Part shown: in pieces, positions 1-43,946 of the stretch | Position numbering within the stretch: the stretch's first letter is position 1 | Layout: every line of letters starts with the position of its first letter | From: a virus | DNA length: 43,946 bases | Virus record (IMG/VR): IMGVR_UViG_3300012930_000016 | Span: 1 to 43,946 of that record | Strand: one strand, 5' to 3' | Notes under the pieces: model-generated | Seen by the model: only the letters and a program-made list of their open reading frames with translations | What the model was told of the DNA's origin: nothing | The model's database searches: none | Position numbers and translations under genes: made by a program

Positions 1-2
1 CG

Positions 3-485
3 GGAGTGGACTTCACCGACGAGCAGCTGCTTGCCCTGCGTAGCACGCTGGGCCTGGCTGAGGACGCGGAGCTGACGCCGGCGATGCTGGTGTCCGCTAC
101 CGCTGAGCTGAATACCCGCGCTGCCGCACCGCGCGCAGCGGGCGGGCGGCTCAACATCCCCGCTGGCACCCGGCTGGTTGACCAGTCGGAGTGGGACTCG
201 ATCCAGGAGAAGATCGCGGCGGGGGAGAAGTTCCGTACCCGCACGATGCACGCGGAGCGGGACACGGTCATCGCGTCGGCGGTGGCGGCGGGCAAGTTTG
301 CTGCTGCGCGCACCGCGCACTGGGCGCGGTTGTGGGATGCGGACCCGGACGGCACCCGCGAGGTCATCGCGTCGCTGACGAAGAACGTGGTCCCGGTGAA
401 CGACATCGGCACCCCGGGTGGCGCGCAGCAGGACGACGACGAGGACCGCGAGTTCGCGGGCCTGTTCGCGCCGGGCGCGTACTGA
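3..485 (+). CDS. Head maturation protease or scaffold, C-terminal part (5' partial)
   Basis: The open frame runs from the window edge to a TGA just before the decoration genes. It has an acidic, helix-rich pattern, a block around residues 60-110 rich in Ala, Glu and Arg, and an acidic DDDEDRE stretch near the end. The layout (LGL..DAELTP, then a charged helix, then an HWARLWDADPDGTRE segment) resembles the C-terminal half of Mu I-like phage proteases that double as scaffold. Its place immediately upstream of decoration and capsid genes fits. No catalytic residues are in view, so the protease assignment rests on position and weak similarity. A GTG at position 6 could be a genuine start of a separate scaffold gene. 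Confidence 0.55.
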   Translation, partial: GVDFTDEQLLALRSTLGLAEDAELTPAMLVSATAELNTRAAAPRAAGGRLNIPAGTRLVDQSEWDSIQEKIAAGEKFRTRTMHAERDTVIASAVAAGKFAAARTAHWARLWDADPDGTREVIASLTKNVVPVNDIGTPGGAQQDDDEDREFAGLFAPGAY

Positions 486-507
486 GCCGCAGGGGAGCGC
501 CTGACTG

Positions 508-930
508 ATGCCTGACTACACGCCCCCGTACGCGCCGGGCCGGATCGTCACGCTGACCGTGAGCGCTGCGGTTACCGCCCGGGATCTCCTGGTGGTGTCC
601 GGGTCTGGCACGGTGGCTAAGGCTGCCGCGAACGCCTCGACTAGCTGGGTGGGTGTGGCGGGCAACGACACGCCCATTAACGGGCGCTGCACGGTGTTCG
701 GGCGTGGCATCATCCATGAGTCCATCGCTGACGGCACCGTCACTGCGGGGGACCAGGTGGGGACCACCAGCACAGCCGGCCGTCAGGTGAAGACGGTGGC
801 GGTGCAGGACGTGGGCGGCGCACCGTCGCAGGCCACGATCAACGCGGCCCTGGTCGCGCTGCGCGGTGTCGCCGGCATCGCGCTCACCACTGCTGCGGAC
901 GGCCTGATTGTCCGCTGGATGGAGATCTGA
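508..930 (+). CDS. Capsid decoration protein A (DUF2190-like)
   Basis: A 140-residue protein starting MPDYTPPYAPG, rich in beta-prone Val/Thr/Gly/Ala, with the pattern seen in small head-decoration proteins: a V.AAVTARDL.VVSG strand pair, an A..W.GVA segment and a VTAGDQV turn. It would bind the outside of the capsid and stabilise the shell. It starts at ATG behind AGGGGAG. It lies between the protease end and a related decoration gene, upstream of the major capsid gene. The family call is by pattern, and the specific fold is inferred. Confidence 0.6.
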   Translation: MPDYTPPYAPGRIVTLTVSAAVTARDLLVVSGSGTVAKAAANASTSWVGVAGNDTPINGRCTVFGRGIIHESIADGTVTAGDQVGTTSTAGRQVKTVAVQDVGGAPSQATINAALVALRGVAGIALTTAADGLIVRWMEI

Positions 931-931
931 C

Positions 932-1327
932 ATGGGCGACTACACGCCTGTCGCGGCCGACGTTCAGGCCATCACCCTCACCGCTGGCGCGGCGATCACC
1001 GGCCGTCAGCTGGTCAAGCTGTCGGCTGACGACACCGTGATTCCCACTGCCGCGCCGGGTGACCGGGCGATCGGGGCGGCAGCGAAGGACACCGTAACCG
1101 GTGAGCGGGTGACGGTGTTCCTGATCCCGGGGAACCTCCACGAGATCGCGATCACCAGCGCGGGTGTCCTGGCGGCGGGTAACGCCGTCCAGGCGGACGC
1201 GGCAGGACGTTGCACGGTTGGCACGCTGGCCACGCTCGCAGCGGCGGGAACGCTGCTGGGGTACTGCGTGCGCGGTGGAACGGGAAACGCCGGCGGAACC
1301 GTGTTCGCGCGGGTCCTCGGAGCATAG
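932..1327 (+). CDS. Capsid decoration protein B (paralogue of the preceding gene)
   Basis: A 131-residue protein starting MGDYTPVAADVQ with the same order of elements as its left neighbour: N-terminal .DYTP, an ITLTAGAAITGRQLV strand pair, an AIGAAAKDTV segment and an AAGNAVQAD turn. It also contains VTVFLIPGNLHEI, matching CTVFGRGIIHES in the first copy. The ATG at 932 lies one base after the previous stop, with GGAGA inside the previous gene as ribosome site. Likely a second decoration protein derived by tandem duplication. Confidence 0.6.
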   Translation: MGDYTPVAADVQAITLTAGAAITGRQLVKLSADDTVIPTAAPGDRAIGAAAKDTVTGERVTVFLIPGNLHEIAITSAGVLAAGNAVQADAAGRCTVGTLATLAAAGTLLGYCVRGGTGNAGGTVFARVLGA

Positions 1328-1367
1328 CGGGGGCACCCCGCCTGACTGAACAGAAAGGTGGCTCACG

Positions 1368-2309
1368 ATGCCAGGTACCTACCCGGCCAGCCCCCCTACC
1401 CTCTCGGGTGACTTCGAGACCATCTCGCGGTTCCTGGCGTCCCCGACGCAGCTGCGGCGTCGGCTGCGGAACTTCATGGACCTGCGGTTCGTGTCGGACC
1501 AGATCCTCACGGGCCGGTTCCGCACGAGCGGCGGCGCGATCCTGTACGAGCAGTCTGAGCCGTTCGTCACTGACCGTGCGGTTGAGGCGGTCGGGGCGGG
1601 TGCGGAGTACCCGTACGCGAACACGCCCACTGGCACTGCCGCGATTGCTGCGGTTAGCAAGTGGGGCCAGAAGGTCCCGGTGACCGATGAGGAGATCGCC
1701 CGCAACGTGTACGCGGGCGCGACGATCGACCGGAACCTGCGCAAGACGGTCAACTCGATCATCCAGCAGGTTGACTCTGTGACGATGAGCGCGATCCAGT
1801 CGGCGGTTGGCGCGAACGTCTTCTCGGTGACCGGCTCTGGTGGTGGCGCGTGGACTGCTGCTACGCCGACGATGCTGCGGGACATCCTGCGGGCCAAGGC
1901 GATCGTGTTCGGGAAGAACCTGGGTTACAAGCCGGACACGATCGTGGTCAACGACACGGCGTACGCCTACATGATGTCGGACACGGCGATCACGAACGCG
2001 CTGCGCCGTGAGGACAGCAACAACCCGGTCTACACGGGGCAGATCGAGGTCATCGCGGGCCTGGTCATCGTGGTTGCTGGTAGCAACTACTTCACGGGCG
2101 GGCCGATCATCCTGGACTCCACGCAGCTGGGCGGGATGGCCGACGAGCAGGACAGCGCACCGGGGTATGCGGTGTCTGACCAGGCGGTCGAGGTCAAGTC
2201 GATCCGGGTGGACGACAAGGACAAGTGGGACCTTCAGGGCCGCCGTAAGACGGTCCCGGTGGTCCAGGAGCCTGGCGGCATGTGCCAGCTCACCAACACC
2301 GGCACCTGA
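1368..2309 (+). CDS. Major capsid protein, HK97 fold
   Basis: A 313-residue protein in the usual size range for HK97-type capsid proteins. It has a charged N-terminal arm (RRRLRNFMDLRF), a VPVTDEEIARN segment typical of the E-loop/spine-helix region, a VDSVTMSAIQSAV helix, and a late PDTIVVNDTAYAYM motif followed by an ALRRE loop, as in the A-domain of this family. It follows the decoration genes with AAAGGTGG before the ATG. It should form the icosahedral shell. No long cleaved delta domain is evident, consistent with a separate scaffold or protease upstream. Confidence 0.85.
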   Translation: MPGTYPASPPTLSGDFETISRFLASPTQLRRRLRNFMDLRFVSDQILTGRFRTSGGAILYEQSEPFVTDRAVEAVGAGAEYPYANTPTGTAAIAAVSKWGQKVPVTDEEIARNVYAGATIDRNLRKTVNSIIQQVDSVTMSAIQSAVGANVFSVTGSGGGAWTAATPTMLRDILRAKAIVFGKNLGYKPDTIVVNDTAYAYMMSDTAITNALRREDSNNPVYTGQIEVIAGLVIVVAGSNYFTGGPIILDSTQLGGMADEQDSAPGYAVSDQAVEVKSIRVDDKDKWDLQGRRKTVPVVQEPGGMCQLTNTGT

Positions 2310-2327
2310 GCGGAGGCACTGGCGATC

Positions 2328-2726
2328 ATGGCGGATGACAAGGTGGACGACAGCCTGTTCCACCCGGAGACGTTCAAGCGGGCACCCGGCTATAAGGTGG
2401 TCGCTCCGATGGTGAACCTGGTGACGGCTACGCCGCAGGGGTACCGGATGCTGGCGTTCCACTCGGGTGCCCCGGTGCCGGCTGACGTGTCGGATGAGTC
2501 GGTGTTCTACCACCTGCGGGACAAGCTGATCGCGGAGGTGGACGTGCCTGCGCCTGTCCTGGCCGAGCCGGAGCAGGTCCCGGTTAAGGCACCCGAGCAG
2601 GAGCAGGCTCCGGTCAAGCCGGCTGAGCAGGACACCGGGAAGGCACCCGAGGCCGGGCCGGACACTGTGCCGGCGGACGCGGCCAAGACGGCACCCGCTG
2701 CGCGCACCAGCAGCAAGGCCAAGTAG
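2328..2726 (+). CDS. Head-associated protein with Pro/Ala/Glu-rich tail
   Basis: A 132-residue protein. The first ~75 residues look folded (LVTATPQGYRMLAF). The rest is low-complexity, with repeated KAPEQ/VKPAEQ/KAPEAGP segments and a basic KAK end. It follows the capsid gene after 18 bases and precedes the first connector. Short proteins with disordered tails in this position occur in many actinophages, but I do not know a function. A head-completion role is inferred only from position. Confidence 0.6.
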   Translation: MADDKVDDSLFHPETFKRAPGYKVVAPMVNLVTATPQGYRMLAFHSGAPVPADVSDESVFYHLRDKLIAEVDVPAPVLAEPEQVPVKAPEQEQAPVKPAEQDTGKAPEAGPDTVPADAAKTAPAARTSSKAK

Positions 2727-2738
2727 CAGGAGGGCATC

Positions 2739-3254
2739 ATGCCGGGTGAGGCGTGGGCGCCGGGCCTCACGGACGTTGCCCGGCATGTGCCCCGGCGCAC
2801 CAGGGACACGAAGACCCCTGGTAGCGACCGGCTGCTGATGACGTTCAGCTCGGCCACGACGCCGAGTGACGCGAACGTGCAGCAGATGATCGATGACACC
2901 CTGTCTGCGATCGTGGCGCAGCTGGGTGAGCTGCCTGCGGGTGCGGCTGAGTCGCCGGAGGTTAGCGACCTGGCGCGGCAGGCGGTGGAGTGGCAGGTCG
3001 CGGCGGACATCGAGATCGCGTACCCGAACCGGGACCAGGACGTGCAGACGGCGGCGGCGCTGACTGCGCGGGCGCGGCTGGCGTTCACTGCGCTGGTTGC
3101 GGCGATCAGCGCGGCGCAGGGCAGCGGGTATGACGCGGCGATCTTCCCTCAGTGGGGGTTCCCGACTCCGCCCGCGTACGGGGACACGTCGCCCGGTTCG
3201 GGTAGTGAGCACCTGATCATCAACATCAGCCCTGCCCAGGTGCCGGGGAACTGA
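2739..3254 (+). CDS. Head-to-tail adaptor (gp6-like connector)
   Basis: A 171-residue, mostly helical protein: DANVQQMIDDTLSAIVAQLGEL, then an ARQAVEWQVAADIEIAYPN helix and an ALTARARLAFTALVAAIS helix. This helix-bundle layout and its place right after the capsid genes match adaptor proteins that attach to the portal ring and extend the DNA channel to the tail. AGGAGG lies just before the ATG. The next gene starts two bases after its stop. Confidence 0.65.
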   Translation: MPGEAWAPGLTDVARHVPRRTRDTKTPGSDRLLMTFSSATTPSDANVQQMIDDTLSAIVAQLGELPAGAAESPEVSDLARQAVEWQVAADIEIAYPNRDQDVQTAAALTARARLAFTALVAAISAAQGSGYDAAIFPQWGFPTPPAYGDTSPGSGSEHLIINISPAQVPGN

Positions 3255-3255
3255 C

Positions 3256-3684
3256 GTGCCGAACGCCGACGTGACCGTGGTGTGGGATGACCAGGCGCTG
3301 CTGGTCGCGCTGAACAGTGACCCGCGCATCAGCGCGCAACTGGACCGGATGGCCCGTGAGGCTGTGCTGACGATGAAGTTCCTGGCCCCGGTGTCGCCGG
3401 TCGGGCCGTTGCACCGGAGCGGGAACCTGCGCAGCAGCATCCACGCTTTCCGGCAGGGCACCCCGCATGACCGGTATTACATCGTGGGGCCGACTGCGGA
3501 CTACGCCAGGTACGTCAACGATGACACGGTGCCGCACATTATCAGGTCGCACGGGCCTTGGCCGCTGCGGAACCGGGAGACGGGCCAGGTGTTCGGCCAG
3601 GTGGTGCATCACCCTGGGACGCACGGCCAGCACTTCGTTGAGCGCACCGCTGAGACGTTCCAGGGTCGGCGGGTGCAGCTATGA
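3256..3684 (+). CDS. Head-tail connector / tail completion protein (gp10-like)
   Basis: A 142-residue protein starting with GTG. The pattern APVSPVGPLHRSGNLRSSI, then YYIVGPTADYARYVNDDTVPH, then a C-terminal HPGTHGQHFVERT is characteristic of HK97 gp10-like minor head and neck proteins. It would form part of the connector between adaptor and tail. A small ORF overlaps its stop by ATGA, and the tail terminator gene follows. Confidence 0.75.
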   Translation: MPNADVTVVWDDQALLVALNSDPRISAQLDRMAREAVLTMKFLAPVSPVGPLHRSGNLRSSIHAFRQGTPHDRYYIVGPTADYARYVNDDTVPHIIRSHGPWPLRNRETGQVFGQVVHHPGTHGQHFVERTAETFQGRRVQL

Positions 3685-3806
3685 GCCGGGCGGGGCGCAC
3701 AGCGGCGCTGGCGGGCTTGGCGCACTGGTGCACCCAACCACCCCGGGTGGATGCTGGGAGCGCGCCCCTGGCTGGCAGGCGCGCGGGAGGACGGTGGTTT
3801 CGGTGA
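3681..3806 (+). CDS. Possible 41-residue basic coupling ORF
   Basis: A short frame starting in an ATGA overlap with the connector gene and ending in a GTGA overlap with the tail terminator gene, so it exactly bridges the two. The product is Arg/Ala/Gly-rich with one Cys and no recognised domain. The double start-stop overlap is the same coupling used throughout the genome, which argues for translation. The composition is equally consistent with a chance frame in GC-rich DNA whose translation only carries ribosomes to the next start. Confidence 0.35.
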   Translation: MSRAGRTAALAGLAHWCTQPPRVDAGSAPLAGRRAGGRWFR

Positions 3807-4237
3807 GCATTGCCGTGGAGAGCGCGCTGCGCGCGTGGATCAACGCCCAGCCGATCCTGGCTGATGAGGACTTCCCGGCGTGGCGGGGCGCTTACCTGCG
3901 CGAGCAGGCGTCTCCGGCTGACGGGGCGTACGCGGTGATCGCCCGCAATCCGGAGGGCGTCACGTCGGTGGTGGCCGAGGACTCCGCGATCACGACGGCG
4001 CGGATCCAGGCGGTCGTGTACGCGGGGACTGAGGACGCCGCTGAGCGCGCTGCCGCCGCGCTGCGCACAGCGTTCGAGTCGCTGACCGGCTGCCCGCAGC
4101 CGTGCGGTGATACTGGGGTGACAGTGCTGGTTGCGGACAACCACTACGGGCCGATGTTCCAGCCGGTGCCGCCCGCTGGCAGCGAGATCTACAGCTTCCA
4201 GGTGGGGGCTGACTTCCTTCTGATGGAGGCATCATGA
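3803..4237 (+). CDS. Tail terminator protein
   Basis: A 144-residue protein. The ALRAWINAQPIL start, an A.IQAVVYAGTEDAAERAAAALRTAFESL helix-strand unit and the late PVPPAGSEIYSFQVGADFLL strand fit tail-terminator proteins that cap the tail tube and join it to the head. GTG at 3803 is chosen because it makes a GTGA overlap with the preceding small ORF. A GTG at 3794, nearer a GGGAGG, is the alternative. It is followed by an ATGA overlap with the next gene. Confidence 0.65.
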   Translation: MSIAVESALRAWINAQPILADEDFPAWRGAYLREQASPADGAYAVIARNPEGVTSVVAEDSAITTARIQAVVYAGTEDAAERAAAALRTAFESLTGCPQPCGDTGVTVLVADNHYGPMFQPVPPAGSEIYSFQVGADFLLMEAS

Positions 4238-4602
4238 CGGCGTACGCGGTTCTCTCCACGGCCAGCCGGCTTACGGGCCTGGACTTGTCGGCGGCCCTGA
4301 CGACCCCGGGTGGTACCAGCGGTGACACGTTCGCGCCTGGCCCTGACGTGTACCTGCGGCTGAAGACGACGGGTACCGCGCTTACCGCGACGGTGATGAA
4401 CACGGGGGCGAACGCGGGCCTGTCGGGGACGTTCCTCGCGCCGCTGGCGGTGGGCGGCGGGGCGCTGGGCGCTACGCAGGACAAGCTGTACGGGCCGTGG
4501 CCGTCGAATCCGTTCGGTGACCCTGCGGACGGGCAGTGCCACATCAACTACACGGTGGTGACCGGCCTGACGGTCGGGGTCTACCGGATGGCCCAGTCCT
4601 GA
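4234..4602 (+). CDS. Small structural protein of unknown function
   Basis: A 122-residue beta-rich protein (YLRLKTTGTALTATVMNTG, later INYTVVTGLTVGVYRM) in an ATGA overlap with the tail terminator gene and one base before the next ATG. Composition resembles small Ig-like or decoration-type virion proteins. I recognise no specific family. A virion role is inferred from position inside the head-tail module. Confidence 0.6.
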   Translation: MTAYAVLSTASRLTGLDLSAALTTPGGTSGDTFAPGPDVYLRLKTTGTALTATVMNTGANAGLSGTFLAPLAVGGGALGATQDKLYGPWPSNPFGDPADGQCHINYTVVTGLTVGVYRMAQS

Positions 4603-4603
4603 G

Positions 4604-5008
4604 ATGGCCGCGCGCAAGCCCAAGGCCGCAGTGGACGACGCACCAGCTGCACCGCCTGCGTTCTACCTGGCGCTGTCGGACCTGATGATCGGGCACCCGG
4701 CGTCAGGCGTGATGCCGGTGCCGGCGTTCCGCGCGGGGGACAGGGTGCCTGCGGACCTGGTGGAGGCGAACGAGTGGGCGGCGCAGGTCGCGCACCCGGA
4801 CACCCCGGGGGTTCCCCTCGCTGTACCGGCAGGGCCGGAGACAGACCCGGACGCTGCACTCGCAGCGGACGAAGAGACGGACGCCGCGAGCGCGGCGGGG
4901 AAGGACGATGAGTTATGGCTGCACGCGGTACCCCAGCTAACCTCGCGCTCGGGCCTGGCTACACCTACGTCGCTGACCTGGGCACCACGGAGCCTACGGA
5001 CCTGGTGA
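4604..5008 (+). CDS. Small tail-module protein, long overlap with tail tube gene
   Basis: A 134-residue frame. The first ~100 residues look real: FYLALSDLMIGHPASG, an FRAGDRVPADLVE segment and an acidic ADEETD stretch. The final ~30 residues (LWLHAVPQLTSRSG onward) lie inside the tail tube gene in another frame and look like out-of-frame translation. The 94-base overlap is far longer than the usual 4-14 bases here. Function unknown. Similar short acidic proteins precede tail tube genes in other actinophages. Confidence 0.55.
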   Translation: MAARKPKAAVDDAPAAPPAFYLALSDLMIGHPASGVMPVPAFRAGDRVPADLVEANEWAAQVAHPDTPGVPLAVPAGPETDPDAALAADEETDAASAAGKDDELWLHAVPQLTSRSGLATPTSLTWAPRSLRTW

Positions 5009-5481
5009 CGGCGTGGTCGACGGTCAGCGTCAACTGGGTGCTGATCGGCTACACCGACCAGGGGTCTGAGTTCCACTACACGATCAACACGGACGTGGTT
5101 GACGTTGCGGAGGAGCTGGACCCGCTGTCGTACCAGACGACGGGCCGCACGGGTAACGTGCAGTTCGCGATGGCTGAGATCACGGCGACGAACCTGAAGC
5201 GGGCGATGAACGCGCCTAACAGCAGCATTACCGCTGGTGCGGGCATCGTGTCGTTCGAGCCTCCGGACACCGGGCAGGAGGTGCGGCGCATGCTGGGGTG
5301 GGAGTCTGAGGACCACACGGAGCGGTGGATCTTCCGGCAGTGCTTCCAGGGTGGCGACGTGAACATCCAGCGGCGCAAGGGCGCGACGAACGCGACCATC
5401 ACCACGCAGTACAACCTAGAGAAGCCGGCGACCGGCGCTCGCCTGTTCAAGGCGATCATGGTCTCGCCTGGCCGTGCGTGA
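4915..5481 (+). CDS. Major tail tube protein
   Basis: A 188-residue protein starting MAARGTPANLALGPG. The pattern of alternating strands is typical of siphovirus tail tube subunits: TYVADLGTTEPTDL, WVLIGYTDQGSEFHYTI, RTGNVQFAMAEITATNLKRAM, then EDHTERWIFRQCFQGGDVNI. It sits just before the tail assembly chaperones and tape measure, its normal place. AAGGA precedes the ATG. It polymerises into the tube through which DNA passes. Confidence 0.8.
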   Translation: MAARGTPANLALGPGYTYVADLGTTEPTDLVTAWSTVSVNWVLIGYTDQGSEFHYTINTDVVDVAEELDPLSYQTTGRTGNVQFAMAEITATNLKRAMNAPNSSITAGAGIVSFEPPDTGQEVRRMLGWESEDHTERWIFRQCFQGGDVNIQRRKGATNATITTQYNLEKPATGARLFKAIMVSPGRA

Positions 5482-5495
5482 GGGGTGCACCGGGC

Positions 5496-6050
5496 ATGAA
5501 GCAGTACACGTCTGAGTCGGCCACGGCCGAGGAAGTCACGTACCCGTTCGGGATGGACCAGCGGCAGGACATGACGCCGGAGGAGATCGCGGCGACCACC
5601 TTCACGGCGCGGATCAGGCCGGAGGACGCGGACTTCGCCCTGGAGTTCTCCGAGATCGCCGGGCTGGCCGCGTCCGGCGCGGACCTGATGTCGGCTGAGG
5701 GCGTGGCGTTCTGCGCCAAGTTCTTCCAGCTGATGCTTGGCCCGGAGTATCCCCGGTTCAAGCTGCACCTCAAGCGGCACAGGCCGAAGGGGGAGATCCT
5801 GGGGGAGATCATCCAGGATCTGACCACGTGGGCTGAGGAGCGCCAGGAGGATGAGGCTGAGCGCCCTACGATGCCGTCCGGGAACTCCTCGCCTGGGCGT
5901 GCACGTACGAAGGGCGACCGCGCGTCACAGCTCGCTGCCCTGGCTGGCGGGGACGCCGACATCATCGTGGTGACCCCGGAGATGGCGCAGCGGCCGGCGC
6001 AGCCGCGCAGGGTGCAGCGCAAGGCACCGGGCAAGCGCCGCGCGGGGTAA
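5496..6050 (+). CDS. Tail assembly chaperone G (upstream frame)
   Basis: A 184-residue protein starting MKQYTSESATAEEV and ending in a basic tail (RRVQRKAPGKRRAG) at TAA. The acidic/helical first two thirds, the position between tail tube and tape measure, and an open downstream frame without its own start match the G protein of the G/GT chaperone pair that coats the tape measure during tail assembly. ATG at 5496 is chosen over upstream in-frame codons that lie inside the tail tube gene. Confidence 0.75.
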   Translation: MKQYTSESATAEEVTYPFGMDQRQDMTPEEIAATTFTARIRPEDADFALEFSEIAGLAASGADLMSAEGVAFCAKFFQLMLGPEYPRFKLHLKRHRPKGEILGEIIQDLTTWAEERQEDEAERPTMPSGNSSPGRARTKGDRASQLAALAGGDADIIVVTPEMAQRPAQPRRVQRKAPGKRRAG

Positions 6051-6280
6051 CGCTGCTGGCGGTCTGTGATGCCGCCGAGATCGAGTGGGCCGCGCTGGCT
6101 GACCGGCAGGACCAGCTGCGGCTCCTCGCTGCGGTAGCGGTGGGCCTGGGCGCGACGAGGCTGACTGACTACGAGCCGGCGTCGGAGAAGCTGGCTGGCA
6201 GACTGTACCCGGAGCCTGAGTACCCGCAGGACCGGCATTTGCAGGTGATGCGATTCGTGCAGCAGGCGGGAGGTGACTGA
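5496..6280 (+). CDS. Tail assembly chaperone GT, made by -1 frameshift
   Basis: A -1 frame is open from just after a stop at 5834 to TGA at 6278 and has no ATG or GTG near its start. Its unique part (CDAAEIEWAALADRQDQL, then VAVGLGATRLTDYEPASEKL, then LQVMRFVQQAGGD) has the helical look of T extensions. The best slip site I see is GCG GGG TAA at 6042-6050: the run of four G lets the Gly tRNA move from GGG at 6045 to GGG at 6044, reading on as GTA ACG CTG. A slip anywhere between 5837 and 6047 is possible. The product ends two bases before the tape measure start. Confidence 0.65.
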
Positions 6281-6282
6281 GC

Positions 6283-9189
6283 GTGCCGTCGATCGCTGAA
6301 GTGTTCATGGTCATGCGGTTGCGCCCTGACCAGCTGAAGCGCGACGCGGAGGAGGGCCTGAAGAAGGTCGATGCGACTGCTGCCGGGGCGAAGGCGGGCG
6401 CTGAGTTCGGGGAGGCGTTCAAGCGCGGGGCGGATGGCAAGCTGCGGGACAGCAAGGGCCGGTTCATCTCGGATGCGAATGCTGCGGCTGCGGGGGTGCA
6501 GGCGGGGGCGGCGTTCGGTACCGGTTTCAAGCGGGGTGCGGACGGGCGGCTGCGTGACCTGAAGGGCCGGTTCGTCACCGACGCGGAGGCTGCCGCTTCG
6601 GGTGACCGGGCGGGCCGCAGCTACGGGTTCGCGTTCGGGCGCAAGGCGCGGTCGGAGATCGAGAAGCAGCTGAAGGCGATCAGGGGTCCGGGTACCGGAC
6701 TGCTGGGGGTAGGCGGCCGGGGCGGGGCCATCGCGGGTGGTGTGGGGGTGGCGGGCGGGCTGCTGCCCGCAGCGCTGGCTCTGGGTGGCGGGGGCATCCT
6801 CGGGCTGCTGGGCCTGGGCGCTGCGGGGCTGGGCGCTAAGACGCTGATCGGGACTAAGGACACGGGGGCTACGACGGCCTCTGTGGCGGCTGCGCTCGCT
6901 GCTGCTAACCAGCGGACGGTGCTGGCGTTCACGCAGGCGCAGGCACGGGCTACGACCCCGCAGCAGCGCGCGGCAGCACGGGTGACTGAGCAGCAGTCGC
7001 TCCAGCGCAACCAGCTGGTCGCGCAGCAGGCCGGGGCGAAGGTGGGGCCGTCTACGCAGGGTCCGCTGTTCGCGCAGGCTCAGCAGGTGGGGGCGGCGTT
7101 CACGACGGCGCTGCGGGGTGCTGCGCTGTCTCTGGTGCCGGCGCTGACTCAGGCGATGAGCCAGATCATCCCGCTGATCCAGTCGCTGGCGGGGCCGCTC
7201 GGGCAGGTGTTCGGGGCGTCGGGGACGCTGATCGGGCCGCTTGTCACGGGCCTGGGGAAGCTGGCGCAGGACACGCTGCCGTTGCTGGCTCAGGCGTTCA
7301 CGGCGGTCGCGCCGCTGATCAAGCCGATCCTGGGCGGGTTCGACTTGTTCGTGACGGCGATCCTGCCAGCGCTGACCACGCTGCTGAAGGCGGCTTCCCC
7401 GGCGTTCACTGCGCTAGCTGTGGTGCTTGGCGCGCTGGGCAAGGCGGTCGCGGCTATCGTGACCGGGATAGCGCCTGGCCTGTCGGCGTCGTCGGCGCTG
7501 TTCGAGACGCTGGGCAAGGTGATCCTGATCCTGGCCCCGGTCCTCGCGCAGATGGCGGTGATCCTCGCGCAGTCGCTGGCTCCGGCGTTCGCGGCTATCG
7601 CGGTGCTGCTGGTTGCGCTGGCCCCTACGTTCGTGGCGCTGCTGAAGGCGGTCCTGCCGTTCCTGGGCGGGGTGCTGGTGAACTTCGCGAACGGGCTGCT
7701 GGCCATCTCCAAGCTGATCGGGAAGTTCCCCGACTGGCTGAAGCTGGTGGCGCTGGGGTTCATCGCGCTGGGCATCGCGATGCGGCTGGCCGCAGCTGGT
7801 AACCCGTGGGTGCTGCTGATCACGGCGATCATCGTGGCGATCGGGTTCCTGGTGACGCACGTTGATCTGCTGAAGCGGATCTGGGATGTCACGTGGGGGG
7901 CCATCAAGGCAGCCGCCAAGGCCGCGTGGGACTTCATCTGGAACGGGTTCGGGAAGTTCCTGCTGCCGCTGCTGGGGCCGGTGGGGCTGCTGGCGCTGGG
8001 CGTCATCGAGGTGTATAAGCACTGGAACACGATCCTCAACCTGCTGAAGCGGTTCGTGATCCAGGACTTCATCGCACCCGTGGTGAATGCCTTCCTGACC
8101 TTCGTGGGGACGATCATCCACGCGGTGGCGTCGGCGTTCGGGTGGATTCCCGGGCTGGGCGGGAAGCTGCATGACGCCGCTCATGCCTTCGACGTGTTCC
8201 ACGCGCAGGTGAACGCCTCGCTGGCGGCGATCACCAAGAGCGTGAACGTGGACCTGACGACCAGCGGCAAGGGCCAGATCATCATCTCGGGCACGGGCAT
8301 CAACACGCGGACGATCAACACGTCCACGGGGCAGGTGCGGGCGATCGGCGGGCACACGATCCGCGATGGCCTGTTCATCAGTCGTGGTGCCGGTCCCCGG
8401 GTGGATGACTTCCCCGCGCTGCTGGCGAAGGGTGAGCTGGTGGTGCCGGAGCACCTGGTGGCGGCCGGCACGGTTGATCACTTGCGGGGGCACATCCCTG
8501 GGTTCACGGCGGGCGGGCTGGTGGGCGGGCGGATGCGAGTGGCTGGCAACGCGATCGGGACTGCTGACGCGCAGTGGGCTGAGCTGGCGGCGCAGGCGTT
8601 CGCGCTCGCGAGCGTGCAGGCGGCTAAGAAGGCCGCTGCCGCCGCTGCCGCTGCGGTGGCGTCGGGGTTCGTGGGCGGTCCTGCGGCGTCGGGTACCGCT
8701 GCTGCCGCGCAGCGGTTCGCGCAGTCGATCCTGCCGGCCGGGTGGTCGTGGCCGGCGCTGCTGTCGCTGTGGAACCAGGAGTCGGGGTGGAACGCCTGGG
8801 CCGTCAACCCCAGCTCGGGCGCTTACGGCATCCCGCAGTCACTGGGTCACGGGCACCCGTACAACCTGGGTGACTACGCCAACCAGGTCCGGTGGGGCAT
8901 CGCGTACATCGCCGGCCGGTACGGCAGCTCTCAGGCCGCGTGGGGCCATGAGCAGGGCTTCAACTGGTACAAGGACGGCGGGTGGGTCAACGAGCCGGTG
9001 ATTGGCGTGGGGCTGCACTCGGGGCAGGGGTACGGGTTCGCTGAGAACGGGCCGGAGTACATCGGGAAGGGCGGCGGGCGTGACGTGCACATCCACTTTG
9101 ACGGGCTGGTGGTGATCCGCGAGGAGGCCGACATTGACTTGCTGGCGCAGAAGCTGGGGTTCGCCATCGCGGGATCGGGGCTGCTGTGA
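6283..9189 (+). CDS. Tape measure protein with lytic transglycosylase domain
   Basis: A 968-residue protein, the longest in the window, starting at GTG. Residues ~36-107 hold two 36-residue tandem repeats with the core FKRGADG.LRD.KGRF. Hydrophobic, Gly/Ala-rich segments lie at ~140-190 and ~490-530 and may insert into the host membrane. Residues ~805-895 form a transglycosylase-like domain: SWPALLSLWNQESGWN with probable catalytic Glu833, then AYGIPQSLG. The protein sets tail length and probably cuts peptidoglycan during DNA entry. It follows the chaperones and overlaps the next gene by GTGA. Confidence 0.9.
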   Translation: MPSIAEVFMVMRLRPDQLKRDAEEGLKKVDATAAGAKAGAEFGEAFKRGADGKLRDSKGRFISDANAAAAGVQAGAAFGTGFKRGADGRLRDLKGRFVTDAEAAASGDRAGRSYGFAFGRKARSEIEKQLKAIRGPGTGLLGVGGRGGAIAGGVGVAGGLLPAALALGGGGILGLLGLGAAGLGAKTLIGTKDTGATTASVAAALAAANQRTVLAFTQAQARATTPQQRAAARVTEQQSLQRNQLVAQQAGAKVGPSTQGPLFAQAQQVGAAFTTALRGAALSLVPALTQAMSQIIPLIQSLAGPLGQVFGASGTLIGPLVTGLGKLAQDTLPLLAQAFTAVAPLIKPILGGFDLFVTAILPALTTLLKAASPAFTALAVVLGALGKAVAAIVTGIAPGLSASSALFETLGKVILILAPVLAQMAVILAQSLAPAFAAIAVLLVALAPTFVALLKAVLPFLGGVLVNFANGLLAISKLIGKFPDWLKLVALGFIALGIAMRLAAAGNPWVLLITAIIVAIGFLVTHVDLLKRIWDVTWGAIKAAAKAAWDFIWNGFGKFLLPLLGPVGLLALGVIEVYKHWNTILNLLKRFVIQDFIAPVVNAFLTFVGTIIHAVASAFGWIPGLGGKLHDAAHAFDVFHAQVNASLAAITKSVNVDLTTSGKGQIIISGTGINTRTINTSTGQVRAIGGHTIRDGLFISRGAGPRVDDFPALLAKGELVVPEHLVAAGTVDHLRGHIPGFTAGGLVGGRMRVAGNAIGTADAQWAELAAQAFALASVQAAKKAAAAAAAAVASGFVGGPAASGTAAAAQRFAQSILPAGWSWPALLSLWNQESGWNAWAVNPSSGAYGIPQSLGHGHPYNLGDYANQVRWGIAYIAGRYGSSQAAWGHEQGFNWYKDGGWVNEPVIGVGLHSGQGYGFAENGPEYIGKGGGRDVHIHFDGLVVIREEADIDLLAQKLGFAIAGSGLL

Positions 9190-10067
9190 TCACGCAGATC
9201 CTGCTGAATGACGACGCGCGGGGCCTGTCGTCGCTGCTGAAGCCGCGCGGGGACGGCATCGCCTTCCAGGGCCTTGACGTTCAGGGCAGCGTGCGGGAAG
9301 TGACCGACGACACCCCGGAGCAGGACGGCGCGACGGACCTGACGCAGTTCGCGGGTGCTGCTGCGGTCACGCTCACCCTGAAGTTCTACGGGCAGTTCCG
9401 GGCGCTGATGGACGAGATTGACCAGTTCTGCGTGCCGTACGCCCGGCCTTACCTCCAGGTGACCGATGATGAGTGGCCGGGTGACCGTATCCTGCGGCTG
9501 CGGTACAGCACCGCTAACAAGCCGCTGGTGCGGGGTACCGGGTCGAGCAGGACGGCGGCGTACCAGTGGAAGGCGCCGGCTGGGGTGTGGGAGGACGCGG
9601 CGGCGGTGACGTACATGATCCCGGGGGTGACGGGGGCGTCGGGCGGGCTGCACTTCGCTTCCACGACCGGGGTGAGCGTGAACGCCACGACGTTCATCGA
9701 CTTCGGGCCGTCGAGCGTGTCGGCCGACTCGATCGTGACGGTGACGGGGACGATGCGGCCGCCTTGGGTGGCGCGGCTGTACGGGCCGTGCACGGGGCCG
9801 CAGCTGTTTGATGACACGGCGGGCACGGCGCTGGTGTTCACCGATGACCTGGTGCTCGCTGCGGGGGAGTACGTGGAGGTGTCGTCTGCCGCGCGGAGCG
9901 CGAACTTCCTGTCCGCGCCGGACCAGTCGCGGCTGTCCTACCTGGACTGGGATGCGTCCCGCTGGTTTGACCTGGTGCCGGGGGACAATCTGCTGCGGTA
10001 CGCGCCGGACCTGCCGTCGTCTGGGTGCGCGTGCCAGCTGACGTTCACCCCGCGCAGGATGGCCTAG
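9186..10067 (+). CDS. Distal tail protein (Dit-like)
   Basis: A 293-residue protein directly after the tape measure, with GTG in a GTGA overlap. The N-terminal half (DVQGSVREVTDDTPEQDGATD, then VTLTLKFYGQFRALMDEIDQF, then PGDRILRLRYS) is typical of siphovirus distal tail proteins. The C-terminal half (YVEVSSAARSANFL, WFDLVPGDNLLRY) is a jelly-roll-like segment often fused to them. It would form the hub ring at the tail tip. The next gene begins immediately after its stop. Confidence 0.75.
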   Translation: MITQILLNDDARGLSSLLKPRGDGIAFQGLDVQGSVREVTDDTPEQDGATDLTQFAGAAAVTLTLKFYGQFRALMDEIDQFCVPYARPYLQVTDDEWPGDRILRLRYSTANKPLVRGTGSSRTAAYQWKAPAGVWEDAAAVTYMIPGVTGASGGLHFASTTGVSVNATTFIDFGPSSVSADSIVTVTGTMRPPWVARLYGPCTGPQLFDDTAGTALVFTDDLVLAAGEYVEVSSAARSANFLSAPDQSRLSYLDWDASRWFDLVPGDNLLRYAPDLPSSGCACQLTFTPRRMA

Positions 10068-11228
10068 ATGGCGAAGTGGTTCTACGGCCTGGCCACTCCG
10101 GCTACCGGTACCGCGCATGCACCGCAGGTGCCGGGCGGGGTGTTCATGGAGCTGCCGTCCGCGCGGTCCCGGTCGCTGTCGCTGCGCTGTGACCCTGCCG
10201 CCTCCGATGAGGCGGCGTTCACCTTGTCGGGGTCTGCGCCGGAGGGGGCGTTCATCGGGGAGCTGGACACGGACCTGGTGGTGCAGCGCGATGACGAGAC
10301 GCTGTTCCGTGGCCGCATCGGGCCGACCGGCGATTCGCTTGACGCGATCCGCCACGACGCCCAGTTCACCGCGCTGTCCTACCGGGAGCTGCTGCGCAGG
10401 CGGGCGCTGCTGACCGCTGGGACGCTGTCGTTCACGACGGTTGACCAGGCGCTGATCGTGTGGTCGATGATGGACTACACGCAGGGCCTGCCGGGCGGGT
10501 ACCTGGGTATCGGGCGTGGCGCGGGCGCTGCGGGTGGTGGCAGTGACCGGACGGTGACGTACCAGAAGACCGACTACATCTACGACAACATCGTCGCGCT
10601 GGCGCAGATGGACAACGGGTTTGACTGGAACGTGACGTGCGAGGAAGGGCCGGCTGACCTGCGGCTGGACATCTTCCCGGGCGGGCTGCTGGAGGACCAC
10701 GGGGTGATCCTGGAGTGGGGGGATAACCAGGTCGGGAAGGTCACCCGGTCCTTTGACCCCAGCACGTACGCGGACGTGCTGTACCTTACGGGGGCGTCGT
10801 CGGCGGGCCTTACCCCGGTGACGGTGACGAAGGCGGGGATCGCCACGCTCCCCGAGGGACGCTGGGAGTCGGTTGTCTCGACCAGCGAGGTGATCCAGCT
10901 GGCGCTCAACCTGCGCGGCACGTTCCTGGCGAACGACGTGATGCGGCTGCTGGCTACTTACACGGTGGAGCTGAAGCCGGGGGCGTGGAAGGGGCCGGAT
11001 CACATCTGGCCGGGGGACCAGCTGCGGTTCCGGCTGCGGACGACGCGCCTGGACGTGAACCTGCTGTATAAGGTGACGCAGCTGGACATCGCCCTGGGGG
11101 ATGCCGGGGATGAGCGGGTGACGCTTACGCTGGGCAGGCTGCCGCCTAGCCTGAAGCGGATGATCAGGACGGTGCAGCTGAAGGCGGGGCTGAACGGCTG
11201 GCAGCTGGGCGGGCCGCCGATCCGCTAG
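10068..11228 (+). CDS. Tail-associated baseplate protein (Gp37-like)
   Basis: A 386-residue protein. The arrangement DLVVQRDDETLFRGRIGPTGD, FTALSYRELLRRR, then Y.NIVALAQMDNGFDWNV, DVLYLTG, and the late HIWPGDQLRFRLRTTRL with a short basic end fits the Siphovirus ReqiPepy6 Gp37-like family of tail proteins. It sits second after the tape measure, the normal place for the tail-tip hub that contacts the receptor-binding proteins. Start at ATG two bases after the previous stop codon's first base. No peptidase domain is visible. Confidence 0.75.
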   Translation: MAKWFYGLATPATGTAHAPQVPGGVFMELPSARSRSLSLRCDPAASDEAAFTLSGSAPEGAFIGELDTDLVVQRDDETLFRGRIGPTGDSLDAIRHDAQFTALSYRELLRRRALLTAGTLSFTTVDQALIVWSMMDYTQGLPGGYLGIGRGAGAAGGGSDRTVTYQKTDYIYDNIVALAQMDNGFDWNVTCEEGPADLRLDIFPGGLLEDHGVILEWGDNQVGKVTRSFDPSTYADVLYLTGASSAGLTPVTVTKAGIATLPEGRWESVVSTSEVIQLALNLRGTFLANDVMRLLATYTVELKPGAWKGPDHIWPGDQLRFRLRTTRLDVNLLYKVTQLDIALGDAGDERVTLTLGRLPPSLKRMIRTVQLKAGLNGWQLGGPPIR

Positions 11229-11239
11229 GAGGGGTTGCC

Positions 11240-11470
11240 GTGAACCTGGACGTGGGGCTGATCTCGCAGGTGCTGCTGCCTGACGGGTGGCATGTGATCG
11301 CTGCCGCGCCGCAGTCGGTGACGCTGGACTATGACGTGTCGATCACCGACAGCGGCAGCGGTAAGACCGCTACCCCCCGGGGGGGCGCGTGGGTGCGGTT
11401 GCTGTGCGCGGACGCGTCAGTGATCTACTGCCCGGTGGACAACGTGCTGGCCGTGAAACACGTGCCCTAG
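11240..11470 (+). CDS. Small tail-module protein of unknown function
   Basis: A 76-residue protein starting at GTG behind AGGAGGGG. It has a compact all-beta look (VLLPDGWHVI, SVTLDYDVSIT, WVRLLCADASVIYCPVDNVLAV). It is the last gene of the rightward structural block and converges with a leftward gene, the two stops overlapping by four bases. No family recognised. Small beta proteins at the end of tail operons are common in actinophages. Confidence 0.6.
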   Translation: MNLDVGLISQVLLPDGWHVIAAAPQSVTLDYDVSITDSGSGKTATPRGGAWVRLLCADASVIYCPVDNVLAVKHVP

Positions 11471-11823
11471 CCCCAGGGCAGGATGCTGCTGCACGCGCGG
11501 GGCGCGTCGCGCTTGTGGATGGACGCGCGGATCAGCCCTGCGGTCTTCACGTTCCCCGGCGTTGGGTGGGGGCCGAGCGCGATGTCCAGGAAGTTGTCCC
11601 AGTTGGCGGCGTCCCCGGCACGGAACTCGTTCCCGGCGTGGCATGCTCCCTGCTGGGTCTCGTACAGGCCGACGCCTCCGGCTACCAGCGCTGCGGCCAC
11701 GACCGCCAGGGCGATGAGGGCGTACCGGTAGACGCGCAGGGCGCGCTCCAGCCGTCCGACGATCGCCAGGAATGTCGCCTGCATCGGGTCGGTGCCAGGC
11801 GTTTCAGCGCGGTTGCCGGTCAA
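11467..11823 (-). CDS. Single-span membrane protein of unknown function
   Basis: Up to 118 residues from a TTG, or 105 from ATG at 11784. A short basic N-terminus (GRLERALRVYRY) is followed by one clear membrane span (ALIALAVVAAALVAGGVGLY) and an outside domain with two Cys (GACHAGNEFR and PRACS). The pattern suggests an anchored protein with an extracytoplasmic, possibly disulfide-bonded domain. It ends the three-gene leftward unit next to the lysis genes. A role in lysis or envelope disruption is possible but unproven. The TTG start is favoured by GGGGGCGAG upstream. Confidence 0.6.
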   Translation of the reverse strand: MTGNRAETPGTDPMQATFLAIVGRLERALRVYRYALIALAVVAAALVAGGVGLYETQQGACHAGNEFRAGDAANWDNFLDIALGPHPTPGNVKTAGLIRASIHKRDAPRACSSILPWG

Positions 11824-11842
11824 CTACTCGCCCCCACTTAGG

Positions 11843-12280
11843 TCAGCTTCGCACCAGGTCCATGGTGTGTAGCAAGAATACGGCGAACACCCGTTCGTTT
11901 GCGCTGACGGGGAACGGCGGGGGGTGGTCGGGGTCGTCGCTGATGACGAGTTCGAGGATCTGCTTCAGCTCGGCGCGCTCGGCGGGGGTGATGTGGCCGG
12001 GCTTGTCGGGGTCGAGCTTGTCCAGCAGGGCGTCCATGTCTGCCCTTTCCGGCCACGGGTGGTGCAGCAGCTTGATGAGGTCAGCCTGTACCGCAGCCCA
12101 GAATGGTTCCATCTGGGTCTCTACCCGCGAGAGTCGCCGGCCGATGTCATCGAGCTTGACGTGGACCTCCCCCAGCTTGTCACTGTCGCGGTCCTGGCGG
12201 GAGGCACGGTAGGCGAACAGGCCGGTGAGGGTACCTGCTATGCCCCCGCCGACGCCGATGATGTCGAGCCACGCTGGCAT
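11843..12280 (-). CDS. Membrane-anchored coiled-coil protein
   Basis: A 145-residue protein. Residues ~3-24 (WLDIIGVGGGIAGTLTGLFA) form a membrane segment. They are followed by a charged coiled-coil (DKLGEVHVKLDDIGRRLSRVETQ) and a cytoplasmic acidic helical part ending RVFAVFLLHTMDLVRS. It starts in an ATGA overlap with the fibre-like gene. The N-anchor plus coiled-coil resembles phage lysis accessory or XhlA-like proteins. That is an inference, and no signature is complete. Confidence 0.6.
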   Translation of the reverse strand: MPAWLDIIGVGGGIAGTLTGLFAYRASRQDRDSDKLGEVHVKLDDIGRRLSRVETQMEPFWAAVQADLIKLLHHPWPERADMDALLDKLDPDKPGHITPAERAELKQILELVISDDPDHPPPFPVSANERVFAVFLLHTMDLVRS

Positions 12281-13212
12281 CAGCCGATGCGCTCAGCGGT
12301 GATGATGGACCCGGCCTGGAGGACGATCGCCGTGCCGTCTGAGGATCCCCACGAGACAGCCCAGGGCTGCGGTGACCCGGCCGTGGTGATGACGGTGCCG
12401 GTGCCGTGGACGCCGCCGAAGTTCGCGCCTGAGCTGGGGGTGACGGCGGATTCGAACTCGGACCAGCCGTACCCGTAGTTGTTCGCGCCGGGCGCACCGC
12501 CGATGTTGGCGAAGTGCCCCCAGTGCCCTGATGCGCCGGAGGGCCGGTCCCACCCGTACAGGAGGTGGCCGGTGGTCCCGGTCCAGAACAGCCCGTACGT
12601 CACCCGGTAGGTAGCCGACCCGGCGAGCATGAGCGACAGGGTGGGGTCCGTCGTGCGGGTGGTGCTGGTGCGGGACAGGGTGCCGGTGTACCAGGCGCGC
12701 GTCTCTCCCAGCCCGACGCGCATGTCGGTGATGTTGGCGTTGGAGACGTTGGCCTGCCCGGTGGCGATGGACACCTGCGCGAGGGTGAAGGAGGAGTTCG
12801 GCTCTGCTGGGAACCCGGCCCCGGTGTCCTGCACCAGCACGGGGATGAAGTCGTAGGTGGTCCACGCGCCGTTGTTGAGCTTGTCGCGCAGCTGAAGGAC
12901 GACACGGTGCAGGCGGGTACCGGAGCCGGGGGCACCGGGGGTCACCAGGTTGAACGTGGCGTCGTTCCACGCCACGTAGCTGTTCTGCCCGGCCACGTCG
13001 TCCCCGGTGACCACTGCGGTGCCTGCGGCCACGTCAACGGAGAAGTTCGCGCCGGCTCCGCGCTGGGTGACGTTGTACGCGCCTGGGTTGGAGAGCAGGC
13101 ACCCGTCGAAGGGGGACACGACGGAGATGAGCCGGCGGGCCTCCGCTGCGGTGTAGGTGAGGTCGGGGTCGCCGCCGGCTGGCTGCATGAACAGTGGCTT
13201 GTGCAGTGTCAC
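12280..13212 (-). CDS. Minor tail / fibre-like protein on the reverse strand
   Basis: 310 residues from GTG at 13212, which has GGAGGAAG six bases upstream. An open extension upstream lacks such a site. The N-terminal segment (TYTAAEARRLISVVSPFDGCLL) with following RGAGANFSVDVAAGTAVV is the usual start of actinophage tail proteins that carry receptor-binding parts. A Gly/Ser/Thr-rich beta C-terminal half follows (WTGTTGHLLYGWDRPSG, GVHGTGTVITT). Probably a host-contacting tail protein. It is transcribed opposite to the rest of the tail module and starts 79 bases from the endolysin start. Confidence 0.65.
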   Translation of the reverse strand: MTLHKPLFMQPAGGDPDLTYTAAEARRLISVVSPFDGCLLSNPGAYNVTQRGAGANFSVDVAAGTAVVTGDDVAGQNSYVAWNDATFNLVTPGAPGSGTRLHRVVLQLRDKLNNGAWTTYDFIPVLVQDTGAGFPAEPNSSFTLAQVSIATGQANVSNANITDMRVGLGETRAWYTGTLSRTSTTRTTDPTLSLMLAGSATYRVTYGLFWTGTTGHLLYGWDRPSGASGHWGHFANIGGAPGANNYGYGWSEFESAVTPSSGANFGGVHGTGTVITTAGSPQPWAVSWGSSDGTAIVLQAGSIITAERIG

Positions 13213-13291
13213 GGCTTCCTCCAGGGGCAGGGGCGGTGTTCTCTGCCAGAATAGGGCTGAGACCAGCACCGGCCGAGAGGACTACCAGCGC
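13213..13291. promoter_or_regulatory. Divergent intergenic region between fibre-like gene and endolysin
   Basis: This 79-base gap separates divergent genes and must supply leftward and rightward expression unless transcripts enter from elsewhere. On the reverse strand TATTCT matches the TAnnnT -10 form, but no convincing -35 lies 16-18 bases upstream. The endolysin side has GAGAGGACT as ribosome site. No dyad was seen. Confidence 0.3.
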
Positions 13292-14131
13292 ATGACGATC
13301 ACCTACCCGGACATCTCGGGCTACCAGGGGAACATCGACCTTACGGGCGTGCCAGCCGCGTGCGCGAAGGTCACGGAGGGCACGGGCTTCGTCAGCCCGT
13401 GGTATGACGAGCAGAAGGCGATGGCCGCCCGCCACGGCGTGTTCTTCTTCGCCTACCACTTCCTGCACCATGGCGCGGCGGCAGCGCAGGCGGGGTGGTG
13501 CCACGCTCACGCGGCCAAGACCCCGGTGATGGTGGACTTCGAGCCGACCGGGTCCAGTAACCCGAGCGTCGCGGACGCGACGGCGTTCATCGACACGTAC
13601 CGCAAGGACGGCGGGATCAGCAACCTGGTGTACCTGCCGCACTGGTACTGGCTCCAGCTGGGGGCACCGGACCTGAAGCCGCTGCGGGACCGGGGGATGC
13701 ACCTGGTGTCCAGCGCCTACCCGGCGAGCACGTACCAGGGTGATCACGCTTCCGGGTGGAACACCTACGGGGGCATGTCTCCGGCCATCTGGCAGTACAC
13801 CAGCTCGCAGGTGCTCCACGGGCAGCGGGTCGACTTCAACGCCTACCGGGGTACCCTCGCGCAGCTGGAGCAGCTGGTGCTCGGACACGATGGTCCTTCG
13901 GGGCCGGTGATGCCGGTGTCGGTGCTGCTGCTGGGGTCGCAGGGCAGCGACGTGCGGCTGCTCCAGTCGAAGCTGGCTAACTCGGGTATCCGGGGTGTGC
14001 GGGGCATCACGGTCGACGGGGTGTTCGGCCAGCAGACGGACACCGCCGTCCGGAACTTCCAGCTCTACAAGGGGCTGCACGTGGACGGCATCGTCGGCCC
14101 CGCTACGTGGCCTGCCGTCTGGGCACTGTGA
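13292..14131 (+). CDS. Endolysin: GH25 lysozyme with peptidoglycan-binding domain
   Basis: A 279-residue enzyme. Residues ~4-195 form a GH25 muramidase domain: PDISGYQG with Asp7, a KVTEGTGF segment, and VMVDFEP with Asp82 and Glu84, the expected catalytic acids. Residues ~209-279 form a PG_binding_1 domain (GSDVRLLQSKL, DGVFGQQTDTAVRNFQ, DGIVGPATW). It cuts the glycan strands of host peptidoglycan at lysis. No signal peptide is seen, so release depends on the holin next door. Start at ATG behind GAGAGGACT. Confidence 0.92.
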   Translation: MTITYPDISGYQGNIDLTGVPAACAKVTEGTGFVSPWYDEQKAMAARHGVFFFAYHFLHHGAAAAQAGWCHAHAAKTPVMVDFEPTGSSNPSVADATAFIDTYRKDGGISNLVYLPHWYWLQLGAPDLKPLRDRGMHLVSSAYPASTYQGDHASGWNTYGGMSPAIWQYTSSQVLHGQRVDFNAYRGTLAQLEQLVLGHDGPSGPVMPVSVLLLGSQGSDVRLLQSKLANSGIRGVRGITVDGVFGQQTDTAVRNFQLYKGLHVDGIVGPATWPAVWAL

Positions 14132-14142
14132 AGGGAAACGCC

Positions 14143-14532
14143 ATGCTCCGCAAGCTGTACCTCAACCCTGCGGTCACGCTGTACGTGATCAACGCGCTGG
14201 TGGCGATGGCGGTCGCCTGGGGCTGGCACGCTACCCGGGACCAGGTTGGCGCGGTTGACACGATCGTGACCGGTGTGCTGACTATCGTCGCCGTGTTCGC
14301 GGTGCGCCCCGTAGTCCTCCCGACAGCGGCGGCGGCTGCGGTCACGGTCCTGACGGCGTTCGGGGCGTTCCACCTCCACGTCAGCCCCGACGTGCTGAAC
14401 ACGACGGTGGCGGTGGCGTCGATCCTTATCGGGTACCTGCTGCACCTGTCCGGTACACCGACTGTGGCGGCGAGGCAGGGGAAGACCGCGCAGCAGATCA
14501 TGCTCGAAGCCCCGAATCCCGGTACTCAGTAG
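14143..14532 (+). CDS. Holin
   Basis: A 129-residue protein with three or four membrane spans: VTLYVINALVAMAVAWGW, IVTGVLTIVAVFAVRPVVL, AAAAVTVLTAFGAFHL and TTVAVASILIGYLLHL. It ends in a short polar tail (RQGKTAQQIMLEAPNPGTQ). It starts 11 bases after the endolysin stop, behind AAGGGAAA. It would form the membrane lesion that releases the endolysin. An in-frame GTG/ATG upstream lies inside the endolysin and is not used. Confidence 0.8.
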   Translation: MLRKLYLNPAVTLYVINALVAMAVAWGWHATRDQVGAVDTIVTGVLTIVAVFAVRPVVLPTAAAAAVTVLTAFGAFHLHVSPDVLNTTVAVASILIGYLLHLSGTPTVAARQGKTAQQIMLEAPNPGTQ

Positions 14533-14828
14533 CAGGTAGCGCGTAGCGCGCTGAGAGCGACGCAGGCGGGTGCAGGACCGGTACCCACCCGGTAGCGCGC
14601 GGACAGCGGGAACCCCCCGGGATCTTGATCTCCGGGGGGTTCCCTGCGCCTTCCTAAGCTGGGGCGGTTGTCCGCGATCACCTCGGTAGCGGTCACGGCC
14701 AGGTAGAGCCGCTCCACGGTCCCGCGCACCACCCGCGCCAGCCACCGCGCCGGGGCCTCGCCTCGTAGCTCCAGCACCTCTGAGCCTCCCCGGTCCTTGA
14801 CCAGGTAGCGGACACGGCCGGCGTCCAC
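14526..14828 (-). CDS. Hypothetical protein at the end of the leftward block
   Basis: A 100-residue frame from GTG at 14828, four bases after the stop of the Cys-rich peptide gene. The first ~60 residues look folded (VRYLVKDRGGSEVLELRG, ARWLARVVRGTVERLYLAVTATEVI). The rest runs through the 13-bp hairpin and looks like random coil. Possibly the functional part is short and the tail is an unselected extension. No family recognised. Confidence 0.5.
   Translation of the reverse strand: MDAGRVRYLVKDRGGSEVLELRGEAPARWLARVVRGTVERLYLAVTATEVIADNRPSLGRRREPPGDQDPGGFPLSARYRVGTGPAPACVALSALRATCY
14608..14644. terminator. Strong hairpin between convergent transcription units
   Basis: A perfect 13-base-pair stem, GGGAACCCCCCGG at 14608-14620 and CCGGGGGGTTCCC at 14632-14644, with an 11-base loop. 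It lies just after the holin, where rightward and leftward transcripts converge. No U-run follows on either side, so termination may be less efficient or may need other factors. It falls inside the open frame of the last leftward gene. Confidence 0.65.
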
Positions 14829-14832
14829 GGCA

Positions 14833-14943
14833 TCAGTGGGCGGGGCCGTTGAGGCACATGCTGCAATTGCCGTTGCGGCAGCTTTGGCAGCTGCATCCGC
14901 AGCCGCGAAGCAGCTTCACCGCGATCCTCTGGAGTGTGGGCAT
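14833..14943 (-). CDS. 36-residue cysteine-rich microprotein
   Basis: A short gene with its own ribosome site, GTGAGAGGAGG, upstream of the ATG. The product starts MPTLQRIAVKLLRG and then has six Cys packed as CGCSCQSC and CSMC, ending NGPAH. The spacing (C15, C17, C19, C22, C27, C30) suggests binding of a metal such as zinc. The basic, amphipathic N-terminal helix could bind nucleic acid or membrane. It is the first gene after a 98-base gap, so it may head its own transcript. Confidence 0.6.
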   Translation of the reverse strand: MPTLQRIAVKLLRGCGCSCQSCRNGNCSMCLNGPAH

Positions 14944-15041
14944 GGCTTGTCCTCCTCTCACTGTGTAGGGCAACGCTGGCTTTAGCGCGTCCTACCGTAC
15001 TGGTCTAGGTTTACTCGTGTGTACCCGCGTGGCCGGTGTCT
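14944..15041. promoter_or_regulatory. Intergenic region upstream of the Cys-rich microprotein
   Basis: A 98-base gap in the leftward block. It holds the GTGAGAGGAGG ribosome site near 14950 and, on the plus strand at 15009-15022, a GTTTACTCGTGTGT box. That box closely matches GTAAACTCGTGTGT upstream of the HTH gene near 28315 on the opposite strand. It may be an operator for the same regulator. No leftward -35/-10 pair is convincing. Confidence 0.4.
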
Positions 15042-15293
15042 TCACCGTGTGCTCCAGTCCACGACCACCTGCGGCTTGCGGAGCTTCCCGGTCAGCTTGA
15101 CCGGCCCGGCGTGCGCGGTGAACCGTTCCGGATCGGGGTGCACCAGGTGCGTGGTCAGGTGACCCTGGATCATGTCCGCCGCCTGCCGTTGCAGACCAGC
15201 CTCCTCATCCACCACGGGGTCGGCGACCAGCAGGAACAGGCCGCCGACCCCGCAGCTGCACGTCCACGCCCAGTGGGCTTCGTAAGGCTTCAC
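15042..15293 (-). CDS. Hypothetical protein with N-terminal CSC motif
   Basis: An 83-residue protein starting MKPYEAHWAWTCSCGVGG. GTG at 15293 makes a GTGA overlap with the NlpC/P60-like gene upstream. A hydrophobic GGLFLLVADPVV stretch is followed by a polar helix and a His-rich segment (QGHLTTHLVHPD). The Cys pair and His suggest metal binding. No family recognised. The longer open frame upstream is only a shadow of the neighbouring gene. Confidence 0.6.
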   Translation of the reverse strand: MKPYEAHWAWTCSCGVGGLFLLVADPVVDEEAGLQRQAADMIQGHLTTHLVHPDPERFTAHAGPVKLTGKLRKPQVVVDWSTR

Positions 15294-15871
15294 CCGGTCA
15301 GCTCCAGGTCCCGCCGCCACAGCGCACCCGGGGTAACATCCTGCGGCCACCGCTGGTCGTTGAAGACGTGGCAGCCGAGCCGCAGCTTGAACTCGTCGGC
15401 CTCCTGCGAGCAGATCATGTGCCCGGTGTCCCTGACGAACTCCCGCAGGGTCAGCAGCCCCTCCCTGGGTACCCCTTCGGTGCTGTCCCGGTTGGGCCAC
15501 ACCCGCCAGTCGGGCAGGTGCAGCCGGCGGGCTAGCAGCGCGTCGTAGTCGAGGAACGAGTACGGGACGTGCTCCAGCGACCGGGCCACGTCCAGCACTT
15601 GCGCGTTCGTCACCTGCGGCTGGAGCCGTTCGATGTTCGCGCACCAGTACACCCGGTCGTAGTGCAGCGGCCGGATGACCGCCCCGCCCGGCTCCGCTTC
15701 GAGGATCAGGTTCCCCGGCAGCAGCGTGAAGGCGTGCTCCCAGTCGGAGAACCCGTCCCCGTTGAAGCGCTGCGCCCACTTGATGCCGGCCCCGACCCTG
15801 CCGCTGATCAGGGTCAGGCCGATCATCCCGGGGCGGGGCACGATGGCGTCCGGGATCGTCGGGGTGTTCAC
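15290..15871 (-). CDS. Permuted NlpC/P60-like cysteine hydrolase
   Basis: A 193-residue protein. The order His46 (SDWEHAF), Glu58 (LILEAEPGG) and late Cys154 (HMICSQEADEF) is that of circularly permuted papain-like hydrolases of the YiiX/NlpC-P60 group, where the His-containing strand precedes the Cys helix. Such enzymes cleave amide bonds in peptidoglycan or acylated substrates. It lacks a signal peptide. Although near the lysis genes, it is in the leftward block, so a role beyond lysis is possible. GTG start in a GTGA overlap with the upstream gene. Confidence 0.7.
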   Translation of the reverse strand: MNTPTIPDAIVPRPGMIGLTLISGRVGAGIKWAQRFNGDGFSDWEHAFTLLPGNLILEAEPGGAVIRPLHYDRVYWCANIERLQPQVTNAQVLDVARSLEHVPYSFLDYDALLARRLHLPDWRVWPNRDSTEGVPREGLLTLREFVRDTGHMICSQEADEFKLRLGCHVFNDQRWPQDVTPGALWRRDLELTG

Positions 15872-16164
15872 GTGGCTACCGGGCCGTTCCCGTTGGGGGT
15901 GTGCCCCGTGATGAGGCGCTTCTTCGACGGCACCATCAGGGGGCTGTTGAGTTCCCGCTGGTGCTCCATCAGGTGCGCGATCCAGTTGTCCAGGTCCGGG
16001 CCGGCCAGGATCACTGTCACGGTGGTGCTGGTGGTCCGGATGGTGATGGCCCCGAACTTGCCGTTATCGACTTCGATCACTGCGGTGATCAGCTCTGCCG
16101 GCTGGATGGCCAGCAGCTTGTTGAGCGGGTCTGTGCCGTTACCGGGTACCTCGCGGTCAGGCAT
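15868..16164 (-). CDS. Hypothetical protein
   Basis: A 98-residue protein behind AAAGGAA. A beta-strand core (LITAVIEVDNGKFGAITIRTTSTTVTVILAG) is followed by a helix (LDNWIAHLMEHQREL) and a polar tail. It is translationally coupled to the hydrolase gene downstream. No family recognised. The fold could be a small oligomeric beta protein. Confidence 0.6.
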   Translation of the reverse strand: MPDREVPGNGTDPLNKLLAIQPAELITAVIEVDNGKFGAITIRTTSTTVTVILAGPDLDNWIAHLMEHQRELNSPLMVPSKKRLITGHTPNGNGPVAT

Positions 16165-16181
16165 GATGCGTTCCTTTCGGG

Positions 16182-16595
16182 TTACTCCCCTTGCGGGAGG
16201 GCGCGGCTGATTTCCTCGAAGGCGTCGGCTAGCGCCGCGTAGTCCGCCGCCACGGCGCGGCGTGCTGCCACGGTGCCTGACGCGTTCGCGCGCTTGGTGC
16301 GCAGCGCTGCTACCCGGCCCACTTCAAGCAGCTCCGGGTCGTAGGTGACCACGGCGGTCATCCGGCCGGGCATAGACCCGGCTGCGGCCTCCATCGCCGC
16401 CAGGCCCACCCGCGCTACCCGCGCCCAGCAGTGCGGATGGTCGCACGCGCAAGCGCCGCCGATGGACTGGAGCACGCTCCCGGCCGTCTTCAGCGGGGAC
16501 TCAAGCGCGGCGTGCTGCTGCGGCTGGAGGACGGGCTTGTGGCCGGTCGGGTGGGTGCACTTGGCTATCGCGCCGGTATCGCAGCTCATGCACAT
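16182..16595 (-). CDS. Hypothetical protein with Cys/His cluster
   Basis: A 137-residue protein starting MCMSCDTGAIAKCTHPTGH, with a second ACACDHPHCW cluster near residue 50, so probably one or two zinc sites. The C-terminal half is helical and Ala/Arg-rich (RRAVAADYAALADAFEEISRAL). AGGAAGGGA precedes the ATG, and the upstream gene stops one base before it. Function unknown. Confidence 0.6.
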   Translation of the reverse strand: MCMSCDTGAIAKCTHPTGHKPVLQPQQHAALESPLKTAGSVLQSIGGACACDHPHCWARVARVGLAAMEAAAGSMPGRMTAVVTYDPELLEVGRVAALRTKRANASGTVAARRAVAADYAALADAFEEISRALPQGE

Positions 16596-16596
16596 G

Positions 16597-16827
16597 TCAG
16601 CTTCCCTTCCTGCTGTCGGAGTGACCGCGCACGCCCATGCGCAGGCCGCGCATCTGGTTGCCGAACGCGGACAGCGCCGCTTCCATGACGCCGCCCGCCT
16701 GCCCGTTCATGTCCCCCGCGTACGGGGACCTGCGCGGCCCGCGAGCGTGACCGCGCCACACCGCGCGGGGCCTGGTCCGCTTGCCGCCGTACCTCTGGAA
16801 CTCCGTGGTCCTGCGCGTGTTGCTCAC
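16597..16827 (-). CDS. Small basic hypothetical protein
   Basis: A 76-residue, Arg/Gly-rich protein. GTG at 16827 is chosen because AGGAGC lies seven bases upstream and overlaps the stop of the previous gene. An earlier in-frame GTG has no such site. The middle (GQAGGVMEAALSAFGNQM) could form one helix. Composition near random for this GC content makes it less certain than its neighbours. Confidence 0.5.
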   Translation of the reverse strand: MSNTRRTTEFQRYGGKRTRPRAVWRGHARGPRRSPYAGDMNGQAGGVMEAALSAFGNQMRGLRMGVRGHSDSRKGS

Positions 16828-16835
16828 TGTTGCTC

Positions 16836-17126
16836 CTAGCACTTCGCGTCGTTGATCACGGCGATGGCACCGTAGGCGCTGTCACCGTGGAACGCGACGT
16901 AGATGCGGTGCCCCGGGTCGGCGCACTTGGTGGCCCAGTTGGAGAAGCCGTCTGGCATGTTGCCGGTCGCTGCGGGGCCGTTGTAGTGCGCGGAGACGCC
17001 GGAGTCGTTGAACGGCTCCAGCGCCTTGCCCGAGCAGCTGTTGAGCAGCACCAGCGCGCCGACGATTGCCGCGCCGATGGCACCTGAGATGACCTTCGTG
17101 ATGGCGGGGGTGAGTGTGCGGTTCAT
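16836..17126 (-). CDS. Membrane-anchored, lipoprotein-like protein
   Basis: 96 residues from ATG at 17126 behind GGAGGAA. Residues ~8-30 form a hydrophobic segment (AITKVISGAIGAAIVGALVL) ending at LLNSCSG, which could be a lipobox although Asn at -2 is unusual. An outside domain follows with KCADPGHRIYVAFHGDSAYGAIAV and a C-terminal Cys. The same domain pattern recurs in many actinophages without known function. An envelope role such as superinfection exclusion is conceivable but not shown. Confidence 0.6.
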   Translation of the reverse strand: MNRTLTPAITKVISGAIGAAIVGALVLLNSCSGKALEPFNDSGVSAHYNGPAATGNMPDGFSNWATKCADPGHRIYVAFHGDSAYGAIAVINDAKC

Positions 17127-17128
17127 GG

Positions 17129-17308
17129 TCAGTTCCTCCAGTCGTGTGCACTGCTGTACGTGGGAGGCTCCCACGTCAGGTCGTATCCGCCCATCCTGCG
17201 GCGGATGATGCCGGGCCAGCGCCCGTCTACCTTCAGGGCGTCCACTGCCTGCTCGGCGGCTTCCTCGGTGGCGTACTTGCCGGGTACCCCGGTCGGTGGT
17301 AGCACCAT
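17129..17308 (-). CDS. Hypothetical 59-residue protein
   Basis: A short gene with the phage-wide leader GTGAGAGGAGACAG upstream of its ATG. The product has one helix (KYATEEAAEQAVDALKVDG) and a basic turn (GIIRRRMGGYDLTWEPPTY). It is the first gene after a 64-base gap carrying a 17-bp dyad, so it probably heads a transcript. It ends two bases before the ATG of the lipoprotein-like gene. Confidence 0.6.
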   Translation of the reverse strand: MVLPPTGVPGKYATEEAAEQAVDALKVDGRWPGIIRRRMGGYDLTWEPPTYSSAHDWRN

Positions 17309-17349
17309 GTCCTGTCTCCTCTCACGGGTTTTGCGTTGTCCCAGGTTCC

Positions 17350-17374
17350 ACTCCCATCCAGGGAGTGCGATATC
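17350..17374. promoter_or_regulatory. Dyad operator candidate, copy 1
   Basis: ACTCCCATCCAGGGAGT at 17350-17366 is a perfect 6-bp inverted repeat around 5 bases, followed by GCGATATC. It lies 42-58 bases upstream of the 59-residue gene. A second copy with the same arms, spacing and a similar flank occurs at 28374-28398. On the reverse strand TTGATA at its edge could serve as a -35, which would place the dyad in the promoter spacer. Confidence 0.55.
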
Positions 17375-17774
17375 AAGCCTGGCGGTCTACTGGCGGCGCT
17401 GCGGGTGCAGCTGTGGGTCCGGTTTCCGGTGGTCCTGTGACCGGCTCAGCCCCGGGCAGGGCCAGGTCGTCAACGCTCCTGGTGGGGCGGTACTCGCCCG
17501 GCTCCCACGCTTCCGGATCCCATTCCTCGGGCAGGTAGCCCCCGGTGCTGATGGTGTTGTCCAGCCACATGAACCCTTGCACCAGGTGCGCGGTACTGGC
17601 CGCGTCAAGGCCGGTGTCGGGGGACCATAGCGCGCACAGCACCCGCAGCTCTGCAAGCATCTGGTCGGAGTTCATCAGCTGGTTCTCCGGGAAGTGTTCA
17701 GCCGAGCATTCAGCCGGCACGGTATGCAGGTCCCGGCGTACGCAGGTGCCGTCATGGCAGCTAGGGCCGCTCAT
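17373..17774 (-). CDS. Hypothetical protein with Cys-containing N-terminus
   Basis: 133 residues from ATG at 17774. The N-terminus (MSGPSCHDGTCVRRDLHTVPAEC is split by Cys at 6, 11 and 23) is followed by a helical core (DQMLAELRVLCALWSPDTG, TAHLVQGFMWLDNTI) and a disordered Pro/Thr-rich tail. Its start overlaps the upstream gene by 14 bases. No family recognised. Confidence 0.55.
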   Translation of the reverse strand: MSGPSCHDGTCVRRDLHTVPAECSAEHFPENQLMNSDQMLAELRVLCALWSPDTGLDAASTAHLVQGFMWLDNTISTGGYLPEEWDPEAWEPGEYRPTRSVDDLALPGAEPVTGPPETGPTAAPAAPPVDRQA

Positions 17775-18012
17775 TGGTATGCGCCTCCAGTACCTCTGAG
17801 GGATCGATGGTCCGGCCCCCGGTCTGCTGCCAGGTGAGCCATGCTGCCTGCACGGACGGCATGTAGCTGCTGGTCCGGCAGTTGTACGCGGCCCGCGCGC
17901 TGGCGAACGCCTGCGTGAACCGCGAGACGCCACCCCGCATCGCCTCACCTGATGCGTCCTCGCGCCCGCACGCATACCCCAGCGCCAGCTGGTACGCCTC
18001 GTCCCTGGTCAT
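17761..18012 (-). CDS. Hypothetical helical protein
   Basis: An 83-residue protein from ATG at 18012 behind GAGAGGAG. The pattern RDEAYQLALGYACGREDASG, RFTQAFASARAAY, SVQAAWLTWQQTG is all-helical. Similar 'A..Y..G..DA' helical proteins are common in actinophage accessory blocks, with unknown role. It is coupled by a four-base overlap to the next upstream gene. Confidence 0.6.
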   Translation of the reverse strand: MTRDEAYQLALGYACGREDASGEAMRGGVSRFTQAFASARAAYNCRTSSYMPSVQAAWLTWQQTGGRTIDPSEVLEAHTNERP

Positions 18013-18209
18013 CGCTTCCGCTCCTCTCGCTTGCGGTGCTTTACGCAGCGCGGGCACAACCAGGTGTCCGGGCCGGACTTCACCCACCCGTGCTGGCGGG
18101 CCAGCGCCCGCACCTCGTCCTGAGTGGGATGCTTGCCTATCCACGACCCGCACCCGATGTCGCGGTAGGCGCCATCGCAGAAAATCGTCCACACCAGGCG
18201 GGCGCTCAC
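18009..18209 (-). CDS. Small zinc-ribbon-like protein
   Basis: A 66-residue protein. GTG at 18209 gives a GTGA overlap with the upstream gene. Two Cys in the first part (IFCDGAYRDIGCGSW) and LCPRCVKH near the end suggest a zinc site. The C-terminus is strongly basic (RKREERKR), suggesting nucleic-acid binding. A helix HPTQDEVRALARQHGW separates them. Function unknown. Confidence 0.6.
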   Translation of the reverse strand: MSARLVWTIFCDGAYRDIGCGSWIGKHPTQDEVRALARQHGWVKSGPDTWLCPRCVKHRKREERKR

Positions 18210-18427
18210 AGCTGCACCACCTTGCGGTGGTCCCCCCACATCACCCAGCCCGGGGGGAGCGAGCCCTTACCGCGCAGCTCCGCGAGGGCCTTGCTAGCGC
18301 ACTCCGTAGCGGCCGGCTGGTCCGGGTGGTCTGTGTGGGTGCACGTGTACGCGGGATAGCTGCCCTCCCGCAAGGTGCCCCGCCACACCGGGGGTGCTGC
18401 GTTGTACGAACCTGATCGCAATGCCAT
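18206..18427 (-). CDS. Hypothetical protein
   Basis: A 73-residue protein starting MALRSGSYNAAPPVWRG, with one Cys in YTCTHTDHPDQPAATECASKAL and a second Cys 14 residues later. A helix KALAELRGKG and a WVMWGD segment follow. Ribosome site AGGTAGGA. It is in the coupled leftward chain between the large unknown gene and the zinc-ribbon gene. No family recognised. Confidence 0.6.
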   Translation of the reverse strand: MALRSGSYNAAPPVWRGTLREGSYPAYTCTHTDHPDQPAATECASKALAELRGKGSLPPGWVMWGDHRKVVQL

Positions 18428-18433
18428 TGCTTC

Positions 18434-19537
18434 CTACCTCGCCAGTCTGTAGAGGGTGCGGCTGACCTTCAGCGGCCTGCCGTCCGGTCCCTTGATGTAC
18501 GGCTCAACCCAGTACAGGCGGTCCCCGCACAGCGCGCACAGTGCGGTACCGTCGTCGGCGGTGTCGCCCTTGACGCCCCGGTGCTTGTTACCCGGCTCCG
18601 CGCGGTGCCGCCAGTGGCCTTGCACCACCCACCGGCATGACCAGTCGATGTCCCGGCTGGTTCCCTCCTCATCGGTCGCGTGCCGCACCCTGCGCAGCAG
18701 CACCACGTGGACCTCGTTGTGCTTGAGTGACCGCAGCGCCCGCCGCTTCCGCTTGGACTCCGGCCGCACCTGGTGCCGTTGGGTGGCGGTGATCTCCATC
18801 CCCAGGAACATCCACAGCAGGTGGACAAGGTGGAGGAACGCGTCCACGGCGTGCGGACCACGGTCGTCGGGGTAGGTAAACTCCTTGCCGAACGGGATCA
18901 GCGCCGTGTGGAACACCCGCAGCGGGGTACCCAGCCGGCGGTCAGCCTCGGCGGCGTCCTCGGGGTCCCAGCCTCCGGCTACCAGCTGGTCATTGGTCAC
19001 GTCGGCGGTGTGGTTCCACAGGCTCAGCCGCGCACACGGGTGCTGCCCTCTGGTGGTGACCACCCCGGCGTCGGTGGTCCAGCTGGTGGCCACCATCTGA
19101 AAGTCCCACGACACCACGCGCACCGTCACGTTAGAGCCGTCGATCGCGACCAGCGTCCACCCGTCGTCCAGCCAGGCCACCCCGGACGGGCACGGCATCT
19201 CCTCCTGGTCCAGGCGCATCACCCGCGCGGTGGACTTCTCGTAGGTGGCGCGCATCACCTTGAGCATGTCGCGGGTCACCTCGTACGGCAGAGCGTCCCG
19301 CAGGCTCAGCCCCAGCACCCGCGCGAACCGCGCCCCGTGCTGCAAGCTAGGCGGTCCCTTGCCGTCCCAGCTGGGCCAGAACATGCCGTTAGCGCGCAGC
19401 GGGTCGGTGCCGTCGTGGGACGCGCTTCGCATGAAGAACTGGTGGAAGTCGGCGCAGTCCTCACCCGGGGTGAGGAGGCTGGTGGTCAGGCGCGCGAGCA
19501 TGTCGAGCACGTCAGCGGGGCGGGTCGTGATGATCAC
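18434..19537 (-). CDS. Large conserved-looking protein of unknown function
   Basis: 367 residues from GTG at 19537, which makes a GTGA overlap with the upstream microprotein gene. It begins MIITTRPADVLDMLARL and contains DFHQFFMRSASHDGTDPL, ALPYEVTRDMLKVMRATYEK and a middle beta part. The end is ALCALCGDRLYWVEPYIKG followed by GRPLKVSRTLYRLAR. The last ~110 residues (basic region, RWVVQGHWRHR, then VEPYIKGPDG.PL) form a module I have seen in other actinobacterial and phage proteins but cannot name. By far the longest gene in this part of the block, so it may be its main effector. Confidence 0.65.
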   Translation of the reverse strand: MIITTRPADVLDMLARLTTSLLTPGEDCADFHQFFMRSASHDGTDPLRANGMFWPSWDGKGPPSLQHGARFARVLGLSLRDALPYEVTRDMLKVMRATYEKSTARVMRLDQEEMPCPSGVAWLDDGWTLVAIDGSNVTVRVVSWDFQMVATSWTTDAGVVTTRGQHPCARLSLWNHTADVTNDQLVAGGWDPEDAAEADRRLGTPLRVFHTALIPFGKEFTYPDDRGPHAVDAFLHLVHLLWMFLGMEITATQRHQVRPESKRKRRALRSLKHNEVHVVLLRRVRHATDEEGTSRDIDWSCRWVVQGHWRHRAEPGNKHRGVKGDTADDGTALCALCGDRLYWVEPYIKGPDGRPLKVSRTLYRLAR

Positions 19538-19662
19538 CGCCACCACGACCTGTGCGCCGGCGGCCCGTACCCGGGGAACTTGACGCGCCTGCCGCAGGTG
19601 CATTCCCAGCGCTTGTGGTCCTTGGACCAGCGGATGGTCACCGGGTGCGGCCAGAACCTCAT
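19534..19662 (-). CDS. 42-residue aromatic/basic CxC microprotein
   Basis: A short gene tied to both neighbours: its ATG shares one base with the upstream TGA and its TGA overlaps the downstream GTG. The product starts MRFWPHPVTIRWSKDHKRW, then ECTCGRRVKFPGYGPPAH and ends RSWWR. Five Trp and the CTCG pair in so few residues suggest a small zinc or nucleic-acid-binding peptide. No family recognised. Confidence 0.6.
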   Translation of the reverse strand: MRFWPHPVTIRWSKDHKRWECTCGRRVKFPGYGPPAHRSWWR

Positions 19663-20093
19663 CACCACTCCTTCGCCAGCAGGCGGATCACGTGCGCGGC
19701 CAGCGCTTCCCGCTGCGCGCTGGTGCGCATCGTGCGGGCAATGGCCACCAGCGGCTCCATCGCCGCGTCCAGCGCGTCCGCCTTGGCGTCGCTGCGCTCC
19801 CGGGCGGCTGTGGCCAGCCCGGCTTCAGCGGCCACCTCCTTCGCGCGCCATTCCGCCCGCAGCTGCGCGTCGGGATGGGGCTTGCGGTAGCGCGGTTCGC
19901 CGTAACGGGTGACATGGCCGTCAGCGGCGTCGGCTACCTCCACTCCGTACAGGCCCCCGCACACGTACCGGAAGCGCTCCACGAATGTCAGTGACCGGCC
20001 GCGCTCGGTGAGCCACGACACAGCCCGCTTGCCGTTCAGCATCCGCACGCCCGTGCACGTCCACTCCTCCGTGCGGCGCTCAGGCTCGTCCAT
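19662..20093 (-). CDS. Hypothetical protein with C-terminal helical region
   Basis: A 143-residue protein. The N-terminal half is beta-like (CTGVRMLNGKRAVSWLTERGRSLTFVERFRY). From residue ~75 a long charged helix follows (QLRAEWRAKEVAAEAGLATAARERSDAKADALDAAMEPLVAIARTM is one continuous Ala/Glu/Arg run in the protein). GAGGAGAG precedes the ATG. It is coupled to the CxC microprotein. Function unknown. Confidence 0.6.
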   Translation of the reverse strand: MDEPERRTEEWTCTGVRMLNGKRAVSWLTERGRSLTFVERFRYVCGGLYGVEVADAADGHVTRYGEPRYRKPHPDAQLRAEWRAKEVAAEAGLATAARERSDAKADALDAAMEPLVAIARTMRTSAQREALAAHVIRLLAKEW

Positions 20094-20415
20094 GTCCGCT
20101 CTCCTCAGCTGGCGGGTCCACCACCGTGAACCCGCCGATCCTCTCGATCACCCGGATGAAGTTGGTCAGGTGCCCGTACCGCTCGTAGAACCACGCGCAC
20201 AGCGCAGGGGGACCGAAGCCCGGGTGGTCCCCGTAGCTCAGCGTCTGGTGGCAGATGATCCCCTGGCTGCCCTGCGCGGTGGCCTCGCGGACCATCTGCT
20301 GTAGCCGGCCGGCCCGCAGGTGCATCAGGTTCCCGGGCTTGCCTATGCACGTGGTGCACTGCGCTCCCAGCCGGCGGGGGCGTCCCGTGGCGGGGTCATA
20401 GCAGGACTCAGGCAC
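20080..20415 (-). CDS. Hypothetical protein with CTTCIGKPGNLMHL motif
   Basis: 111 residues from GTG at 20415. The segment CTTCIGKPGNLMHLRAGRL, then ICHQTLSYG and LCAWFYERYG is a pattern shared by many actinophage and Streptomyces proteins of unknown function. Cys and His spacing suggests a metal site. It overlaps the upstream gene by eight bases and the downstream gene by 14. I do not know its role. Confidence 0.65.
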   Translation of the reverse strand: MPESCYDPATGRPRRLGAQCTTCIGKPGNLMHLRAGRLQQMVREATAQGSQGIICHQTLSYGDHPGFGPPALCAWFYERYGHLTNFIRVIERIGGFTVVDPPAEESGHGRA

Positions 20416-20812
20416 CGGCCTGCTCCATCCACACGTACTCGTCACGCCCGACCGCCCACGCGGTGTACCCGCCCCCGACAGCGCGGTGCCCGCCGCGCAG
20501 CGCCCACAGGAACCCCGCCAGGTCATCAGCGTCGAACGCTGACACCCGCTCCAGCAGCACCGCAGCGCTGATGTACTCCGGGGTGCGCGCTGGTGCCGGC
20601 TTTGCGCTGATGGGCGGCTCTTGCTGCTGAGACCAGCGGACACTGTCCCCGCCGTTGACGCTGGCCTGGTAGCACACCTGGCCTTCAGCTGCCAGGTCCC
20701 AGTCAGGCGGGTCGCTGAGGACTTCCAGGTCGGTTACCCGGCCCTTCGCGTACTGCGGGGTGCTCAGCGTCACCACCACCCACACGGTGCCGTGGACGTC
20801 ACTGCCAGCCAT
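20408..20812 (-). CDS. Hypothetical protein
   Basis: A 134-residue protein starting MAGSDVHGTVWVVVTLSTP. The first 50 residues look beta-rich, then comes an Ala/Pro-rich linker and a helical part (AVLLERVSAFDADDLAGFLWAL) ending in EYVWMEQAGA. No motif recognised. Overlaps the upstream gene by 14 bases, the typical spacing in this block. Confidence 0.6.
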   Translation of the reverse strand: MAGSDVHGTVWVVVTLSTPQYAKGRVTDLEVLSDPPDWDLAAEGQVCYQASVNGGDSVRWSQQQEPPISAKPAPARTPEYISAAVLLERVSAFDADDLAGFLWALRGGHRAVGGGYTAWAVGRDEYVWMEQAGA

Positions 20813-21056
20813 CGGGGCCTGCCTTCAGGTAAACGTGCACGGTCCCCGCGCGGCAGAAGTGGACGCGCTGCACGTGCCAGGCGGACAGCTTGCGCTCCGC
20901 AGCGCGCAGCACGTTGGGTACCTGGCGCGGGGCAACGGTCACGTAGGCGAACTCGCCGTCCCGCCGCTGCGCGCGGGGCACGAGGATCACGGGGTAGTGC
21001 AGCCGCTCGCGCACCATGATCCGCAGCAGCGACTCGTCAACCACCCGGGCGTTCAC
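20799..21056 (-). CDS. Hypothetical protein
   Basis: An 85-residue protein from GTG in a GTGA overlap. The sequence (VVDESLLRIMVRERLHYPVILVPRAQ, then FAYVTVAPRQVPNVLRAAERKLSAW, then TVHVYLKAG) alternates strands and helices like a small alpha/beta fold. No family recognised. Confidence 0.6.
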   Translation of the reverse strand: MNARVVDESLLRIMVRERLHYPVILVPRAQRRDGEFAYVTVAPRQVPNVLRAAERKLSAWHVQRVHFCRAGTVHVYLKAGPDGWQ

Positions 21057-21370
21057 GAGAGCACCGTCAAGCAGCCCTGAGCCTGCCCGGGGTACCAGTG
21101 CAGCGTCTCGTCGGCGGGGTCCTGGTCATCGAACCGCACCAGCGGCCCGTCCGAGTCGGCCAGGTACTCCAGGTCCCCGGTGCCGTGGCGGGCCAGATCC
21201 CAGGCGTCCGGGTTAGCGGCCCAGCCCACGATGGCGCCGGTACGGCCGGCGTTCACCGCATACCGCGCCGGCACGTACACCAGCGCGCCGATCACGTACC
21301 CCTCGGCGGTCTCCTCTTCATGAGTGTCCCATCGTGCCGGGTGCGGTACCTGCGTCCACTCGGTCATCAT
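21053..21370 (-). CDS. Hypothetical acidic beta-rich protein
   Basis: A 105-residue protein with two possible ATG starts side by side at 21370 and 21367 behind GAGAGGAGC. Sequence EGYVIGALVYVPARYAVNAGRTGAIVGWAANPDAW suggests an SH3/KOW-like beta barrel, followed by an acidic RFDDQDPADETLHWYP segment. Function unknown. Coupled to the upstream gene. Confidence 0.6.
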   Translation of the reverse strand: MMTEWTQVPHPARWDTHEEETAEGYVIGALVYVPARYAVNAGRTGAIVGWAANPDAWDLARHGTGDLEYLADSDGPLVRFDDQDPADETLHWYPGQAQGCLTVLS

Positions 21371-21573
21371 GTGCTCCTCTCGCCCTTGGCGTCCCAGTAG
21401 CCGGCGTCGGTGCCGTCGTCGTACGCACCGCGCACCAGCGTGTCCAGCGCGGGTAGCGCAACGGGGCCGAGCAAGTCCGCTACCCGCGCGGCCAGCGTCG
21501 CGTTCTCGGGGGAAAGGCGGGTGCGCGCCCAGTGGTCAAACTGGGCGCGCTCCACCTCGTCCTTGGTCGTCAT
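21367..21573 (-). CDS. Hypothetical helical protein
   Basis: 68 residues from ATG at 21573, sharing one base with the upstream TGA. It begins MTTKDEVERAQFDHWARTRL and continues with a helical ATLAARVADLLGPVALPALDTLVRGAYDDG. No motif recognised. Longer open frames over this region are shadows. Confidence 0.55.
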   Translation of the reverse strand: MTTKDEVERAQFDHWARTRLSPENATLAARVADLLGPVALPALDTLVRGAYDDGTDAGYWDAKGERST

Positions 21574-22358
21574 CACCGGGTGGCCTTGCATGCGGGGTAG
21601 AGGGTGCAGGCGGCGGTGCAGCCGGCGCAGTGCACGTTGCGGGCGTCCTCGCGGGCCTGCGCCCTGTCCTTCAACCAGCTGGTCAGCTCGGCGCGCAGCT
21701 CGCGGGCCTCGTCCTCGCTCAGGGTGATCACGTTGACCTGTCCCTGCTTTTGGGCGGGGGGCATGGTCCAGAACTCCAGCTTGGCGTCCTGCGGGCGGTA
21801 CCCGATGTCGGCGGGGTCGGGGTCTACGACCATCACGGTGTCGTAGGTGCGGGTAGCGCGCCACGCCCGGTACAGCTCCTGCTGGGCGATCATGCGGGCG
21901 GTGTCCGGGTTGGCGATCGGGCAGGTGGGCTGGCTGGTCATGGCGTCTAGCTGGTCTGCTGGCGGCTGGTACGTCACTGGTGGTGTCCTCTCACGGGTGG
22001 TGGCTACGGTGCCACCCACTGCAACCAACCATAACACACACGTGTGTGCTAGGGGTAGTAACAGTGCGCGCGGCTTGCTAGCCGCCCACTGGTGGTGGTA
22101 GTGCCGCACCCGGAAGTGACGCGGCATGGACACCGTGACGATCGCCGCCCACGCCCCCTTTCGGCCGCGCAGCCCGTGCGACGGCGGATCGCACAGCGTG
22201 CAGCACCACCGCCACAGGTGAGTCTCCCGGCCCCATCGCTCAGCGGTGCTGGTGTCGATCCCAGGCCCCCGGTCACGCCAGACCCAGAACTTCCGCTCCT
22301 CGGGCCGGCTGTACCCCGTTGACGGCGGATTTGTCACGGCTGTGCGCGGGCGGGCCAT
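21573..22358 (-). CDS. In-frame fused two-part protein with an internal start
   Basis: The frame is open for 261 residues without a stop. The first ~90 residues form a zinc-finger-like protein (RWCCTLCDPPSHGLRGRKGA, then MPRHFRVRHYHHQW). Residues ~95-125 have the look of translated spacer. From GTG at 21977, behind the phage-wide leader GTGAGAGGACACC, a second protein of 134 residues begins: acidic, with TARMIAQQELYRAWRATRTYD and a Cys-rich end (HCAGCTAACTLYPACKATR). Two products, long and short, are likely. The fusion may be recent loss of a stop codon. Confidence 0.5.
   Translation of the reverse strand: MARPRTAVTNPPSTGYSRPEERKFWVWRDRGPGIDTSTAERWGRETHLWRWCCTLCDPPSHGLRGRKGAWAAIVTVSMPRHFRVRHYHHQWAASKPRALLLPLAHTCVLWLVAVGGTVATTRERTPPVTYQPPADQLDAMTSQPTCPIANPDTARMIAQQELYRAWRATRTYDTVMVVDPDPADIGYRPQDAKLEFWTMPPAQKQGQVNVITLSEDEARELRAELTSWLKDRAQAREDARNVHCAGCTAACTLYPACKATR
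22035..22048. promoter_or_regulatory. 14-bp perfect palindrome CACACACGTGTGTG
   Basis: The palindrome lies 58-71 bases upstream of the internal GTG at 21977 of the fused gene. On the reverse strand a TATGGT hexamer follows it closely and could be a -10 element. It resembles the CGTGTG half of the ACTCGTGTG boxes elsewhere. Probably a promoter/operator serving the downstream part of the leftward block. Confidence 0.45.
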
Positions 22359-22537
22359 CAGGTGTCCGCCGGCACCTGCGCGGGGGTGTTGCGCACCACC
22401 CAGGACCGCGCTGCTTCGATGAACGCCTCCCGGAGCTGCAACCCCTGGAGCGCGGCGGCGGCCTTCATCTGCCGCTGTAGGTCCACGGGGAACCCGGACA
22501 CCTGGAGCTTGGTCGTCTCGTCATCCGGCATCGTCAT
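22358..22537 (-). CDS. Ribbon-helix-helix-like DNA-binding protein
   Basis: A 59-residue protein starting MTMPDDETTKLQVSGFPVDL. A strand (TKLQVSG) followed by two helices (VDLQRQMKAAAALQG and LREAFIEAARSWVVRN) is the Arc/MetJ ribbon-helix-helix layout. It would act as a dimeric DNA-binding regulator. GAGAGGAG precedes the ATG. It is coupled to the HNH gene upstream by ATGA. Candidate binder of the dyads seen in the window, though that link is speculative. Confidence 0.65.
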   Translation of the reverse strand: MTMPDDETTKLQVSGFPVDLQRQMKAAAALQGLQLREAFIEAARSWVVRNTPAQVPADT

Positions 22538-22890
22538 CGCGGCTCTCCTCTCTGTGCGTACTGCCCGGGTGTCAGCACCCGGGCGTCTTCGGTGAGGAAC
22601 ACGTCGCCCAGCTGCCAGTGCAGGACGGGTGTGTCTCCGGGGTCCAGGCCGTACCGGGAAGCCAGCCACCCGTGTGCGCGTGCCACGCTCGGGTGCGCGT
22701 GGACCCAGCCGTGGCAGGCCGTCGTACCAGAGCCGCAGAGCATGATGCGGTTCTCCGGGGTGTCGGTGCCGCCGCCACTGCGCAGCCTCCGGTGATGGCA
22801 GGAGTAGCCGGGCCAAGCACTGTGCAGGAACGCACCGCATCTGAAGCAGCGTCCCCCGTCGCGCTCCATGACGATCGCCTCGATGCTCAC
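22534..22890 (-). CDS. HNH endonuclease
   Basis: A 118-residue protein. The motif order is clear: C15FRC18 zinc knuckle, YSCHHRRLRSGG with His32/His33, PENRIML with Asn47, then C52GSGTTAC59HGWVH64. This is the treble-clef HNH fold, a metal-dependent DNA nuclease. It is in the leftward block, away from terminase, so a packaging role is less likely than recombination, homing or host DNA attack. GTG start in a GTGA overlap. Confidence 0.82.
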   Translation of the reverse strand: MSIEAIVMERDGGRCFRCGAFLHSAWPGYSCHHRRLRSGGGTDTPENRIMLCGSGTTACHGWVHAHPSVARAHGWLASRYGLDPGDTPVLHWQLGDVFLTEDARVLTPGQYAQRGEPR

Positions 22891-23063
22891 GTCAGGAACT
22901 CCAGGTCTTCCGGGCGGGTGGCCTTGCTGGTGGTGTCGCCCGCGTACATGACAAACACCCAGTCGCTGCTCACGGCGGTGATCTCGCCTACCTCAGCGCG
23001 GTCTGTGCCCGGCAGGTACTTGACAATGCGCCCGATGCGCACCCGCGCGTCATCGATCGTCAT
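22887..23063 (-). CDS. Small KOW/SH3-like hypothetical protein
   Basis: 58 residues from ATG at 23063 (ATGA overlap with the upstream gene). Sequence RVRIGRIVKYLPGTDRAEVG, then ITAVSSDWVFVMYAGD and RPEDLEFL suggest a five-strand barrel like KOW or SH3 domains often used in nucleic-acid or protein binding. Function unknown. Confidence 0.6.
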   Translation of the reverse strand: MTIDDARVRIGRIVKYLPGTDRAEVGEITAVSSDWVFVMYAGDTTSKATRPEDLEFLT

Positions 23064-23305
23064 GCCTGGTCCGCGCACTTCGGGCAGTAGTCCAGGTCCA
23101 GCCTCGGATCGTCAGCCGTGTTGAGCTTCCACCCGCGCTTGCGCAGCAGTGCCCGGAACGCCCCGATGGACTGGGTTGTCAGCGCGTCGGCTACCTCCGT
23201 GCGCCACACGGTCGCGCCGCAGGGCCGGTTCTTGCCGGGTGATTCCGGGTCAGGCTCCATGCCGTTGCAGCTGACTCCGTGGTCGATGAACCGCAGCGTC
23301 GTCAC
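23060..23305 (-). CDS. Hypothetical protein with zinc-ribbon Cys pairs
   Basis: An 81-residue protein from GTG at 23305 in a GTGA overlap. Cys in HGVSCNGM, NRPCGATVW and the end YCPKCADQA form a probable zinc ribbon around a helical segment (IGAFRALLRKRGWKL). The layout resembles small phage proteins that bind DNA or RNA polymerase, but no function can be assigned. Confidence 0.6.
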   Translation of the reverse strand: MTTLRFIDHGVSCNGMEPDPESPGKNRPCGATVWRTEVADALTTQSIGAFRALLRKRGWKLNTADDPRLDLDYCPKCADQA

Positions 23306-23490
23306 GGCTTCATCTCCTTGATCGCGGCGTCCAGCGCGGCCCGGTGCTTCTGGGACAGCGGAGCGGCCCGGTACTCGCGCCACACCTCGTCCCGGAGCGG
23401 CTTCGGCACCTGGTACCAGTGGCGGGGGCATGCCAGCTGCACGCGCGGGATCTCTTTCTCACAGTCAGGCCCGGGGCACTTGTGCGTCAT
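23302..23490 (-). CDS. Small Cys/His protein
   Basis: A 62-residue protein starting MTHKCPGPDCEKEIPRVQLACPRHW, giving a likely C..C...C..H zinc site. It continues as a helix LRDEVWREYRAAPLSQKHRAALDAAIKEM. Coupled by ATGA to the gene upstream. This N-terminal pattern recurs in actinophages, and its role is unknown. Confidence 0.65.
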   Translation of the reverse strand: MTHKCPGPDCEKEIPRVQLACPRHWYQVPKPLRDEVWREYRAAPLSQKHRAALDAAIKEMKP

Positions 23491-23792
23491 CGCAGCCTCC
23501 TCTCAGCGCCGGCGGTGCCGCCGACCTTGACCCACCACCCGACCCACTCCTGCTCCAGCTCATCCAGCTGCGTGAGGGTGGTTACCTCCCGGGCGTGCAG
23601 GTGCGCGCTGATCTCGTCGGTGCCGATGACAACCTGCTCGACCGGCTCAGCCAGCCAGCTGGGATGCCAGCGCACCAGGTCGCCGGCTACCGGCACCCGG
23701 GGGAGCTTGAGGGTGAACCACCACTCGTCCCACGCCGCGTCCCGCCCGGGAATCTTGATGTGGCGGATCAGCCGCAGCGTCACCTCGTGCAT
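23487..23792 (-). CDS. Hypothetical protein
   Basis: 101 residues from ATG at 23792 behind GGGAGA. Beta-rich with several Trp: LRLIRHIKIPGRDAAWDEWW, LVRWHPSWLAEPVEQVVIG, and EQEWVGWWVKVGG. Its start overlaps by 13 bases the end of the -1 frame of the upstream gene, which supports that frame being the real end of the upstream product. No family recognised. Confidence 0.6.
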   Translation of the reverse strand: MHEVTLRLIRHIKIPGRDAAWDEWWFTLKLPRVPVAGDLVRWHPSWLAEPVEQVVIGTDEISAHLHAREVTTLTQLDELEQEWVGWWVKVGGTAGAERRLR

Positions 23793-24042
23793 GGGGCATC
23801 TCCCGTCAGGTGCGCGTGCAGGATGCGGAGCGCCCCCCACGCCTCCTCGCACAGCTGGGTCTCCGGTACCGCCTCCAGCACCTTGGCCAGCTCGGGGAAG
23901 GTGAGGGTGACCTGTAGCTGCCTTTGCGGCACTGGGAGGGGCCGTCGCCCGTGGTGTAGTCCAGGACCACCGCTTGCGCCCCGAACCCGGCTGGCAGCGC
24001 GCGCAGCAGCCCCGCCGCGCGGATCCGCTGGACGGGCGTCAT
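23780..24042 (-). CDS. Hypothetical protein, apparently read through a -1 frameshift
   Basis: The first frame starts at ATG 24042 (ATGA overlap) with MTPVQRIRAAGLLRALPAG and AVVLDYTTGDGPSQCRK, then degenerates into Ser/Pro/Arg-rich residues to a stop at 23806. The -1 frame has a convincing continuation (RQLQVTLTFPELAKVLEAVP, then CEEAWGALRILHAHL) to a stop at 23780. Joining them at CGC AAA GG near 23921-23930 gives one sensible ~87-residue protein. Either a programmed slip, a separate GTG start at the junction, or a natural indel. No function known. Confidence 0.5.
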
Positions 24043-24464
24043 GCCGGCACCTGCGCGCACCGGCACGAGCCGTCGTCGTTGTAGTGCTGGGGGAGCAGCG
24101 ACTGGAGCGGGCACCGCTCGATCGCCTTGAAGTTGACCATCCGCACGACCGGTGTCCCGCCGCGCTCGGCCCTTGCCTGCTCGGCCAGCTGCAACGCCCG
24201 CACGCTGGGCCGGGTGAGCGCGTGCCGCGCCGACGCCAGCCCCACCAGGAGCGAGTACAGCTCGCGCGGGGTGTACATCTCGTGCGGGTGGCCATCGGAG
24301 GAGACGACCTTCCACTGCCAGTTCGGCTTGCCGCGCACCTTGGGCAGGTCCAGCGGGCGCAGCTGCCAGCCCTTGATCAGCCCCGCCCGCTGGTGCTCGT
24401 CCAGCGCGTCATGCAAGCCGGTGCGGGTGAACGTGCCGCCGTCTGCGGTTGCGTGCCTGCTCAC
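24039..24464 (-). CDS. Hypothetical protein, recombination operon
   Basis: A 141-residue protein in GTGA overlap with the RecT gene. Contains LRPLDLPKVRGKPNWQWKVV, a helical PRELYSLLVGLASARHALTRP and a C-terminal HYNDDGSCRCAQVP. No motif recognised. Its coupling to RecT suggests a DNA-metabolism role but that is only context. Confidence 0.6.
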   Translation of the reverse strand: MSRHATADGGTFTRTGLHDALDEHQRAGLIKGWQLRPLDLPKVRGKPNWQWKVVSSDGHPHEMYTPRELYSLLVGLASARHALTRPSVRALQLAEQARAERGGTPVVRMVNFKAIERCPLQSLLPQHYNDDGSCRCAQVPA

Positions 24465-25405
24465 CGGTCATCCTCCTGTCCGCCCGTGGCAGGCGGGGTG
24501 CTGGCGGGGTCGTCCGCTGCCGGCGTTAGCGCGGGGGTGTCCCCGCCGCCCGTCACCTCTGTGGCGGGCTTAGCCACGGTCACGGCCGGCCTGGACTCGA
24601 TCGCCGCTGCCGCGCGCAGGTTGGCCGCCAGGTATTCGGCGCTGTGCGGTACCCAGTCGAACTGGGCGTGGACGGCGGTCTTGCGCCACATCGCCACCGT
24701 GTCGCGGATTTCGGGGGGCTTGTCGCCCGGCTCCCACAACGGACCCCAGAACTTGTCCGTCTTCGCCGCCGCCCGGTGCATCCGCACCTCCGACGCGCCC
24801 ATCACGCTCGGCTGGCTGAACCCGCCGCTGGCCATCACGCAGTACGCGTACACCCCGGTGAGGTGGCCCCGTTCCTCCGCGCCCGCCAGGCCCTCCTGGG
24901 TGGCTCCCTCGGGCTGGTAGATGCGGTGGAAGGGGATCTCCATCTGCCCCGGGTGCCATACGAAGGCGTCCTTGGCGCGCACCACGTGGCAATGCACCGC
25001 CGTGACCCCGCCAGCGCGGTAGATCAGGTCGATCTCACCCTTGTAATCGACTATGCCGGTGATCTCGTACGCCCACGTCCCGTTGCCCTGCTTGTTCCGG
25101 AACGGGACGAAGTGGAACGTCTCCCCCGGTACCAGGCCCATCCGGGCGCACTCGGACGCTGACTGTAGGAACGTGTGGGGGTTGTCCACCAGGGCTTGCA
25201 CCAGCTTGTCGCCCCCTTTGTTGATGACGCCCAGGCACAGCGCCACGAACTGGTCCCCGTCCACGTGCGCCGGCACGACCGTGTTGAACCACGCCCGGTT
25301 CTGCCGCACCTGCTGCTTCACCAGGTCAACCGGGGACAGCTGCTTCTCCCCGTCAGCGTCGGTGCCCGATCGGCGCGCTACAGCTGCGCGCAGGTTCTCC
25401 GTCAC
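24461..25405 (-). CDS. recT: RecT-family single-strand annealing recombinase
   Basis: 314 residues from GTG at 25405, with AGGAGGATG as a strong ribosome site and a GTGA overlap. The RecT core is clear: FVALCLGVINKGGDKLVQAL, SASECARMGLVPGE, FHFVPFRNKQGNGTWAYEIT, GIVDYKGEIDLIYRAGGV and SEVRMHRAAAKTDKFWGP. A disordered Pro/Thr tail ends the protein. It anneals complementary single strands and works with the YqaJ exonuclease encoded upstream as a Red-like pair for recombination and repair of phage DNA. Confidence 0.92.
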   Translation of the reverse strand: MTENLRAAVARRSGTDADGEKQLSPVDLVKQQVRQNRAWFNTVVPAHVDGDQFVALCLGVINKGGDKLVQALVDNPHTFLQSASECARMGLVPGETFHFVPFRNKQGNGTWAYEITGIVDYKGEIDLIYRAGGVTAVHCHVVRAKDAFVWHPGQMEIPFHRIYQPEGATQEGLAGAEERGHLTGVYAYCVMASGGFSQPSVMGASEVRMHRAAAKTDKFWGPLWEPGDKPPEIRDTVAMWRKTAVHAQFDWVPHSAEYLAANLRAAAAIESRPAVTVAKPATEVTGGGDTPALTPAADDPASTPPATGGQEDDR

Positions 25406-25707
25406 GTCATCCTCCTCATCAGGCGCTCCCACTCGGCGCGCTCGTGCTCGGACAACGGGGTGTCGCCGTCCGGGTGGTGCCGCATCCGCCGTGGCGGCTC
25501 GCAGGCCAGCGGGTGCAGCTCCTTGCTCTGGCCGTGCTGGATGGTGACCATGTGCCCGTACTCCTGCACGTGCTGGCTGGCCCCCTCGTCAATGTGGTCG
25601 CGCCGCCGTGGCCCGAAGCCAGGGCCGTGCTGGTCGTACGCGCCGCAGCTGTTGCAATGCCACATTGAGTACGGCATCTCCGGGTCCGGGGTGACCATCC
25701 ACGTCAC
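25402..25707 (-). CDS. Hypothetical protein with CxxC
   Basis: 101 residues from GTG at 25707 in a GTGA overlap with the 28-residue membrane peptide gene. N-terminal MWHCNSCGAYDQHG suggests a zinc site with following His residues. The middle is His-rich (HVQEYGHMVTIQHG) and the C-terminus charged (EHERAEWERLMRRM). It lies between exonuclease and RecT and may assist recombination. Function unknown. Confidence 0.55.
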   Translation of the reverse strand: MTWMVTPDPEMPYSMWHCNSCGAYDQHGPGFGPRRRDHIDEGASQHVQEYGHMVTIQHGQSKELHPLACEPPRRMRHHPDGDTPLSEHERAEWERLMRRMT

Positions 25708-25790
25708 TGGAGCACCCCGCTTACGGAGACCATCCACGCGATGAACGCGAGGATCAGCCCCAGCCGGACGGCGCTGGCTAGCTCGTGCAT
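25704..25790 (-). CDS. 28-residue single-span membrane microprotein
   Basis: A very short gene with the leader GTGAGAGGAGCACCCGAC before the ATG and a GTGA overlap with the next start. The product is a polar MHELASAVR start and one membrane span (LGLILAFIAWMVSVSGVL) ending in Gln. Ribosome site, coupling and hydrophobic design argue that it is translated. It sits between exonuclease and RecT genes. Could alter the membrane or simply couple translation. Confidence 0.6.
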   Translation of the reverse strand: MHELASAVRLGLILAFIAWMVSVSGVLQ

Positions 25791-25804
25791 GTCGGGTGCT
25801 CCTC

Positions 25805-26875
25805 TCACTTGGGCGCTCTGGCCCAGGTGCCCGGGATCAGCTTGTCCACGGGCGTCTTGCGGCGGCTCGCCTTGAACGCGCGCTTGTGCCGGGTGCGCAG
25901 CTTGTCCACGTCGGTGGACTCCTGCTCATAGACCGCGCGGCTCGCGACCTTGACCGGCACCCCGCCCACCCTGGTCATGATGAACCGGGCACCGCTGGTT
26001 GCGGCCAGGATGTCGTTGGTGACCTGGCCCATCGTCTTCTCGGCCTTGCGGTTGAGCCGCTGCGCAGCCGCGTACCGGTCAGCGAGCCGCCTGGTGATGA
26101 ACCCCTCCACCCCCGGCTGCATGGGGTGGATGGTGCGCAGCGCCTTCGTGGTGCTGGGGGTCCAGTCGATCGGCGGCGGGTCGTCCTCCGCGATCCGCGT
26201 CATGAACGACTCGGCCTCGGCGCGCATCAGCGTCATGTCCGCCTCAGAGTCAGCGTCCCGGTCGATCACGTAGGTGTGCACCTGCCACTCCGCGACGAAC
26301 AGGCAGGGGACCAGGACCGCCTCAGCCCCCAGGATGTCCATCTCGTACAGTGCCTGCGCCCGGTAGTGCGCAGGTATGTCCGAGGTGCCCGGCTCACCCC
26401 AGTGAAGCTCAGGGTCCGGATGGTTGCGGGTGGTTGCGCTGGTCTTGATCTGGACGGGCATCACAGCCTGGTCGGGGAGCCGCCGCGCGTCCATCATGTT
26501 CCCGATCGCCAGCCACCCCGGGCCGCTGCGGTCCACGGCGATCCGGTCGAAGGTGGCCATCTGCCACGGGCGCTCCTCGCGGCAGTACAGGCCGCCGTCG
26601 CACACGTCCAGCTCGGGGCGCAGGCCGGCGAACACGTCGGCCACGTACGGCTCAAGGTGCTTGCCGCGCTTGGTCTCGTCGGTCTCAAAGTGCGGTTCCT
26701 TGCCGGTCGTCTTGGCGACGTACAGCGCGAACGGCGACGCGCAGTTGTGGCTGTTCGGGGCGATGCCCAGGACGGCGGCGATCTCCGACGCGGTGACCCC
26801 GCCACGGCGGGCGCGCAGCCACCGGTCGGGGTCCTTGGCCACGTCCACCTGCGACATGAGCAGCAGCGCGCTCAC
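25805..26875 (-). CDS. YqaJ-family exonuclease (lambda Exo-like)
   Basis: A 356-residue protein. The restriction-endonuclease-like core is visible: RRGGVTASEIAAVLG at ~24-38, GKHLEP with Glu75, ATFDRIAVD with Asp110, and PVQIKTS with Gln142 and Lys144. These fit the metal-binding and catalytic positions of YqaJ nucleases. It degrades the 5' strand of DNA ends to expose single strands for RecT. GTG start overlaps the upstream stop. The ~100-residue C-terminal basic part is longer than in minimal family members. Confidence 0.88.
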   Translation of the reverse strand: MSALLLMSQVDVAKDPDRWLRARRGGVTASEIAAVLGIAPNSHNCASPFALYVAKTTGKEPHFETDETKRGKHLEPYVADVFAGLRPELDVCDGGLYCREERPWQMATFDRIAVDRSGPGWLAIGNMMDARRLPDQAVMPVQIKTSATTRNHPDPELHWGEPGTSDIPAHYRAQALYEMDILGAEAVLVPCLFVAEWQVHTYVIDRDADSEADMTLMRAEAESFMTRIAEDDPPPIDWTPSTTKALRTIHPMQPGVEGFITRRLADRYAAAQRLNRKAEKTMGQVTNDILAATSGARFIMTRVGGVPVKVASRAVYEQESTDVDKLRTRHKRAFKASRRKTPVDKLIPGTWARAPK

Positions 26876-27246
26876 AGGCCCCTCGCCGTCGCCTCGTCGG
26901 CCAGCACCATGTCAGCCTCAGCCTTGGCCAGCAGGTCGCGTGCCCACTGCGGGGCGTGCTCCATGCGGTCGGCGTAGAGGTAGTCGGTTACGGCGCGGAC
27001 CCCCGGGGTGCCGTCCGCCTTGAGCCGCTTCCCCTGGATGTCGATGCCGATGCACACCAGCTGCACCCGCGTGCCCATGTTGCGGTCGGTCATCTTAAAG
27101 CGCACCACCGCGCCCATGGGTCGGTACTGCTCCCCCTTGCGCGCACCCCACGGCACGAGGCGGTCCTCCACCCCCGTCACCTCGTAGGTCAGGAACGCCT
27201 CTGCGGTCCTGCGCACCTTAACCAGCTGCGGCACTGCTACCACCAT
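26872..27246 (-). CDS. Hypothetical protein heading the recombination operon
   Basis: A 124-residue protein from ATG at 27246. VPQLVKVRRTAEAFLTYEVTG, YRPMGAVVRFKMTDRNMGTRV and a C-terminal helix ARDLLAKAEADMVL. The ATG is preceded at once by GTGAGG, too close for normal use, so GTG at 27234 is an alternative start. It is the first gene after a terminator and gap and is coupled to the exonuclease, suggesting a partner in DNA processing. No family recognised. Confidence 0.55.
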   Translation of the reverse strand: MVVAVPQLVKVRRTAEAFLTYEVTGVEDRLVPWGARKGEQYRPMGAVVRFKMTDRNMGTRVQLVCIGIDIQGKRLKADGTPGVRAVTDYLYADRMEHAPQWARDLLAKAEADMVLADEATARGL

Positions 27247-27317
27247 CCTCACTGCTACGCATGGTATGTGTGCAACCAGTTGTACCACGCGGGGGCGACA
27301 TTCGGGAGCAACGGCAA

Positions 27318-27352
27318 AGCGCCCCCGCCCGGGGTGACCGGGCGGGGGCGCT
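27318..27352 (-). terminator. Leftward Rho-independent terminator
   Basis: A perfect 15-bp stem, AGCGCCCCCGCCCGG at 27318-27332 and its complement at 27338-27352, with loop GGTGA. Read leftward it is followed by TTTGCCGTT, a weak U-run. It lies just after the end of the acidic-protein gene and separates that unit from the recombination operon. Confidence 0.8.
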
Positions 27353-27367
27353 ACCGCTTGCGCGCAG

Positions 27368-27928
27368 CTACCGCGCCGCTGCCACGTCACCGCTCTCGTC
27401 CATCAGCTGGTGCCCGCACTCCAGGTCCGCCCAGTACACCCGCCCGCCCGCGAACCCGCTACCGCCGCCCTGGTTGAGGATCACCTGGCGCGACTTGCAC
27501 TCCCCGCACCACGCGCCCCACGCCTCCAGCAGCTCCTCATCGTCGGTGTCCATGTCGTCGTACTGCTCCACCAGGTACGCGACCATCTCGGCCACGGTGC
27601 CGGTGAACTCGTCATCCGGGGCCATGCTGCCTACCCCGCCCAGCTCCCACTCCTCGCTCACGCAGGCCAGCCCCTCCATGCCGTGCGTGGCTGAGCCGGT
27701 GATCCACCAGGTGCGCAGCTCAGGCGCGTCGTCGGTCTCGGGGGCGTCGTCGGGCCAGTTAGCCTCGGTGTCGTGCTGGTGCGCAACCTGGTGCATGCCC
27801 TTCAGGCTGTCCATGTCGTCGTACTCGGTGGTGTAGATCGACCAGCCGTGGTCCTCGCGCAGGTGCGTAACCAGGGTGTCGGTGGCGGTCCAGTTGTCCA
27901 TGTGGCGGCTGCGGTCTGCGTTGCTCAT
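27368..27928 (-). CDS. Acidic protein of unknown function
   Basis: A 186-residue protein with the leader CGTGAGAGGGAACC before the ATG. Rich in Asp/Glu/Trp: TTEYDDMDSLKGMHQVAH, PDDAPETDDAPEL, VAYLVEQYDDMDTDDEELLE. A WCGECKSRQ motif and LECGHQ near the end give a probable zinc site. The strong negative charge could mimic DNA, as in some anti-restriction proteins, but no family match is seen. It is the second gene of the leftward transcript. Confidence 0.6.
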   Translation of the reverse strand: MSNADRSRHMDNWTATDTLVTHLREDHGWSIYTTEYDDMDSLKGMHQVAHQHDTEANWPDDAPETDDAPELRTWWITGSATHGMEGLACVSEEWELGGVGSMAPDDEFTGTVAEMVAYLVEQYDDMDTDDEELLEAWGAWCGECKSRQVILNQGGGSGFAGGRVYWADLECGHQLMDESGDVAAAR

Positions 27929-27964
27929 CTTCGGTTCCCTCTCACGGTGTGCGCGCAGCGGGTG

Positions 27965-28267
27965 CTACGCGGCGTCTTCGGTCTGCTCGGCGGCCAGGGC
28001 GTCGATCTTCTTCGCGTACCGCTTGATCGCCGTGGTGGCGCTGATCCCCATGGCCTGCCCTATGTCGGTCCAGGTGTAGCCAACCTCGCGGAGCCGCTTG
28101 CACGTGTGCAGCGCTGCGGTCTCCAGCTCGGCGGCCAGGGTCAGCATCTCGGCCATTGCCCAGGGGTCCTCGTCCGCGCTGCGCAGCTCCAGGCCCTTAA
28201 CCATGCGGTGCGCGCCGGCAAAGGTCTCTTCGATGTCCTTGCGGCGGTTCCGCGTGCTTTGCGCCAT
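27965..28267 (-). CDS. Helix-turn-helix protein, first gene of leftward block
   Basis: 100 residues from ATG at 28267 behind GTGAGAGGACCAGG. N-terminal basic helix (RNRRKDIEETF), a long helix (WAMAEMLTLAAELETAALHTCKRL), then GYTWTDIGQAMGISATTAIKRY, a clear helix-turn-helix. It is the promoter-proximal gene opposite the replication operon, the place of an early regulator, and may bind the dyads or boxes in the adjacent control region. Confidence 0.75.
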   Translation of the reverse strand: MAQSTRNRRKDIEETFAGAHRMVKGLELRSADEDPWAMAEMLTLAAELETAALHTCKRLREVGYTWTDIGQAMGISATTAIKRYAKKIDALAAEQTEDAA

Positions 28268-28314
28268 TGTCCCTGGTCCTCTCACAAACCCTTGCTGCTG
28301 TCCTGCTACACACG

Positions 28315-28320
28315 AGTTTA
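28315..28320 (-). promoter_or_regulatory. Leftward -10-like hexamer TAAACT with ACTCGTGTG box
   Basis: Reading leftward, GGTAAACTCGTGTGTAGC contains TAAACT (TAnnnT) overlapping ACTCGTGTG, the same arrangement as TACACTCGTGTG at 33434 and 42533. It lies ~48 bases upstream of the HTH gene start. The -35 at 17 bases spacing (TACCGA) is poor. Probably the leftward early promoter. Confidence 0.5.
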
Positions 28321-28373
28321 CCGTCCCCTGAATGGCGTCGGTAGGGGTGGCGCGAGAAGTTTTCCCAGGACTT

Positions 28374-28398
28374 ACTCCCAAACCGGGAGTGCCAAATC
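28374..28398. promoter_or_regulatory. Dyad operator candidate, copy 2
   Basis: ACTCCCAAACCGGGAGT at 28374-28390 followed by GCCAAATC. Arms, five-base spacing and flank match copy 1 at 17350. It lies upstream of the leftward promoter candidate in the divergent control region. Confidence 0.55.
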
Positions 28399-28444
28399 CA
28401 CGTGGCGGGGCTAACAGCCGGTTTGCTACCTGGGATATACCCCC

Positions 28445-28489
28445 GGGGGCTTCAAAGCCGCTCACGGGCCTCTAAGAGCTTTGGCCCCC
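28445..28489. other. Imperfect inverted repeat in control region
   Basis: GGGGG at 28445-28449 pairs with CCCCC at 28485-28489, and AAAGC at 28454-28458 pairs with GCTTT at 28478-28482, with an internal loop between. Part of a run of structured sequence from about 28370 to 28550 without a gene. Confidence 0.4.
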
Positions 28490-28501
28490 AGCTACCCCGG
28501 A

Positions 28502-28546
28502 AAACAAAGGGTGGGGGGGCCAGCCGGCGTACCAGCTGACCCCCCC
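28502..28546 (-). terminator. Leftward terminator-like hairpin upstream of the leftward promoter
   Basis: Twelve-base arms at 28513-28524 (GGGGGGGCCAGC) and 28535-28546 (GCTGACCCCCCC) pair with one mismatch around a 10-base loop. Read leftward the stem is followed by CACCCTTTGTTTT, a U-rich tail. It would stop leftward transcripts before they reach the early promoter, or end a small leftward RNA begun near 28600. Confidence 0.55.
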
Positions 28547-28632
28547 GGGGACCTGTGAGAGGATTCCCGCCACGCAGCGCCGAAGGCGACCGAGCAACAC
28601 CCCAACACTAACACGGGCACCAGCGCTGACCT

Positions 28633-28660
28633 GTGACGGCGCTCAGGGGCGGTGTACGGT
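28633..28660 (+). promoter_or_regulatory. Candidate rightward early promoter
   Basis: GTGACG at 28633-28638, a 16-base spacer and TACGGT at 28655-28660 resemble an actinobacterial sigma-70-type promoter (TTGACn / TAnnnT). It is the only good candidate ahead of the replication operon. Transcription would start near 28667 and give a ~79-base leader to the first ATG. Confidence 0.45.
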
Positions 28661-28678
28661 TGCGGGTACAGATGCAAA

Positions 28679-28710
28679 GGGGGGCCGGACGCTTGCAACG
28701 CCCGACCCCC
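28679..28710 (+). other. Leader hairpin of the replication operon
   Basis: In the predicted leader, G-rich 28679-28691 pairs with 28699-28710 (imperfect, two mismatches) around loop CTTGCAA. It lies between the promoter candidate and the leader peptide. Could be an attenuator, an mRNA-stabilising structure or a binding site. Confidence 0.35.
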
Positions 28711-28745
28711 AACGTGTCCACCCTGACCAGGAAGGGACGTTACCA

Positions 28746-28787
28746 ATGCTATACCAGCTCCCCCCGCAGCGCCGGTCTCAGCGCTAA
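28746..28787 (+). CDS. 13-codon leader peptide coupled to the replication gene
   Basis: ATG at 28746 has AGGAAGGGA upstream and encodes MLYQLPPQRRSQR, ending at TAA whose last base is the first of the next ATG (TAATG). The replication gene itself has no ribosome site, so its translation probably depends on termination of this peptide. Several rare-in-context codons (CTA, TCT) occur. Confidence 0.55.
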   Translation: MLYQLPPQRRSQR

Positions 28788-29599
28788 TGGGCTGGGCGCA
28801 ACTGGACGACCAGTTCCCCACACATCCCAAGGTGCTCAGCATCCTGGCACAGCCGGACGGGCTAGCGGCCATCGGCTTGTGGGCGGTCACCCTCGCCTGG
28901 GCGCACGCATACAGCAAGCGGCCGGCCGATCAGCAGGGCATCCTCCCCCGGGGCGTGGTGATGCACTGGCGGCCGGTACCCGAGTACCTGCGCGGACCCA
29001 ACGATGACTCACTGGAACAGCTGGAAGCGCTGGTGACCGTACTGGTCGTCGCGGGGATGTGGGACGAGCTGCCGGATGGGTCCGGCTGGCGCATCCACGA
29101 CTTCCGCGATTGGCAACAGCTGGAAGCGCGGGACCGGATGGTGGACGCGGGCAAGCGCGGTGCGGCAAAACGCTGGGGTACCCCGCTGCCGCTGGATGGG
29201 GTTGATGCCCCCCCTAATGGGGTGGCCACTGGGGTGGCTACGGGAGGGTCAATAGGGGGGGGAATGCCCCACCACCCACCACCCACCACCCACCACCAAG
29301 ATCAAGATCAAGATCAAAACCGTCGTGCGCCCGTCCCGGGCTTCGATGAGTTTTGGGCGACGTACCCCCGGAAAACCGCCAAGGCTGCCGCACGCCGCAA
29401 GTGGGACCAGGTCGTGAAGACCACCGACCAGGGGATGATCGTCGCCGCAGCTGCGCGGTTCGCTGAGCTGTGGGAGCAGCGGCTGGCGGCTGGCAAGGAA
29501 CCCAAGTTCATCCCGCACCCGGCGACGTGGCTGAACGGCGGTCGCTGGGATGACGAGGAGGAAGACGCTGAGGCCATCCGGCCTCAGTGGGACGCATGA
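28787..29599 (+). CDS. Replication initiator / helicase-loading protein
   Basis: A 270-residue protein. The N-terminal part (HPKVLSILAQPDGLAAIGLW, MHWRPVPEYLRG) is winged-helix-like, as in phage replisome organisers. A disordered His/Pro/Thr and Gln/Asp linker lies at ~160-180. The C-terminal domain FDEFWATYPRKTAKAAARRKW ... KFIPHPATWLNGGRW is typical of DnaD/DnaT-like or O-protein-related loaders. It probably melts the origin and delivers the DnaB-type helicase encoded nearby. The linker codons carry short direct repeats that may be the origin. Start coupled to the leader peptide. Confidence 0.75.
   Translation: MGWAQLDDQFPTHPKVLSILAQPDGLAAIGLWAVTLAWAHAYSKRPADQQGILPRGVVMHWRPVPEYLRGPNDDSLEQLEALVTVLVVAGMWDELPDGSGWRIHDFRDWQQLEARDRMVDAGKRGAAKRWGTPLPLDGVDAPPNGVATGVATGGSIGGGMPHHPPPTTHHQDQDQDQNRRAPVPGFDEFWATYPRKTAKAAARRKWDQVVKTTDQGMIVAAAARFAELWEQRLAAGKEPKFIPHPATWLNGGRWDDEEEDAEAIRPQWDA
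29268..29322. repeat. Direct repeats inside the initiator gene, possible origin
   Basis: About three and a half copies of a 7-base unit (CCACCCA) are followed directly by three copies of AAGATC and AAAACC. The second part is AT-richer than its surroundings. As in lambda O, where the origin lies in the initiator gene, these repeats fall in the linker region and could bind the initiator and unwind. Repeats may also just reflect a low-complexity linker. Confidence 0.45.
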
Positions 29600-29610
29600 G
29601 AGGAACGACC

Positions 29611-29856
29611 ATGGCACAGCGCAGGACCAACGACGAGATGTTCGACATGGGCACGTGGGTGGCGAGCACGCTGGCAGACATCAAGCTGGCGATGGAAGCC
29701 GAGGCACCCAACGACGCGACGGTGAGGATTCTGGCGACGTTCGGGGACTTCCTGGCCGACATGCGCAACGCCCGCAACTGGAGCGCGCTTGAGGAGCTTC
29801 GCTCCCACTGGCAGGTCAACCAGGACGGCGCGATGGCGCACGAGCGCTCCGCATGA
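29611..29856 (+). CDS. Small helical protein in the replication operon
   Basis: 81 residues from ATG at 29611 behind GAGAGGAACG. Mostly helical (GTWVASTLADIKLAMEAEAP, TFGDFLADMRNARNWSALEEL). ATGA overlap with the helicase gene. No family recognised. A helicase accessory role is suggested only by coupling. Confidence 0.6.
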   Translation: MAQRRTNDEMFDMGTWVASTLADIKLAMEAEAPNDATVRILATFGDFLADMRNARNWSALEELRSHWQVNQDGAMAHERSA

Positions 29857-31142
29857 GCGACGAGCTTCCCGCCGACGTGGAGGCCGAGAGGTACCTCCTC
29901 GGGTCGGTCCTGTCGGGTGGCGCGATGGCGCTGGAGATCGCGTGCGAGTGGGTCGGGCCGGATCAGTTCTTCAGGCCGGCGCACCAGGTGATCTACGGGG
30001 CGATGATCGCGATGGTGGCCGGGCAGCACCCGGTTGACCCGGTGACGCTGCGGGCGTGGATCGACAGGGACGGCGACCTGCAAGCCCTGGGCGGTCATGG
30101 CGGGGCGAGTATCTACCTCCACGAGCTGTACGCGCTGGGCGCTGCGCCTCAGTCAGCGGGGCACTACGGGCGCATCGTGCTGGGTGCGGCTCTGCGGCGC
30201 AACGGGATCGAGCACGCCTCCCGGGCGATCCAGTCGTTCCGGACGGCGGGCAACGACCCGGACGAGGTGATGCTGCACGTTGACGCGCAGCTGGACGCGA
30301 TGCGCCGCAACTCGGTGGCACGGTCGCAGTCGCGGACCTTCACGGAGGTGACCAGCGGTGTCGTGAAGATGCGCAGCGCGGTCATCCCGGGGCTGGTCGA
30401 GGCGCAGGAGCGCGTGGTCGTGGTGGCGGGGGAGGGCAAGGGCAAGACGACCGTCGCGCACCAGGTCGCCTTCTGCGCTGCTGCGGGCGTCCACCCGTTC
30501 GCCGGCACGCAGATCGCGCCGCAGCGGGTGATGATCTGGGACTTCGAGAACCCGGAGCTGCTGCTGTCACGGCGGTTCAGCCGGATGGGTGACGTTGCCG
30601 CCGCCTACCCGGGCTGGGACGAGGCCAACATGCGGTTCGAGCTGCGGCCGGGCGGGATCACCAGCATGCGGGATGTGTTCGAGCTGCGGGACGCTGTGCG
30701 CAGGTTTGAGCCGCAGCTGCTGATCGCCGGGCCGATCTACAAGATGATGCTCGGCAGCCCCGGCAAGGACGGCAACATGCTGGGGGTGCACTCCAAGGTC
30801 GCGATGTTCTTCGACCAGCTGCGGCAGGAGTACGGGTGCGCGCTGTGGATCGAGGCGCATGCCCCGTACGGCGGGGCGACCGGCGCGCGGGAGATGCGCC
30901 CGGAAGGCTCGTCCATGTGGGCGCGGTGGCCTGAGTTCGGGCTGGCGCTCTACAAGGCGACCAAGGCCCACGGCGGCGATACGGCGCTGGACGTGAAGCG
31001 GTTCCGTGGCGACCGGGAAGAGGGGCGGGTGTGGCCGGACTGGCTCACCCGCAACCCATACGGCGCCGGGTGGCCGTGGGTGGCGAACTACGGCAAGGCG
31101 CAGGCTCAGCTGCCGCTAGCGCCACCAGAGGAGGACCGGTGA
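29853..31142 (+). CDS. DnaB-type replicative helicase / RecA-fold ATPase
   Basis: A 429-residue protein. Residues 5-110 form a DnaB N-terminal helical domain (ADVEAERYLLGSVLSGG, QFFRPAHQVIYGAMIAM). From ~165 a RecA-like core has Walker A VVAGEGKGKTT with Lys198, a Walker B-like PQLLIAGP near residue 290, and LWIEAHAP as the sensor region. The AGEGKGKT form is that of the AAA_25 helicase/primase group. It unwinds DNA at the fork. It lacks an obvious primase domain. Confidence 0.85.
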   Translation: MSDELPADVEAERYLLGSVLSGGAMALEIACEWVGPDQFFRPAHQVIYGAMIAMVAGQHPVDPVTLRAWIDRDGDLQALGGHGGASIYLHELYALGAAPQSAGHYGRIVLGAALRRNGIEHASRAIQSFRTAGNDPDEVMLHVDAQLDAMRRNSVARSQSRTFTEVTSGVVKMRSAVIPGLVEAQERVVVVAGEGKGKTTVAHQVAFCAAAGVHPFAGTQIAPQRVMIWDFENPELLLSRRFSRMGDVAAAYPGWDEANMRFELRPGGITSMRDVFELRDAVRRFEPQLLIAGPIYKMMLGSPGKDGNMLGVHSKVAMFFDQLRQEYGCALWIEAHAPYGGATGAREMRPEGSSMWARWPEFGLALYKATKAHGGDTALDVKRFRGDREEGRVWPDWLTRNPYGAGWPWVANYGKAQAQLPLAPPEEDR

Positions 31143-31342
31143 AGTACGACACGCTCAAGCAGCTCAAGGACGCCTTCGATTCCGGGGCGCTGACCACCGA
31201 CGAAGACGGCCCGGTGGCGCTCGTGCTCGACAACGACGCGACAGGTGTCTACGTCGGTGAGGAGCACGTGTTCGAGATGCACCCTGCCGACGTGCTCGAT
31301 CAGGCGCTGAGCCTGCTCGGCATCCCGCACGAGCTGGCATGA
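31139..31342 (+). CDS. Small acidic protein
   Basis: A 67-residue protein from GTG in a GTGA overlap with the helicase. YDTLKQLKDAFDSGALTTDEDGPVALVLDND, then GVYVGEEHVFEMHPADVLDQAL. Looks like a compact alpha/beta protein. Also coupled by ATGA to the resolvase. Function unknown. Confidence 0.6.
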   Translation: MKYDTLKQLKDAFDSGALTTDEDGPVALVLDNDATGVYVGEEHVFEMHPADVLDQALSLLGIPHELA

Positions 31343-31905
31343 TGCGGGTGGCGGGGCTGGACCCGGCGCTGTCGTCGTTCGGGTCGGCGGTAGTGCATCC
31401 CGGCGAGGCTCGCAGCGACAACGGGGTAATGCTGGCTCCGCTGGTGCGCACCTACCGCACTAAGGTGCCGATGACCGGCCATGCCCGGCTGGCGGGGCTG
31501 CTGAACCAGGTGCGGCTGGTGTGCGACGGCGCGGACGTGGTGGTCATCGAGGACATACTCGTGCGCAGGGTGCCCGGTAACGCGATCGGGCCGCTGGCGG
31601 GGCTGCACTGGCTGGTCAGGCACGAGCTGTGGATGGCCGGGATACCGTACGTCCCGGTGAACACGACGCACCGCGCCAAGTGGCTCACGGGCAAGGGCAA
31701 CGCGGGCAAGGACGAATGCCTGGCGGCGGCGATCAAGCGGTTCCCGATGGCCGACCTGAAGGGCAATGACGAGGCGGACGCGCTGACGCTGGCCGCCATG
31801 GGCGCGGCGCACTACGGGTACCCGCTGGTGCGGATGCCTGCGTCCGCCGATGAGGTGCTGGCCAAGATCACTTGGCCAGCCGTGAGAGGAGACAGCAGTG
31901 GGTGA
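31339..31905 (+). CDS. RuvC-like Holliday junction resolvase
   Basis: A 188-residue protein of RNase H fold. GLDPALSSFG with Asp8, DVVVIEDIL with Glu71, and a late GNDEADALTLAAMG with Asp144 and Asp147 give the four acidic metal ligands expected of RuvC. LNQVRLVCDGADVV and KWLTGKGNAGKDECLAA complete the fold. It resolves branched DNA made by replication and by the RecT/exonuclease pair, preparing DNA for packaging. Confidence 0.88.
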   Translation: MMRVAGLDPALSSFGSAVVHPGEARSDNGVMLAPLVRTYRTKVPMTGHARLAGLLNQVRLVCDGADVVVIEDILVRRVPGNAIGPLAGLHWLVRHELWMAGIPYVPVNTTHRAKWLTGKGNAGKDECLAAAIKRFPMADLKGNDEADALTLAAMGAAHYGYPLVRMPASADEVLAKITWPAVRGDSSG

Positions 31906-32455
31906 CATCAGCGTCTCGGGGAAGCTCCCCGCAGGCGACGGGAACGGGCTGGTCGCAATCGCGCAGCAGCTCATCAACCAGGCGATGGGCGACTCACCAC
32001 CGAAGATCCACCTGTGCGTTGCGCTGGTGGACGCGGCAAAGGTGACCGTGAACGCCGACACGCACGAGCTGATCCCGATGGCGCGAATCAGGCGCATCGA
32101 GGTCATTATGGAGCCGGAGGACGTGGAGGTGCTGCGCAGCCTCATGTCTCGGGCGCTGGACCAGCGGACGGGGCGGGAGGCGCTGCCGTACAACCTGGAG
32201 CGGGAGATCCGGGGCGTGTTCACCGACACTGACCCGGAGCAGATCACGGCCGAGCAGCGCGCGGCGGACGACCCGACCGGAGGCCCGCCAATCGGGTTCA
32301 TCGCACCAGCGGGGCAGGAGCCGCTACCCGCAGGCGACGGGGACGGTGAAGTGGACACGAGTGCCTGGCCGGATGACCCGTCTGGCCTGGACCAGCCGGC
32401 CAGTACCGACGACAAGGACGAGGAGGACGGCACCGATGATGCCGCTGACGAGTAG
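31898..32455 (+). CDS. Hypothetical protein with acidic tail
   Basis: 185 residues from GTG at 31898 behind GAGAGGAGACAGC. A folded first 110 residues (HLCVALVDAAKVTVNADTHE, ARIRRIEVIMEPEDVEVLRS, LEREIRGVFTD) and a long disordered acidic end (DDKDEEDGTDDAADE). The acidic tail recalls single-strand-binding proteins that recruit partners, but no OB-fold signature is clear. Overlaps the protease gene by 20 bases. Confidence 0.6.
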   Translation: MGDISVSGKLPAGDGNGLVAIAQQLINQAMGDSPPKIHLCVALVDAAKVTVNADTHELIPMARIRRIEVIMEPEDVEVLRSLMSRALDQRTGREALPYNLEREIRGVFTDTDPEQITAEQRAADDPTGGPPIGFIAPAGQEPLPAGDGDGEVDTSAWPDDPSGLDQPASTDDKDEEDGTDDAADE

Positions 32456-33407
32456 GCAGCTGGGCAGGCGGCCCACCGATCCGCGCAGGCTCGCGGAGGT
32501 GATCCCGCTGACGCTGACCGGCGTGGTGCCGGCGCATCCCACCACGGTCGACCATCTCGGACAGGTGCGCGGGTGGGTGCTGGGCGGCAATGACAGGTTC
32601 GGCACGTGCGGGCCAACCAGCGTGGCCAACGACGCGGTGCAGTCGTGGCGGTACCTGCTGGGCGAGGACGTCACGGTCGCTGACGCGGACGTGTTCGACC
32701 TGTACCGCAGGAGCGGCAATCCCGGCTTCGATCCCGCCACGGGTGACGGTGACGACGGGGTGGACATGACGGTGATGCTCGACGCGCTGGTAAGCGGGGG
32801 CATCACGGTCACGCACGCGGACGGCAAGCGGGAGGTGGTGAAGCCGCTGTGCTATGCGAAGTTCAACCCGCAGAACCCGGACCTGGTGCGGGCGGTGGTG
32901 TCGATCTTCGGCGGGTCGCTGTTCGGCGTGGACCTGGAGCAGGCGCAGCAGGCGCAGACCGAAGCGGGGCTGTGGGATTCCAGCCAGTCGCCGGAGTGGG
33001 GCGGGCACGCGATCCTGGGCGGCGGGTACACGTCGCAGAAGACGGGCCGGGACGTGCTGGTGGTCACGTGGGCTGAGGTCATCGGAACGACGGACGCGTT
33101 CATGCTCCACCAGCTGCAAGAGGCGTTCGTGCTGGTGTGGCCGGCGCTGTGGACGCACCCGGTCTTCCAGGCGGGCGTTGACCAGGCGGCGCTGGCCGCT
33201 GACTACCAGGCGGCGACGGGCCGGCCATTCCCCGTGATCGTGCCGCCGTCCCCGGTGCCCCCGCCGTCTCCGTCTCCCGGGCGGGACCAGTACGACGTGC
33301 GGCTGTGGAACGCCACGGCGCAGTGGGCGGGCATGCACCACGTCGGCGGTAACCGCAAGGCTGCTGCTGCGGTGGAGGAGTGGGCTAGCGAAAAGGGGCT
33401 TGCGTAG
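32436..33407 (+). CDS. Papain-like cysteine protease (C39/C1-like) in the replication block
   Basis: 323 residues from ATG at 32436 behind GAGGAGGACGG. The motif RFGTCGPTSVANDAV with Cys58 on a helix and EWGGHAILGGGY with His191 is the catalytic arrangement of papain-like peptidases. A Pro/Ser linker (VPPSPVPPPSPSPG) leads to a small C-terminal helical segment (AQWAGMHHVGGNRKAAAAVEE). Many actinophages carry such a protein at this place, with unknown substrate. No signal peptide. It could process phage or host proteins during replication. Confidence 0.7.
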   Translation: MMPLTSRQLGRRPTDPRRLAEVIPLTLTGVVPAHPTTVDHLGQVRGWVLGGNDRFGTCGPTSVANDAVQSWRYLLGEDVTVADADVFDLYRRSGNPGFDPATGDGDDGVDMTVMLDALVSGGITVTHADGKREVVKPLCYAKFNPQNPDLVRAVVSIFGGSLFGVDLEQAQQAQTEAGLWDSSQSPEWGGHAILGGGYTSQKTGRDVLVVTWAEVIGTTDAFMLHQLQEAFVLVWPALWTHPVFQAGVDQAALAADYQAATGRPFPVIVPPSPVPPPSPSPGRDQYDVRLWNATAQWAGMHHVGGNRKAAAAVEEWASEKGLA

Positions 33408-33410
33408 GGG

Positions 33411-33439
33411 TTACGACCACGGGCGCAAGCCCGTACACT
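33411..33439 (+). promoter_or_regulatory. Rightward promoter of the DUF932 gene
   Basis: TTACGA at 33411-33416, a 17-base spacer and TACACT at 33434-33439, followed by CGTGTGCAGC. It starts four bases after the protease stop. The ACTCGTGTG box overlaps the -10. This is the best-formed promoter in the window. Confidence 0.6.
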
Positions 33440-33446
33440 CGTGTGC

Positions 33447-33472
33447 AGCGGGGTGCAGCACCGCACCCCGCT
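33447..33472 (+). other. Perfect leader hairpin
   Basis: AGCGGGGTGC at 33447-33456 and GCACCCCGCT at 33463-33472 form a 10-bp stem with loop AGCACC. It is the first thing transcribed from the promoter just upstream and lies before the GTGAGAGGA ribosome site. It may stabilise the mRNA or regulate translation. Confidence 0.5.
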
Positions 33473-33498
33473 ACGCACAGCCCGTGAGAGGACACCAG

Positions 33499-34794
33499 AT
33501 GGCAAGCACCGCAAGCACCGTGGACCGCAACGAAGCCTTCGCCGCCGAGCGGCGCGAGCAGGTCTCCGCGATCATGGCGTACAACGCCGGCATACCCGCG
33601 CAGGCCGCAGCCGCTGAGCAGGCCGCAGCAGCGATTAACGCGCAGACCGAGGCCCGGATCGCCAAGGGCGAGCTGACCCCGATCGGGAACGGCGCGTACC
33701 GCGTGAACACCGGGTGGGACGCCGGCGAGACGTGGCGGATGCGACAGCCGGCCGGAATGCCGCAGCCCATGCTGCTGCCGGAGTCCAACCTGGACGAGTC
33801 CACGGGCACCGCAGCGCTGTACACCCGCGTGCCGGCCTGGCACGGGCTGGGCAACGTGATCCCGGAGGGCGTGAGCGACCTGGCTGAGGTGCTGCGGCTC
33901 GGCGGAATCGACTTCACCGTGTTGCAGCGCGCAGCGCGGTTCGCCCTTGATGACGACGAGCTGGCCGCAGAGATCACCCGGCCCGCCACGCAGCTGGTGC
34001 CCGGCCAGTTCGTGAACCTGCGCTCGGACACGATGGCCCCGCTGGGCATCGTGGGCAAGGTGTACACGCCGATCCAGACGCTGGACGCCGGCGCGTTCCT
34101 GCAAGACCTGGTGCAGGACTACGGGCTGCTGTTCGAGAGCGCCGGCGCCACCTACGGTGGCCGGCACGTGTTCATCGGAATGAAGCTGCCGGACGACATC
34201 GAAATTGACCTGGGTGACGGCCGGCTGGACACGATACGCCAGTACCTGTACTGGCTCAACACCAACGACGGCACGGGCAAGGCGCGGGTGACGGTCTCCC
34301 CGTGGCGGGTGGAGTGCGGGAACACCGAGCGGTTCAACGTGCGGGACGCGGTTACCAGCTGGGGTACCCGGCACACCACCAACGCGCTCAAGCGGGTGGA
34401 GGAAGCGCGCCGGACGCTGGGCCTGGCGGGCAAGCACTTCGAGCAGCTGCGGGTCGAGGAGGAGGCGCTGGCGCGGACGAGCGTGGTGGCCCGCGACGTG
34501 GAGAAGCTGCTCAAGGAGCTGTGGCCGCTGGAAAAGGACGCGACCGACCGGCAGAAGCGCACAGCTGACGAGCGGGCCGGCGTGATCACGAGCATGTGGC
34601 GCGGAGAGTCGGAGGAGCTGGGCAAGACCGCGTACGCCGCCGAGCGCGCGTTCACCGAGTACCTGGACCACGTGGCCCCGCGCAGGGTGACCGGTGACCG
34701 GATGGCCGCTGCACGCGCCACGGCGATCATCGAGGGCAGTGAGGACGCCGCGAAGGCTCACGTGCACAGCAAGCTGATGCTGAAGGTCAAGTAA
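33499..34794 (+). CDS. DUF932 / phage-plasmid-like protein (TIGR03299 type)
   Basis: 431 residues from ATG at 33499 behind GTGAGAGGACACC. After a low-complexity Ala-rich start come WHGLGNVIPEGVSDLAEVLRLGG, FVNLRSDTMAPLGIVGKVYTPIQ, GRHVFIGMKLPDDIEID and SPWRVECGNTERF, which together mark the DUF932 family widespread in phages and plasmids. The C-terminus is helical. Family members are often abundant early proteins linked to DNA replication or transfer, but no activity is established. It has its own promoter and terminator. Confidence 0.85.
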   Translation: MASTASTVDRNEAFAAERREQVSAIMAYNAGIPAQAAAAEQAAAAINAQTEARIAKGELTPIGNGAYRVNTGWDAGETWRMRQPAGMPQPMLLPESNLDESTGTAALYTRVPAWHGLGNVIPEGVSDLAEVLRLGGIDFTVLQRAARFALDDDELAAEITRPATQLVPGQFVNLRSDTMAPLGIVGKVYTPIQTLDAGAFLQDLVQDYGLLFESAGATYGGRHVFIGMKLPDDIEIDLGDGRLDTIRQYLYWLNTNDGTGKARVTVSPWRVECGNTERFNVRDAVTSWGTRHTTNALKRVEEARRTLGLAGKHFEQLRVEEEALARTSVVARDVEKLLKELWPLEKDATDRQKRTADERAGVITSMWRGESEELGKTAYAAERAFTEYLDHVAPRRVTGDRMAAARATAIIEGSEDAAKAHVHSKLMLKVK

Positions 34795-34805
34795 CCCGCT
34801 AAGCC

Positions 34806-34844
34806 CCGCTACCCTGGCCCGTCCCCCCCGGGCTGGGGTAGCGG
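34806..34844 (+). terminator. Hairpin after the DUF932 gene
   Basis: Sixteen-base arms at 34806-34821 (CCGCTACCCTGGCCCG) and 34829-34844 pair fully if two G-U pairs are allowed, with loop TCCCCCC. No U-run follows. It lies between the DUF932 gene and the deazaguanine operon and could reduce read-through into it. Confidence 0.6.
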
Positions 34845-34849
34845 CACAT

Positions 34850-34861
34850 AGGAGGTGATCC
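34850..34861 (+). promoter_or_regulatory. Full-length Shine-Dalgarno sequence
   Basis: AGGAGGTGATCC is complementary over 12 bases to the conserved 3' end of 16S rRNA. GGAGG lies eight bases before ATG at 34864. It implies very efficient initiation at the first gene of the modification operon and decides the start over a GTG at 34855. Confidence 0.75.
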
Positions 34862-34863
34862 AG

Positions 34864-35148
34864 ATGACGGAGCAAGAGGAGCTGGTTGGTATGCCGCAGG
34901 TGTGCGCGCTGACTGGCTTCAAGCCGGATACGGTGCGCAACTACCTGGCGCGCACCAACCGCAAGGAGCGGGAGGGCACTGAGCGAGGACCGTTTGACTT
35001 CCCGCCTAAGTGCGGTGAGGAGCGGCGGGACTTCATCAAGTCGAACGGTCAGCGGGGCGTGGTGATGAACTCGCCGCTGTGGAGGCGGGCGGACATCGAC
35101 CGCTACCTTGAGGCGCGCGCTGCGCGGGAGCGGGAGCTGGTGCAGTGA
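34864..35148 (+). CDS. HTH protein, first gene of the modification operon
   Basis: A 94-residue protein starting MTEQEELVGMPQVCALTGFK. The segment GMPQVCALTGFKPDTVRNYLA is a MerR/excisionase-like helix-turn-helix, and SPLWRRADIDRYLEARA at the end matches the usual second part of such domains. It has an exceptionally strong ribosome site and is coupled by GTGA to the ParB-like gene. It may regulate the deazaguanine genes or guide a DNA-acting partner. Confidence 0.7.
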   Translation: MTEQEELVGMPQVCALTGFKPDTVRNYLARTNRKEREGTERGPFDFPPKCGEERRDFIKSNGQRGVVMNSPLWRRADIDRYLEARAARERELVQ

Positions 35149-35765
35149 CCGAGCAGGCTGAGTTCTGGCTGGCCCAGCAGGAGTACGACCCGGCGATACC
35201 GATTGACCAGCTGACGGAGCACCCGGACAACTACAACCAGGGGGACATCGGGGCGATCTCGGTGTCGATGGACTCGCACGGGTTCTACGGGGCGGTCATC
35301 GCGCAGCGCAGCACGGGGCGCATCCTGGCCGGCAACCACCGTTACCGCACCGCGCAGGTCAAGGGGGCGCATACCATCCCGGGCTTCTGGCTGGAGTGCG
35401 ACGACGACGAGGCCGCCGAGATCCTCGCGGTGGACAACCGGACAACCCACCTGGCCACCTTCGATGAGGCGAAGCTGGTGGAGCTGCTGACCCGCGCAGC
35501 GCACTCACCCCGGGGACTGGCAGGCACGGGGTACAGCGGGGATGACCTGGACGACCTGATCCAGCAGCTCCAGCCGCCTGACCTGGGCGGGCTTGGCGGG
35601 GGTAGCGGCGGTGGCCCGAACGACGAGGACTTGTGGCCGGTGCTGAAGTTCAAGGTGGCCCCGGAGGCGCGGGACCGGTTCTACGCGCTGACGGACGAGG
35701 CCACTGAGACCAGTGACGCGGGCCGGTTCATGCACCTCCTGGGCGTGGCGCAGGGGACCGAATGA
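35145..35765 (+). CDS. ParB-like nuclease-domain protein
   Basis: A 206-residue protein. IPIDQLTEHPDNYNQGDIGAI, GFYGAVIAQRSTGRILAGNHRY and EAAEILAVDNRTTHLATFDE form the ParB/sulfiredoxin-type domain (residues ~17-115), including the GNHR motif that binds nucleotide in this fold. A Gly-rich linker and a small C-terminal domain (LKFKVAPEARDRFYALTDE) follow. Bacterial dpd clusters also carry a ParB-like ATPase (DpdB) beside DpdA, so a role in target DNA recognition or modification is plausible. Coupled by ATGA to the methyltransferase. Confidence 0.75.
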   Translation: MTEQAEFWLAQQEYDPAIPIDQLTEHPDNYNQGDIGAISVSMDSHGFYGAVIAQRSTGRILAGNHRYRTAQVKGAHTIPGFWLECDDDEAAEILAVDNRTTHLATFDEAKLVELLTRAAHSPRGLAGTGYSGDDLDDLIQQLQPPDLGGLGGGSGGGPNDEDLWPVLKFKVAPEARDRFYALTDEATETSDAGRFMHLLGVAQGTE

Positions 35766-36334
35766 GCGGCGACTGGAACGTTGCGCAGGTGGTAGCGCAG
35801 CTCGCGGTCGGGGAGTACCACGCTATCCAGCAGGAGGACGAGCTTGCGGAGCTGCTGCGGCGGGTGATGGGCCTATGGCCGAAGATCATCATCGAGATCG
35901 GCTGTGACGCGGGCGGGACGCTGTACGCATGGCGGCAGCTATGCGGTGAGGTGTACGGCATCACGCTGCCGGTGTCTCCCCCGGGCGAGGGGATGTTCGC
36001 GCAGGGCGTGCACCCGCTTAACCCGCACGGCGCGCGGGTGTACTTCGGTGACTCCCACGGGCGGGACGCCTACCTGTGGCTGACGCGGCAGCTGGACGGC
36101 CGGAAGGCCGACTTCCTGTTCATCGACGGCGACCACGACCCGTACGGGGTCCTGGCCGACTTCGACATGTACGGGCACCTGGTGCGCCCGGGGGGGGTCA
36201 TCGCGCTGGACGACGTGGTGAACCCGGACCTGTCGGTGCGGCTGGCGTGGCTAACGATCAGCGCCACGCACCCCCGCACAGAGGTCATCAGGCGCGGCAG
36301 CCTGCCAGCGGGGATCGGGATCGTGCATGCGTGA
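35762..36334 (+). CDS. Class I SAM-dependent methyltransferase
   Basis: A 190-residue protein. Motif I IIIEIGCDAGGTLYAW, an acidic residue after it in EVYGITLP, then ADFLFIDGDHDPYGVLADF and LVRPGGVIALDDV match the Methyltransf_24 / cephalosporin-hydroxylase-like group, which acts on small molecules or sugars. No NPPY or DPPY motif of base N-methylases is present, so it is not a classic DNA N-methylase. It overlaps the dpdA gene by eight bases, so it may decorate the deazaguanine base, a nucleotide precursor or another substrate. Confidence 0.78.
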   Translation: MSGDWNVAQVVAQLAVGEYHAIQQEDELAELLRRVMGLWPKIIIEIGCDAGGTLYAWRQLCGEVYGITLPVSPPGEGMFAQGVHPLNPHGARVYFGDSHGRDAYLWLTRQLDGRKADFLFIDGDHDPYGVLADFDMYGHLVRPGGVIALDDVVNPDLSVRLAWLTISATHPRTEVIRRGSLPAGIGIVHA

Positions 36335-37271
36335 GCCTGACGGCATCTGCCGCATCCTGGTCTCGTACTGGTATTACCGCAAGCGGGACCTGGCGGCGCT
36401 GGCCGGGCAGACGAAGCTGCCGGTGCAGCTGTTCGCTGACTCCGGGGCGTTCACGGCGTTCACGATGCGCGGCAGCGGCGCGGTGATCAGGCGCGAGGAG
36501 TACGCGGCGTGGCTCAAGCACTGGTGGCCGCTGCTGTCGGTCGCGGTCAACCTGGACGTGATCGGTGATTCCGCCGGCAGTGCCCGCAACCAGCTGTGGC
36601 TGGAGGGGCAGGGGCTGCCGGTCCTGCCCGTCTACCACATGCAGACCCCGCTTGCGGAGCTGCACGCGCTGTGCCGCGACTACCGGTACGTCGCGGTCGG
36701 GGGGACGGCGAACCTGAAGGGCGCGAACAAGCTGGCCGCCACGGCGCGGGCCATGCTGATCGCCAGGGAGCACGGTACTCGCATTCACGGGCTGGGCCGG
36801 TCGGCGTCGGCGGAGCTTGCCGCGCTGCCGTTCTGGTCGGTGGACTCCTCATCGTGGTCGCAGGCGTCGCGGTTCGGTGGGCTGGCGGTGTTCGAGGACG
36901 GCAAGGTGCGGTCGCTGCGGGTGCAGGACGCGGTCGGGCGTCCGCAGCTACTGCGCGCTCATGGCGCGGACCCGCAGCTGATGCGCGATGCCGCCTATGC
37001 GAACACGGGCCGCAAGTGGGGGCGGGTTAAGACCCAGCAGGCGTATGACCGGGAGCGCCACGAGTCGCTGCGGGTGGCGGCGGTGGCGTGGAAGCGGATG
37101 GAAGCGTACCTCCAGCAGCGGCACGCGGTGCCTGCACCGCCAGGGCTGGAGGGCGATGGAACCACGATGTGGTTCGTGGATGCGGTCCCCGAGAGGCTGC
37201 ACCAGATGATGAGGGCCGTGGAATGGCTCGCGGACAGGCCCGGCGCAAGCACCAGGAAAGGTGAGCGATGA
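36327..37271 (+). CDS. dpdA: DpdA-like DNA guanine transglycosylase
   Basis: A 314-residue TIM-barrel protein of the TGT superfamily. LFADSGAFTAF with Asp38 matches the DSG.F active-site motif. VNLDVIG follows, then a YVAVGG strand in the base-binding region. The pair FWSVDSSSWSQ with Asp173 is where the nucleophilic Asp is expected. It lacks the zinc-binding Cys cluster and RNA-binding parts of bacterial tRNA TGT, as is usual for phage DpdA. It would exchange guanine in DNA for preQ0. It is coupled by ATGA to QueC and is followed by the entire preQ0 pathway. Confidence 0.85.
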   Translation: MREPDGICRILVSYWYYRKRDLAALAGQTKLPVQLFADSGAFTAFTMRGSGAVIRREEYAAWLKHWWPLLSVAVNLDVIGDSAGSARNQLWLEGQGLPVLPVYHMQTPLAELHALCRDYRYVAVGGTANLKGANKLAATARAMLIAREHGTRIHGLGRSASAELAALPFWSVDSSSWSQASRFGGLAVFEDGKVRSLRVQDAVGRPQLLRAHGADPQLMRDAAYANTGRKWGRVKTQQAYDRERHESLRVAAVAWKRMEAYLQQRHAVPAPPGLEGDGTTMWFVDAVPERLHQMMRAVEWLADRPGASTRKGER

Positions 37272-38263
37272 AGCCGAGAGATCATTACGTCGAGACGGAT
37301 GAGGAGCACGGGAGCCGCCTGATCGCGGCGGCGGCGGTGCTGCCGGACATCGGGGTGCTGATGCAGCGCCTCCCGTCTCCCATGCTGCGCAGGTGGGGCG
37401 CGGTCCTGCACCATGACGAGCGGACGGTGAACGCGCTGCACCGGGTGCCGGTGCTGGGCGCGGCGTGGAAGGCCCACTACGTGCAGGACGAGGCGTCGCA
37501 CCCGCGTGGTACCTACCGCATCCCGGAGGCCGCAGGGTTGCCGCCTGCCGCGCGGATGGCGCTGCTGTACAGCGGGGGTCCGGACGCGTTCATCACCTGG
37601 CGGCTGCTGGGGATGCCGTCCGCGCTGTACGTGAACGTGGGCAACGCGGCCTGCGGTGAGGAGGCTCAGCGGGTGCAGCTGGCCAATCAGGCTTTCGAGC
37701 CTGACCGGCCGATCCAGCTGGTGCTAGGCGGCTCCCCGATGTCGGAGCTGCCTACCGGGTGGATCCCGAACCGGAACCTGCGGCTCATCCTCGCGGCTGC
37801 GCAGCTGCACCCGGACGTGGTGATCGCCCGGATCGCGGAGTGGGGGCCGGATAAGAACCCGGGCTTCTTCCGGGCGGTGGAGCGGCTGCTGGCCAGGTCG
37901 CGCGGCGGGCACTTCCAGGCGGCGACGAACGTGCCCCGGGTGCGCATCCACACCCCGTTCGGGCACCTGACGAAGACGCAGCTGGTGCGCAGGTACCTGG
38001 ACGCTCACCCGGCTACGGGAGTGGCTGACCTGAAGGACTTCACCTGGTCCTGCTACGGGCCGGGTCCGCAGTTCTGCGGGGAGTGCGGGGGCTGCTGGTG
38101 CCGGTGGGTGGCGTTCACCAACAACGGCATCTGGGAGGACGACCGGTACGCGCTGACGCCGAGGCGGCTGGACTACTACAAGCGGCTCCACTGGGCGGAC
38201 TTCCGCCCCGGCATGGTCCCGATGTACGTGAAGCGCGCGCTGGAGATGCGGGGGATGGGCTGA
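37268..38263 (+). CDS. queC: QueC, 7-cyano-7-deazaguanine (preQ0) synthase
   Basis: A 331-residue ATP-dependent enzyme turning carboxydeazaguanine and ammonia into preQ0. The PP-loop LLYSGGPDAF is at 100-108, instead of near residue 10 as usual. A zinc site at C262, C270, C273 and C276 (SCYGPGP..CGECGGC) with a following RWVAF is diagnostic of QueC. SELPTGWIPNRNLRLILAAAQ corresponds to the conserved PGRN.. segment. The N-terminal ~98 residues are extra, helical, lacking Cys2, and too short for the amidotransferase of Gat-QueC. Stop and next start share one base. Confidence 0.88.
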   Translation: MKPRDHYVETDEEHGSRLIAAAAVLPDIGVLMQRLPSPMLRRWGAVLHHDERTVNALHRVPVLGAAWKAHYVQDEASHPRGTYRIPEAAGLPPAARMALLYSGGPDAFITWRLLGMPSALYVNVGNAACGEEAQRVQLANQAFEPDRPIQLVLGGSPMSELPTGWIPNRNLRLILAAAQLHPDVVIARIAEWGPDKNPGFFRAVERLLARSRGGHFQAATNVPRVRIHTPFGHLTKTQLVRRYLDAHPATGVADLKDFTWSCYGPGPQFCGECGGCWCRWVAFTNNGIWEDDRYALTPRRLDYYKRLHWADFRPGMVPMYVKRALEMRGMG

Positions 38264-38658
38264 TGTACGAGATCACCAAGGAGTTCCGCTTCGCTGCCGC
38301 GCACCGCCTGAAGGGACTGCCGGCGGGGCACAAGTGCGCGCGGCTCCACGGCCACGGGTACATCGTGGTGCTGCACGCGCAGCGGAGCGACCTGGACGCG
38401 GTGGGCATGGTGTTCGACTACGCCATGTTCGACCCGTTCGCCCAGTGGCTCAAGGACACCCTGGATCACCGGTACCTCGGTGACGGGGATCTGGAAGACC
38501 TGCACGCCGACTTCACGGAAGACGCGGTGCTGGCCTTCCCGCCAACTGCCGAGCGGCTGGCGGACTACCTCCTCGGGCAGGCCCGGCTGATGTGCGGGGT
38601 GCTGGTGGACTGGTGCGAGGTCCGTGAGTCGCCATACACGGTCGCGAGGGCATCATGA
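38263..38658 (+). CDS. queD: QueD, 6-carboxytetrahydropterin synthase
   Basis: A 131-residue enzyme of normal length. FRFAAAHRL with His14 and RLHGHGY with His29 and His31 are the zinc ligands, Cys25 in GHKCARLHGH is the catalytic Cys, DYAMF and LDHRYL follow with the catalytic His, and FPPTAERLADYL is the PTxE motif near the end. It converts dihydroneopterin triphosphate, made by FolE, to 6-carboxytetrahydropterin. Coupled to queC and queE. Confidence 0.93.
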   Translation: MYEITKEFRFAAAHRLKGLPAGHKCARLHGHGYIVVLHAQRSDLDAVGMVFDYAMFDPFAQWLKDTLDHRYLGDGDLEDLHADFTEDAVLAFPPTAERLADYLLGQARLMCGVLVDWCEVRESPYTVARAS

Positions 38659-39386
38659 GCACGCTGGTGGTCAACCAGGTGTACGGCCCCGTCTGGCAGG
38701 GGGAAGGCCCTTCGGCCGGCCGGCATGCGTCGATCATCCGCCTCATGGGGTGCAACCTGGCGTGCCAGTGGGTGACCCCGCACGGGCTGTCACCGTGCGA
38801 CGAGTCCCAGACGTGGGACGCGACCCGCTTCGACCTGCACGCGCAGGGGAAGCGGATGGAGTCCGCCGAGATCGTGCGGGCGGCTATGGTCGGCAGCCCG
38901 CAGATGGTGATCATCACCGGGGGGGAGCCGCTGCTGCACCAGGGCCAGAACGGGTGGGCCGAGATGCTGTGGCACCTGGATTACGCCCGGGTGCGGGTGG
39001 AGGTGGAGACGAACGGCACGCAGGTGCCTACCGGGAACTGGGGCTGGTGCGTGGACCAGTTCAACGTCTCACCCAAGCTGGCCAGTTCCGGAGTGCCGCG
39101 CGACAAGGCCATCAACCCGGAGGCGCTAGGGCAGTTCGCGCAGGGTGGCCGGGCGGCGTTCAAGTTCGTGTCCAGCACCGTGGCCGACCTGGACGAGATC
39201 GCGCAGCTGACGCAGGAGCACGGGATAGCCCGCGAGCAGACGTGGGTGATGCCTGCGGGGGTGACCCGGGAGGAGATCCTGTGCACCGCCCGCGCGCTGG
39301 CTGACGGAGTGCTCCAGCGGGGGTGGAACCTGAGCCTGCGACAGCACGTGCTGGTCTACGACGACGAGGGGGAGAGCCGTGGATGA
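38655..39386 (+). CDS. queE: QueE, 7-carboxy-7-deazaguanine synthase, variant cysteine motif
   Basis: A 243-residue radical-SAM enzyme that contracts carboxytetrahydropterin to carboxydeazaguanine. PVWQGEGPSAGRHASIIRL leads to GC33NLAC37QW, then the third Cys only at position 48 (PC48DESQTWD). The spacing is CX3CX10C instead of CX3CX2C: eight residues, VTPHGLSP, are inserted between the QW and the CD. ITGGEPLLH (SAM-binding GGEP) and VEVETNGTQ follow and are normal. Related QueE enzymes with unusual spacing are known, so it may be active. ATGA overlap with queD. Confidence 0.88.
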   Translation: MSTLVVNQVYGPVWQGEGPSAGRHASIIRLMGCNLACQWVTPHGLSPCDESQTWDATRFDLHAQGKRMESAEIVRAAMVGSPQMVIITGGEPLLHQGQNGWAEMLWHLDYARVRVEVETNGTQVPTGNWGWCVDQFNVSPKLASSGVPRDKAINPEALGQFAQGGRAAFKFVSSTVADLDEIAQLTQEHGIAREQTWVMPAGVTREEILCTARALADGVLQRGWNLSLRQHVLVYDDEGESRG

Positions 39387-39960
39387 GCGGACGGTGCCCC
39401 GCCACGCGGAGGAGATGGGCGCGATCTTCCTGTCGCGGCTGGGCATCGACGTGGAAAGCCCGGAGATGAAGCGGACCCCGCTGCGGTTCGCGCAGGCGCT
39501 CGCGGAGCTGACGCGGAACCTGCGCGTCCCCTTCGACGCGGGCGCTGTGCTGGCAAGGCAGTTCGAGCCGCCCGCGCAGCACCCGCAGATCGTGCTGCTG
39601 TGCGACATCCCGTTCACGTCGCTGTGCGAGCACCACATCCTGCCGTTCACCGGCACGGCGACGGTGGGGTACCTGCCTCAGCCGGGCGCGAAGGTGGCGG
39701 GGATCTCAAAGCTGGCCAGGCTGGTGGAGGGGTTCTCGCTGCGCCCGCAGATGCAGGAGCGGATGGGCCAGCAGGTGGTGCAGGCGCTGGGTGATCACCT
39801 GGACATCCAGGGGGCCGGGTGCCTGATCGACGCGGTGCACACGTGTCTGACGCTGCGCGGTCCCCGCTCGGCGGGCGCGCGGATGGTGACGAGTCACCTA
39901 ACGGGGTGCTTCCTGGACGCCCCGGTACGACAGGAGTTCCTGGCGCTAGCCGGGAAGTGA
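39379..39960 (+). CDS. folE: FolE, GTP cyclohydrolase I
   Basis: A 193-residue enzyme from GTG at 39379. Zinc ligands Cys83 and His86 (LCEHHILPF) and Cys156 (HTCLTLRG) are present, with GISKLARLVEGFSLRPQMQER as the core active-site region and MVTSHLTG near the end. It turns GTP to dihydroneopterin triphosphate, the first step of preQ0 synthesis, giving the phage independence from host pterin levels. Last gene of the coupled deazaguanine set, overlapping queE by eight bases. Confidence 0.93.
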   Translation: MDERTVPRHAEEMGAIFLSRLGIDVESPEMKRTPLRFAQALAELTRNLRVPFDAGAVLARQFEPPAQHPQIVLLCDIPFTSLCEHHILPFTGTATVGYLPQPGAKVAGISKLARLVEGFSLRPQMQERMGQQVVQALGDHLDIQGAGCLIDAVHTCLTLRGPRSAGARMVTSHLTGCFLDAPVRQEFLALAGK

Positions 39961-39973
39961 GAGGAGCAAGGGC

Positions 39974-40237
39974 ATGTCAGACTGGCTGGTCGCGGTGCTC
40001 GCGACCCTGGGGTTCCTGCTGGTGCTGTCCGTCATGGACTGCCTGAACAAGCACCGGCACAAGTGGCTGCTGGACGCCGCGCAGCCGTACCGCGCGCCTA
40101 CGTCGGCGCTGAGCGGCCCGCAGACGGTTCTGCTGTACCGCTGCACCCGCTGCCCGGACCTGCGGACGCAGCTGATCACGGGGGAGTGGGACAAGCGGCT
40201 TACCCCCGTCGTGACCGGAGAGGTGGTGGCCCGGTGA
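39974..40237 (+). CDS. Membrane-anchored zinc-ribbon-like protein
   Basis: An 87-residue protein behind GTGAGAGGAGCAAGG. One N-terminal span (WLVAVLATLGFLLVLSVMD) is followed by CLNKHRHKWL and LLYRCTRCPDL, probably one zinc site on the inside or outside of the membrane. GTGA overlap with the next gene. No known family. Confidence 0.65.
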   Translation: MSDWLVAVLATLGFLLVLSVMDCLNKHRHKWLLDAAQPYRAPTSALSGPQTVLLYRCTRCPDLRTQLITGEWDKRLTPVVTGEVVAR

Positions 40238-40698
40238 CGCACAGGATGCTCCTGGTGGACGGGCCGCTGCGGGGGACGGTGGTCACCATGGACAGTGACC
40301 GGGAGCCGTACGTGCACCGGGTGCGGCAGGGACGGCACGGGTCGGATCAGGTCGCGTACCGGGCGTGCGCGCTGTCGGTCCTCGGGCACGTGCTGTGGAT
40401 CGGGGTGTGCGAGGCCGCGATCCGCACTGACATCGAAGACCTGGCGTGGGACGCGCTGGTGTCGGGGCGCGCTGCCGGGGTGTCGCTGCCGCTGCCATTC
40501 CGCTGCGATCACGGTAACTCGCTGGCCCCCTGCCCGCACGGCTGCCATGACCGCACGGACGGCAGGCACTCGGTGTCCCTCGGCGTAACCGCGCTGTGCC
40601 AGGGGTGCGACCAGGTGTACTGGACGGCGCTCCCGCACGTGCACCCGGAGCTGGCCGAGCAGCCCCCGGAGGCGGCTCATGCTGGCGAGTTACGGTGA
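40234..40698 (+). CDS. Hypothetical protein with Cys/His cluster
   Basis: 154 residues from GTG at 40234. N-terminal beta part (MLLVDGPLRGTVVTMDSDRE), a middle AYRACALSVLGHVLWIGVCE, then RCDHGNSLAPCPHGCHD and ALCQGCDQVYW, a rich Cys/His cluster likely binding zinc. N-terminal segment resembles small phage proteins of unknown role. Overlaps the next gene by 20 bases. Confidence 0.6.
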   Translation: MTHRMLLVDGPLRGTVVTMDSDREPYVHRVRQGRHGSDQVAYRACALSVLGHVLWIGVCEAAIRTDIEDLAWDALVSGRAAGVSLPLPFRCDHGNSLAPCPHGCHDRTDGRHSVSLGVTALCQGCDQVYWTALPHVHPELAEQPPEAAHAGELR

Positions 40699-40900
40699 GG
40701 TGCTGGTACCGGAGGGCAAGATCATCGTCTGCCAGATGGCTGAGCCGGTCTGGGACGGCCTGGACCTGATGAGCCTGGACCCGGTGGGTCCGCTGGTGGT
40801 CACCCTGAACGGGGAGGCCATCACCGAGGAGCGCGCTGTGGAGCTGATTCACCGGGCGTGGTTCAAGCAAGACAATCCCGTGAGAGGGGAAACCGAATGA
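40679..40900 (+). CDS. Hypothetical protein
   Basis: A 73-residue protein: MLASYGEVLVPEGKIIVCQMAEPVWDGLDL, then LVVTLNGEAITEERAVELIHRAWF. Looks like a small alpha/beta protein. ATGA overlap with the next gene, whose leader GTGAGAGGGG lies within its last codons. No family. Confidence 0.6.
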   Translation: MLASYGEVLVPEGKIIVCQMAEPVWDGLDLMSLDPVGPLVVTLNGEAITEERAVELIHRAWFKQDNPVRGETE

Positions 40901-41202
40901 CGACACCAGACGACGGCTGCCAGTGCAAGGGGTGCATCGCGCTGGGCGGGGAGCCGTGCTTCCCGCGCCCGTGCCCCATGCCGATGACGGAGGAAGACCT
41001 GCTGTGCGACGGCTGCCGAAAGGGCAAGTGCTGCCACGTGATGATGCAGGTGGAAGCCGGCTTGCGCGGCCTGCCCGAGCGGCGGTCGGTGGCTGAGCTG
41101 AACGAGCAGGCGCAGCGATACGCACCACCCGCGAAGCCGTACCAGCAAAACACCAAGGAGCTGGTCCAGGACGTGCTGGACGGCCTGCGGAGACTGACGT
41201 GA
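40897..41202 (+). CDS. Cys-rich hypothetical protein
   Basis: 101 residues from ATG at 40897 behind GAGAGGGGAAACC. Ten Cys fall in the first ~47 residues (GCQCKGCIALGGEPCF, PCPMP, LLCDGCRKGKCCHV), then a helical tail (RSVAELNEQAQRYAPP, LVQDVLDGLRRL). Likely two metal sites. Function unknown. Confidence 0.65.
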   Translation: MTTPDDGCQCKGCIALGGEPCFPRPCPMPMTEEDLLCDGCRKGKCCHVMMQVEAGLRGLPERRSVAELNEQAQRYAPPAKPYQQNTKELVQDVLDGLRRLT

Positions 41203-41705
41203 AGATGGGCATGGGCATCGTGCTGGACTTCGTGGTCGCCGGCTCCCCGCTGGACGGCGGGCGGGTACAGCTGATCGCGTCGAAGCACCTGACGTACGCC
41301 GAGCTGACCGCCGAATACGAGCACCAGGACATCTTCTGGGACACGCTGGAACCGGTGCTCCAGCTGCGCACCAGCGCGGTCTACTCACTCACCACCCGCA
41401 TGGGTCGAGTGGTGATCATCCAGGCCGACGACTACCTCGCAGCGTTCAGGGCGCTCGCTGAGATGTGGGCGGAAGGCGGCTGGCGGGGGTCACCAGCGGG
41501 CCAGATCGAGCCGCCGCACCATGCGCTGCCTGCTGCGGGCCAGGACCGCCCAGCAGCTTCTCAGCCCCGTGAGCTGCCAGGCCCGGCAGGGCGGTGCGAG
41601 GACTGCGGCTCGCATCCCGCTGTCAGGTGCGCCGATCCTGACTGCGACCAGGACGTGATCGACCTGATCTACAGCGACGACCCGCGTGAGGTGCCCGGTG
41701 GCTGA
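41199..41705 (+). CDS. Hypothetical protein with C-terminal Cys cluster
   Basis: A 168-residue protein in GTGA overlap. Beta/alpha N-terminal half (GIVLDFVVAGSPLDGGRVQL, VYSLTTRMGRVVIIQADDYLAA), a Pro/Gln linker, and CEDCGSHPAVRCADPDCDQD near the end as a zinc ribbon. The N-terminal half could be a small enzyme or structural fold. No family recognised. Confidence 0.6.
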   Translation: MKMGMGIVLDFVVAGSPLDGGRVQLIASKHLTYAELTAEYEHQDIFWDTLEPVLQLRTSAVYSLTTRMGRVVIIQADDYLAAFRALAEMWAEGGWRGSPAGQIEPPHHALPAAGQDRPAASQPRELPGPAGRCEDCGSHPAVRCADPDCDQDVIDLIYSDDPREVPGG

Positions 41706-42006
41706 GGAGTGCAACAGCTGCCACGCGCCGATCGACTGGGCGGTGAAGTTCCCCGAGGAGATGAACGACCGGGACATGCCCAGGACGATTCCCATCGACC
41801 ACGGCAGCGTGGATGACCCGAAGGGAAACATCGCGGTGTGGCGGGGTCAGCCGCTGGCCACCAACGACGGCATCCCAGGCCCTGCGCTGCTGTACGCCCG
41901 GTACCTGAAGAAGGGCGAGGAACCGAAGCCGGGCGAGCACCGGGGCATCTCGCACTTCGCCACTTGCGCGCAAGCGGACCAGTGGCGCAGCAGGCGGCGG
42001 GCGTGA
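41698..42006 (+). CDS. Hypothetical zinc-ribbon-like protein
   Basis: 102 residues from GTG at 41698, chosen because GAGG lies six bases upstream. MAEECNSCHAPIDWAVKF, then IPIDHGSVDDPKGNIAVW and EHRGISHFATCAQADQWRS. The CNSC/H...C pattern with HFATC resembles small zinc-finger proteins that accompany HNH or DNA-binding functions in actinophages. Role unknown. Confidence 0.65.
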   Translation: MAEECNSCHAPIDWAVKFPEEMNDRDMPRTIPIDHGSVDDPKGNIAVWRGQPLATNDGIPGPALLYARYLKKGEEPKPGEHRGISHFATCAQADQWRSRRRA

Positions 42007-42149
42007 AGCGCCGGGCGCGGAACCTGCTCTGGGCGTCGGGTGACCGGCTGTGCGCCTGGGCCGGGGCTGGGTCTGACGCCGGGGTGACGCACCCCTGGCT
42101 GTTCGAGGCGGGCCACCTGGTAGGCGAGCTGGGGTGGAAGCTGCGATGA
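42003..42149 (+). CDS. Hypothetical 48-residue protein
   Basis: GTG at 42003 overlaps the upstream stop and its own stop overlaps the next ATG (GTGA and ATGA). The product is MKRRARNLLWASGDRLCAWA followed by a helical HPWLFEAGHLVGELGWKLR end. Short, basic at the N-terminus. Coupling at both ends supports it. Confidence 0.55.
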   Translation: MKRRARNLLWASGDRLCAWAGAGSDAGVTHPWLFEAGHLVGELGWKLR

Positions 42150-42352
42150 GCTGGCACCCGACGCTGTCCAGCATCGAGCGGGAGACTGACCGCCCGTGGG
42201 ACCGGCCGCGCCCGGTTACCGACCAGGCTCGCGAGGAGGCGGCGCTGAAGGTCATCGGCTCATGGGGGTACTGCTACTGCGGGGAGCGGTTCCCGCACAG
42301 CTGGCCGGGGCAGGGAGCCGGCGCACCGCACCCTAGGGGAGTGACCGGGTGA
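42146..42352 (+). CDS. Hypothetical protein with CYCG motif
   Basis: A 68-residue protein from ATG at 42146. A polar N-terminus rich in Arg/Asp/Pro, a helix AREEAALKVIGSWG, then YCYCGERFPHSWPGQG. The CxC plus His may bind metal. GTGA overlap with the next gene. Confidence 0.55.
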   Translation: MSWHPTLSSIERETDRPWDRPRPVTDQAREEAALKVIGSWGYCYCGERFPHSWPGQGAGAPHPRGVTG

Positions 42353-42609
42353 AGCTACCACCGCCATGCGTCCGGCTGGCGTGCGAGGACCCCGCAGACT
42401 GCATCAACGGACCCGGGCCGCATGAGTTTGTCTGCTCGATCGATGACGACCCGGTCCACGGCCACGACCTGCCGTGCGTCAAGCAGTCGTGGGAGTACGA
42501 GGCGATCCTGTGGGGGCCACCCCAGGACCGGTTACACTCGTGTGCAGCACGCTACGTGAGAGGAGCGCGACATGGGCCTGATCAGCAACATCAGGTACGC
42601 GGTAGGTGA
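42349..42609 (+). CDS. Hypothetical Cys-rich protein
   Basis: An 86-residue frame from GTG at 42349: CVRLACEDPADCINGPGPHEFVC, then VHGHDLPCVKQSWEYEAI. Four to five Cys and His suggest zinc binding. The last ~25 residues overlap the next promoter, ribosome site and gene start, so the true functional part may be shorter. Confidence 0.55.
   Translation: MKLPPPCVRLACEDPADCINGPGPHEFVCSIDDDPVHGHDLPCVKQSWEYEAILWGPPQDRLHSCAARYVRGARHGPDQQHQVRGR
42533..42548 (+). promoter_or_regulatory. -10-like TACACT with ACTCGTGTG box
   Basis: TACACTCGTGTGCAGC at 42533-42548 is identical over 16 bases to the sequence at 33434-33449 ahead of the DUF932 gene. It lies ~34 bases upstream of ATG 42572 and before a GTGAGAGGAGCG ribosome site. 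The -35 region is weak. Probably a promoter for the next gene. Confidence 0.55.
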
Positions 42610-43102
42610 CGCTAAGCGCAGCAAGGCCATCGCCAAGGCCGAGAGCGGCGGCAGCGGCAAAAAGACCCGGGGTAAGCACCGGGCACCGCTAGGCGGGGTC
42701 CAGTGCAACCACACGTGGACGGACCCGGGCATCCCCGGGTCCAGGCACGCGAACTACCCCCACAAGGACCACCGCTGCGGTGACGCGCCACACAACCGGG
42801 GTACCCACCACTGCTATGGCGGGGACAGCTGGACGTGCTCAGCCACCAAGTTAGCTACTGGGGTGGCCGCCTCAGCCGGGGCGGCCACCACGGGGCGGTC
42901 ACGTGCACAGCCAGCGCGCACCCCGCGAGCAGCGCGAACCCAAGCGGCGTCCACGGCAGGTGCCCGCCGCCCAGCCAGTACAGCAGGAAGGCGATACCAA
43001 AGCAGATGGCCGAGATCACGCCGAACATGGCCACCACCTCCGCAGCGGGTCTTACCCCGCTGCCGTCCGATTCCACGGAGGTGCTGTGGGCGATGGACAT
43101 AG
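42572..43102 (+). CDS. Hypothetical protein with His/Cys core and possible spurious tail
   Basis: A 176-residue frame from ATG at 42572. The first ~90 residues look real: GLISNIRYAVGDAKRSKAIA, a basic KKTRGKHRAPLGG, and a Cys/His domain QCNHTWTDPGIPG, CGDAPHNRGTHHCYG, SWTCSA. After that the sequence turns into Arg/Pro/Ala-rich nonsense, and on the other strand a membrane protein gene lies at 42855-43028. The true end may be near 42850 or the tail is simply unselected. Confidence 0.55.
   Translation: MGLISNIRYAVGDAKRSKAIAKAESGGSGKKTRGKHRAPLGGVQCNHTWTDPGIPGSRHANYPHKDHRCGDAPHNRGTHHCYGGDSWTCSATKLATGVAASAGAATTGRSRAQPARTPRAARTQAASTAGARRPASTAGRRYQSRWPRSRRTWPPPPQRVLPRCRPIPRRCCGRWT
42855..43028 (-). 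CDS. Antisense two-span membrane microprotein
   Basis: A 57-residue leftward gene nested in rightward genes. GGAGGTGG lies upstream of ATG. Two hydrophobic segments, GVISAICFGIAFLLYWLGGG and LGFALLAGCALAVHVTAP, flank a HLPWTP turn, and the tail is basic (RLRRPPQ). The clear ribosome site and membrane design argue for a real gene. It is the only leftward gene found right of 28.3 kb. Confidence 0.5.
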   Translation of the reverse strand: MFGVISAICFGIAFLLYWLGGGHLPWTPLGFALLAGCALAVHVTAPWWPPRLRRPPQ

Positions 43103-43284
43103 ACGACAGCTACCAGCCCGTCCGGGCGCACAAGATCGTCGCGGTCGAGCAGGCCGGCCTCGTGCGCGTCACCGCGTGCGGGCTGCGGCTCACCGCGCTC
43201 AACCATCCGCTGGGCTGGTGGCAGATGGCCTACGGGGCGCTGCCGCTCCAGCCGCAGCACGTCCACTGCGGGACAGGAGGCTAG
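43093..43284 (+). CDS. Hypothetical protein
   Basis: 63 residues from ATG at 43093 (or 67 from GTG 43081), behind GGAGG. MDIDDSYQPVRAHKIVAVEQ, VRVTACGLRLTALNHPLGWW and a CGTGG end. Beta-rich, with a C...H pattern. The longer open frame upstream is the shadow of the antisense membrane gene. No family. Confidence 0.55.
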   Translation: MDIDDSYQPVRAHKIVAVEQAGLVRVTACGLRLTALNHPLGWWQMAYGALPLQPQHVHCGTGG

Positions 43285-43288
43285 GGGC

Positions 43289-43477
43289 ATGCTGCTGCTG
43301 CGCTGGCTGGGGGACTGGGTGTACGCGCTGTGGATCAGCGTCGTGCCCCCCAAGAACTACGTCGCTGACCTGGCGTGCGGGCACAGTCCCGTAGGCCGGG
43401 ACCTACAGCCGAAGTGGCGGGTGCGTTGCAACGTCTGCGGCGAGAACACCATCGTGAGGGGAGTGCGACGCAGGTGA
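43289..43477 (+). CDS. Small zinc-ribbon-like protein
   Basis: A 62-residue protein starting MLLLRWLGDWVYALWISVV, a hydrophobic possibly membrane-associated helix, followed by LACGHSPVG and VRCNVCGENTIV, a CxxH/CxxC zinc ribbon, and a basic end. AGGAGGCTAGGGG precedes the ATG. GTGA overlap with the next gene. Confidence 0.6.
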   Translation: MLLLRWLGDWVYALWISVVPPKNYVADLACGHSPVGRDLQPKWRVRCNVCGENTIVRGVRRR

Positions 43478-43764
43478 ACGGCGACGAGCTGTGCCGCCAG
43501 CTGCGGGTGCTGGTGCTCCAGCGCTTCTCAGACGACCGGGGCCGGGTGGTGCTCCCCGATGGCCTGACGCTGGTGATGCACCCGACAACCTGGTACACCC
43601 TGGCGCAGGACCCGGAGATTGACCGGCGCATGGACTACCACAACAGGCGGCTCATGGACCTGCCCGTCCAGGTGGACGGGGAGGCAGAGCCGTTCAGCTG
43701 GAGGCTGACCGTCATCACCACCGAAGAGATCCTGGCCGGCACGATCGAGAGAATCAGCCCGTGA
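43474..43764 (+). CDS. Hypothetical protein
   Basis: 96 residues from GTG at 43474. ELCRQLRVLVLQRFSDDRGRV, LTLVMHPTTWYTLAQDPEID and a C-terminal FSWRLTVITTEEILAGTIERI. Looks like a small alpha/beta protein. The HPTTWYTLAQDP phrase resembles parts of structural proteins but its place here suggests otherwise. No family. Confidence 0.6.
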   Translation: MNGDELCRQLRVLVLQRFSDDRGRVVLPDGLTLVMHPTTWYTLAQDPEIDRRMDYHNRRLMDLPVQVDGEAEPFSWRLTVITTEEILAGTIERISP

Positions 43765-43946
43765 TGCGCCACTGCGACGGCACCGACCCCAACCTGACCA
43801 AGCAGGTACCCGCCGTGGACTTCGACAGCGACACGATGACCGTCAACACCATGTGGAAGGTGATCGCGGAACCGGGCATGATCGTCATCAACTGCCAGTG
43901 CGGCAAGCAGTTCGATGACGCGACCTGCACGGTGCTGTACCCGCAC
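43764..43946 (+). CDS. Hypothetical protein, 3' truncated by the window end
   Basis: ATG at 43764 directly follows a GTG at 43761 in the same frame, overlapping the previous stop. 61 codons are open to the window edge: MRHCDGTDPNLTKQVPAVDF, then MTVNTMWKVIAEPGMIVINC and QCGKQFDDATCTVLY. A CxC and a further Cys suggest a zinc site. The stop lies beyond the window. Confidence 0.5.
   Translation, partial: MRHCDGTDPNLTKQVPAVDFDSDTMTVNTMWKVIAEPGMIVINCQCGKQFDDATCTVLYPH

Follow-up and report, generated by a model that had tools for sequence, protein, structure and literature searches.

It is well established that phages use 7-deazaguanine systems to evade restriction, and which base a given system makes is usually guessed from the presence of genes. 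Cassettes of this type have already been described in actinobacterial siphophages, and dPreQ0 has been measured in the DNA of phage Rosebush, where it accounts for ~28% of G (PMC6884629). The gene order ParB, DpdA, QueC, QueD, QueE, FolE is found in Arthrobacter phage Sonali (MK411746, genes 86-91), Mycobacterium phage CRB2 (MK059749) and several viral contigs, and with a regulator/ParB-like gene at its start in phage Ares of the Rosebush group (JN699004). Ares and Rosebush belong to one phage genus. Enterobacteria phage 9g, the bearer of a dG+ system, encodes a DpdA shown to insert 7-deazaguanine into DNA (PMC6884629) and a Gat-QueC with a glutamine amidotransferase domain. Two QueC relatives of anti-phage defence, QatC and Cap9, have been retargeted to other acceptors (PMC13329287). 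The 7-deazaguanine cassette itself is already known (GenBank: Sonali, CRB2); the unusual part of the locus described here is its divergent QueC.

The window, that is, the whole stretch of DNA analysed, is a 43,946-base IMG/VR virus record with a GC content of 69%, encoding siphophage head, tail and replication genes. The major head protein is closest to those of Gordonia phages, and its matches include many Mycobacterium and Arthrobacter phages. The siphophage genes, the GC content and the likeness of the head protein to Gordonia phage proteins point to an actinobacterial host. The scanned proteins of the record included no recognized terminase or portal, and none of them was seen to be QueF or ArcS or to contain a GATase domain, in agreement with an earlier note on this DNA, which had reported QueF, ArcS and Gat-QueC to be missing. 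Since the record may be a fragment, an extra tailoring gene could sit beyond its ends.

The cassette comprises eight open reading frames of the + strand between 34864 and 39960, and every gene shares between 1 and 8 bases with the next (Table 1). The family matches lie well outside what chance would give for all genes but the first, whose HTH assignment is weak. The coupling, coordinates and strand given in the earlier note hold, while its count of seven genes falls one short.

Table 1. Genes of the predicted 7-deazaguanine cassette, in order along the record.
Predicted product	Length (aa)	Coordinates	Strand	Supporting matches
HTH/excisionase-like small DNA-binding protein	94	34864..35148	+	phrog_597 E 1.4e-5 (weak assignment, Pfam score under cut-off); AGGAGG Shine-Dalgarno-like upstream
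ParB-N-domain protein	206	35145..35765	+	phrog_723 E 1.5e-29
Class I SAM methyltransferase, O-methyltransferase-like	190	35762..36334	+	PF13578 E 9e-10
DpdA, DNA-guanine transglycosylase (9g-type)	314	36327..37271	+	phrog_887 E 6e-38
QueC-like divergent PP-loop ATPase	331	37268..38263	+	PF06508 E 8e-12
QueD, 6-carboxytetrahydropterin synthase	131	38263..38658	+	PF01242 E 2e-22; TIGR03367 1.6e-19
QueE, radical SAM 7-carboxy-7-deazaguanine synthase		38655..39386	+	phrog_2076 E 7.5e-52; TIGR03365 8.7e-17
FolE, GTP cyclohydrolase I	193	39379..39960	+	PF01227 E 1.5e-48

The closest relatives of the QueC-like protein in the viral-contig search come from two contigs only, L004 and L005. Searches of viral contigs with QueC, and with alignments of DpdA, the methyltransferase and ParB, recovered no other members of the close clade, and single DpdA and methyltransferase sequences returned no matches. 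QueC-like relatives were not found in the genome collection, and two genome scans yielded no prophage or host copy. The gene order persists in L004, where most proteins are 57-67% identical to those of the record and QueE is 37% identical. The ParB-like protein is 74% identical in L005 and 65% in L004, and the HTH protein has a partial 47% match in L005. L004 carries two tandem copies of DpdA. Sonali shares the order of the cassette, but its proteins are only 27-43% identical to those of the record, its QueC is of normal size with all motifs in place, and no methyltransferase lies between its ParB and DpdA. The Rosebush group (Ares) and CRB2 likewise differ from the record in their canonical QueC motifs, in a terminase located beside the cassette, and in a DpdA that belongs to a different clade.

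By its sequence and its structural model, the DpdA of the record belongs to the 9g type of phage DpdA (DpdA1). Ranked by bit score, the Sonali protein (~36% identical) is its nearest annotated relative, tblastn gives direct matches to 9g-like Escherichia phages, and a profile of the protein and its relatives aligns with 9g DpdA over 176 residues (hhalign E 1.9e-26, 99.7%), the key residues being identical. The alignment pairs H154 with H196 of 9g, a histidine that is conserved in DpdA1 and missing from DpdA2 (PMC6884629). H154 is invariant in all 12 DpdAs compared, as are DSGA38-41, LDVIG76-80, P101, H104, G126, G157, S171 and D173; the invariant positions include the conserved aspartates D38, D77 and D173. 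With E. coli tRNA TGT the same profile aligned over no more than a short segment, and it gave no sequence match to solved structures. AlphaFold2 models the protein with high confidence (pLDDT 90.3). In a PDB fold search, the top matches of this model are mostly tRNA-guanine transglycosylases (E from 4e-4, TM 0.42-0.55); a de novo designed protein ranks above them with two of its chains. In the DpdA tree, the protein forms a clade of its own with those of L004 and L005, on a branch of 1.11 changes per site. The identification of a DpdA-based phage system in the earlier note is borne out by the family matches, the homology to 9g and the TGT-like fold. The outcome that the note named as speaking against it, a DpdA aligning within tRNA TGT or an unrelated TIM barrel, is not what we see: by sequence the protein matches 9g DpdA and does not group with tRNA TGT, and its fold is TGT-like.

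DNA modification is favoured by the family matches, the homology to 9g DpdA, the catalytic-type residues, the TGT-like fold and the conserved gene order, and on this combination of sequence, model and analogy we consider it very probable that a 7-deazaguanine is inserted into the phage DNA. Counting against it are the motif losses of the QueC-like protein, the altered P-loop of the record copy and the unusual cluster spacing of QueE. The locus would then enable an actinobacterial siphophage to hypermodify its DNA with a 7-deazaguanine made by its own enzymes. By analogy with 9g, DpdA would swap guanine for the modified base after replication, and the DNA so modified would block host restriction enzymes. 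It is scarcely credible that the genes serve instead to raise the level of tRNA queuosine precursors with no modification of DNA: preQ0 genes without DpdA do exist in some phages (PMC6884629), but here DpdA is present and is dissimilar in sequence to tRNA TGT, and 9g DpdA does not substitute for E. coli TGT (PMC6884629).

FolE has its CEHH and TC zinc ligands, and QueD its catalytic C-x3-H-x-H. QueE retains three cysteines, spaced as CX3CX10C owing to an 8-residue insertion between the second and the third; an insertion at this place is shared with L005 (CX3CX11C). The spacing fits neither the CX3CX2C nor the CX14CX2C radical SAM cluster motif, the former of which is present in L004, Sonali, CRB2, Ares and Typha. 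By sequence, the protein belongs to the QueE families (phrog_2076, TIGR03365). The conversion of GTP to 7-carboxy-7-deazaguanine (CDG) by FolE, QueD and QueE is an established pathway, and the three proteins would carry it out here.

The next enzyme departs from the standard. Canonical QueC is defined by the motifs SGGxDS, YxQxHxxE, VPxRN and YPDC and a cysteine zinc motif (PMC13329287, 2026), and mutagenesis has shown Y35, R99, Y131 and Y189 of E. coli QueC to be essential for preQ0 formation (PMC13329287). We aligned the three members of the QueC-like clade with nine other proteins: the QueCs of E. coli, CAjan, Sonali, Mufasa8, CRB2 and Ares and the Gat-QueCs of 9g, NP1 and Megan. In the record, L004 and L005 alike, YxQxHxxE is missing (V-G-N, F-G-N and V-G-N in the three members, which places V, F and V at Tyr35) and YPDC is replaced by GPDK, with Gly at Tyr131; both tyrosines are present in 9/9 comparison proteins. 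The Arg99 motif is kept as IPNRN or IPYRN, the zinc site, with its four cysteines and the essential Tyr189, as SCYGPGPxFCGxCGGC, and the lysine position K165 is kept as well. The P-loop reads SGGPDA in the record copy alone and the canonical SGGPDS in L004 and L005. The protein thus fails two of the five canonical motifs, in addition to the altered P-loop of the record copy, and, of the four residues that E. coli QueC cannot do without, it lacks two. All key residues had been called visible in the earlier note, which does not hold for this protein; the pathway to preQ0 had been called complete, and its members FolE, QueD, QueE and a QueC-family protein are indeed all encoded, but the completeness of the preQ0 step is put in doubt by the motif losses.

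The proteins of the clade are also enlarged, to 328-334 aa against the usual ~230 aa, by N- and C-terminal extensions that occur in all three members and are conserved about as well as the core. A wrongly chosen start was considered as the source of the N-terminal extension and rejected, because the gene begins inside the end of dpdA and conservation across the extension is 64-67%. The extension of the record's protein has no Pfam match, to GATase or otherwise, unlike the Gat-QueC of 9g, and the Gat-QueC of Megan does match GATase. In the QueC tree the branch leading to the three members measures 4.47 changes per site, against the 1.11 of the DpdA clade, and their exact placement is unsure because of long-branch effects. 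The structure model is poor (pLDDT 54.7), and its fold search returned only weak matches to PP-loop ATPases.

The remodelled QueC-family ATPase would activate the carboxylate of CDG with ATP and derivatize this side chain, to give preQ0, ADG or some other amide. Plain dPreQ0, as in Rosebush and CAjan, would result if the protein still makes preQ0 and DpdA inserts it, to which we give somewhat less than an even chance. The operon order is that of phages of the dPreQ0 group, the protein retains R99 (VPxRN), Y189 (SCY) and K165 together with its zinc cysteines, and the 9g Gat-QueC, known to be active (PMC6884629), is likewise off the canonical motifs in our alignment, at Q37, H39 and C134. The loss of Y35 and Y131, the extremely long branch, and the additional conserved stretches at both termini all argue against it. 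The earlier proposal of dPreQ0 as the simplest prediction therefore keeps the support of the operon order but is weakened by the loss of two essential tyrosines, and dPreQ0 is no safe default.

Another reading, in which the QueC-like protein is inactive or functionally unrelated and the base inserted is CDG itself or preQ0 drawn from the host, seems to us quite improbable. Bipper-type phages, which are without queC, have been grouped as possible CDG users (PMC6884629), and the layout in Typha and the SGGPDA of the record copy can be cited in the same sense. However, the three contigs are diverged and still share ~70% identity over the full length of the protein, extensions included, which argues for a selected function.

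It is possible, and we hold it tentatively, that the protein activates CDG but stops at ADG or adds another amine, with methylation as a further option, so that the DNA would contain dADG or a new 7-deazaguanine. The substrate-side motifs are gone while those of the ATP and zinc sites are largely kept, and the terminal extensions are conserved in 3/3 members. QatC and Cap9 offer a parallel, as in both the QueC fold carries altered substrate motifs, and QatC also has added N- and C-terminal parts (PMC13329287). The parallel has limits: the gene of the record lies in a DpdA cassette, and its product retains IPNRN where QatC has lost VPxRN. An identity with QatC was considered and found no support, the sole PADLOC match being to the QueC model with none to QatC, and the profile giving only a weak C-terminal match to the solved QatC chain (E 0.64). 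Further points against another derivative are that no acceptor was identified, that the methyltransferase is missing from L005, and that the model of the protein is unreliable.

The methyltransferase bears on the same choice. It lies between ParB and DpdA, coupled to dpdA, in the record and in L004 (62% identical), two of the three members, but is absent from L005. Its profile matches solved O-methyltransferases (E 0.0012), and its sequence shows no DPPY/NPPY or PCQ motif of the DNA N6, N4 and C5 methylases. DpdM has an unusual fold, and on this ground the methyltransferase is presumably not DpdM. It would probably decorate the base or its precursor. The ParB-like gene adjoins dpdA in most related cassettes, including those of Sonali, Mufasa8 and further viral contigs, and its product probably assists DpdA in engaging DNA. 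The boldest combination of these elements, in which the clade no longer makes preQ0 at all and CDG is joined to another group and acted upon by the methyltransferase to give a 7-deazaguanine new to DNA, appears unlikely.

The clade thus has a QueC without residues needed for preQ0 synthesis in E. coli, yet its operon is otherwise standard. The presence of a "QueC" can therefore mislead as to the base that is made. Either a QueC can work with a remodelled pocket, or there is one more 7-deazaguanine among those that phages make.

The GTP cyclohydrolase I gene folE is uninterrupted in the window, whereas its counterpart in L005, a viral contig carrying a related cassette, is split in frame by an intein-like insert of about 327 aa. 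The insert directly precedes the CEHH cysteine that serves as a zinc ligand; it begins with Cys, contains TPDH, ends in HN|C and matches a LAGLIDADG domain (PF14528, 6.8e-6). None of the titles in a small literature search described an intein in a phage FolE. Cluster motifs of QueE carry insertions between Cys2 and Cys3 in the window (CX3CX10C), L005 (CX3CX11C) and a further QueE-bearing locus, L012 (CX3CX13C), and these spacings differ from both CX3CX2C and CX14CX2C.

Features of the window cassette and related viral loci
Feature	Location	Detail
ParB-like gene	window:35145-35765	homologues in related cassettes
Tandem DpdA duplicates	L004:6095-8004	
Tandem DpdA duplicates	L025:670-2543	Microbacterium phage Megan
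QueE with insertion between cluster Cys2 and Cys3	window:38655-39386	CX3CX10C
DUF932/TIGR03299 protein	window:33400-34794	7e-66
FolE with intein-like insert	L005:10324-11889 (IMGVR_UViG_3300036829_000239)	in-frame interruption, LAGLIDADG match

The DUF932/TIGR03299 gene lies just upstream of the window cassette, and the viral contig L004 and the phages Sonali and Mufasa8 have homologues of it no more than about 2 kb from their own cassettes.

The DpdA pairs of L004 and Megan each form their own clade in the DpdA tree, and the duplication therefore arose twice, separately in the two. Both L004 copies retain the conserved aspartates; the duplicates perhaps serve different sequence contexts. In most related cassettes dpdA is adjoined by a ParB-like gene, which suggests that the ParB-like protein is a DNA-targeting partner of the transglycosylase.
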